Assembly: GCA_937981915.1 (NCBI GenBank)
Contig: CALJMD010000046.1
Span: 1 to 43,217, forward strand
Origin: an uncultured Acidimicrobiales bacterium
Lineage (GTDB): Bacteria; Actinomycetota; Acidimicrobiia; Acidimicrobiales; SZUA-35
Length of the DNA stretch: 43,217 bases
Direction: 5' to 3'
Shown: one piece after another, positions 1 to 43,217 of the stretch
Layout of the letters: each line of letters begins with the position of its first letter
Numbering within the stretch: the stretch's first letter is position 1
The notes under the pieces: model-generated
Databases searched by the model: none
What the model saw: only the letters and a program-made list of their open reading frames with translations
What the model was told of the DNA's origin: nothing
Program-made: the position numbers and the translations under genes

Positions 1-162
1 GGCCGCTCAGAATCGTATGAACGTGCACAGGTCGCAGCCGTTGATTTGAGTTCGCCGTTTGAGCAGGTCAAGTTCCGAGACGGTTCGGGGGTTGCCCTAC
101 CACTTGAGGGAAGGTCTCTCGTTCAAGCCGGTATTCTGCTCAGTCCTCGGAGAGACTCGTAG
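1..162 (+). CDS. C-terminal fragment of an unidentified CDS (5' end outside window)
   Basis: Frame 1 is open from base 1 to a TAG at 160-162 (GRSESYERAQVAAVDLSSPFEQVKFRDGSGVALPLEGRSLVQAGILLSPRRDS*); tail-to-tail overlap with the next gene. Confidence 0.45.
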   Translation, partial: GRSESYERAQVAAVDLSSPFEQVKFRDGSGVALPLEGRSLVQAGILLSPRRDS

Positions 163-1015
163 CGATTGGACGACTAGTGTCCTGGGTCCATTCTGACCAG
201 GACCCGGCGTACAGCACGCCACCGTCAATACCGGCGACTCGAGCTGCCAGTAGATTCTGGCAAGCGGTTACCCCGGAGCCGCATGTGGCTATCCAGGGCT
301 GCTCACCGTCAATTCCGAGAGACTCGAACTGAGCTCGCAACTGGTCCGGCGGAAGGAAACGAAGGCTTCGGTCCAGATTCTTCTGCCATGGATGCGATCG
401 TGCACCCGGCATGTGTCCTGGCGGTTGATCAACCGGATTCGGTTGTCCCTGGAAGCGTTCCGGTGACCTGGCGTCAACTATGGGTGCCGAAGAGTCGGCG
501 ACCACGGCTGAAACCTGGTTGGCCGTCGCCAAACGACCGGATGGCCAAGAGGCGTCGATTGACGTAGCTTGGCTGACGGATTCGATCGCGTTATTGATCG
601 TGGTGGGCGTCGATGCCGCCGTTGCCTCGAGGTTTCCAGGCCACGCTCCCACTCCCCCATCCAACACGGCGGCATCAAAGCCGAGCGAGTCAAGCATCCA
701 CCACAGCCGGGCTGCAATGCCGCCACCAACGTCGTCGTAGCAAACAACCGGGAGCGAAGTCAGGCCTTTGGCCTCAAGCATCGCCAGGAACTGCGGCGCG
801 GGTGGAAGTGGATGTCGGCCACTTCTGCCCGGTGTATCGGATATGTCGGCGTCAAGATCGACGAACACGGCTCCAGGGAGGTGGCCGGCATGGTAGTCAC
901 CAACCTTCGGTCCATCTTGCAGCGACCATCTCACATCGGCCAACGCGACATGACCATGGTTTTGCGCAAGCCACTCGCCGGTGACTAACGGACCAGGCAA
1001 CGCAGGTTGCGGCAC
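140..1015 (-). CDS. Rhodanese-like thiosulfate/3-mercaptopyruvate sulfurtransferase (two rhodanese domains)
   Basis: 291 aa; VALADVRW...HLPGAVFVDLD, DGGVGAW, then IVDARSPERFQG...GHMPGA and CGSGVTAC active-site loop. Confidence 0.93.
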   Translation of the reverse strand: MPQPALPGPLVTGEWLAQNHGHVALADVRWSLQDGPKVGDYHAGHLPGAVFVDLDADISDTPGRSGRHPLPPAPQFLAMLEAKGLTSLPVVCYDDVGGGIAARLWWMLDSLGFDAAVLDGGVGAWPGNLEATAASTPTTINNAIESVSQATSIDASWPSGRLATANQVSAVVADSSAPIVDARSPERFQGQPNPVDQPPGHMPGARSHPWQKNLDRSLRFLPPDQLRAQFESLGIDGEQPWIATCGSGVTACQNLLAARVAGIDGGVLYAGSWSEWTQDTSRPIATSLSED

Positions 1016-1028
1016 GGCGTATCGAGTC

Positions 1029-2279
1029 CTAGGGGGAAGCGACCGTAAAGGTCAACGTGGCTTGACGACCGCCGTCGTCCTCAGACTCATATATATGTAC
1101 GTGTTGGCCGTCGGCGCCGAACACCGCAGTGATTACGTTGACCCCGAACGCCGCATCTTCGGGGTTCAGGTTCTTCGCCGCTCCAGCGGTCAGGGTCACG
1201 ACCTGAGGGCCGACCGTGGTGCCGTCGCTCCGAGGCTCATGCGTGACTGTTCCCGACACGCCTGCGCTCAGTGCGATTCCCATGATGTCGTTGTGCCACG
1301 GGCCTTCGTGACCTTCGACCGCAAGACGCCCCCCGCCAGGACAATCGATGGTTCCGGTGAGCAGAAACGACTTGCGAACATCGATGGTGCACGTCGCCGG
1401 CAATGTCACGCCGGACGGCGTTGGCGTTGTGTCCGTCGTCTCCCCACCGGTTCCGTCGGTCGAATCATCAGCCGCGGCTCCGGTTGAATTTCCGGGTGCC
1501 GTCGTTGACGTAGAAGGTAACAGCGCCGTCGACCCATCATCGCCGTCGCTGTCCGATCCATTGCTATTGCCGTCAGCAGTGCCATCGACATTTGTGCCGG
1601 CCAGCTCGGAGTCGCCTTCAAGCTCGGCTCTGGCATCGAGCTCGGGGCCAGCGGGTGCTTCCGAACCCAGCGAAGATGCTACGTCGTCCAGCTCCACCGT
1701 CTCGCTTCCGCCACCGAGTCCACGAATAATCAGGATGAGAGGAATGAGCGCGATCAAGAAGACCGCAGCCAGCATCGCCCAACCCAATCGAAGGTCGCTG
1801 GATTGCACTTGTTGGCGGATCGGAACGTGCCTGTGCAGCTCGCCACTGACCTGCGGATACTGGGTGGACAAGAAGTTTACGATCTCGTCCCGGGCTTCCA
1901 TTGGACGCCCACTCGGATAGCGAATCTGGGTAACCGGCGGGGCTTCGAGGCGATCCACGGTGTCTTCAACCAGTAGACAGACCTTGCCGCGCGACAGCCG
2001 GGCTTCGAGAAACCCTGCGGCGTGCAGCGTTCTCTGGATCCGATGCTCGGTGGCAGCCGCCACTGACGGGTCGGTGTCGTTCACCACGAGGACGGCCATG
2101 TCGAACTTGCTGAGCGAGACCTCAACTGGCATCGACGCGAAGGTCTGAACAGAGCAGCCCTCGGCCTCAAGAGAGTGCGCGAGCTCCTCAATGTCCTTCA
2201 TCGATCCTGTCGGCCCCATGAGGATCCGTGGATAATTGCCGCTGGCGTTCGCTAACGTCACAGTTGAGGAGTATAACAC
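1029..2279 (-). CDS. Membrane protein: N-terminal TIR-like (CAP12/PF10137-type) domain, one TM helix, Ser/Thr/Asp-rich linker, C-terminal beta-rich domain
   Basis: 416 aa; RILMGPTGSMKDIEELAHSLEAEGCSV...FDMAVLVVNDTD...RIQRTLHAAGFLEARLSRGKVCLLVED resembles the TIR-like pattern RxRxNVxFExGxFxGxLGRxxVxxL; TM WAMLAAVFLIALIPLILIIRGL. Confidence 0.5.
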   Translation of the reverse strand: MLYSSTVTLANASGNYPRILMGPTGSMKDIEELAHSLEAEGCSVQTFASMPVEVSLSKFDMAVLVVNDTDPSVAAATEHRIQRTLHAAGFLEARLSRGKVCLLVEDTVDRLEAPPVTQIRYPSGRPMEARDEIVNFLSTQYPQVSGELHRHVPIRQQVQSSDLRLGWAMLAAVFLIALIPLILIIRGLGGGSETVELDDVASSLGSEAPAGPELDARAELEGDSELAGTNVDGTADGNSNGSDSDGDDGSTALLPSTSTTAPGNSTGAAADDSTDGTGGETTDTTPTPSGVTLPATCTIDVRKSFLLTGTIDCPGGGRLAVEGHEGPWHNDIMGIALSAGVSGTVTHEPRSDGTTVGPQVVTLTAGAAKNLNPEDAAFGVNVITAVFGADGQHVHIYESEDDGGRQATLTFTVASP

Positions 2280-2508
2280 CGGCTCTATACGTGGCTATGG
2301 TGTGACACCCAGTCGAGCTCATTGGACCAGATCAAGAATGGTCCGGACGAGAACATATGCCTATTATCTGCAAGTTCTCGTAGGCGCTCGTGGGTGTTTG
2401 TACACTCCGCTGCCTCGAGGTCGGCATCGGTGCGATCGTGGCCCCAAAACCATCTCGAGCTCCCTTGATCAACTAGGATCGAGAGGGATAAATCACCGAG
2501 GCGGAGCA

Positions 2509-3060
2509 ATGACGGGAACAGCCCGATCAGCACAAGATGGAAGCCCGGCAGTTGCCGATGACCGAGGACTACGAGACAGCTCGCTCGTCTCCTGGCTGAC
2601 CATGGCAGTCAGCTTGCTGATTGTTGGCTTGCTGACGTGGATTACGATAAGTGCCATCCGCGGCGGGGGCGACGAGGAGAACGACGCCGGTGACGGATCA
2701 GACTCGATTGCGTCGAGCTCGGGCGAGCAGACTGCGGTCGACGAGGTTGCGGTGACTATCGGAACCGAGGGCCATCAGATTGTTGTGGCATGTTTTCTCC
2801 CGACAGCGACAAATCCTCCGCTGATCGCCTTCGCCAGCTCCGCCCCCGTCCAACTGGATCTCACTGTCGAAGCAACCCTGATTGGCAGTGATGAAGGAAG
2901 GTTCAGAACGGTTGCTACTGCCGACGACCTTCGGCCCGGCGAACAACGCCAGTCCGTTCCGCGAACTACTGAGACATCGACGGTGGTCATCGACGGCGAA
3001 GTTGTTGGATGTGAGATCCAGAGCGTTCAGGCCGACCGTCAAGTTGTCAGGTTCGGGTAG
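2509..3060 (+). CDS. Hypothetical single-TM protein
   Basis: ATG at 2509 (MTGTARSAQDG...), in frame with the longer ORF from 2236; TM WLTMAVSLLIVGLLTWITISAI. Confidence 0.65.
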   Translation: MTGTARSAQDGSPAVADDRGLRDSSLVSWLTMAVSLLIVGLLTWITISAIRGGGDEENDAGDGSDSIASSSGEQTAVDEVAVTIGTEGHQIVVACFLPTATNPPLIAFASSAPVQLDLTVEATLIGSDEGRFRTVATADDLRPGEQRQSVPRTTETSTVVIDGEVVGCEIQSVQADRQVVRFG

Positions 3061-3122
3061 AACCGGCGTCATGGGCGCCGATCCGTAGCGTGAGACCTCG
3101 CTGACGCTAGCCTTTCTACGTT

Positions 3123-3284
3123 ATGGACTGGTTCGCAAATAACTGGCCGATGCTACTAGTGGCATTGGGAGTCTTCATTGTTCTGTCCGGCGTCATCCGG
3201 AAACTGGCGAAGATCGCTTTCTTGGGCGTCGGCTTAGCCGTTCTCGGCCTGCTGATCTGGCCTTCAGTGAGCAACTCGTTCTAG
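3123..3284 (+). CDS. Small hydrophobic membrane protein (53 aa)
   Basis: ATG-TAG ORF translated by eye: MDWFANNWPMLLVALGVFIVLSGVIRKLAKIAFLGVGLAVLGLLIWPSVSNSF*; below the ORF-track cutoff. Confidence 0.6.
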   Translation: MDWFANNWPMLLVALGVFIVLSGVIRKLAKIAFLGVGLAVLGLLIWPSVSNSF

Positions 3285-3304
3285 TTGTCGCCACAGGTCG
3301 CCCT

Positions 3305-4384
3305 CTACGGGACGAAAATGCCGCCGCTCAGCATTGCGAACGGCGGAATCGAGCCGTCTTGAGTTGCCGCGCTCGGCTCCACGGAGATTCGGCCGGGCGG
3401 CACGCCCACATTTTCTAACGTCGCAACCAACGAGTCGATCTTTTGGCCTTCGGAGGTCGCTGCGGAGTCACCGGAGCTACTCTCGAGGCCCGGAACAATA
3501 AGTGTGAGCCTGGCGTCAGGATAGACCGCCATTAGGGCTCCAGCGGTCTCCAGCAAGAACGCCGAAGATGAGTCCAGGGCCGCTGCGTCGTCGGCAAACA
3601 CCAACGGCTGATCGATGAACAGCACGGGGCTCGCACCGTCGACCGCCTTGTCGTTGGCATCGGCGTCGAGCTCGATGTCGTACAGCACATTTTGAGAGCC
3701 GACCAGTATCGAAGCCCGGTCGCCAAGCGCTTCTGCGGCGGATTGATCAGCCCATCTCCCCAGAATGTGCAGTTGACCGGAGGCGAACACTCCGTAGGCG
3801 TCTCGTGAACGCGCTGCGGCTTCAGTTCTATACAGGTCCATTGATGCCGCGGGCGACAACTGAGCCGTCGTCGAGTCTGTGGATGTCGACGGGTCTGTTG
3901 AGTCGTCGGCGGTGTCGGTCTCGGAGGATGCTGCGCCAGTGGTGTCCTCTGTGAGTTGACCGGACACGTCTAGGGAGTCCCCCTCCCCAAGTTGCGTTGT
4001 CTGCCCGGAGTCACCATTGACGTTGTCTTCCGGAGCGGTGCTTGCCTCAACATCGCCGGATACAGAGCTTTCGCCGCTCTGGCTGTTGAGAGCCAATGCA
4101 GCCAGACCTAGGACAACAACGGCGCCGGCTCCGAACAGTGCGGCTGCCAGACGACGCGAACCAGCCCGTTCCGGCTGATACGGCGCCAGACCATGATCGC
4201 TGTCGTCGCTCCCTGCGCTGCCCGACCTGAGTCGCGGCGCTTCGGGGTCTTGGGGCGTCGGGTCGGCCTCGACCTGATCTGTCGATTGGCGTGCTTCGCC
4301 GGCTGAGGTCTCCTGCGTCGACAGCTCAGCCGTGTCGACGACCCGGCCAATCCACGTCGGCACTCGATCCGCTGTTTCGCTCAA
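3305..4384 (-). CDS. Single-TM envelope protein with OmpA-like C-terminal domain
   Basis: 359 aa; TM LAAALFGAGAVVVLGLAALAL; C-term PLVFADDAAALDSSSAFLLETAGALMAVYPDARLTLIVPG...IDSLVATLENVGVPPGRISVEP follows the OmpA-like layout. Confidence 0.6.
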   Translation of the reverse strand: MSETADRVPTWIGRVVDTAELSTQETSAGEARQSTDQVEADPTPQDPEAPRLRSGSAGSDDSDHGLAPYQPERAGSRRLAAALFGAGAVVVLGLAALALNSQSGESSVSGDVEASTAPEDNVNGDSGQTTQLGEGDSLDVSGQLTEDTTGAASSETDTADDSTDPSTSTDSTTAQLSPAASMDLYRTEAAARSRDAYGVFASGQLHILGRWADQSAAEALGDRASILVGSQNVLYDIELDADANDKAVDGASPVLFIDQPLVFADDAAALDSSSAFLLETAGALMAVYPDARLTLIVPGLESSSGDSAATSEGQKIDSLVATLENVGVPPGRISVEPSAATQDGSIPPFAMLSGGIFVP

Positions 4385-4553
4385 CTTCCCGCACCTTCAC
4401 TAATCATGTTGAAGCTTTACCCATGGTAGTCCAAGCGCACCATGGGCTCTGTCGGCGGCTGTAAGCAAATGCACCATACCGGCCAGAACCGATGTACCCA
4501 GTCATCGGTGAGGAGACTCGCCTACCTCTGCGGCCCCCAAAGACGCCGCCTGA

Positions 4554-5459
4554 TCATGGCGCTACGGCAATGGCCACCGGCACCGTCAAGGCCGCTGCCA
4601 GCGTGGCGAAGACCACCGTAGACGTTACGAGCTTTGGGGCAAGTTCCTGTTCCAGGGCAATCACCATGCAGAAGACTGCTGGGGGCATAGCCGACTGAAT
4701 CACGGTCAACGCCAGCAGTTCGTCCTCCAAGCCAACAACGATGCCAGTCATGGCCGCAACCGCAGGAGCGACAACCAGCTTTGCCACGGTCGGGACCGTC
4801 ACCGCTGGGACCAGCGAGACCCTCCCGGTCTCGGCTAGCTGAGCCCCCAGGGTGAACAGCATTACAGGAATCAGTGCACCGGCAACCAGGGAGATGGCCC
4901 GGGTGGCGATGAGAGGTGGGGTCGAGCCGGTGACGTTCACGGCGAAGGCGAAAAAGCTGGCTACCGGCATCGGGGCCAACAAGGCGATCCGAAGTGCTTG
5001 CCACAACGATCCCCGCTCGGCCTGCGCCAAACCGATTCCCAACACCATTCCAGGAACGTTCACCGCCAACATGAAGACGCCGGCTGCAGGCAAGATCTCC
5101 GGTCCCAGCGCAAAGACCGAGATGGCCAGGCCGGTATTTCCGACGTTTCCATAACCGGATGTCATCGCCGCCGCCGACCACTCCTGTCGGCTTCCTCCCA
5201 GTGTTCGAACCACGGCAGCGCCAACGGCAGCAGCTACCACGAGGCCGGCGACACCGGCGATGGCAAGGCGAACGGCAACACCCCCTGACAGGTTGCTGTC
5301 CCAGAGAATGTCAAACATGAACGCCGGTCCCAGAACCCAAAACGCCAGGCGCGACAGCGGTCGGGCCTCAATTCCGAGCCGTGGGCCCATGAGATATCCC
5401 CCAGCGATGACCACAGCCACAGGGCCCAGCACGTTGAGGAACACACCCAGGAAAGCCAC
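4554..5459 (-). CDS. AEC (auxin efflux carrier) family transporter
   Basis: 301 aa polytopic protein; MTSGYGNVGNTGLAISVFALG motif and late VIQSAMPPAVFCMVIALE. Confidence 0.88.
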   Translation of the reverse strand: MAFLGVFLNVLGPVAVVIAGGYLMGPRLGIEARPLSRLAFWVLGPAFMFDILWDSNLSGGVAVRLAIAGVAGLVVAAAVGAAVVRTLGGSRQEWSAAAMTSGYGNVGNTGLAISVFALGPEILPAAGVFMLAVNVPGMVLGIGLAQAERGSLWQALRIALLAPMPVASFFAFAVNVTGSTPPLIATRAISLVAGALIPVMLFTLGAQLAETGRVSLVPAVTVPTVAKLVVAPAVAAMTGIVVGLEDELLALTVIQSAMPPAVFCMVIALEQELAPKLVTSTVVFATLAAALTVPVAIAVAP

Positions 5460-5535
5460 CGGTTCAACGATAAAGCGGTGCGAGACCTTTCGGTGGCCGG
5501 ATAGAAGTCGCTAAACTCAAGCCTTCTAGGAGGAT

Positions 5536-6975
5536 GTGGTGGCACAAGTAGACGACCGCAGCCGAGGCGGATTTTCTCCCGAGGCGAAAGCACTATTTTC
5601 ACGAGCGGAGAAGTTTCACAGCACCACCGTTCACGCCAACGCGGCGAGGTGGGAATTGCATGATCGGGCGAGTAACCAAGGAGCGATGCGTGAAGCAGCC
5701 AAATTGGGTTTCACCGGCATCGAAGTGGAGCGAGAGCGCGGAGGACTCGGCCTTGGGGCTCGAGAGAAGCTGCGCGTAGCGGAGATCCTCGGACGTTCCT
5801 CGCTCAGTTTCGCTCTCGGCCTTATGGCCAGCCAGAACGTAGCTGTCCGACTGTCGACCGCTGGCTCGGCGCGTCACCGTTCGGACCTTCTTCCCGGACT
5901 GCTCGCCGGTACACGATTCGGCGCCGTCGCCCCTCCCCCACAGCAGACCCCGTCGCGGGGCGCTGTTGCTCGACCGTTGACGGCCACCAAGAACCCGAGT
6001 GGTTGGGTCCTCAACGGCGAAGCGACCTGGATCGTCAACGCTGCTGTCTCCGATGTCTTTATCTGTTACGCCGACACCGGGTCATCGGGGGACAACAACG
6101 ATCTTGCCTGTTTCGTTGTGCGTTCCGGGCAAGTCGGATTCAAGTTGGGGCAGCCGTATCGATTGCTTGCCGGCGCTCCAATCGGTGTGAGCGGATTCCA
6201 ACTCACCGACTATCAGTGCCTCGACACCGACATGTTGGTCGGCGCCGGAGATGGGTGGCGGTTGGCCGACGAAGACAGGAACTGCGAACGTCTCGAAGTT
6301 GCGGTTCTGGCCTGCACGGCGGTGCGCTCGGCTCTTGCCTCCGCGGTCGAGAATTTGGGCGACACCGACGGCATTGGTGACCCGGCACTGGCAGATGCCG
6401 TCACATCGCTTGAGGCGGCTGAAGCGCTCACCTCGGCAGCCGTCGACGACTATTGCGCCGACCCGACTGCGACTCGCACTTCTTCGCTGGCGCTTCATGC
6501 CAAGCAGTTCTCCTGCAATATGGCCGAAGAGGCGATAGCGGCTTGTCTCCAGCATCTCGGCCGGTCCGGGCTGATGGAAACAGAGGCGACAGGCCGTCTC
6601 ATGGCCGAGTGCCGAATTCTTTCCGGCCTGGCCGGAGAGACGGTGGCGCTCCAGGAGCAGGTACTCAGCGAACTGGCTGTGACGCATGGATCAACGGCAT
6701 CCGCCGACGCCACCGTCACCCTCGAGAAATCGGCGGCCGAAGCAGTAAGTGTAGCCGAAGTCGTGGATCTTCGAGAACGTCCTAACGGTGACTCGCTGTC
6801 CTCGTGGGCCTCGCCTGAAGCGGGTGCGTCTGACGGTCCGGCTGTGCCACCAATGCCGCCAATGCCGCCAGCTGACAATCAGCTGTCGGCCGTCTCTCCT
6901 TCCCCCGAACCTGATCAAGCAGAACGATCTCTTCCCCCGATGCCACCGCCAGATCTGCGCCGTGCCGGCTCCTGA
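5536..6975 (+). CDS. Divergent acyl-CoA dehydrogenase-like protein with Pro-rich C-terminal tail
   Basis: 479 aa; GFTGIEVERERGGLGLG..., NGEATWIVNAAVSDVFICYA, AACLQHLGRSGLMETEATGRLMAECRIL; tail PPMPPMPPAD...LPPMPPPD; AGGAGG upstream. Confidence 0.75.
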   Translation: MVAQVDDRSRGGFSPEAKALFSRAEKFHSTTVHANAARWELHDRASNQGAMREAAKLGFTGIEVERERGGLGLGAREKLRVAEILGRSSLSFALGLMASQNVAVRLSTAGSARHRSDLLPGLLAGTRFGAVAPPPQQTPSRGAVARPLTATKNPSGWVLNGEATWIVNAAVSDVFICYADTGSSGDNNDLACFVVRSGQVGFKLGQPYRLLAGAPIGVSGFQLTDYQCLDTDMLVGAGDGWRLADEDRNCERLEVAVLACTAVRSALASAVENLGDTDGIGDPALADAVTSLEAAEALTSAAVDDYCADPTATRTSSLALHAKQFSCNMAEEAIAACLQHLGRSGLMETEATGRLMAECRILSGLAGETVALQEQVLSELAVTHGSTASADATVTLEKSAAEAVSVAEVVDLRERPNGDSLSSWASPEAGASDGPAVPPMPPMPPADNQLSAVSPSPEPDQAERSLPPMPPPDLRRAGS

Positions 6976-8143
6976 GCCGATCAGCTCGGGTTCCGGTGGA
7001 GAGTCCGTACCGGAACGGCGCGGTTGGTTCGCCGACCCATGGCAAGCGGGGCATTGGCGTTGGTTCGACGGGACCGCATGGAGCAATCATGTTGGGCGTG
7101 CCGGTGACGCCGCTCCTCGACTCCCGGCGGCGCTAAGTTGGCCGGTCGCTCTCAGCCTGGTGGCCACCTTGTTGGCGCTACTGGCCTTGGTGGTCGTGTC
7201 ACCATTGGCCACGGTATCCGGCCTACTTCTGGGGACCGTTCCGATGGCGATCGTGCTCCCGGCGCTGGCCTGGCTGGATCGCGTTGAACCTGAACCGATC
7301 CGGTCGAGAGTGCATGCGCTGCTGTGGGGAGCAGTCGTTGCCGGCTTCGGATCTGGTGTTGTCAACACGGTGGTGGCGTTGGCTGCCAACGACGTTTGGG
7401 CCGCAGTAGCCTCCGCCCCGATTGTTGAAGAGGCGCTCAAAGGCCTTGGCCTGTTTTGGGCAATCAGGCGACGCGAACTTGATGGTGTCATGGACGGCAT
7501 CGTCTACGCCGGGTGGATCGCCGTGGGCTTCGCTGCAGCTGAAAACGTCCTCTATTTCTCGTCGGCCGCCAGCGGTGGTTTCCTCCTCGAAGTCTTCATC
7601 GTCCGGGGCCTACTCACTCCATTCGCCCATCCGCTCTTCACCGCCTGGATCGGACTTGCCCTCGGCTTGGCTACGTCAAAAGGGCAACCTTTGGCCATCA
7701 ACGCTGCTTGGGGCTACGGCCTTGCTGCCGCCTCGCACGCCGCATGGAACAGCACGCTCGCCTACACCCAAGACAGCGGAAGCACAATAGTGTTGACTGT
7801 TTCGATGCTGGCGTTTGTCGGTCTGTTCGTCGCCGCCGCAGTTACTGTCGTTGCGCTTCGGCGGCGCGATGAGTCTGCCTTCGTGGGCCTCATCCCCGTC
7901 CTGGCTCAGCGTTACGGAATGTCGGACCAGGAGGTGAGCAGCTTTGCCACATGGACCCGCGTCCTGACCACGAGACGGAACCTTGACCGCCAACGCCGAA
8001 AACACTTCGATTCAATCCACGCCTCACTAGCTCAACTTGCCGAGTGGCACCGCAGGCCGGAAAGCATCGACCCTGTACTTGAATCGGTACTTCGCCATCG
8101 TCTAGATGCTGCTAGAACCAATATGCGGGCGACAACCACCTAG
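6962..8143 (+). CDS. DUF2510 domain + PrsW family intramembrane metalloprotease
   Basis: In-frame GTG at 6962 (VPAPEPISSGSG...) overlapping the upstream stop; GWFADPWQAGHWRWFDGTAWSNHV (DUF2510), APIVEEALKGLGLFWAI and AAENVLYF (PrsW). Confidence 0.88.
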   Translation: MPAPEPISSGSGGESVPERRGWFADPWQAGHWRWFDGTAWSNHVGRAGDAAPRLPAALSWPVALSLVATLLALLALVVVSPLATVSGLLLGTVPMAIVLPALAWLDRVEPEPIRSRVHALLWGAVVAGFGSGVVNTVVALAANDVWAAVASAPIVEEALKGLGLFWAIRRRELDGVMDGIVYAGWIAVGFAAAENVLYFSSAASGGFLLEVFIVRGLLTPFAHPLFTAWIGLALGLATSKGQPLAINAAWGYGLAAASHAAWNSTLAYTQDSGSTIVLTVSMLAFVGLFVAAAVTVVALRRRDESAFVGLIPVLAQRYGMSDQEVSSFATWTRVLTTRRNLDRQRRKHFDSIHASLAQLAEWHRRPESIDPVLESVLRHRLDAARTNMRATTT

Positions 8144-8222
8144 ACACAGAGCCCTGGGGGCGACCGAGCGGATTATCCGCCAGAGGTTCAAACGTAGGCC
8201 TGGGGCGGCCGATAGAACGACC

Positions 8223-9617
8223 ATGGCGTTACGCCCCGAAACGTTGGCCCAGCTAAGCCCCCCGACCGATGTCGCCCAGTTGGGCATTCCGGTCGCCTTG
8301 GCCGAGGAACTCTATGCCCGACGCGTCTTTACCGACCGGTCGAGCACAATCGCACAGGTTGCGCAGGCACTGTGTATCTCACCCAACGTATCCCAGCAGA
8401 TCGCCACCACCCTCCGTGAGAAGGCGTTGTTGGAGTTCCAGGGCATGGACGGCCGTGACTACCGGATAACTCTCACCGAGCATGGAAGAGCGGTTACGTC
8501 CGACCTGATGAAAACCGGTCGACACGTGGCCGCGATGCCTGTGCCGCTGGCTACCTATCGAATGATCGTTGAAGAACAGCGGCCGGATCTGGCCGTCGAC
8601 CGAGCGATGGTTAAGCAGGCGTTCTCCGATCTCGTGATCGAGGACTCGGTTCTTGATCAAATCGGGCCCGCCTTCGTCAGCGGAGGGCCCATCTTCTTCT
8701 ACGGCCCGCCGGGCACAGGTAAGACCAGCCTGGCCGAGCGGATGGGTCGATTTCATCAAGACTACGTTCTCGTCCCCCGCTTCGTTTCGGTCGACGGCGA
8801 TCTCATCGGCGTCTACGACCCGGCCGTTCATGTACAGGCCAGCGGCGAACACGGCATCGACCCTCGATGGGTTGTTTGCGAACGACCGCTGGTTGTCGTC
8901 GGCGGCGAGCTGACCCTCCAGATGATGGATCTACAGTACAACGACCACTCTGGCCTTAGTTCAGCCCCGATCCAGATGCTGGCAAACAACGGGATCCTGG
9001 TAATCGACGACTTTGGCCGCCAAGCACCGAGACCTGACGAAATCCTCAACCGCTGGATTCTCCCCCTCTCGAGAGGCTACGACTTCCTCCGACCCAAGTC
9101 GGGCATAAAGGTCACTGTTCCATTCGAACTCAAGCTGGTGGTCTCCACCAACCTCGATCCGAAGTCGCTCGGCGACGATGCGTTTCTGCGGCGCCTGCGC
9201 AACAAGGTCTACGTCGGGCCATGTTCGGAAACGGCCTTCAACTGGATTTTGGTACGGGCAGCAGAAGAACACAGCTTGCAGGTCGATGCCGAGAGCGCGT
9301 CGTTTCTCAGCGAGCTGACAAGACACAACCTTGGGGAGCTTCGTCCCTACGTGGCCATCGACTTCTGCGAACTGGCCGGCAGTATCTGCGACTACGACGG
9401 GCTTCCAAGAGTTCTCGACCAACCGTTGATCCGGCGTGTTGGCGCGTTGTGTTTTGTCAACTCGAATCCAAACACGACGGCGGGTATGGCAAAATCCTCC
9501 AGCCCAACTACCGACAGTCGTCGACGGCAAATCGCCCCTGACACCGGTGAGGTCGCGCCGGGTGACCCCGATCAGGGGGCGCAATCAACCTCAGCGTCCA
9601 GCGTCGCCGCCAGGTAA
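8223..9617 (+). CDS. Winged-helix + AAA+ ATPase
   Basis: In-frame ATG at 8223 (MALRPETLAQL); N-term HTH-like region STIAQVAQALCISPNVSQQIATTLREKALLEF; Walker A GPPGTGKTS; Walker B NNGILVIDDFG. Confidence 0.8.
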   Translation: MALRPETLAQLSPPTDVAQLGIPVALAEELYARRVFTDRSSTIAQVAQALCISPNVSQQIATTLREKALLEFQGMDGRDYRITLTEHGRAVTSDLMKTGRHVAAMPVPLATYRMIVEEQRPDLAVDRAMVKQAFSDLVIEDSVLDQIGPAFVSGGPIFFYGPPGTGKTSLAERMGRFHQDYVLVPRFVSVDGDLIGVYDPAVHVQASGEHGIDPRWVVCERPLVVVGGELTLQMMDLQYNDHSGLSSAPIQMLANNGILVIDDFGRQAPRPDEILNRWILPLSRGYDFLRPKSGIKVTVPFELKLVVSTNLDPKSLGDDAFLRRLRNKVYVGPCSETAFNWILVRAAEEHSLQVDAESASFLSELTRHNLGELRPYVAIDFCELAGSICDYDGLPRVLDQPLIRRVGALCFVNSNPNTTAGMAKSSSPTTDSRRRQIAPDTGEVAPGDPDQGAQSTSASSVAAR

Positions 9618-9696
9618 GATCGGCTCGGTCGGTGGAGACGCCGCCGGTGTCGACCGCAACTCGTGCTCGGCGCTCGACGTCGAGTAGTTCTCGCCC

Positions 9697-11004
9697 CTAG
9701 TGTTCTTCGTCGAGAGCGTCGCTTACCAACGCAGCAATTGCACTGCGCTCACTGCGGGTCAAGGTGATGTGGGCGAATAGCTCATGCCCTCGCAGTGAAG
9801 CCACCACCGAAGCGATTCCGTCGTGACGGCCGACCCGAAGATTGTCGCGTTGCGCGACATCGTGAGTGAGCACGACTCGGCTGCCTGGACCCAGGCGACT
9901 CAGCGCAGTCAATAGGACGCTACGTTCGAGATTCTGGGCCTCATCAATGATCACGAAGACATCGGTCAGTGTGCGACCTCGGATGTAGGTGAGTGGGAGA
10001 ACTTCGATGAGCTCTTGACGCTCGATCTCTTCGATCGCTTCACGGTTGGCGATCGCTTCGAGCGCATCGCCCACGGCATCGGTCCAAGGCCGCATCTTCT
10101 CGTCCTCGGTGCCCGGGAGGAAGCCGAGATCCTGGCCTCCAACGGCGTAGAGAGGACGAAAGATCATGATCTTGCGATGCGTGCGCCTCTCCAGAACGGA
10201 CTCCAGTCCAGCGGCGAGGGCTAAGACAGATTTACCGGTTCCAGCCGGCCCGCCGATGCTGACAATTCCGATGCTCTCGTCACTCAGCAAACCCAACGCC
10301 AACCGTTGTTCAGCGTTGCGGCCGCGAACCCCGAACATCGGTCGATCACCGACAAGGCCGACTTTGTGACCTGGCCCCACGATGCCGAGAGCAGACTGCT
10401 GCTGGCTTTCGAGAATCAGCGTCGTATTGACCGGGAGATCGGCCACCTTGTCGGTATCGAGGACACCGGTCTCGTAGAGGAGGTCGATCTCCGGGCCGGT
10501 GACACTGACCGGCACCAGTCCACGCCACTCCAAGTCAGCGGAACTCTGGTGGCGATACTCGACGCTTTCGACGCCGACAACGGCGGCACGAAGTCGGAGC
10601 GGAAGATCTTGGGAGACGAGAACGACGGCTTGGCCCTCGGCCTGCAGATTGAGAGCGACTAGAAGGATTCGATGGTCATTGCCCGACGTGTCCCTCATCG
10701 ATTCGGGCACCAACTCGGTCGAGCGGTGATTCAGCTCGACCCGGATCGTCGCACCGGAGTCGTTGAGCGGCTGAGGCTCCGACAGCAGACCCTCGCTGGA
10801 TTCTCGAACTTCTTCAAGCCGTCGAAGTACCGAGCGGGCCGCCCAACCAAGCTCAGGGTGGTGGCGTTTCGCCTCCAACTCCGTGAGAACGATAATCGGG
10901 AGGACAACGTCATTGTTGCCGAATGCGTCGAGCGCAGTCGGTGCGCTCAGCAGGACCGATGTGTCTAGTACGAAGGTCGTTCTTGTGTTGATAGGTGGCA
11001 CCAT
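9697..11004 (-). CDS. PIN domain-PhoH family ATPase (PhoH2-type)
   Basis: 435 aa; N-term TFVLDTSVLLSAPTALDAF (PIN); IGGPAGTGKSVLALAAGLE; TLTDVFVIIDEAQN. Confidence 0.93.
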   Translation of the reverse strand: MVPPINTRTTFVLDTSVLLSAPTALDAFGNNDVVLPIIVLTELEAKRHHPELGWAARSVLRRLEEVRESSEGLLSEPQPLNDSGATIRVELNHRSTELVPESMRDTSGNDHRILLVALNLQAEGQAVVLVSQDLPLRLRAAVVGVESVEYRHQSSADLEWRGLVPVSVTGPEIDLLYETGVLDTDKVADLPVNTTLILESQQQSALGIVGPGHKVGLVGDRPMFGVRGRNAEQRLALGLLSDESIGIVSIGGPAGTGKSVLALAAGLESVLERRTHRKIMIFRPLYAVGGQDLGFLPGTEDEKMRPWTDAVGDALEAIANREAIEEIERQELIEVLPLTYIRGRTLTDVFVIIDEAQNLERSVLLTALSRLGPGSRVVLTHDVAQRDNLRVGRHDGIASVVASLRGHELFAHITLTRSERSAIAALVSDALDEEH

Positions 11005-11092
11005 ATTGCCAATCGGACAACAACGCCAGTCAGCAAGAAAAATCCCTAGCTTTACAGAGATTCAGACCGGCCGTCCGAAGGCCAAGGCAGTA

Positions 11093-11866
11093 TCAGCTGT
11101 ACAAAATCGATGCTGACGGAGTCCGCTCGATCTGCTCACCGTCGAAGCCGTAAGCAAAGTTCAAAACAGTGCGCAGGCAGCCATCATGAATCGGTTGGAC
11201 TCGATGATTCAGCCGATCGGACCTAAGTACGTACGCGTCGCCAGCATGGTGTGATCGCGTGAACGGCGGATGGTCAACCGGGCTATCCGATTCCCCTACC
11301 GCCGCTGGGCAGAACTCGAGCCGTCCGCATCCCTCGGGGCATGTGGGGCTCTCGATGAACATCACCACGGCGATCGGATAATCGTCGATGTGGTACCCGT
11401 GTGTGTCTCCCGCCTTGTGCAAAATGTTCAGAACATGACGTTCAACTGGATCGTCGGCGACGACGATCTGTTTTTGCAGCAAGACGCCAAGAGCGTCCAT
11501 CAACTGTGCACTCTGGTAGAGATTCGAAATACCTGGCGCCTGCTCGGTTATGAGCTCTCCCCCGAGAGTGGTCATGTTTCTGGGCGTGCCACCCATGCAC
11601 TCCATTACGAAGTCTCGCCGTTGGGTCAGCGGAGTAAGCGCCTTTACCTCGGACCGCAGTTGGTCGAGGCCAGCGGGCGTCAAGAGCCCGGGCAATGGAA
11701 TGTACCCACAGTCATCGAAGCGCTCAGCGGCCTGGCTGGACTCCTCAGTGGCAAAGACGGATAGGTCGATGTCGATGTCATCCTGTGAACGAGTGCCGAG
11801 GACGTCAAGCGCTGACGAAACCGGCGAAGTCGAGATGTGCGTCACGAATCCAAGAGTACCGCCCAA
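11093..11866 (-). CDS. Fe(II)/2-oxoglutarate-dependent oxygenase, BesD/ArpA-like
   Basis: 257 aa; DTHGYHIDDYPIAVVMFIESP (HxD), HHAGDAYVLRSDRLNHRVQPI (distal His), LRTVLNFAY (2OG Arg). Confidence 0.7.
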   Translation of the reverse strand: MGGTLGFVTHISTSPVSSALDVLGTRSQDDIDIDLSVFATEESSQAAERFDDCGYIPLPGLLTPAGLDQLRSEVKALTPLTQRRDFVMECMGGTPRNMTTLGGELITEQAPGISNLYQSAQLMDALGVLLQKQIVVADDPVERHVLNILHKAGDTHGYHIDDYPIAVVMFIESPTCPEGCGRLEFCPAAVGESDSPVDHPPFTRSHHAGDAYVLRSDRLNHRVQPIHDGCLRTVLNFAYGFDGEQIERTPSASILYS

Positions 11867-11948
11867 GAACCCTGTCGAGTCAGGTCAACAACGGTCTTCG
11901 GCGTGACGGCCGTCTCTGCTCTGCTAGCTGCCGTCCCACACGTCCGAA

Positions 11949-12392
11949 TCAGGACGTTGAACGGTGCCGAATTGCCTTGATTCGGATTCTTCCAGCCTGT
12001 TCAGGGTCGACGACGGCCTCATTACCCGACACGAATCGAACCGAGTGTTCGGGGCCGAACAGGCCAACCAGCGCATCGGTGGAGAATGGGTCTTCTACGT
12101 CGACCTCGAGCTCGATTCGGGGAAGCGACCACGCTCGCTCCGGGTGCTGTTGTGCCAGTTCTCCTCTGGCCGACTGCACCCGCTTGAAGGCGAATGGAAT
12201 GTCGGCGACGCTGTTCATGGCTTGTTCGATGTCGGCGTGATTTGAGTAGAGCTCAAGGCGCCATCGGTGGCGTTGAGAATCAACCGCCGACGATCTTCGA
12301 GCGGCTCGACGGCCGGTCAAATCCCATTGGATAGCGGCCAGCGGAAGCAAGACGAGGATGACCCCCAAGATTTGCAGGAGCACGCCTCTCAT
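11949..12392 (-). CDS. Hypothetical protein with N-terminal TM/signal anchor
   Basis: 147 aa; MRGVLLQILGVILVLLPLAAIQW; 4-nt overlap with the upstream gene. Confidence 0.7.
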   Translation of the reverse strand: MRGVLLQILGVILVLLPLAAIQWDLTGRRAARRSSAVDSQRHRWRLELYSNHADIEQAMNSVADIPFAFKRVQSARGELAQQHPERAWSLPRIELEVDVEDPFSTDALVGLFGPEHSVRFVSGNEAVVDPEQAGRIRIKAIRHRSTS

Positions 12393-13855
12393 GGTGCCTC
12401 GTTCGACGCATCGGTTGCCGATAGCGACGCTAGATCGCCGACCGGCACAGGAGCCAGATCAGCATCGGCGGGCATGTCGCCGAAACGGATCAACAGAAAT
12501 ACCGGGATTGAAACGGCCAGGAGAACAGAAGTCATCACTGTCGCTGCCGATCTACTGGAACCTGACAGCAATCGTCCCGCCAACACGGCTGCGAACGGTG
12601 CCAGCACCGAAACGGCACTGCTCGCCATTGTTTCCGTCGAAGAAGAAACCGCCACGGCAAAGGCAGAAACCAGCGCTAGCGGCACAAGTGGCACAGTTGG
12701 CCTGAGCTGGGAGAAACGTCCTCTCGTCATCAGTAGACCGACAGCGAGAACAAATAGCATCATTACCACTCCGCCCCAGCCTGCCACTCGTTGACCAAGC
12801 GGAATCGAAGATCCACCAAGGAGTAGATCGACAAGCCGTGCAGGTAGATCAGCGACCTCGGTTAGGCCTGAACTCCACCAAGGACGGCCTACTAGGACAG
12901 ACCATGCGGTGTAGACCACCAAAGAAAGCAGCCACAGTCGAAGGGCGGCCCTCCGACCGAAGAAGGCAAGAACCGCGAATGCGCCACAGATAGCGGCGGG
13001 TGTCGCTACATCACCGACGACGGCACCAAAACTAAGCAGCAGAAGTGCCACGAAGACCTGGACGGAATAGGACTCAGGTCGGTCGCCCAACGACTCCGCC
13101 TGACGGGAGACGACGGCCAAGCTCGTTCCCGATCCCGTATCGCTTTGGAGCGGACCGCTTTCCGTCAGCACCAGAATCGCCAGCAGTACTACAAGGCCGA
13201 CCGCACCCGAACCGAGAAATCCGACGTCGAACCAGGCGACCAACACGTAGACCAGAGCCGCCACTGGCCCTACCGCAGGTGTTCGTGGATAGGAGCGACT
13301 GGCTAGGCCGGAGACGAGCACGGCCGACACCAGTGTCACAAACGAGGGCCACAACCTCGCCGCCCACTCAACGAGCGAGCTAGGTGCATCGGCCGTCACC
13401 GTAGACAACAGCCCATGAAACCCTGAGGCATCTGAAACCTGACCGGCGATTAATCCCTCGCTGGTGATGGCAGTCGCTCTCTCGATCGCGGCCAGGGACC
13501 CGCCCGGAAGATAGCCGGACAGCCCAAGCAACGGCGCGGTGTGCAGAAGCAGGACCCATAGCGGAACCAATACCACCAGGATGTAACGACCCTGCCCAGA
13601 CCGACGCCACAGGATCGATGCGCTCACTGCCACAGCCAGTGCAACCGCTATCCAGTAGAGGGTTGGCAATGAAGCTCGCACGAATAGCCGTTCATCGTCG
13701 AATACTGTGTTCGAACCAGCGATCAACCCGGCTAGGGCGGCAACGATGGCAACAATGACGTCGAGAGTTGGACGGCCGGGCCCCGACGACGAAAGGGGCT
13801 CGACGTCCAAACCGCTTGCTCGGTCGTAATCGAAGTTGTCAACCACACCGGTCAT
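12389..13855 (-). CDS. Polytopic membrane protein
   Basis: Likely ATG at 13855 (MTGVVDNFDYDRASGLDV...), in frame with the 595-aa ORF; many hydrophobic segments; 4-nt overlaps on both sides. Confidence 0.75.
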   Translation of the reverse strand: MTGVVDNFDYDRASGLDVEPLSSSGPGRPTLDVIVAIVAALAGLIAGSNTVFDDERLFVRASLPTLYWIAVALAVAVSASILWRRSGQGRYILVVLVPLWVLLLHTAPLLGLSGYLPGGSLAAIERATAITSEGLIAGQVSDASGFHGLLSTVTADAPSSLVEWAARLWPSFVTLVSAVLVSGLASRSYPRTPAVGPVAALVYVLVAWFDVGFLGSGAVGLVVLLAILVLTESGPLQSDTGSGTSLAVVSRQAESLGDRPESYSVQVFVALLLLSFGAVVGDVATPAAICGAFAVLAFFGRRAALRLWLLSLVVYTAWSVLVGRPWWSSGLTEVADLPARLVDLLLGGSSIPLGQRVAGWGGVVMMLFVLAVGLLMTRGRFSQLRPTVPLVPLALVSAFAVAVSSSTETMASSAVSVLAPFAAVLAGRLLSGSSRSAATVMTSVLLAVSIPVFLLIRFGDMPADADLAPVPVGDLASLSATDASNEAP

Positions 13856-14226
13856 AGGGATCCTCCCGCTCGCCACCCATAGGTGCGATTGCCCGACGGC
13901 ATTAGCCAACCGAGCACCAAGCCGTACACCGTGGCTAGAGCCACCACTGCTGCGGTCGATGCCAAGCCGAACCAATACAGGGACTGAAAGGACAGCATGC
14001 TGAGAGCGAGAGAGAAGGCTACGGCCAAGGCAATGCGGTTCAGCCGAGAACGAACGACGGCACCGGCCGAGGTAGCAAGCGGCCAACCCACCAGTCCCGC
14101 CAGTTGGACGGCCACCAGCAATGCGGCCAATGTCGGAGCAATCAGCACCACAGACACGGCCAACAAACCCATACACCCAACGACCGCCAAGGGAAGTCGC
14201 AACCTTGCTGTGTCCGTGTCGTCCAT
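13852..14226 (-). CDS. Small polytopic membrane protein
   Basis: 124 aa, about 4 hydrophobic segments; stop overlaps the next start (ATGA). Confidence 0.7.
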   Translation of the reverse strand: MDDTDTARLRLPLAVVGCMGLLAVSVVLIAPTLAALLVAVQLAGLVGWPLATSAGAVVRSRLNRIALAVAFSLALSMLSFQSLYWFGLASTAAVVALATVYGLVLGWLMPSGNRTYGWRAGGSL

Positions 14227-14485
14227 ACTCTCCCTACCGGCGGAAACAACCGCTGTAACCGGCCTTACCGCTCAACCCTGAATCGCAACACGGGTCGAAC
14301 TGCGCCGTCATGCGAACGAGCGATAGTGATACCTGTTCAGGCTCAACTAACTCCCTCGCTGCCTTTTTGCACCACTCGACCGGCACCGTCAGGATAACCG
14401 GATAGCCACCGATGCACATTGTTCAAGTACTACGCTGCTTAGGTACTACGTTGAAGGTGCTCGCTGCACGAGGAACGCATGTCAG

Positions 14486-15523
14486 ATGTCTTTCGCTCAA
14501 CCTCAGGACCACCTTGGGTCCAACAATTCCGGCAGTCCCAGCGGCGATCCACTACTGCTTGATTCGATCGAGGAGTTCTTCCTCGCCCGAATGCCCAGAA
14601 AACACTCCCCGCACACGCTGAGCGCCTATCGCCGAGATTTCGAGTCGGTCATCGCTCGGCTGGAGAACGTGGTCGGTACACCAAAGACCGATCTCAGAAT
14701 CTCTTGTCTGGATGTTCCAACCCTGCGTAGGGCGTTTGCCGCCATTTCCGACTTGTCCGCCTCGACCGTCTCACGCACCTGGTCGACGTGGAATCAGTTC
14801 TTCACGTTTCTTGTTGCCGAACAGATCATCTCCGGCAATCCCATGGCCGCTATCGACAAACCTCGTGTTCCGAAGAGTAGGCCGAAGGCCATAACAGGCG
14901 ATGATTCCGTGCAACGCCTCCTGGCGGCCGCCGCTCAGGGGCGCAAAGGGGCTCGAGATCCTTGGCCTGAGCGTGACTTCGCAGTCATTGTCACCCTGGT
15001 CACCTGTGGTCTTCGCCTCTCTGAGCTGTTGGACCTTACGATGCAATCGATCGACGGCACCGAGGGCGATCGTGTCATCGGCGTCCGTGGCAAAGGCAAC
15101 AAAGAGCGAACCGTTCCGTTGGAGCCGGAGGTCGAACAGATAATTGTCGGCTACCTGGAGAGCCGTCTGCGCCGTTTTCCGGGGCGGATACGTACTGGCG
15201 ACCCACTGTTCGTGGCCAACAGCGGCCAAGCGATGAAACGCGGTGGCCTGCAGTACCTCGTTGACCAGCTCTATCGCGAGGCCGGAATCCGTTCCAAGGT
15301 CCCGGCCGGCGCACTCGTACACGCTCTGCGGCACACCTTTGCCACCAGTTTGGCCCGCAACGGAGCGTCAGGAACCGAACTCCAGCGACTTCTAGGCCAC
15401 GAGTCGTTGGCCACGACACAGCGATACGTCGACGCGACCGCTCGCGAAGTCAGGGCCGCCGCACGCACCAATGAGGCGTACCAAATCCTGCGGACCATGG
15501 AGGAACAAGACCCTCAGCCCTAG
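14486..15523 (+). CDS. Tyrosine recombinase / XerC-XerD-like integrase
   Basis: 345 aa; SAM-like N-terminus; CGLRLSELLDL (Arg I), HALRHTFATSLARNG, LLGHESLATTQRYVD (H...Y). Confidence 0.92.
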   Translation: MSFAQPQDHLGSNNSGSPSGDPLLLDSIEEFFLARMPRKHSPHTLSAYRRDFESVIARLENVVGTPKTDLRISCLDVPTLRRAFAAISDLSASTVSRTWSTWNQFFTFLVAEQIISGNPMAAIDKPRVPKSRPKAITGDDSVQRLLAAAAQGRKGARDPWPERDFAVIVTLVTCGLRLSELLDLTMQSIDGTEGDRVIGVRGKGNKERTVPLEPEVEQIIVGYLESRLRRFPGRIRTGDPLFVANSGQAMKRGGLQYLVDQLYREAGIRSKVPAGALVHALRHTFATSLARNGASGTELQRLLGHESLATTQRYVDATAREVRAAARTNEAYQILRTMEEQDPQP

Positions 15524-15544
15524 CCAAAGGCCCTTTGCGGCGAG

Positions 15545-15574
15545 CAGGTGGACAATGAGCAACTGTGTCACCTG
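15545..15574 (+). terminator. Possible weak stem-loop/terminator after the recombinase gene
   Basis: CAGGTG(g)ACA...TGTCACCTG stem with one bulge, 22 nt after the stop; only a weak T-run follows. Confidence 0.3.
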
Positions 15575-15639
15575 TATTTCAGCTAGATGCGATGTCGCCA
15601 TGTCTGTGTCGCTACCAATAGGATTTTGAGGTTCGATTA

Positions 15640-17268
15640 TTGGCGTCGGCTAGGGCTGCCGTTCGCCCCTCACTAGCGCAAAGGTTCGTCGACTACATGG
15701 GCCGCAGGATTGATGTTGAGCTGACCAGTACCCGCGATGACGGGACGTGGACGTGGCGTGCCGCCGGGGCCAAACAGCCCAAGGGCGACATGGCGGCGTC
15801 GCTCTTGTACGAAGGTGCCAAGATTGGCGATGTTGTCAAGGTGGAAGCCGACTTCCACGTCGATGGCATCGAGGTGGTCGAGGTGTTTCCCCCGACCTCC
15901 AAGAAGGAGCGGACCAACCTCCTCGAGCTGAAGTCTCGACCGTTCCGAGACGACGAGTTGGTAACTGCTCAACGCGTGGAACGAGGCGGCCGCGGCCGCC
16001 GCGGCGAGCGTGGCGATCGCAATAAGCGAGGCGATCGTGACCGACGACCACGACGAGACGACAACCGTGGCGGCGGGCGCCGTCCGGAGGCGGACCGACC
16101 AAAGGCAAAGCGGCTCAAGCCTAGGCGGGAACACCGCAACGCGCTGCTGACCGCCACCGCCGAAGAACACAAGCCGATCGTCGAGCAACTGCTTCGAGAC
16201 GGCATGCCAGGCGTCCGTGCCGCCATCAAGAAGCAGAACGAAGACAATGTGGCCGCGGGCCGACCGGAGATCGAGGCTACTCCCCTGCTCGACATTGCTG
16301 AGAAGAACCTTCCAGCGACTCGACTTGCCGAATGGCGCGATCGGGCCGATGCCGCACTGGCAATCGGTGACGAACTAGACCTTCGAGATCTTCGTTCAGT
16401 AGTAGTCGCCGGTGCCGACGTCGCCCGAGACGACGAAAGCAAGGCCATCGCCGAGCAGTTGAAGACGCTGCTCGACACGCGCATGGAGACCGATCACGCC
16501 AAATGGCTATCCGATCTGCAGAGTGCGATTCAAGACAAGCGTGTCGTCCGTGCCCTTCGATTGAGCTCACGCCCAGTTAAGGCGGGTGCACCGCTGCCGG
16601 TCGAGCTGGCCAACGAACTAGCGCAGCAAACCTCTGACTCGCTTACGCCCGACACAGAACAGCGGCGTTGGGCCACCGTCCTAGACGCTGTGGCGTACTC
16701 ACCGGTCCGGGGCGCAGTAACGCCAGCCGGGTTGCCGGAAAGCCCTGGCGAAGAGCTAATAGCCGAAGTTCGCCGGTTGTCTGACCGGGTCCCTGCCATC
16801 GCAGAGTCCTTTGGTGTCGATCCCGCATCTGTTCCCAAGTCTGAGCGGCGTGGCCGTCGTCGACGAGACGGCAAGGACAACAAAGCCAAGTCGGGTCGAT
16901 CCGGTTCTCAACAGCGGGGCGGCAATGCCAAGCCCTCGGAGGCGTCAACGAAGAAGGCTGACCAGGCACCCGAGGACACCAAGACGCCCCAGGAGGCCCC
17001 AACCCCGGCCGCTGCATCTTCTCAGGACGCTACTGCACACGAGTCAACGGCAGCCGATGCGGCCTCGTCACCCGAGGCTGGCACGGTCCAGGCCGAAGAG
17101 CCGACGGTCGATCAAGCTGACGTCGAGACGGCAGCGCCCGAAACGGTAGCCGACACGGAGGGCACTAGCGCCACCGAGGCGCCCGACGAAAGTTCGGCCC
17201 CCGAAGAGTCGCCTGCGGTGACCGAGGACCCGGCTGAAGCCGCTGCACCGGCGAGCGAAGAAGAATAG
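15640..17268 (+). CDS. RG/RGD-rich, acidic-tailed putative RNA-binding protein
   Basis: 542 aa; N-term beta-rich domain; RGGRGRRGERGDRNKRGDRDRRPRRDDNRGGGRRP; helical middle; A/E/P/T-rich acidic C-terminus; TTG start. Confidence 0.8.
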   Translation: MASARAAVRPSLAQRFVDYMGRRIDVELTSTRDDGTWTWRAAGAKQPKGDMAASLLYEGAKIGDVVKVEADFHVDGIEVVEVFPPTSKKERTNLLELKSRPFRDDELVTAQRVERGGRGRRGERGDRNKRGDRDRRPRRDDNRGGGRRPEADRPKAKRLKPRREHRNALLTATAEEHKPIVEQLLRDGMPGVRAAIKKQNEDNVAAGRPEIEATPLLDIAEKNLPATRLAEWRDRADAALAIGDELDLRDLRSVVVAGADVARDDESKAIAEQLKTLLDTRMETDHAKWLSDLQSAIQDKRVVRALRLSSRPVKAGAPLPVELANELAQQTSDSLTPDTEQRRWATVLDAVAYSPVRGAVTPAGLPESPGEELIAEVRRLSDRVPAIAESFGVDPASVPKSERRGRRRRDGKDNKAKSGRSGSQQRGGNAKPSEASTKKADQAPEDTKTPQEAPTPAAASSQDATAHESTAADAASSPEAGTVQAEEPTVDQADVETAAPETVADTEGTSATEAPDESSAPEESPAVTEDPAEAAAPASEEE

Positions 17269-17304
17269 CCTCAGCGCATCAGATTGGCCCTGGGGGCTGA
17301 AGGT

Positions 17305-17718
17305 CTAGAGCACTCGATGTTGCAAGAGGAACTCGCCTAGGCCGTCCACGAGATCCAAAGCCAGTACGTCCCCTTTGGGGACCCATTTGGCCTCGTCGGC
17401 GTCGTCCGCAGCTACGGGCGGCGGAGTATCCGCTTCGACGGATGCTCGGAAGTCCATGATCAAAAAGTGATGGGTTGGCGACAGCCTCTCAACCCACCCA
17501 ACGAAGTCGCCGCAGACAACGGCTAGTCCCGTCTCCTCCAGCACTTCCCGCTCAACGGCAGCAGACATCGACTCGCCGGGGCGGACTCGTCCACCCGGTA
17601 GAGACCACTTACCTTGTCCAGGGGCCTGGCCGCGGACGATAAGCAGCAGATGATCGTCGCTCTCGACGACCGCGCCTACGGCAACCTCCACCGCTGCCGG
17701 AAGTTCAGAGCTCGTCAA
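17305..17718 (-). CDS. NUDIX hydrolase
   Basis: 137 aa; GGRVRPGESMSAAVEREVLEETGL matches the Nudix box GX5EX7REUXEEXGU. Confidence 0.95.
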   Translation of the reverse strand: MTSSELPAAVEVAVGAVVESDDHLLLIVRGQAPGQGKWSLPGGRVRPGESMSAAVEREVLEETGLAVVCGDFVGWVERLSPTHHFLIMDFRASVEADTPPPVAADDADEAKWVPKGDVLALDLVDGLGEFLLQHRVL

Positions 17719-18199
17719 GTTTGCGGTGAACCACGAGAAGACGAGCTTTCAGACCGAACGATTCAAAAAAGTTTTTGGTCTCTCGGTCTCCGGGAAGGGC
17801 ACGGCTATCGATTCCGAAACAACCCCGAGCTTTTGCCCTCTCGACCAGTTCGGTCATCACCGTTTCCCCGAGGCCAACGTGGCGAGCCTCAGGCTCCACG
17901 ACCAGATCTTCGACCACCGCCAGCAACCGACCGGGCTCAAGCTGTGAAATTGACATTAGGCCATACCCGAACGGGTAGCCGTCCAGCGCACCTACAACGA
18001 GTTCGTGGTCGTCGCTGGCAAGCGCCGCTTGCAAATGCTCTAGATGATCGCTTCCATTCAGAGAGCGGTCTTGTTCACCGAGTAGTCCGCCGCCGCGATT
18101 CTCCGCGACCGCTTCGATTTGACTTGCACGAATCTCGGCTATCGCTGCCAGGTCCTCTACCGAAGCAGAGCGGGCGAGCACCTCAAGATCGGCGGTCAT
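17705..18199 (-). CDS. GNAT family N-acetyltransferase
   Basis: 164 aa; LLAVVEDLVVEPEARHVGLGETVMTELVERAKARGC acetyl-CoA site. Confidence 0.88.
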   Translation of the reverse strand: MTADLEVLARSASVEDLAAIAEIRASQIEAVAENRGGGLLGEQDRSLNGSDHLEHLQAALASDDHELVVGALDGYPFGYGLMSISQLEPGRLLAVVEDLVVEPEARHVGLGETVMTELVERAKARGCFGIDSRALPGDRETKNFFESFGLKARLLVVHRKLDEL

Positions 18200-18747
18200 G
18201 AAGCAAGACGATCGATCTTGGAAAGAACCGTCTTCCGGTTTCGGTTAGCGCTCTCATACGCCCTCACCCGGCCGAGTTGCGCATCGGTGAGATCATCGAG
18301 CAGACCAACAATGTCCCGGGCCGTTAGATCGTCGTAGCCGGCGATAGGCAACGGAACGTCCTGCTGCGCAACAGTGGTGACGTCGTGGTCAACCTGCCCG
18401 GGCTCCGGCGAGGTCTCAGCCGATGAATCTCCGCCGTTGGGCGATTCGGACGATGCTTTAGCGGTCGGCGCCAAGCCAACCGAAGATCCGAGATCGGTCA
18501 GCGCATTGGCCAGCAGACCGAGAGCTGACTCTGCGACCTGGCTGGACTGGCGGTTGACCTGCTTCGAGCCTTGTTTTACAGCGAACTGCCCGACGAGTCG
18601 AGCGAGCTTGACTTGGGACTTTCCCCGCTTGATCAACTGCGGCAGAACAGTTTCGTACTCGTACAGCAAACCAATTGGAGCGTAGACAAGCAGCTCTATC
18701 AGCTGTTCGAGATCCGGAAGTTCGTTCTCGTTTGCCTGCTCATCCAT
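18196..18747 (-). CDS. Actinobacteria-type hypothetical protein
   Basis: 183 aa; N-term helical LLVYAPIGLLYEYETVLPQLIKRG; C-term YDDLTARDIVGLLDDLTDAQLGRVRAYESANRNRKTVLSKIDRL; 4-nt overlap with the GNAT gene. Confidence 0.7.
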   Translation of the reverse strand: MDEQANENELPDLEQLIELLVYAPIGLLYEYETVLPQLIKRGKSQVKLARLVGQFAVKQGSKQVNRQSSQVAESALGLLANALTDLGSSVGLAPTAKASSESPNGGDSSAETSPEPGQVDHDVTTVAQQDVPLPIAGYDDLTARDIVGLLDDLTDAQLGRVRAYESANRNRKTVLSKIDRLAS

Positions 18748-18794
18748 TGCTGTGCCTTCCTGTCGCTACCAGCCCGCCCGACAGACTCATCTAT

Positions 18795-18829
18795 AGCGGC
18801 TAATGCCGCTCAACGCAGATGTGGCGTTG
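18795..18829 (-). terminator. Two tandem perfect stem-loops 3' of the acidic Zn-ribbon gene
   Basis: AGCGGC-TAAT-GCCGCT (18795-18810) directly followed by CAACGC-AGATGTG-GCGTTG (18811-18829). Confidence 0.45.
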
Positions 18830-18858
18830 GGCACTCCAGGTGATGTTACGGAGCGGGG

Positions 18859-19335
18859 CTATCGACTCAGATCAATGTACTCGCCACAGTGGGGGCAGAG
18901 AGGCTCGGCCTGGCTTGCGATCTGCGTGCGATTGACAAGGAGGAAGCAATTCTCGCAGGGGAACTCTTCTCCCCTACGGCCCGCGGACTCTTCCTTGTCG
19001 GTTTCGCCGTCCTCGTCCTCGTCATCATCGTCGTCCGATGTCGCCAGGCGGTCTTTGAGGATTGCGTCTAGGTCGGCTTCGACGTCGTCAGGATCAAGTT
19101 CTTCGTCGTCGTCATCACTGTCATCAGCGACCTTGCGGGCACGAGGTTGACTAGACCCGTCGTCGTCATCTTCTTCGTCCTCGTCGTCGTCGATTTCCTC
19201 GTCGATTTCCAGCTCTGGATCTTCGATGTCGAGGGACTCTTCGTCCACATCTTCATCTTCGAGATCTTCGAGATCAGCATCCTCATCGGAGTCCTGATCC
19301 TCTGCGAATTCTTCGTCGTCGTTTTCGTCGATCAT
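18859..19335 (-). CDS. Extremely acidic protein with C-terminal zinc-ribbon (DUF4193-like)
   Basis: 158 aa; D/E-rich N-terminal ~110 aa; FPCENCFLLVNRTQIASQAEPLCPHCGEYI (CxxC...CxxC). Confidence 0.7.
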   Translation of the reverse strand: MIDENDDEEFAEDQDSDEDADLEDLEDEDVDEESLDIEDPELEIDEEIDDDEDEEDDDDGSSQPRARKVADDSDDDDEELDPDDVEADLDAILKDRLATSDDDDDEDEDGETDKEESAGRRGEEFPCENCFLLVNRTQIASQAEPLCPHCGEYIDLSR

Positions 19336-19526
19336 TGACTGGGCCTTGGCTCAAGAGTTGGGGGTTAACGCCAGCCGCCTGCGGCGGACTGGTTGCGAAG
19401 CGAGCGGTCGACAACAATGTAGCGACCAACGGCCGGACTCTAGCCTCTACGAGCCCAAATCCGTTGCTTAAGAGGATCTTTTTTCGTGACCGTGGTGATC
19501 TGAGAGACATCAACCGCCGGGCGTGT

Positions 19527-20534
19527 CTAACCCGCTTGGAAGTAGGGGCGTAGAGCGTTGACGTTGTCTACGTATTCGACGGTGTCGTCGTAGAGCCCGA
19601 CCGCTCGCACCGCGCCAGGACCCTGATAGTAAGCGGCTAGGGCAAGGTCCGTGCTGCCCATGTAGCCCGACAGCCAACTCAGGTACTTGGCGGACATCCT
19701 TATGTTGTCATCGGCGTTCCAACGATCGAGACCCGGCTCACCGATGAGGTCTGCGGCAATCCACTCGCCTGTCTTCGGCATGATCTGCCCTACGCCCACC
19801 GCCCCTGAGGAGCTCACAACGTCTGTCTGCCAACCGGACTCCCGGTACGCCACCGACATGAGTAGCGCTGGATCGACGCCATAATGGGCCGACCAGCGCT
19901 CGAACGAGGGAAGAAGGTTAAGGCGCTCCGGCGCAGCCATCAGCTTGGAAGGAAGCCGCTTGTAGGAAACGGTAGGCGACAATGCCGACACCGACGATCC
20001 TGCAGGCAGTTGAAGCGTCTGGCCGACCTTGATCACGTCGGCGTTGGTGAGCCCGTTCATCTCCACCAGGTCAGCGGTACTAATTCCGATCGACTTGGCG
20101 ATGACACTCAAACTGTCACCCGGCGACACCGTGTAGGAGGCCGGCTGCAGACTTGGAATCTGCAGCACCTGACCAACTCGGATCAGGTGAACGTTCGAAA
20201 TGCCGTTCGCAGCGGCAAGTTCGGTTAGCGCGATCCCGTGATCTCTGGCGATAATCGACAACGAGTCCCCGGAGCGAACTTCGTAGGATGAACCGACCGC
20301 CGGGGTGGTTGGATGGGCAGAGGCCGGCGTCGGTGCGGCGAAGAGGACCAGCGAGGCGGCGGTGAGCACAACCAGCGCCAGCAGTCGGCGAGAGAGTGAC
20401 GGCGCAGTAGGGCGCTCAAGAAAGCCAGAATCGAGCGTTTGGCGCTCGGACTGACTACCTACGGCTGGCGGATTAACAATGGACAAAATGGCCACGATGG
20501 CCTCCTGCAAAGACGGTGGGCCCAGAGGACCCAA
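19527..20534 (-). CDS. Secreted lytic transglycosylase with two LysM domains
   Basis: 335 aa; YEVRSGDSLSIIARDHGI and YTVSPGDSLSVIAKSIGI (LysM); SVAYRESGWQTDVVSSSGAVGVGQIMP (SLT). Confidence 0.93.
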   Translation of the reverse strand: MGPLGPPSLQEAIVAILSIVNPPAVGSQSERQTLDSGFLERPTAPSLSRRLLALVVLTAASLVLFAAPTPASAHPTTPAVGSSYEVRSGDSLSIIARDHGIALTELAAANGISNVHLIRVGQVLQIPSLQPASYTVSPGDSLSVIAKSIGISTADLVEMNGLTNADVIKVGQTLQLPAGSSVSALSPTVSYKRLPSKLMAAPERLNLLPSFERWSAHYGVDPALLMSVAYRESGWQTDVVSSSGAVGVGQIMPKTGEWIAADLIGEPGLDRWNADDNIRMSAKYLSWLSGYMGSTDLALAAYYQGPGAVRAVGLYDDTVEYVDNVNALRPYFQAG

Positions 20535-20540
20535 GGTTCC

Positions 20541-22163
20541 CTACCTTTGGACAGCGCTACCTGTCCGCTTTGCTTCTGCCCGTCTTTCAGCGTCCAACCT
20601 CTCCAGATCCGCCTCTGTTGAGTGGTTGACGAACGACATCATAGCCGCAATTGCCCGATGACCTGCAGTCTCAGAGATAAGTTCGTGCATCTGCTGTGCC
20701 ACAAGCCGATAAGCCGGGTGCCCCTGAGGGGTGGTCCGGAGCTCCAAGGTGTGCATGGCTGAGCGTGCATTCATCGTCATCGAGAAACGAACTCGATAAG
20801 CCAGCGACACCGCATAGGGTGCCTGTCCGACGAAGCCCTCCTCATGGAGCGTGTCATACAAGTCCGCTGAGCGGTCCATTGCATCATCAAACGCCGCGGT
20901 CAGACCGGCCTCGTCCACTAGCTCCGGTCGGGTGTAGCCGTGCCACGGGTTTAGCGCCTGCCACTCCACGGTCAGCATTCGATGCCGCTGAAGATCACGG
21001 AACGCTCCATAGTCGGCCAAGACGTCAAACCGGTAAAACGGCCTCTCTAGCGCACGACCAGGGCGGTGGCGGCGGTTATCACGCTCACCTACGTAGGCCC
21101 TCATAACCCGGATCCGATCCTCGACCGACATTAACTCCACTTGGCGGAGCAGATCAGACTCGGACACGTGGGTATAGGGGTACAACATGGCGGCGACCAG
21201 TTTGATCTCGGCGTCGGGATCGAAGTCGATCAGCTCGACCCGAGCGTCATCGTCATGTACGTCTGTCACCGTCAGCAGCTCATCGGCCACTGACTCCATG
21301 GCCAATCGGTTCTGTTCGAGGTAGGCCGTCGTCGCAACTCCACGGTCAGGGAGATCGACCCGCCGCACAAACGATGGAATGACTTTCCTGAGCTCCTCGA
21401 GCATCATGTCGGCGTAGGCTCGGGCCTCTGGAAGTGGATCGGCCCGCATGCGCAGCAGCATTTGTTCGTAGCTCTGTCCCGTTCCGTAGATACCAACGTT
21501 GGACTGCGCAGCAGCGGGCAAGATACCTCGGACTGCGTCCAAGGCTTTGGCCTTCGTGGCCGATCGGTAGACGAAGTCGCTATCCGACGGGTGCTTGGGA
21601 TTGGTCGTCCGCACGTAGTCGAGCGCGATCGGATACATCTCTGAGTAGGTGTCGAACTGCCGGTCCATCTCGCCGATGAACCGGGCACCGAGGGCCGATG
21701 ACAACACGCTGGGATCGCGGTAATACAGGTAGCGCCCGTTGCGCCTCAAATCATACGCGATGTAACGGGTCGACTGTTCCAGGTACGCGGCAAGCCTTCC
21801 CCACTCCAAAATCTTGGTGAGGAGATTCGAAGCCTGCTCACAGGCAAGGTGAACTCCACCCAGTTGGGCGACCGAATCATCACCGTATTCCAGGAAAACC
21901 CGGTCGTAGAGCTGCTCCGCCTTGGCCAAGCCGACTGTTGCATCGACGGACTCGTCACCATTGATGTCCAGGTCGCCGACGAACTCATCCAAGAACAGCC
22001 GCCGAAGCGATTTCGGCGAGCGCGAGTAACGGGCGAAAAGCGCGCCCTTCACCACCTCGGGCAGATTGACCAGGCAGAAAACCGGGCGATCAAGGTTTGT
22101 GAAGTATCGCCGAAGAACATCTTGCTCTTCAGCGCTGAACTCCTCGACATAGTACGTGGTCAC
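20541..22163 (-). CDS. Double-length ThyX-like FAD-dependent thymidylate synthase family protein
   Basis: 540 aa; half 1 EWGRLAAYLEQSTRYIAYD; half 2 FRDLQRHRMLTVEWQALNP and SMTMNARSAMHTLELRTTPQGHPAYR. Confidence 0.8.
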   Translation of the reverse strand: MTTYYVEEFSAEEQDVLRRYFTNLDRPVFCLVNLPEVVKGALFARYSRSPKSLRRLFLDEFVGDLDINGDESVDATVGLAKAEQLYDRVFLEYGDDSVAQLGGVHLACEQASNLLTKILEWGRLAAYLEQSTRYIAYDLRRNGRYLYYRDPSVLSSALGARFIGEMDRQFDTYSEMYPIALDYVRTTNPKHPSDSDFVYRSATKAKALDAVRGILPAAAQSNVGIYGTGQSYEQMLLRMRADPLPEARAYADMMLEELRKVIPSFVRRVDLPDRGVATTAYLEQNRLAMESVADELLTVTDVHDDDARVELIDFDPDAEIKLVAAMLYPYTHVSESDLLRQVELMSVEDRIRVMRAYVGERDNRRHRPGRALERPFYRFDVLADYGAFRDLQRHRMLTVEWQALNPWHGYTRPELVDEAGLTAAFDDAMDRSADLYDTLHEEGFVGQAPYAVSLAYRVRFSMTMNARSAMHTLELRTTPQGHPAYRLVAQQMHELISETAGHRAIAAMMSFVNHSTEADLERLDAERRAEAKRTGSAVQR

Positions 22164-22315
22164 TGACGCCGAGAGTAGGCGCTACGAGCGGCCTACTGGC
22201 GGACCGCTTCGAAGTTCTAGCAACAATATTTGACATCGATGCGTGAGGCTGGCCACTGGCGCCGACACGATCCCGCACGGTCAATGCAAAGTGAACGTCG
22301 GCCAGCCTAAAGTGC

Positions 22316-23554
22316 GTGCTGATGAGACTCGAATCGGTTACCTGCCATGTGACTTCTCCTCCCGATGGAATCGGGGGCGGCTACCTGCTTTTTGTCGAGC
22401 TCGAGACCGACAACGGCATCAGCGGCGTCGGCGAATGTTATGGCATCCCGTTCGGGGGTGACGTCGCGGCCCGGATGACCGAGGATGTATTTGATCGATT
22501 CATCGCCGGTGAAGATCCCCGCAACATCGAAGCGATGTTCCGTCGGGTCTACTCGGCAGGATTCACCCAACGGCCAGACGTGAGTCTCATGGGGGTATTC
22601 AGCGGTATCGAAATCGCCTGCTGGGACATTCTCGGTAAGGCATTGAATCAGCCTGTCTGGGGCCTGATTGGCGGCAACTTTCACTCGAAGTTAAGGACCT
22701 ACACCTACCTGTATCCACCCAGTGTCCACGACAAGACGCTGGACCCAGCCGATGACCCGGACGTCTATCATGACCCGGCGGCTGCCGCCGCACAGGCGCT
22801 CTACTACGTCGACCTCGGCTTCACCGCCGTCAAACAGGACCCGACAGGGCCATACAGCTTCCAAGGTGGCCGGGAACTCTCGCTGCCTGAGTTGAGTCGC
22901 TCAGTCGCCAACGCGGCCGCCATTCGCGACGCCGTAGGTGACCGGGCCGATCTTCTCTTCGGTACCCACGGTCAGATGAGCACCGGATCGGCTATTCGCC
23001 TGGCCCGCCAGCTGGAGGAATTCGACCCGCTGTGGTTCGAAGAGCCGTGTCCACCAGATCAGATGTCTTCGTTGGAACGAATCGCCAACTCGACCACGAT
23101 TCCTGTCGCGACCGGAGAACGACTCACCACTCGGGTCGAATTCCGGGCGGCGCTTGAGGCGGGAGCAGCGATCGTACAGCCCGACGTCGGCCGGGTTGGC
23201 GGCATCTGGGAGATGCGAAAAGTGGCGGCTCTGGCCGAGCTCTACAACGCGCTGATGGCCCCACACATCTACTGTGGACCGGTCGCTCATGCCGCAGCAG
23301 CGCAGGTTGGGTTCACCTGTCCGAACTTTCTCATCTTGGAGACGATTCAGACACCATTTCATCGGGACTTGGTCGTCGATCCCCTGCCGTGGGAGGACGG
23401 TTACCTTCCACTCACCGAACGCCCCGGCATCGGCGTGGAACTCAACTACGACACGCTCGCCGCCAACCCCTACCGCTCGGACCGCCCCCTACATCTCTCG
23501 ATGACCAACGTCCCATTGCCGTCTGACAACACCAAAACCGTCGACGAGCTTTGA
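22316..23554 (+). CDS. Mandelate racemase/muconate lactonizing (enolase superfamily) enzyme; sugar-acid cycloisomerase/dehydratase-like
   Basis: 412 aa; FTAVKQDP, FGTHGQMSTGSAIRLARQLEEFDPLWFEEPCPP, PVATGERL, QPDVGRVGGIWEMRK. ATG at 22322 is an alternative start. Confidence 0.88.
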   Translation: MLMRLESVTCHVTSPPDGIGGGYLLFVELETDNGISGVGECYGIPFGGDVAARMTEDVFDRFIAGEDPRNIEAMFRRVYSAGFTQRPDVSLMGVFSGIEIACWDILGKALNQPVWGLIGGNFHSKLRTYTYLYPPSVHDKTLDPADDPDVYHDPAAAAAQALYYVDLGFTAVKQDPTGPYSFQGGRELSLPELSRSVANAAAIRDAVGDRADLLFGTHGQMSTGSAIRLARQLEEFDPLWFEEPCPPDQMSSLERIANSTTIPVATGERLTTRVEFRAALEAGAAIVQPDVGRVGGIWEMRKVAALAELYNALMAPHIYCGPVAHAAAAQVGFTCPNFLILETIQTPFHRDLVVDPLPWEDGYLPLTERPGIGVELNYDTLAANPYRSDRPLHLSMTNVPLPSDNTKTVDEL

Positions 23555-23565
23555 GGCCGCAACCT

Positions 23566-24330
23566 CTACTGGGGACGATCGACCTTCGATCTCGACCGTT
23601 GACGAGCGCCCCAGGCCAGTTGTGCGTTCGCTCCCCCCGGCGGCCAGTAGCCGTCGCGCCGATACGCCCAGTACTCAAACGGGTTGTTGTAGTAGGCGAC
23701 AGTCTCGATGCTCGACCTCAGCGACCCTTTGGCAAAGGGCCAAACGACTAATCCGATAACAGCGCCGGAGACGAGCCAAACGGCGTAGATGAGCTGGAAC
23801 AGAGGCCCCAGCGTACGGCTCTGCCAGACATGCAACTCTTCATGTGCGGTCACGAAGCGGCGGCGGCGATCCGACGCTGGTGAGGCACCTCGCAACCCGA
23901 CATGGCCGCCCCCATTGCTGATGACGTTGCCGCCGGCCAAGGCGAACGTCCCCCGAAGTCGAACCCCACGGTCGTACACGTGGCGATTCCTCCTGTAGCT
24001 CTCCGATTCCAGATAGTCGGATCGGGGGACGAAGACGTTCACCGCGTGAAGCAGGAGCGCCTGTGTCGTCCCAACGACACCCCACGTTGAATCTAAGAGA
24101 GCGGCGAGCCAACCTTGCCATCTCCGCCAGTCGTAGATGCCGAAGAATCCAGACACCAGTCCGTTTAACGCGCCAAGCAAACCCAGCCAATTCTCAAGGC
24201 CGATAGCCGACCCTGCAATCCAGCCCGCTGCGCCGCCGAACGCGGCAGTGAGCCCAGTCTCGGCCAACCGCATCGCCCATGACCGTCGATCGGTCAACGC
24301 GACGGTCGGAAGACCTACCAACGGGCCCAC
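23566..24330 (-). CDS. Membrane protein with HExxH motif (putative membrane metallopeptidase)
   Basis: FVTAHEELHVWQSRTLGPLFQLIYAVWLV ... YNNPFEYWAY; hydrophobic N-terminal segments. Start uncertain (24390, 24330 or 24273). Confidence 0.6.
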   Translation of the reverse strand: MGPLVGLPTVALTDRRSWAMRLAETGLTAAFGGAAGWIAGSAIGLENWLGLLGALNGLVSGFFGIYDWRRWQGWLAALLDSTWGVVGTTQALLLHAVNVFVPRSDYLESESYRRNRHVYDRGVRLRGTFALAGGNVISNGGGHVGLRGASPASDRRRRFVTAHEELHVWQSRTLGPLFQLIYAVWLVSGAVIGLVVWPFAKGSLRSSIETVAYYNNPFEYWAYRRDGYWPPGGANAQLAWGARQRSRSKVDRPQ

Positions 24331-25172
24331 CCGATAGCGAGTACATCCATGATCATCGCCACCGAGATGTGGAGTAACGCCCCCCACCACACTGTCTTGG
24401 TCTTCAAGGCCAGGGTTCCCAGCACCAGACCGCCGACGATGGCGGCCACGGCTTCGATACCCGGCTTATCGAAGTGCAGCATGGTGTAGGGCACCACCAT
24501 GATGGGCACCGCCAACATCCCGGTCGAGCGAACGAGACCGTGAATTAGGAATCCCCGAAAGAAAAACTCCAAGGCAACAAACTGAGCGGCGTACAGCAAC
24601 CACCACACATACATTTGCGGCCACAACGGCTGGTTTACGGCAAGGTCAAGAAACGGATACTTGGCTTGGAAAGCAGCCGTGGTCGAGGCGACAGCAACAA
24701 ACGGGGCGGCAATTGCCAAGAGCACCAGATACGGAGCGACATCATCTCGTGATGGACGCAGCCCCAGACCGTAGTCGGCCAGCGAGCGTCGGAACACGAG
24801 CCGGATCAGAAGCGACGGGAGCACCACATAGCTCAAGATTTGCATCGACGCCCAGAAGATCAGACCGTTGAATCGACGATCATCGGACTCAAAGAATGCA
24901 TCCCCCAGTTGTAGCGACAGGCTTTCGAGCCCAACGCCGTTCACGACGTCAACGAACCAATTGGGTTGAGTGGTGGCACCAAAGTTCAACGCGGTCAGGC
25001 AGAGGGCCGCTGCGACCAGGACCAGAAAGGCCTCGGTCTCGGGTTCGACCATGCTCCCGGACTTCTTTGGCGTAGCCGAGCCCTCCAGCTGGAACTCCGC
25101 TGCTCTGTTGCGAGCCTCTCCGTACCAGCGGCGGGCCGACGGTGTTTGCGTTGCCGTCGGCGTCGCCGTCAT
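24315..25172 (-). CDS. CPBP family intramembrane protease-like protein
   Basis: Start ATG 25172 (MTATPTATQ...); polytopic; FVALEFFFRGFLIHGL, TMLHFDKPG, WWGALLHISVAMIMDV. Confidence 0.8.
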   Translation of the reverse strand: MTATPTATQTPSARRWYGEARNRAAEFQLEGSATPKKSGSMVEPETEAFLVLVAAALCLTALNFGATTQPNWFVDVVNGVGLESLSLQLGDAFFESDDRRFNGLIFWASMQILSYVVLPSLLIRLVFRRSLADYGLGLRPSRDDVAPYLVLLAIAAPFVAVASTTAAFQAKYPFLDLAVNQPLWPQMYVWWLLYAAQFVALEFFFRGFLIHGLVRSTGMLAVPIMVVPYTMLHFDKPGIEAVAAIVGGLVLGTLALKTKTVWWGALLHISVAMIMDVLAIGWARW

Positions 25173-25194
25173 CGAATCGGTCAGACCAGTAGAG

Positions 25195-25878
25195 CTAGTC
25201 GCCGGACCGTAGCGCTGTGACGTTGCCACGATACGCAGCGGGCCCATTACGGAAGGCGGCCGAGCCCGCAACCAGAACTGTCGCTCCAGCAGCGACGAGA
25301 GCTTGTGAATTCTCGGGCGTCACTCCCCCGTCCACTTCGATATCGATTGGTCGATCTTCGATCATCTGCGCCAGGCGGCGAACCTTCTCCAGCGCCGAGG
25401 GGATAAACGACTGTCCGCCGAAACCTGGATTGACCGACATGACCAGAATCAGGTCGACGCGGTCCAGAACCCACTGCACGGCTTCGGGAGGCGTGCCGGG
25501 ATTGAGCGATACGCCCGCTCGTTTGCCGAGATCACGGATTCGCTGCAGCGAGCGATCGAGGTGAGGGCCGGCTTCGGCGTGGACCGTGATGCCGTCACAG
25601 CCAGCCGCAGCGAACGACTCGAGATACGGATCCGCCGGTGCAATCATTAGATGAGCATCGAAGTAAAGGTCGGTTACTTTGCGAATCGACTCGATAATCG
25701 GGGGACCGAAGGTCATGTTCGGCACAAAGTGACCGTCCATCACGTCGAGGTGGATCCAGTCGGCGCCAGCCTGGTCCATCGCACTTACCTCGTCTCCTAG
25801 CGAGGCGAAGTCGGCGGACAAGATCGACGGCGCTATTCGAACCGGAACCTGCTCGCCTGTCAGTGCGTCAGTGGCCAT
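25195..25878 (-). CDS. rpe: Ribulose-phosphate 3-epimerase
   Basis: ATG at 25878, in frame with the longer [62 protein letters not shown]. Confidence 0.96.
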
Positions 25879-25894
25879 CTCTAAATGATAGTTG

Positions 25895-27940
25895 CTATGG
25901 GCGCCTACTCGGCACGGCGGACCACCACCCATCGTGGCTAAGGCTCGGCTGGGACCCGGGTTGTGTCGTGGTTGTTCTCGGTGGGGTACCCCGTCGCCGT
26001 TCGGCGGCCCGTTGCTGTCCGCGACGTCGACCTGGCTTGCCGTCACCTCCGAGAACGTCGTCGGAGGTTCCGTCCACGTCCTCTGGAGTCGACGTGCTCT
26101 TATCTGACGTTTCCTCGTCGTCGATGACTGGTGTCTGTGGAGCGTCATCGGCCACAGTGGTACTTGGCCCTGACTCGTCCTGGGGCGGTTGGGAATCTCC
26201 CGGCTCGCCGGGCGATGTCGTCGATGGGCCACTGCCGGGAACGTCGCTGCTCGTGGAGGGCCCGGAGACGCTACTGCTGGTCGACGACGGGGCCGATATC
26301 GGCTCGGTGGTCGGGCGCTGAGCGATGGTACTGACAGCGGAATCTGAATCTTCAAGCCCATCATCAGATGCGACGCTGGTCGTAGACGCCGTTGAATCAT
26401 CTGGGCTGCTGGTGGGAGGTGTATCGGAGCCACCTGTCGTAGCGGTGACTGTTGTCGACGTGGTTTCGTCAGCGCGCTGTTCGACGGTCGTTGGTGTGGT
26501 GGACGTGGTTGAGGTAGTAGTGGTCTGCACATCGGTCTTCAGCGTCAGCCCGGAACCAGGGCCGGAGCCACTGTCTGCGGGACCGACGGTGGGTCCGACA
26601 AAGTCGTCGGGTGCTGCGATCGTTTCGGTCCGCACCTGGAGCATGCCCCTCGACTCCGCCGTGACGACATTGCCGGCGACCGCCACGTCGGGGCTGATCG
26701 CCAGGGGATCCGCGTAGCTACTGATGCAGCTCTCCGTGCACCCGTGGATAGTGTTGTCGACAATCGTGACCTGATTGTTCGAAGGCGACCCGAAGGCCGA
26801 CGCCCAGTCGGCCGGATTGTCATCGCCATGCACCTGGATCACATGCTTGCCGGGCCAGGTTGATTGTGGGTCAACCTCGACGTTCCAAATTGTGTTGTTT
26901 CTGATTTCGGTTGGACCGTGGGCAACAGCGATGGCTTGTGCGTAATGCATGCCGTTGGAGACGTTCCAAATCTGGTTTTCCTCAACCAGATAGTTGGCCG
27001 GCCCCCAGCTGCTCCTGTTGAGGCCGAGCGAAATCGCTCCACCGTAGTTAGGTGTCAGATCATGGATGCGGTTGTGCCGGATCGAGACGTTGGTCGTGTA
27101 GTGCTTGACGTCGATCGCCTCGTTTGAGAGATCGAACAATTCGTTGTGCTCGACAGTCATGTCGTGTGAGCGATCGGTCTTGCTGAAGGTGCCTGTCCCG
27201 ATGTAGATACCTTCACCGAATTCAGACTCAACTTTGCCGGTGCGAGAGATTTTGTTGCATCGAATAGTCGTGTTTGATGAGACCTGGGCCTGGTCGTTCC
27301 AATAGGCCTGCGTGATGATGCCGGAGTGTCCCAGGTTGGAGATCGTGTTGTACTCGAAGGTGACGTGATGTGATCCCGACGATCTGGCTCCGAACATGGC
27401 ATTGCCGATCTCCAGTCCTCTGACCACGACATGCTCGAGGCGGACTACGTCGACCGCCGGCTTCCAGTTGCCCGGATCGATACCGTTGAAGCCGATGACT
27501 GGAGCTGCGCCAGCGGCGGCTTGGATGACGATCGGGCGACCCTCAGCCCCCGATCGATGGCCGTAGGCCTGGCGGTAGTGGAGCTGCTCGTATCGACCCG
27601 ACGCCAGGTTGATGGTGTCGCCGGGCATCGCAGCGCTCAACGCTGACGCAAGGTCAGTTGGGCTGGCAACGTTGCGGACGACGCCGGAACCGGTGGGGGC
27701 AACGGGGGTGTATGAGCTGCAACCATCTGGTCCGGCTGCCGGGGATGGGCCGGAGCTCATGCGAGGTAAAGCGACGATGACGGCTACGATCAGCATGCTC
27801 GCAGAAATGACCGCGGCGATTAGATGACTGGGGGGCTTCTTAGGCGAACGGGTAGCGAACAGACCCCTATTGGGGTCGTCTTCGTTGGGGGTACCCGAAT
27901 GAAACGCCACAGGCCTGGGGGCCGGAGGCATGGGGGTCAC
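25895..27940 (-). CDS. Surface protein: N-terminal TM, right-handed parallel beta-helix domain, Thr/Ser-rich stalk
   Basis: 681 aa; GTG start with [22 protein letters not shown]..., repeated N-[TI]-I strands ([53 protein letters not shown]); [13 protein letters not shown] tail. Confidence 0.82.
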
Positions 27941-28195
27941 TGGTGGATCTCCTTGCAGGGCTCAACGCCGGTTGGCGGGTGTTGATGCGCCCGGCAACGT
28001 CGTGCCGTGACAAGGGATCCTTAATGGTTTGTACGCGAAACAGCTGCGTTCGCGGGCTAAACAGTGCCCCCGACTTGCGTCGATCGCACCATAGACCCGG
28101 ACCGCTGGCCCACTGGCGTATGACGCAAGCGAACTATCGTCAAATAGACCCGCTGGCCGACAAAATCAGCCAGGAACACCAGCTTGACGAAGCGG

Positions 28196-29413
28196 TTAAC
28201 CGCCGTCGGCGACCGTCGTATCAGTCGACGTCGACGTTGCTTCGTCCGGTTGAGACTCCGAAGTTTGTTCGGTGGTGCTGGCTTCGGTCGAACTCGATGT
28301 CGTTGACGGAGCCGTCGTCGACGTTGTTGACTCACTCGTCGCCGTTGTTTCGGGCGCCGCCGTTGATTCAGATCCACCGGATGTGGTGGTTGTTGACTCC
28401 GGCGTGGTCGACGACGTCGTGGTCGCGGTAGTGGTAGTAGCGCTGGCCGGAGGTTTGGCCGTTGCATAACGAGAGTCGATGTCGGGTGAGTCCCAGCAGG
28501 CGCGACTGGCAGCCCACGGGCGAGCTCCCGACTTCTCCATCGTGATCACTGCAGCCTCGTCTTGTTGGGCCGGAGTTGCTTGGTCGGCGGACGGAACACC
28601 GTAGCGAGCAGCGTGACCGTACCAGTCCCAGCTCCCGGCTAAGAATTGGTAGGCACCCCGGGCGCTGGAGACGACGTGAGACGCAACGTAATTGTTGGTT
28701 GATTCGCAGAAACGGATACGTAACAGCAAATCTGGGACGGCGACACCATGTCCGGCATCAACCCATTCGGAGGCGGGAGCGATCGCAGGTTCGACCCAAG
28801 CGGTCGTTGTCGTCGTTTCGGCGACCTCGTCTGTGTCAGCCGCCGATGAGATACTGGCGCCCCGCATTCGATTCAGGAGCGGTATTTCGTCAAACCACGA
28901 GCCTGTCTCGGTCTGGGATCCGGCGTCAATGTCAAGCGAGTCATCGTCATCGGAAGCCGGGGTCGAAGCAATTTCAAATGCGCGACCGGCTTGAGTGACC
29001 GAAAGCAACACGACACCGAGACCGACAAGAGCGACGATTCCCAACATGGAACCCAAACGGGCCAATCGTGCGCCGATGGAGGTTGGTTGGGTTGGCCGGA
29101 GGCCTTCGATCCAGTCGCGCCCGGTGAGGCGAATCTCGTCGTCGATGCCGTCAAGCCAATACCGCTCGTCGGGGGCTACGCCGGTGTGATAGCTACCGTC
29201 GTGGTCGGTCGCCGGTCCGCCGGAGCGACGCGCTGCGAGCTCAAGCTCCGACGTCTCGTACCAGGTCGGATCGCCGTAATCATAGGCGTCACGAGAATAG
29301 TCTCCGTGATCGGCCTGAGGATCGCCGTACCAACCGGTTGCGTCATCATTTGAGGTGTTCAGGTCGTCGCCCGCCAGTATTGGCCTCGACCGCCTGTCGA
29401 CTCTGCCTAGCAT
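28196..29413 (-). CDS. Rpf-like/transglycosylase-like domain protein with TM and Thr/Ser-rich C-terminal tail
   Basis: 405 aa; TM ARLGSMLGIVALVGLGVVLLSV; LLLRIRFCESTNNYVASHVVSSARGAYQFLAGSWDWYG...ARPWAASRACW; T/S repeat tail. Confidence 0.85.
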   Translation of the reverse strand: MLGRVDRRSRPILAGDDLNTSNDDATGWYGDPQADHGDYSRDAYDYGDPTWYETSELELAARRSGGPATDHDGSYHTGVAPDERYWLDGIDDEIRLTGRDWIEGLRPTQPTSIGARLARLGSMLGIVALVGLGVVLLSVTQAGRAFEIASTPASDDDDSLDIDAGSQTETGSWFDEIPLLNRMRGASISSAADTDEVAETTTTTAWVEPAIAPASEWVDAGHGVAVPDLLLRIRFCESTNNYVASHVVSSARGAYQFLAGSWDWYGHAARYGVPSADQATPAQQDEAAVITMEKSGARPWAASRACWDSPDIDSRYATAKPPASATTTTATTTSSTTPESTTTTSGGSESTAAPETTATSESTTSTTAPSTTSSSTEASTTEQTSESQPDEATSTSTDTTVADGG

Positions 29414-29547
29414 GAAACTCCGTCTGCCCTAGCTCCGTCAAACACCTTACCCGTGTTGCGAACGTGTTACGAGTATTTGCCTCGAATCTTTGATTGACGG
29501 TGCCACGGGCATCGACGGGCGATGCAGCCCTCAGAACGCGGACATGG

Positions 29548-30789
29548 TCAACGTTTCACAGCCAGGCCAAACAGAACGCCGGCAACTCGCCTGATTTGGA
29601 TCTCCTCAGAACCCTCAGTAATGCGATACCGACGATGGTGTCGATAGATATGTTCAAAGGCCATGTGGCGGGAATAGCCCATACCACCGCAGGTTTGCAT
29701 TGCCTGATCGGCCGCCTGGCAGACGAGACGATTAGCCCGGTAGTTACACATGCTCACTGCGTCACTGATGTCCATGTGATGCACACGGTCCATTTTCCAG
29801 GCGGTCTGGCGAATCAAGGCCCTCAGCATCGCAGCCTCGGTGTGCAGCTCGGCAAGCGGAAACTGGATGGCTTGATTCAGCCACAGCGGCTTGCCGAATG
29901 GAGCTCGCTCCCGGGCGTAGGCAACGGCTTGATTAATGCAATACTGTGCCGCCCCGAGTGAGCTCGCGGCCTGCCGGATTCGATTTTCGTGGACAAAGAT
30001 CTGGGCGAGGGAAAGACCGCGACCTTCCTGGCCGAGAATCGAGGAGTCAGGAACTCGAACATCGGTCAATGTGACATCAGGATGGTCCGTCGGCATGTTG
30101 AACGTCCACCAAAACGGCCCGACGTCGATGCCTTCCGTTGCCGTAGGCACAACAAAACAGGTGATGCCGGCCGCTTCGCCAGCATCACCCGATGTCCTGG
30201 CGAACAAGGCGACATGGGTTGCGTGGTGCATCCCGGTGATCCAGCGCTTCTTGCCGTTAATGACCCAGGTGTCGCCGTCTCGAACGGCGGTGGTCTCCAT
30301 ATGAGTGGCGTCGCTCCCATGGTCAGGTTCGGTCAACCCGAAGGACATGCGTTTCTCGCCAACGATCAGACTCTCACAGAACTCTGCCCGCTGTGCGTCT
30401 GTGCCCTGGTCGAGCACCATGAGGACAGTTGGGAAGTTGCCGACTATCGACGACTCATTCTGTAGATCGTTGTGCAAACCAAGCCCTTTGGCCGCCAGGT
30501 GTTCCCTGATCACCGCCATTGCCAAGTTTGAGCCGTCTTGGCCCCCGAGCTCTGACGGAAGAGCGAAACGGAGATGTCCCGCAGCATCAGCTCGGCGCCG
30601 CATCTCGGCGAGGAGTGCTTCCCACTCCGGTTGGGGCTGCCCATCGTTGTCCCAATCCGTTCGAGCATGCTCACGGCGGTGATCGAAGAATTGGATGTTC
30701 TCCCGTTCCAGCGGTTCGATGTCTCGCTCGATGAAGTCGTCGAGCTCATCCAGGTAGTCGACCACTTCAGGTGGCAGATCAAAGTCCAT
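29548..30789 (-). CDS. Acyl-CoA dehydrogenase
   Basis: 413 aa; MSFGLTEPDHGSDATHMETTAVRDGDTWVINGKKRWITG; QTCGGMGYSRHMAFEHIYRHHRRYRITEGSEEIQ. Confidence 0.96.
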   Translation of the reverse strand: MDFDLPPEVVDYLDELDDFIERDIEPLERENIQFFDHRREHARTDWDNDGQPQPEWEALLAEMRRRADAAGHLRFALPSELGGQDGSNLAMAVIREHLAAKGLGLHNDLQNESSIVGNFPTVLMVLDQGTDAQRAEFCESLIVGEKRMSFGLTEPDHGSDATHMETTAVRDGDTWVINGKKRWITGMHHATHVALFARTSGDAGEAAGITCFVVPTATEGIDVGPFWWTFNMPTDHPDVTLTDVRVPDSSILGQEGRGLSLAQIFVHENRIRQAASSLGAAQYCINQAVAYARERAPFGKPLWLNQAIQFPLAELHTEAAMLRALIRQTAWKMDRVHHMDISDAVSMCNYRANRLVCQAADQAMQTCGGMGYSRHMAFEHIYRHHRRYRITEGSEEIQIRRVAGVLFGLAVKR

Positions 30790-31867
30790 CGAGTTCTCCT
30801 ATCAGCTTCAAAAGGTCGTACTCCAACTCAACCACCCGACGCCCACTTGCAGCGTGAACCAGGGAGGCTGGTTCTCCGGCTTCGCTGCGTTCCTCGAACG
30901 CCTTGGCCTGCGACGCCAGACCGGCTCCCCACCAAACCGTGCGGGCTACCGTCCACCAGGCGAACCGTTCTGAATTCCACGCTCCGCCCGCCTCCGAATA
31001 GGCGTCTTGAAGGTGTCGTAGGTGACCGAATCCGCCGACCTCACGGTCATCGATACCAAAGCGCCAGGTCCGAAGGCACAACCAGGCCAGGTCACACATC
31101 GGGTCCCCGCCATGAGCGAGCTCCCAGTCGAGAATCGCGCTCAGGCCGTCGTCGTCGACCAGGAGATTTCCGAGGCGGAAGTCGCCGTGAACCAACCGTG
31201 TTTCGACCGTGCTCGCCGGGGTGTTGCGGGCTAGCCACCACACCCCGTACCGCAACGTTGGATACGAGTGTCCGAGTTCGTCGAGGGCGACGTTGAGGTC
31301 ATCGACGTAACACTGATACGGGTGGGCATCGTCGAGCACCGGAAGTCCGGGGATTGAGTTCGACGGCACACGGTGTAGCGCCGCCAGCGAGGTTCCGCAC
31401 TGTTCCGCCAACCGCTTGGCGTTGGCCTCATCGCCGCCAAGTGTTCTGAGCACCCTTCGGGGAATCGATTCACCCGGACACCACTCGGTAATAAGTAGTT
31501 CACCCTGCAGTTCGGTGCTGAAGCCGACGGCCACGACCTGCGCCACCGGCACGCTGGCACTATTGGCCGCCTCAATCGCTTGTGCCTCCGCAGTAACTGA
31601 TATCCGAGTCAGCGGGCCTTCTGGTTTGGACGATGAACCGTCGGGTTCATTCGGGTGTGAAAGCTGGGCTACCAGCTTGACCCGCTCGCCTCCCCCAAGG
31701 TGGTCCCCGTCGGGATCCCGACTGGCGGAGAGGATCACCGATGACCGAACTGCTCCGGCACTCAGAACCTTTAGGTCATCGCGCAGCGTGCCCTGCCAGC
31801 CGGACTCGTTCAAAAGCCGTTGGCACTCGGCAATCAGCGTCGCCGCCGGCACCGCTTCGCTCGTCAC
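30779..31867 (-). CDS. Phosphotransferase (APH) family protein, ACAD-associated type
   Basis: 362 aa; LVHGDFRLGNLLVDDDGLSAILDWELAHGGDPMCDLAWL catalytic motif; overlaps the ACAD start. Confidence 0.94.
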   Translation of the reverse strand: MTSEAVPAATLIAECQRLLNESGWQGTLRDDLKVLSAGAVRSSVILSASRDPDGDHLGGGERVKLVAQLSHPNEPDGSSSKPEGPLTRISVTAEAQAIEAANSASVPVAQVVAVGFSTELQGELLITEWCPGESIPRRVLRTLGGDEANAKRLAEQCGTSLAALHRVPSNSIPGLPVLDDAHPYQCYVDDLNVALDELGHSYPTLRYGVWWLARNTPASTVETRLVHGDFRLGNLLVDDDGLSAILDWELAHGGDPMCDLAWLCLRTWRFGIDDREVGGFGHLRHLQDAYSEAGGAWNSERFAWWTVARTVWWGAGLASQAKAFEERSEAGEPASLVHAASGRRVVELEYDLLKLIGELDGL

Positions 31868-31890
31868 GTCCGATCCACGACGGTGGCAGG

Positions 31891-32316
31891 CTACCGGTAG
31901 CCCGGTCGCTGGATGTCCAGACGACGCTCGACTGCTCGGAGGAGATGGTTATGAAAGTCGGACTGGTCGCCGAGTTCCGCTGGAGCTGTCGGCCCATCAA
32001 ATGACGACCATCGCTGCCGAACGGCGAGCGCTACGGTGCCGTCGATGGCCTCGACCAATTCCCCCACCGACGTTGATTCCACCGGTGGGCAGTGGGACAA
32101 GGCGCTGGCTGCGGCCGATAGTTCCCGACTGACGACGGTGGCAGTAGCGGCTCCGCTCTGAAGTTCTCTGGCCGCAATCGCAGTCAGGTTGGCGGCTACC
32201 CGAAGTTCGTAGCGTGATCCATCGTCGGCAGACTCGCCCGGCGAGCGCCGTGCAACTTCGGCCAATCGATCGGCCACAGCGGCCAGGAGTCTCGCAGTCG
32301 GAGGTTGATCGATCAC
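31891..32316 (-). CDS. DUF6285-like helical protein
   Basis: 141 aa; YELRVAANLTAIAARELQSG; position beside APH/ACAD; 4-nt overlap with the ABM gene. Confidence 0.6.
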   Translation of the reverse strand: MIDQPPTARLLAAVADRLAEVARRSPGESADDGSRYELRVAANLTAIAARELQSGAATATVVSRELSAAASALSHCPPVESTSVGELVEAIDGTVALAVRQRWSSFDGPTAPAELGDQSDFHNHLLRAVERRLDIQRPGYR

Positions 32317-32636
32317 TTCGAGGTTTCGCCCTCCGTGTCGGTGGCGAACGAAAGGTGACGCTCAACTTCGGCCACCTTGAGGTCGTAGGTGGTGTAGAAG
32401 GTGTCGCGTCCCCGTTGCTGGGCCATGCGATGTTCCGGATGACTGGCCCAGGCATCGTGGTGTTGCCATGAATCGAACTCGACGATCGTGCAACGTTCCC
32501 CATCGTCGGCGACAAAGCCCTTGACGGAGACGAATCCCGGCATTGCCGTCGCCAGCTCAACCATCTGGGCGGCCACAGGGCCGTACTCGCTGGTCGAGTC
32601 CTGATCGAGGCGGGAGCGGAACACTGTGATGATCAC
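32313..32636 (-). CDS. Antibiotic biosynthesis monooxygenase (ABM) superfamily protein
   Basis: 107 aa; MIITVFRSRLDQDS...GFVSVKGFVADDGERCTIVEFDSWQHHDAWASHPEHRMAQQRGRDTFYTTYDLKV. Confidence 0.85.
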   Translation of the reverse strand: MIITVFRSRLDQDSTSEYGPVAAQMVELATAMPGFVSVKGFVADDGERCTIVEFDSWQHHDAWASHPEHRMAQQRGRDTFYTTYDLKVAEVERHLSFATDTEGETSK

Positions 32637-33802
32637 GGCCGAACCTCAAAACCATCCGGCACTCGTAGGTACGTCCGATCCAGCGCAGAGATGGTGGAAC
32701 AGCCGATGCCCATCATTGTCGAGTCGATTCCCATGCGTAGCACGTCAAGAACGTTCTCCACCCCGGCTTGTCCGTTGACAGCCAAACCCCAGAGGTACGC
32801 TCGTCCCACCATGACAGCCTTCGCCCCGAGGCCGACAGCCTTGACGACGTCGCTCCCCCGCCGGACACCGCCGTCGAGCAGCACGTCGACCGAAGTTCCA
32901 ACGGCTTCGGCGATTGCCGGAAGAGCGCGAATGGAGGCCGGCGTCCCATCAAGGTTGTTTCCGCCATGGTTGGAGACCGAGATAGCGTCGAATCCGGCAT
33001 CGACGGCCCGCTTGGCCTCGTCTACTCGCATCACACCCTTGAGCATCACCGGTCCATCCCACTGCTCACATAGCCACGCAGCATCATCCCAGGTGGGTGG
33101 CGGTGTCTGCATCCACGTTCCGTAGGCGTCAAAGAACTTGGGGGCTGACTGATCGGCGGTGGCGAAGTTCGGAACGGCCAACGTCGGTGGCTTCCAACCG
33201 GCCTTCAGCCAGGTGCGACACCATTGAGGCCGAACCACAACTTCAGGCAGGTGTTTGACCATCGTGCGCAGGTCCATGGCTTGAGGGATCTCTGGACTGC
33301 CCCAGTCTCTCGAATGGGAGAACGACCAGTCAGCCGTCAAGATCAAGCCGACTGCACCAGCTGACTTCGCTCTCGACAATCGTTCCAGGATCGAATCTCG
33401 GTCACCAGCCCAGTACACCTGAAAGAAGGTCTGTGGGTTCGAGGCGATCACGTCCTCCACCGGCTTGCTGGCGAACGAACTCAGCCCCATGGCTACGCCA
33501 CGAGCGGCTGCGGCCTTAGCAACCGCCACCTCCGCATCCGGGTGTACGGCCTGGACGCCGGTCGGCGATATCAAGACCGGCATCGATATCGGTTGGCCCA
33601 TGACCTCGGTGGACATCTCCCGTTCCGCCGGTTGACCGATCGTGATGGGCGAGAAACCGATCTCACCGAAAGCCGTTGTGTTGTCTTTGGCTGTCGCCCC
33701 GCGCTCGGAACCGGCAATAAGAGCGCCGTAGACCGACTTCGGGAGAGTCTTCTTGGCTCTTCGCTGCGCTACAGCCACGGACTCGAACCACTCATTGGCC
33801 AT
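32633..33802 (-). CDS. mftD: FMN-dependent alpha-hydroxy-acid oxidoreductase, MftD (pre-mycofactocin synthase)-like
   Basis: 389 aa; LPKSVYGALIAGSERGATAKDNTTAFGEIGFSPITIGQPAEREMSTEVMGQPISMPVLISPTGVQAVHPDAEVAVAKAAAARG; AISVSNHGGNNLDGTPASIRALP; LLDGGVRRGSDVVKA. Confidence 0.75.
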   Translation of the reverse strand: MANEWFESVAVAQRRAKKTLPKSVYGALIAGSERGATAKDNTTAFGEIGFSPITIGQPAEREMSTEVMGQPISMPVLISPTGVQAVHPDAEVAVAKAAAARGVAMGLSSFASKPVEDVIASNPQTFFQVYWAGDRDSILERLSRAKSAGAVGLILTADWSFSHSRDWGSPEIPQAMDLRTMVKHLPEVVVRPQWCRTWLKAGWKPPTLAVPNFATADQSAPKFFDAYGTWMQTPPPTWDDAAWLCEQWDGPVMLKGVMRVDEAKRAVDAGFDAISVSNHGGNNLDGTPASIRALPAIAEAVGTSVDVLLDGGVRRGSDVVKAVGLGAKAVMVGRAYLWGLAVNGQAGVENVLDVLRMGIDSTMMGIGCSTISALDRTYLRVPDGFEVRP

Positions 33803-33824
33803 CTGCTACCGCACTCTCCTCAGT

Positions 33825-33850
33825 GTTCGAACGTCGTGTTCTAACGTCGT
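33825..33850. repeat. Tandem 13-bp direct repeat GTTCKAACGTCGT x2 in the mftD leader
   Basis: GTTCGAACGTCGT (33825-33837) immediately followed by GTTCTAACGTCGT (33838-33850), one mismatch. Confidence 0.85.
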
Positions 33851-33947
33851 TGTGGTTGTCTCATTGTGTCGCTCACCGCATCGACCTATCAACTCATAGC
33901 CGGTTGTCAGCGCCGATCGGCGATGGTCCAACAAACCTGAGAGCCTT

Positions 33948-35123
33948 CTAGGAGACTGCCAGCAGCAGACCTTTCAGATAGCGTCCCTCAGCAAAAGAGA
34001 CAGGGTGGTCGATGTCGTGACCCGTCTCCTCGACCAGCGTGGTCTTGACGCCGACGCGACGCAGAGCATCAAATGACGCCTGTCGGAACTCGTCAGGAGT
34101 CACCCTGGCCGTGCACGACGCCAGATAGAGAAGTCCACCCGACGACACCAATCGGCCGGCCAACGAAGCCAATCGCTGGTACGCATCGAGAGCGCGCCCG
34201 ACCTGGTCCTGCCGGGAAGCCATAGAAGGCGGGTCAACGATGACAAGATCAAAATGGTGTTGAGCGTCAACCATTTCTGTGAGCAATTCAAAGGCGTCCC
34301 CGTGCCGCGCTACGAAGAACGGAGCGTTCGCACTAAAGCCGTTGAGGGCGAACGTGCGCGCCGCCTGCTCGAGCGCCGGTTTAGCAACATCGATAGCGGT
34401 CACGCTGGTCGCCCCACCAGACGCAGCATGAACCGAGAAGCCTCCGGTCGAGCTGAAGACGTCGAGCACATCCCGCCCGGAACTGTTGTCTCGAATCAAA
34501 GATCGATTGTGCCGCTGATCGAGGAAGTAGCCCGTCTTGTGTCCGAACCGAAGGTCAACCTCCACCTTGATCCCGTTCTCCAGAATCACCAGTTGATCAG
34601 CCGGAGGCGTGCCCAATAGGACCGCTGGTTCGGCACCGGGCGAACCCACTTTCCGGCCCGTCCGAACGGTGATCGATTTGAGGTCGTCACCCAATGCCGC
34701 TTGTAGTGCGTCGGCGATCGCCAACAACCAGGGCTCCCACGCGGTGCTGTACATCTTAAGCACGACATGTGCGCCGTAGAGGTCAGCGACGAGACCGCCG
34801 AGGTCGTCGTTCTCTCCGTGAATGATGCGATAGGCGGTCGTGTCCGGTCGATCTCGTAACGGTTGGCGCCGATTAATGGCCGAGCGAATCGTGGCTTGTA
34901 GCCATTCGTCATCGATGGCCAGGGAGTCTCCTCGGTGCAAGATTCGAACCCTGATTGGCGAGTCGGGATCGTAAAGTCCGATCGCAGCGAACCGGCGCTT
35001 GTCATCAAAGATTACGGCGAGATCTCCCGCCCGACCGCCCTCACCAATGGAGACAATCGAGCCGTCGAACACCCACGGATGGCCACCCCGAATCTCACGT
35101 AGAGCTGCGGGCTTGACCCGCAC
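33948..35123 (-). CDS. Class I SAM-dependent rRNA methyltransferase (PUA + RlmI-like)
   Basis: 391 aa; GGHPWVFDGSI PUA; VDLRFGHKTGYFLDQRHNR; VLDVFSSTGGFSVHAASGG; LVIVDPPSMA. Confidence 0.93.
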   Translation of the reverse strand: MRVKPAALREIRGGHPWVFDGSIVSIGEGGRAGDLAVIFDDKRRFAAIGLYDPDSPIRVRILHRGDSLAIDDEWLQATIRSAINRRQPLRDRPDTTAYRIIHGENDDLGGLVADLYGAHVVLKMYSTAWEPWLLAIADALQAALGDDLKSITVRTGRKVGSPGAEPAVLLGTPPADQLVILENGIKVEVDLRFGHKTGYFLDQRHNRSLIRDNSSGRDVLDVFSSTGGFSVHAASGGATSVTAIDVAKPALEQAARTFALNGFSANAPFFVARHGDAFELLTEMVDAQHHFDLVIVDPPSMASRQDQVGRALDAYQRLASLAGRLVSSGGLLYLASCTARVTPDEFRQASFDALRRVGVKTTLVEETGHDIDHPVSFAEGRYLKGLLLAVS

Positions 35124-35170
35124 AGCCAGTCGCTTTCGCTGCCAAGGACCTTCGCTGGGACCTGGCGTAC

Positions 35171-35944
35171 CTATCGACGAGACAGCGATACCGAACCAAC
35201 CCCGTTGAAGGTAGCTGTCGCCGAGGAGCCCACGTGTAGTGGCGCAACTTGAGTAGCGGTGCCGGTCGAAACTACCTGGCCCGCTTCGAGGCCGATGGAG
35301 CGGTTCGACAGATGACCAATCAGCCAGTGGAGAGCAGTTAGTGGATCACCGAGCACGTCCGCTCCGCTACCCGATCCCGTAACGTCACCGTCGACGGTCA
35401 TGGTGGCCTCGACGCTGCCAAGCTGAGTGAGGTCAACGCCATCGGCCGCCGGGCCCAACGCCACCATCGAGTTGGCACCGGCGTCAGCGATGATTAGCCG
35501 AACATCAAGACCGACGAATGTGGCGTAGCGTCCCCCGACAACCTCGATAGCGGGTCGGACATTGGCGACAGCATGGATGAGAGCGGAGCGGTCCAGCGGT
35601 TCCTGCTCGGCCGGGATCGACGTACCAATCGTAAACGCCAACTCGCCCTCGAGCAGTGGCTCTACCGGTAGCGCAGCATCTTCGAGAACAGCTCCAGAGT
35701 CAACAACCTCGTACACCCGACCGGCGAAGGGGCCATCGGTACCAAGCAGTTCCTGGGCGTAGATAGAGGTGCAACCGATCTTCCAACCCAAAACCGGCCA
35801 ACCGGTCAGCGCTGCCACCGCATCGTCTACGGCTTCAGCCTCGGCCATCGTAGACGGCATCAACTCGTCGGGTACCGAATCAATTGGTGAGCCCGCGCTG
35901 CGGGCGGCAACCAGAAGTTCAGCCAGTCGGTCTACAGCAGACAC
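35171..35944 (-). CDS. 2-keto-4-pentenoate hydratase / fumarylacetoacetate hydrolase-family protein
   Basis: 257 aa; GWKIGCTSIYAQELLGTDGPFAGRVYEVV, EGELAFTIGTSIP, VRPAIEVVGGRYA, GLEAGQVVSTGTATQ. Confidence 0.9.
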   Translation of the reverse strand: MSAVDRLAELLVAARSAGSPIDSVPDELMPSTMAEAEAVDDAVAALTGWPVLGWKIGCTSIYAQELLGTDGPFAGRVYEVVDSGAVLEDAALPVEPLLEGELAFTIGTSIPAEQEPLDRSALIHAVANVRPAIEVVGGRYATFVGLDVRLIIADAGANSMVALGPAADGVDLTQLGSVEATMTVDGDVTGSGSGADVLGDPLTALHWLIGHLSNRSIGLEAGQVVSTGTATQVAPLHVGSSATATFNGVGSVSLSRR

Positions 35945-35983
35945 AGCGCGTCCTCAATGAGCTAGGCGGGAAGGAATTGGTGC

Positions 35984-36931
35984 CTAGCCCTTGGATCGCA
36001 GTTTCGGATCGAGAGCGTCGCGAAGCCCGTCACCGATGAAGTTGACGCACAGCACGGTGAGAGAGATCAGTACGCCGGGCGCAATCGTACGCCAGGGGTT
36101 GATCTGCATGTAGTCCTTGGCCAAGGACAACAGCACGCCCCACGTAGGAAGGTCCTGAGGGAATCCAAGCCCGAGGAACGACAACGCCGACTCGGTGATG
36201 ATGGCCGTGGCCACGCCAAGCGAGCTAGCGACCATAACGGCGCTCAAGACGTTGGGCAAGATGTGTCGGGCCAAGATGGAGCGCCGCCGGGTGCCCAAAC
36301 TCAACGCAGCGGTTACGTAGTCTTCTTGCTTGGCCGCGAGGACGTCACCGCGAACAATACGTGCGGTCTGCATCCAACTGAAGATGCCGATAACGGTTAC
36401 CACCAGTAGAAAGACCCCGAACCGGGCTCCGAAGGATTCCTTCAGTGGCTCTCGAAAGAGCACCACGATTACCAGCAGGGCCGGAAGCTGCGGGATGGCG
36501 ATGAACAGGTCGGTCACACGCATCAACGGACCGTCGAGCGCTTTGAAGTAGCCGGACAGAACACCGACCGCAGTGCCGATGACGATGCCGACCAACATGG
36601 CAGCGATACCAACCGACATCGAGATTCGGCCGCCGACGAGCACGCGGGCCAGCACATCGCGACCCACGTTGTCGGTGCCCAATAGGTGCGATCCACTGGG
36701 GCCCTGATTCAAGTTCTCGAGATCGAGCTCGAACGGGTCGTAGGGATAGAAGAATGGTCCGATGTACACGGCGAGCATGATGAAGGCCAAAATGAACAGC
36801 CCCGCCATTGCTCCTTTGTGTTTCCTGAACTGACGCCAAACGTCGGACCAGAGGGACCGGTATTCACCGAAGTCTTCCTCGGCTGCGAGCGCAGCGGCCC
36901 CTGAGTTGGCGGGTAGGTCTGTAGCAGTCAT
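35984..36931 (-). CDS. dppC: ABC transporter permease (DppC/OppC type)
   Basis: 315 aa; HLLGTDNVGRDVLARVLVGGRISMSVG; ALSLGTRRRSILARHILPN; GLGFPQDLPTWGVLL. Confidence 0.92.
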   Translation of the reverse strand: MTATDLPANSGAAALAAEEDFGEYRSLWSDVWRQFRKHKGAMAGLFILAFIMLAVYIGPFFYPYDPFELDLENLNQGPSGSHLLGTDNVGRDVLARVLVGGRISMSVGIAAMLVGIVIGTAVGVLSGYFKALDGPLMRVTDLFIAIPQLPALLVIVVLFREPLKESFGARFGVFLLVVTVIGIFSWMQTARIVRGDVLAAKQEDYVTAALSLGTRRRSILARHILPNVLSAVMVASSLGVATAIITESALSFLGLGFPQDLPTWGVLLSLAKDYMQINPWRTIAPGVLISLTVLCVNFIGDGLRDALDPKLRSKG

Positions 36932-36947
36932 GTCCTAAGCACCTCCC

Positions 36948-37967
36948 TCAGTCGTACCGGATTCGTGGATCCAGCAGGCCGTACAACACATCTGCCACCA
37001 GGTTGAAGACAACGGTGAGCAGAGCGAATATGAATGAGATCGATTGCACCATGGGAACGTCGCCCTGGCCAATTGCCGTAATGAGAAGCTGACCGATCCC
37101 GTTAATCCGGAAGACAGTTTCGGTGATGATCGCCCCGGTGAAAATGCCAGGGATCGAAAGCGCTATCAGTGTGACGACAGGGATCAGGCTGTTTCGGACG
37201 ACATGTCGGTTGACTACGGCTGTTTCGCCGAGGCCCTTGGAGCGGGCGGTGCGAACGTAGTCGGCGTTGAGGCTGTCCAGAACCGAGGATCTGGTAAAGC
37301 GACTCAAGGCTGACGCGTTGAACAACGTGAGCACGGCCACGGGCATCGCCATCTGTTTGGCTTGAGTGACGATACTGCCCCAGTCGTTCAAGCTGACCTC
37401 GTGGGTCGTGTCGTAGAACGACGGAAACCACCCGAGCCAGACACTGAATACCAAGATGGCCACCAGACCGGTGAAGAACACCGGCAGTGAGAAGCCAATC
37501 ATCGTGACGAAGGTACCGATGTTGTCGAAGGCCGAGTACTGACGGTAAGCAGAGTAAACGCCGACCGGGATGGCCAGCAGCGTACCGAGAACGAAGGCAA
37601 CGCCCAGGATCCACATGGTCTGCGGCAGGCGTTGGTAGATGATGTCAACGGCCGGTGAGCGGGACGACCACGAGATAATGCGATCGCGGTCGCAGTCACC
37701 ACCGTCGCAAAGATTGAAAGCGGAGTCGATGAGATGCAGCGGCTCATTGATGAGCATCACTCTGCACCACTTCAACCACTTAATAAAGAAGGGGTCGTTC
37801 AGACCGAGCGCCTCGCGCATTCGCTCCCGCACCTCGGCGGGAACGGTTAGCGGCACGCTGCTGGTCGGGTCACCAGGGGCCATTTCGAGAATCCCGAAAA
37901 TGACGAGGCTGATGATCAGCAAGGTTGGGATGGCGAACAGTGTCCGCCTAATAACGTACTGGAGCAT
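36948..37967 (-). CDS. dppB: ABC transporter permease (DppB/OppB type)
   Basis: 339 aa; MLQYVIRRTLFAIPTLLIISLVIFGILEMAPGDPT; DYVRTARSKGLGETAVVNRHVVRNSLIPVVTL. Confidence 0.93.
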   Translation of the reverse strand: MLQYVIRRTLFAIPTLLIISLVIFGILEMAPGDPTSSVPLTVPAEVRERMREALGLNDPFFIKWLKWCRVMLINEPLHLIDSAFNLCDGGDCDRDRIISWSSRSPAVDIIYQRLPQTMWILGVAFVLGTLLAIPVGVYSAYRQYSAFDNIGTFVTMIGFSLPVFFTGLVAILVFSVWLGWFPSFYDTTHEVSLNDWGSIVTQAKQMAMPVAVLTLFNASALSRFTRSSVLDSLNADYVRTARSKGLGETAVVNRHVVRNSLIPVVTLIALSIPGIFTGAIITETVFRINGIGQLLITAIGQGDVPMVQSISFIFALLTVVFNLVADVLYGLLDPRIRYD

Positions 37968-38005
37968 TTCGGTTGCCGAAGATCCCTTCCATCAAAGCTA
38001 CAGCA

Positions 38006-38037
38006 GTGGGGCCTCCCCGATCAAAGGGAGGCCCCAC
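38006..38037 (-). promoter_or_regulatory. Strong intercistronic hairpin between substrate-binding protein and permease genes
   Basis: GTGGGGCCTCCC (38006-38017) ... 8-nt loop ... GGGAGGCCCCAC (38026-38037), perfect 12-bp inverted repeat without a downstream U-run. Confidence 0.85.
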
Positions 38038-38071
38038 CAGCTACTAGCTAACTACTGACGAGACGATCCGC

Positions 38072-39889
38072 TTAGCGGGTCCAGTCCTGAATGTTCCAAT
38101 ACTCCGAGTCCCAACCGTTGAGCTCGCCGAAGCCCTGGATGTCGCTGGCAATAGCCGACACGTTGGCACGGTGGATCAGCGGAATAACGGCGCCGGATTC
38201 GATCATGATGTCCTGGAGCTGCTCAACGTTGCCGGCGTAAGCCGGGTCGGTTGAGGCGAGGCTCGAGGTTTCAAACCAAAGAGCGTCGTACTCGTCGGAC
38301 TGCATGCGAGGCATGTTCGATCCGCCCCAGCTGGTGCCGGACGTCGGGATCTGCTCCTGGGTCCAACCGTTGAGGTACGAAATCGGATCGGGAACGGTGG
38401 AGCCGTTGGTGAACATCTCCATGTCGTTGAAGAACTTCCAGATGCAGGCATCGGAAGCGCAGGTGCCGTCGAAGAACAGTGAAGCGTCCTCGTTCAGCAT
38501 CTCAACCTCAACACCGACCTCGGCCCAGTTGGCCTTGATGATGTCCTGGTTTGACTGACGCACAGCGTTGGTGGAAGTGGCGTAGGTGAAGCTCAGCGGC
38601 TCACCGTCGGCCTCACGCACGCCGTCACCGTCGGTGTCCTCGTATCCCAGTCCGTCGAGGATGCTGTTGGCCTCTTCGACGTTTCGGGTCTTGCACCAGT
38701 CGTTGTTTGCTGACTGCTGACCGGGGACCGGCCAGATGGTGCAGGTCGGGGCGCCAGCGGCACCGTAGCCGACTGCGACCAAAGCGTCACGGTCGATGGC
38801 AAGTGAAAGTGCTCGAGCCAGTTCAGGGTTGTTGAACAGCACGGGGTGATCGACGCCTTCAGACGGAGTGGCCGCCCGAGGATCGGTCTGGTTCAAGTTG
38901 ATGTGCTCGACGTTGGCAGCGAAGCCGGACACCAGAGCAGCGTTACCAGCGGCTTCCATCGGGGCCAGAATCTCCGGGGCGACCTGGAGGTTCCAACCGT
39001 AGTCAGCCTCACCAATCTCCAGAACGGAGCGAGCAGCAGCCTCGGCGTCGCCGCCACCCTTGATGGTCACGGCCTGGAAGAAGGGCTTGCCCTCTTCGCG
39101 GTAGCTCTCATTGGCAGCGTAGGTAGCGGTGTCTTCGGGCTTGAGCTCGGTGACAACGTACGGGCCGGTGCCGACCGGGGCGAAGTTCTGATCCGAGCAA
39201 CCGGCGGCGGCAGCACCGACGCAGTCAGCGAACTGGGCTCGCTGGATGATCGGGTGCAGGTAACCGACGAAGTAGCCGTAAGGGAACGGCTGCGGCTCGG
39301 TGAAGGTGACTGTGACCGTGGAGGCGTCAGCCGCTTCGACCTTGTCGATGGTGGTGAGGTCTACCGAACAACCGGTGGCCTCATCGGTGCAGTACTCGTG
39401 AGTGAAAAGCACGTCGTCAGAGGTGAACGGCGTGCCGTCCGACCAAACGATGTCGTCTCGCAGTGTCCAGGTGATCGAGGAGAAGTCCTCGGCCACGCCA
39501 CCGTTGTCCACGGTGGGAACCTCGGCGGCGAGCACCGGAATCAAGGTGCCGCTGGGATCGAACTTGGCGAGCGGCTCAATTGTGAGCGAGGCGGCCAAGG
39601 CGTCCTTGGTACCACCGGAGAGCAGCACGTTGGCCTGTGAAGGCGCCTGCCACTGCAGGAGGAGAAGCTCGTCGCTACCGGCAGCGTCTTCGGCCGGGGC
39701 TTCCTCTTCTTCCTCTTCGTCTTCCATTGCCTCTTCTTCGTCAGCTTCGGCGTCTTCACCGCTTGCTTCGGTTTCAGTGGCTTCGTCTTCAGCCGCGTCG
39801 TCGTCACTGGAACCACCACAGGATGCAGCAATAACAGCGAAGACGGCCAGCAGAAGTGCTAGCAATCTCAGTCTCTTCATTATGTTCAT
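38072..39889 (-). CDS. ABC transporter substrate-binding lipoprotein (SBP_bac_5, DppA/OppA type) with acidic linker
   Basis: ATG 39889 (MNIMKRLRLLALLLAVFAVIAASCGG lipobox) with GGGAGG upstream; LRDDIVWSDGTPFTSDDVLFTHEY; D/E-rich linker. Confidence 0.92.
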   Translation of the reverse strand: MNIMKRLRLLALLLAVFAVIAASCGGSSDDDAAEDEATETEASGEDAEADEEEAMEDEEEEEEAPAEDAAGSDELLLLQWQAPSQANVLLSGGTKDALAASLTIEPLAKFDPSGTLIPVLAAEVPTVDNGGVAEDFSSITWTLRDDIVWSDGTPFTSDDVLFTHEYCTDEATGCSVDLTTIDKVEAADASTVTVTFTEPQPFPYGYFVGYLHPIIQRAQFADCVGAAAAGCSDQNFAPVGTGPYVVTELKPEDTATYAANESYREEGKPFFQAVTIKGGGDAEAAARSVLEIGEADYGWNLQVAPEILAPMEAAGNAALVSGFAANVEHINLNQTDPRAATPSEGVDHPVLFNNPELARALSLAIDRDALVAVGYGAAGAPTCTIWPVPGQQSANNDWCKTRNVEEANSILDGLGYEDTDGDGVREADGEPLSFTYATSTNAVRQSNQDIIKANWAEVGVEVEMLNEDASLFFDGTCASDACIWKFFNDMEMFTNGSTVPDPISYLNGWTQEQIPTSGTSWGGSNMPRMQSDEYDALWFETSSLASTDPAYAGNVEQLQDIMIESGAVIPLIHRANVSAIASDIQGFGELNGWDSEYWNIQDWTR

Positions 39890-39970
39890 TCCTCCCTTGC
39901 CAAGGCTTGGCTTCGGCGTATCGGGTATGTTACGGGTTACTTGGGGACTTACAGGTGGGTTGAGCGACAA

Positions 39971-41032
39971 TCAGGCTGACTTGTCATCAACCAGGTGGCA
40001 TGCGACGTAGTGGCCACCGCCGATGTCGCGCCACTCGGGAACCTCAGTGCGACATCGATCTTCAGCCAACGGGCAGCGGGTGTTGAAGACGCAGCCGGGT
40101 GGCGGGTTGGAAGGGCTGGGAATATCGCCCTCTAGAATTTGGCGACGCCTGCTGGCCTCGACGACGGGGTCCGGAACCGGCACCGCCGAATTGAGGGCCT
40201 GAGTGTAGGGGTGCTGCGGATCGTCGTACAGGTTGTCGACAGTTGCCAGCTCGACGATGCGGCCGAGGTACATCACAGCCACGCGGTCAGCGATGTGACG
40301 CACCATCGACAAGTCATGGGAGATAAACAGGTAGGTCAATCCGAGGTCGTCTTGGAGCTCCTCGAGGAGGTTGACGACCTGGGCTTGAATCGAGACATCG
40401 AGGGCGGCAATAGGTTCATCGCAGACCACAAAATCAGGGTTCAAGGCAATCGCTCGGGCGATGCCGATTCGCTGACGTTGGCCGCCGGAGAACTCGTGCG
40501 GATAGCGGTTGGCGTGCATTGGCGAAAGCCCGACCTGGCCGAGCAACTCATCAATCCGCTTGCGTTGACTCTCGGCGTTACCTTTGCCGTGCTCCCTTAG
40601 CGGCTCGGCGATAATCGAGGCCACGGTCATGCGAGGGTTTAGTGACGAATGCGGGTCCTGGAAGATCATCTGCATTCGCGGTCGGAGCTTGCGGAGCTCT
40701 TCGCCTTTGGTTTCGGTCAGTTCGATGCCGTCGAAGGTGGCGGATCCCTCCGTTGCCTGCTCCAGTTGCAGGATGACCTTGCCGGTCGTGGACTTGCCTG
40801 AACCGCTCTCGCCGACGAGTCCCAGCGTCTCACCCTTGTAGATGTCGAACGAAATGCCGTCGACTGCCCGCACCGCACCGACCTGACGACGGAAGACACC
40901 TTTCATGATCGGGAAATGCTTCTTCAGTCCGCTAACCGAAACCAAGACCTCGCGGTCGCCTTGGTTCACCGTGTCGACTGTCGTGTCCGCTGCGGTATCG
41001 ACGGTGGTCTCAGCTGTCTGCTCAGAGTTCAT
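39971..41032 (-). CDS. dppF: ABC transporter ATP-binding protein (DppF/OppF type)
   Basis: [53 protein letters not shown]-term motif; likely start MNSEQTAE overlapping the upstream stop. Confidence 0.94.
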
Positions 41033-42080
41033 CTCGGGGCCTTTCGTTGTCAAGGTCCCACCAGCAGGCCGATCGGTGTTCGAATCCAACTGTGGTCAGC
41101 TGCGGTGTGTCTGTCAAACAACGGTCGAAGGCGAACTCACATCGAGGGGCGAACGAACACCCGACGGGGGCCTTCCTCAGGCTCGGCGGTTGTCCCTCGA
41201 TCGTTTGCAGATCGCTGCCCTTCTGGTCAAGGCGCGGGATGGAGCGCAGTAGGCCTCTCGTGTACGGGTGCTGCGGTGTGGCGTAGAGGTCGGCGACTCG
41301 GGCCTCCTCTACGATCCTGCCTCCGTACATCACGATCACTCGGTCAGCGAGGCCGGCTACGACACCAAGATCGTGAGTGATCCAAATAACTGCCGTGCCA
41401 AGTTTGGTCCGCAGATCACGAACAATCTCGATGATTTGGGCCTGGATGGTGACGTCGAGTGCGGTAGTCGGCTCATCGGCGATGATGACCTTTGGCGAAC
41501 AGGCCAAAGCAATGGCGATCATTACCCGCTGGCGCATGCCCCCCGACAACTCGTGCGGGTAAGACTTGAGGCGCTGCTCGGCGTCGGGGATTCCGACCAG
41601 TTCGAGCAGTTCCAGTGATCGTCGTTTTGCGTCCCTGGTAGTTGCATCGGTGTGCAACTTAAGCGATTCACCGATCTGTTTGCCGACGGTGAGCACCGGG
41701 TTGAGCGACGTCATCGGGTCCTGAAAGATGAAGCCGATCTTGCCGCCGCGAACCTTGCGTAGGTCGGACGTCTCCATCTCGAGCAGGTCGTCCCCGTCGA
41801 ACATTGCCGAACCGCTGACGATCTTGCCGGGCGGCATTGGGATCAGTCGTAGTAGCGACATCATCGTCACGCTCTTGCCAGAGCCGCTCTCGCCTACGAC
41901 CCCAAGGAATTCTCCCTGGCGGAGTTCGAAGTCGATGCCGTTGACAGCATGAACCACGCCATCAGGCGTATGGAACTCCGTGGCCAGATTGGAAACCTCA
42001 AGCACCGCTTCGGTCCCGCTCAACCGCTCTCCCCTATTCGACTCGTGTTCTGGGCTTGGGCCATCGTAGCGGGCAGGCAA
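41022..42080 (-). CDS. dppD: ABC transporter ATP-binding protein (DppD/OppD type)
   Basis: [74 protein letters not shown]. Alternative TTG start near 42023 behind GGGGAG. Confidence 0.94.
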
Positions 42081-42185
42081 CCCGCGGATCTAGCCATGTT
42101 CCTAATTGGTAACAATCCGTTTACACAGAAGCACGTCGAAAAGGCTGAACTCCGGCCACTAGGTGACCTTACGGACTGATGCCGT

Positions 42186-42509
42186 TCAGAAGGGTCGCCA
42201 CAGGTTTCGAGCCCGTATCCACGAGACGACGGCGAAGCCCCCGATGATCATGACCTTGCCACCGGACGCTCCGTAGTCGACACAGCCCACGTTGCCAGCG
42301 GCAACGCAACGTTCGACGAGCAGGTTGGAGGTCGCTTCGATTCCAGCGACCAAGACGGCCAGTGCCAATGCGATCACCAGGTAGCGAACGAGAACCGGTG
42401 ATCGTTTCAAGCGCACTGTGACGACAATCAACGGCACGGCGAGTACCACCATGATGATTAGCGCCTGCATCAGGTTGCTGAGAAAACTCACCGTAGACCC
42501 CCATTCCAA
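42186..42509 (-). CDS. Small membrane protein (about 3 TM)
   Basis: 107 aa; ALIIMVVLAVPLIVVTV, YLVIALALAVLVAGIEA, KVMIIGGFAVVSWI. Confidence 0.6.
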   Translation of the reverse strand: MEWGSTVSFLSNLMQALIIMVVLAVPLIVVTVRLKRSPVLVRYLVIALALAVLVAGIEATSNLLVERCVAAGNVGCVDYGASGGKVMIIGGFAVVSWIRARNLWRPF

Positions 42510-42632
42510 CGTTGACCCGGCCGTCGGCTTCCCTGCCGCGAGAGCCTAGATCAGTGAGCACGAGGCTGCTCCAGATTTAGCTGCGGCCTTGGTCCATCAC
42601 CCGCTATCGCCGAGCGACAGCTGGGCGACGAG

Positions 42633-43217
42633 CTAGTTGATGATGTTGTGTTCCGGCCCGTACGGGAACCCGGTTATGTTCTCAGCGCCGTCGTCGGTCA
42701 CGACGAGAATGTCGTGTTCCCGGTAGCCACCAGCGCCAGGAGTTCCCTCCGGCACCATGATCATCGGCTCCATGGAGACCACCATCCCCGGCTGCAGCTC
42801 GGTTTCGATGTCCTCGCGCAGCTCGACGCCTGCCTCACGGCCGTAGTAGTGGCACAGCACACCGAACGAATGGCCATAGCCGAAGGATCGATACTGCAGC
42901 AGGTCGTTTGCAGCATAGATTTCGTTCAGCTCCGAGGCGATGTCGCCGCACTTCGCGCCAGGTTTAATCAATTCGAGCCCGCGTTCGTGTACCTGCACGT
43001 TGACGTCCCACAGTCGCAAGTGGTCGTCGGATGCACTCTGGCAGAACAAGGTGCGCTCGAGCGCGACGTAGTAGCCGAACACCATCGGGAAGCAGTTCAG
43101 GCTGAGGATGTCGCCTGGCTCCATCCGTCGATTGGTGACCGGATTGTGGGCGCCATCAGTGTTAATGCCGGATTGGAACCACGTCCAGGTGTCCATCAGT
43201 TCGACAAACGGAAAGCT
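42633..43217 (-). CDS. Creatinase (creatine amidinohydrolase)-like M24 'pita-bread' protein, N-terminus outside window
   Basis: Open frame continues to the window edge (SFPFVELMDTWTWFQSGINTDGAHNPVTNRRMEPGDILSLNCFPMVFGYYVALERTLF...YGHSFGVLCHYYGREAGVELREDIETELQPGMVVSMEPM...GAGGYREHDILVVTDDGAENITGFPYGPEHNII). Confidence 0.85.
   Translation of the reverse strand, partial: SFPFVELMDTWTWFQSGINTDGAHNPVTNRRMEPGDILSLNCFPMVFGYYVALERTLFCQSASDDHLRLWDVNVQVHERGLELIKPGAKCGDIASELNEIYAANDLLQYRSFGYGHSFGVLCHYYGREAGVELREDIETELQPGMVVSMEPMIMVPEGTPGAGGYREHDILVVTDDGAENITGFPYGPEHNIIN

What the first reader, a model, noticed from the sequence alone, without database searches (positions are those of the whole stretch)
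1029..2279. Membrane-anchored protein with a TIR-like (CAP12-type) domain, extracytoplasmic stalk and C-terminal beta domain
Sequence shows: the first ~140 aa carry a Rossmann-like pattern ending RIQRTLHAAGFLEARLSRGKVCLLVED, then one TM helix, a long S/T/D-rich linker and a beta-rich C-terminus. Established: PF10137-type TIR-like domains (CBASS/Pycsar effectors and predicted nucleotide-binding proteins) have RxRxNVxFExGxFxGxLGRxxV. Inference: here a TIR-like fold is coupled across the membrane to an external domain, an architecture I do not recognise. The usual catalytic Glu in 'FELG' reads as Ala (HAAG), suggesting a non-catalytic ligand-binding or signalling role.
Basis: partly seen in the sequence, partly recalled or inferred. 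Interest (0 to 1): 0.68.

Follow-up and report, generated by a model that had tools for sequence, protein, structure and literature searches.

The report
Membrane-anchored pseudo-TIR protein with outer domain
A lineage-specific bacterial membrane protein joins a disarmed immune-type (TIR) domain inside the cell to a previously undescribed small domain outside it; it is kept under strong selection next to a conserved partner gene, which points to a sensor or scaffold role rather than a toxic immune enzyme.

Summary
The gene is real but lies on the minus strand (2279->1029; the likely true, probably leaderless, start is GTG 2261). The window protein alone matches no Pfam or NCBIfam model, but its family does: relatives exceed Pfam's cut-off for PF10137 (CAP12/Pycsar TIR), the family profile's best PDB matches are PycTIR and CAP12, and Foldseek's best hit for the AlphaFold model is TIR-STING. 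The NADase Glu (SfSTING E84) aligns with Ala87. Ala is fixed in a five-genome clade that also lacks the BB-loop/alphaB segment and the R78, N80 and D110 equivalents; other relatives of the genus keep Glu or Asp. The disarmed domain is under strong purifying selection (dN/dS about 0.03). One TM helix (N-in) and a fast-evolving stalk lead to a confidently predicted, two-cysteine beta domain with no PDB fold match, found only in this GTDB family. The gene is chromosomal and syntenic: in 12 genomes it faces a divergent one-TM, two-cysteine gene, and usually precedes a sulfurtransferase-like rhodanese. No partner cyclase was seen. Best reading: a trans-envelope receptor or scaffold with a pseudoenzyme TIR; a new variant of a known kind, function unproven.

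The parts
1029..2261 (-). Most likely coding sequence, GTG start at 2261, 410 aa; the mechanical ORF starts at GTG 2279 (416 aa, numbering used in this report)
   Evidence: TATACT box 8 nt before GTG 2261 and comparison of starts in relatives
2270..2275 (-). -10-like box TATACT (leaderless transcript proposed)
   Evidence: 1 site found, 0.1 expected; TAnnnT at a similar distance in several relatives
1845..2240 (-). Cytoplasmic TIR-like domain, residues 14-145, CAP12/PycTIR type, without BB loop/alphaB
2019..2021 (-). Codon of Ala87, at the position of the catalytic Glu (SfSTING E84)
   Evidence: Ala in window, L002, L003, L006, L007
1716..1781 (-). Single TM helix, about residues 167-188, preceded by a conserved juxtamembrane stretch (LHRHVPIRQQVQSSDLRLGW)
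1410..1709 (-). Disordered S/T/D/G-rich stalk, residues 191-290, fast evolving
   Evidence: pLDDT below 50; highest dN of the four regions
1032..1409 (-). Extracytoplasmic all-beta domain, residues 291-416; Cys297/Cys313 and GPWHNEI-type and GQHVHL-type motifs conserved; unassigned fold
140..1015 (-). Downstream gene, 3-mercaptopyruvate-sulfurtransferase-like rhodanese with CGSGVTA motif; GTG 13 nt after the TIR gene's stop
   Evidence: same order in 10 of the 11 genus genomes that show the TIR gene
2521..3060 (+). Divergent partner gene: one TM, small domain with two invariant cysteines, no Pfam match (exact start not settled)

Best explanation
A single-pass, N-in membrane protein in which a CAP12/PycTIR-type TIR domain has lost its NADase site and serves as a cytoplasmic binding or assembly module. 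It is tied by a TM helix and a flexible stalk to a small, probably disulphide-bonded beta domain outside, which binds an envelope component or the divergently encoded one-TM partner. Binding outside would change clustering of the TIR domains inside, or the reverse. SHOWN here: TIR homology, loss of the site residues, one TM, confidently predicted outer domain, selection, synteny and co-occurrence with the partner gene. INFERRED: topology, disulphide, ligand, partner binding, direction of signalling.
For: TIR homology: L012, L013 and a third protein family-wide search hits over Pfam's PF10137 cut-off; NCBIfam Cap12 model best E 2.7e-5; best PDB profile hits PycTIR 8jsj E 3.6e-5 and CAP12 7un8 E 0.057; Foldseek ranks 1-4 are TIR-STING, best E 3.8e-4; hhalign 94.8% for the Ala clade alone against at most 0.65% in 20 column shuffles. 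Site lost: E84->A, R78->I, N80->R, D110->A, and a 10-residue gap at the BB-loop/alphaB region; replacing the BB loop abolishes SfSTING NADase activity (PMC9402430). Kept for a function: dN/dS 0.028 in the TIR domain against 0.040 in the outer domain and 0.112 in the linker. Membrane-receptor plan. Not a mobile defence gene: one copy per genome except one, conserved order, no hit in phages or plasmids. Partner in all 12 genus genomes and G016, divergent and next to it in the 12 that show both.
Against: No ligand, binding partner or output is known; a signalling role is inferred from domain layout. A paralogue in G033 has TM, stalk and outer domain with a short N-terminus and no TIR, so the outer domain can work without it. 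More distant relatives (L014-L017) have a badly eroded TIR. Topology rests on charge and cysteine patterns only, and the flank charge difference is modest.
Confidence: 0.45

Rival explanations
1. Ligand reader: the disarmed TIR still binds NAD+, ADP-ribose or a cyclic derivative without cutting it, and reports this to the envelope (inside-out signalling).
For: TIR ancestry; the glycine-containing turn after the first strand (GPTGS/GRSGS) is kept.
Against: R78 and N80, which in SfSTING are positioned to coordinate the substrate (PMC9402430), are both lost in the Ala clade.
Confidence: 0.17
2. Cytoplasmic anchor only: the TIR domain is a leftover that helps folding or dimerisation; the outer domain does the work, for instance as an envelope structural or redox protein together with the partner and the sulfurtransferase.
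For: G033 paralogue without TIR; the outer domain is conserved even where the TIR is eroded (L014-L017); two cysteines in both outer domains.
Against: In the closest genomes the TIR domain is more constrained than the outer domain (dN 0.034 against 0.085).
Confidence: 0.2
3. Immune regulator: a membrane-bound decoy or inhibitor that co-assembles with an active TIR NADase elsewhere in the cell, or a signal-gated effector with another output.
For: Inactive versions of enzymes are proposed as decoys or dominant-negative parts of conflict systems in multicellular bacteria (PMC7159879); G034 carries a separate, apparently soluble, Glu-bearing PF10137 protein.
Against: No defence genes, cyclase or CD-NTase recognised next to the gene; syntenic core gene; PADLOC matches only at E 0.04. 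No other PF10137 gene was found in most of the genus.
Confidence: 0.1
4. Active NADase effector, using Glu in the sister lineages and something else here.
For: E84 equivalent present in L008, L010, L012, L013 and Asp in L009, L011.
Against: Window has Ala and lacks the other site residues; even the Glu-bearing relatives lack R78, and all but L013 lack N80.
Confidence: 0.05

Closest known systems
CAP12 / TIR-STING effectors of CBASS (SfSTING, PDB 7un8)
   Same: TIR-like domain homologous along its length; best Foldseek match is TIR-STING
   Different: No STING domain; TM and outer domain instead; E84, R78, N80, D110 and BB loop lost in the window clade; no CD-NTase gene recognised nearby
PycTIR effectors of Pycsar (PDB 8jsj)
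   Same: Best PDB sequence-profile match (E 3.6e-5) over residues 155-291 of PycTIR
   Different: No cyclic-nucleotide-binding domain, no pyrimidine cyclase gene recognised nearby, site lost
PF10137 CAP12-PCTIR_TIR as a whole
   Same: Relatives with Glu pass the curated cut-off
   Different: Ten other PF10137 proteins from this order have no convincing TM helix by hydropathy; the window protein itself is below any cut-off
Animal Toll-like receptors (from general knowledge)
   Same: Outer domain, one TM, cytoplasmic TIR
   Different: Reverse order (TIR at the N-terminus, outer domain at the C-terminus), no LRR, different TIR family; analogy only

Membership tests
PF10137 (CAP12-PCTIR_TIR) | Window protein scores over Pfam's gathering cut-off | tested here: not met
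   no PF10137 hit
PF10137 (CAP12-PCTIR_TIR) | Homology to the family shown through intermediates | tested here: met
   (L013 35.0 bits, L012 26.3, cut-off 24.7)
PF10137 (CAP12-PCTIR_TIR) | TIR fold, nearest to CAP12 among solved structures | tested here: met
   ranks 1-4, prob 1.00; CENP-M (Rossmann-like) at rank 5 shows limited specificity of weaker hits
Catalytic TIR NADase | Catalytic Glu (SfSTING E84) | tested here: not met
   Ala87 in window and Ala in 4 relatives
Catalytic TIR NADase | R78, N80, D110 and BB loop | tested here: not met
   I, R, A and a 10-residue gap
Catalytic TIR NADase | NAD+ cleavage | not testable with these tools
   needs an enzyme assay
CBASS / Pycsar effector | Adjacent CD-NTase or pyrimidine cyclase | tested here: not met
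   Window neighbours scanned are rhodanese, membrane transporter, acyl-CoA dehydrogenase, PrsW, AAA, PhoH; order conserved
CBASS / Pycsar effector | Signal-binding domain (STING, CNBD, SAVED) fused to TIR | tested here: not met
Transmembrane receptor layout | One TM between cytoplasmic and outer domains | tested here: met
   one TM in each of the 16 family proteins checked; topology itself inferred
Transmembrane receptor layout | Outer domain binds a ligand | not testable with these tools
   no fold match to suggest a ligand

The most novel reading that the evidence does not exclude
A bacterial trans-envelope receptor that works like a Toll-like receptor in reverse order: a new outer beta domain senses the envelope or a partner protein, and a catalytically dead CAP12-type TIR relays it by TIR-TIR assembly, i.e. 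TIR domains turned from NADase immunity to housekeeping envelope signalling.
Probability: 0.2. Interest if true: 0.8.

Novelty: new variant of a known kind. Interest (0 to 1): 0.5.

Why it matters
Well-studied bacterial CAP12/Pycsar TIR domains are NAD+-cleaving immune effectors. Here the same domain type has lost its site in a clade with a clear record of states in relatives (Glu, Asp, Ala, others), stays under strong selection, and sits in a receptor-like membrane protein. That gives a natural series for testing whether bacterial TIR domains also act as non-enzymatic signalling adaptors, as in animals. It also defines a new lineage-specific outer domain with a confident predicted structure and a likely partner gene.

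Tried and rejected
Pfam, NCBIfam and PADLOC scans of the window protein alone found nothing usable (a 22-residue PADLOC match at E 0.04 was set aside). phmmer against PDB hit only the low-complexity linker. Weak DUF4440, HrpB_C, DotU, Flu_M1 and NTPase_1 hits were rejected as chance. The outer domain gave no sequence or fold match (best Foldseek E 0.06, TM-scores below 0.4); cupin, nitrite-reductase and CBM resemblances were not accepted. Wider searches for the outer domain in class and phylum found none outside this GTDB family (the first look scores few candidates per genome, so remote ones may be missed). The two loci from the order-wide protein search (L024, L025) and the class-wide hits to the TM/linker were rejected as spurious. 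No match in phages or plasmids. PrsW, an intramembrane protease in the conserved neighbourhood, was considered as a processing enzyme but there is no evidence. Literature searches found no described protein of this layout, though the library covers open papers only. The 'Tir-like' hit in PMC11237479 is the CesT/Tir chaperone, unrelated.

Full report
OBSERVATION. The plus strand of the same interval is broken by stops in that frame. The likely start is GTG 2261: a TATACT box lies 8 nt upstream on the minus strand (one promoter-like site found, 0.1 expected in shuffles), and a TAnnnT box 8-12 nt before the start recurs in several relatives. This would be a leaderless message, common in Actinomycetota (general knowledge). 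Residue numbers below use the 416-aa form.

FAMILY. The window lies in a genome of 4.07 Mb in 484 contigs; its nearest named relatives are Acidimicrobiales MAGs. The protein search found the family in 15 of 39 genomes of the same GTDB family, including 11 of 12 genomes of the same genus. In the twelfth (G028) the partner gene is present near a contig end just where the TIR gene would lie. Outside that GTDB family no true relative was found in samples of 248 genomes of the order, about 390 of the class and 397 of the phylum; the two weak order-level loci, L024 and L025, do not contain the family's domains. It is one copy per genome except G033.

TIR DOMAIN. The window protein alone hits nothing in Pfam. 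Through its relatives the identity is clear: L013 scores 35.0 bits (E 1.6e-8) and L012 26.3 bits against PF10137, cut-off 24.7; L008 is below it at 19.3. NCBIfam's Cap12 model matches four members. The family profile's two best hits among 177,635 PDB sequences are PycTIR (8jsj, E 3.6e-5) and CAP12 (7un8, E 0.057), both over the TIR domain. The AlphaFold model from 17 sequences has block pLDDT mostly 67-93 over residues 11-140, and Foldseek puts TIR-STING at ranks 1-4 (E 3.8e-4 to 1.3e-3, prob 1.00), with SARM1 further down. TM-scores are low, in part because they are normalised by the whole multi-domain chain, and a Rossmann-like protein, CENP-M, is at rank 5, so the fold search alone would not be decisive. 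Profile-profile comparison with ten PF10137-type domains (eight from this order plus CAP12 and PycTIR) gave 94.8% for the Ala clade alone and 98.7% for the rest, against at most 0.65% in 20 column-shuffled controls.

ACTIVE SITE. In SfSTING the NADase site is described as S10, L47, R78, N80, the catalytic E84, and D110 of the other protomer, and replacing the BB loop (delta A36-K41) abolishes activity (PMC9402430). In the joint alignment E84 falls on Ala87 of the window protein. The window clade (window, L002, L003, L006, L007) has A for E84, I for R78, R for N80, A for D110 and a gap of about ten residues where BB loop and alphaB would be; the model likewise shows only a three-residue helix there. 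Glu is kept in L008, L010, L012 and L013, Asp in L009 and L011, and L014-L017 have Q, L, L and T. No family member keeps R78 and only L013 keeps N80. All PF10137 comparison sequences have Glu. The tree puts the Ala members in one supported clade (100/99); with Glu in the outgroup the simplest reading is loss at least twice, but the long branches of L014-L017 make that count unsure.

SELECTION. Between the window and L002 dN/dS is 0.028 for the TIR domain, 0.023 for juxtamembrane and TM, 0.112 for the stalk and 0.040 for the outer domain; dS is high (1.2-3), so these values are rough, but the order of dN (0.034, 0.068, 0.215, 0.085) does not depend on dS. The disarmed TIR therefore has the lowest dN of the four regions in this pair, which speaks against decay.

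MEMBRANE AND OUTER DOMAIN. Each of the 16 family proteins checked has exactly one strongly hydrophobic segment. The C-side flank is acidic; the N-side is in nearly all less so and richer in K/R, which favours N-in. The stalk is disordered (pLDDT below 50). The outer domain has two cysteines (297 and 313; present wherever that region is covered), a GPWHNEI motif and a GQHVHL-like motif. Modelled alone it reaches pLDDT 91 and pTM 0.85 as a beta-rich fold, yet it has no PDB match better than E 0.06 and no Pfam or PDB sequence match of note. In G033 a paralogue split over two contig ends carries a short N-terminus, TM, stalk and this domain, but no TIR. Ten other PF10137 proteins from the same order have no convincing TM segment.

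SURROUNDINGS. Directly downstream, on the same strand, is a gene for a two-rhodanese-domain protein with the CGSGVTA motif typical of 3-mercaptopyruvate sulfurtransferases (motif reading from general knowledge; Pfam Rhodanese E 1.9e-21, two stretches); this order holds in the window and nine other genus genomes, not in G025. The distance from stop to start is 13 nt in the window and varies elsewhere. Divergently upstream is a gene for a one-TM protein with two invariant cysteines and an LRPGE.R motif; strong matches occur in all 12 genus genomes and a weaker one in G016, divergent and adjacent wherever both genes are seen. Further out, PrsW-type protease and AAA genes are also conserved. No cyclase, CD-NTase or other defence gene was recognised in the window neighbourhood. 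The neighbours of the other genomes were compared with each other by BLAST only, not annotated one by one.

MECHANISM. The evidence supports a non-enzymatic TIR module in a trans-envelope protein. How it works is inference: the outer domain binds an envelope component or the divergent partner, and the TIR domains cluster or bind another protein inside. The alternatives (ligand reader, anchor only, immune regulator, active enzyme) are listed with their weights. The gene's synteny, near single-copy state and absence from phages and plasmids favour a housekeeping role over a mobile defence role.

NOVELTY. TIR domains, PF10137 and membrane receptors are known; this combination with a disarmed CAP12-type TIR and a new outer domain was not found in the open literature searched and is not named in Pfam, NCBIfam or PADLOC. 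I rate it a new variant of a known kind.

Noticed in passing
window 2521-3060, + strand: Divergent one-TM, two-cysteine protein without Pfam match, present in all 12 genus genomes and adjacent to the TIR gene wherever both are seen; likely functional partner.
   Followed up: partly
L023 (G033:C16) 1267-1896 and L022 (G033:C64) 2-301: Paralogue of the TIR protein with TM, stalk and outer domain but a short N-terminus and no TIR, split across two contig ends whose sequences overlap.
   Followed up: partly
window 2261-2275, - strand, and upstream regions of relatives: TAnnnT box 8-12 nt before the start codon in several family members, pointing to leaderless transcripts.
   Followed up: partly
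L013 (G031:C2) 1501-2571: The only family member that keeps both the catalytic Glu and the Asn of the NADase site; the best candidate for residual activity.
   Followed up: no
L036 685-1914 (G034:C115): Apparently soluble PF10137 protein with a Glu-bearing TIR (NVLFEAG) behind an unassigned N-terminal part, in the same genus; possible active counterpart.
   Followed up: no
L060 (G150:C28) 80-1219: PF10137 protein whose C-terminal TIR closely resembles this family (HEIGLFQGHLGFSRAIVLIEDG...GLGQIRFPSGN) but with an intact RQN..E site; a possible close outgroup.
   Followed up: partly
window 3305-4384, - strand: Another membrane-anchored protein with a Ser/Thr/Asp-rich stalk and an unassigned C-terminal domain, matched only in the two closest genomes; no Pfam match.
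   Followed up: no
window 25895-27940, - strand: Beta-helix-like N-terminal part followed by a very long S/T/P-rich tail that overlaps another long frame (25195-26532, probably ribulose-phosphate 3-epimerase with a spurious extension).
   Followed up: no
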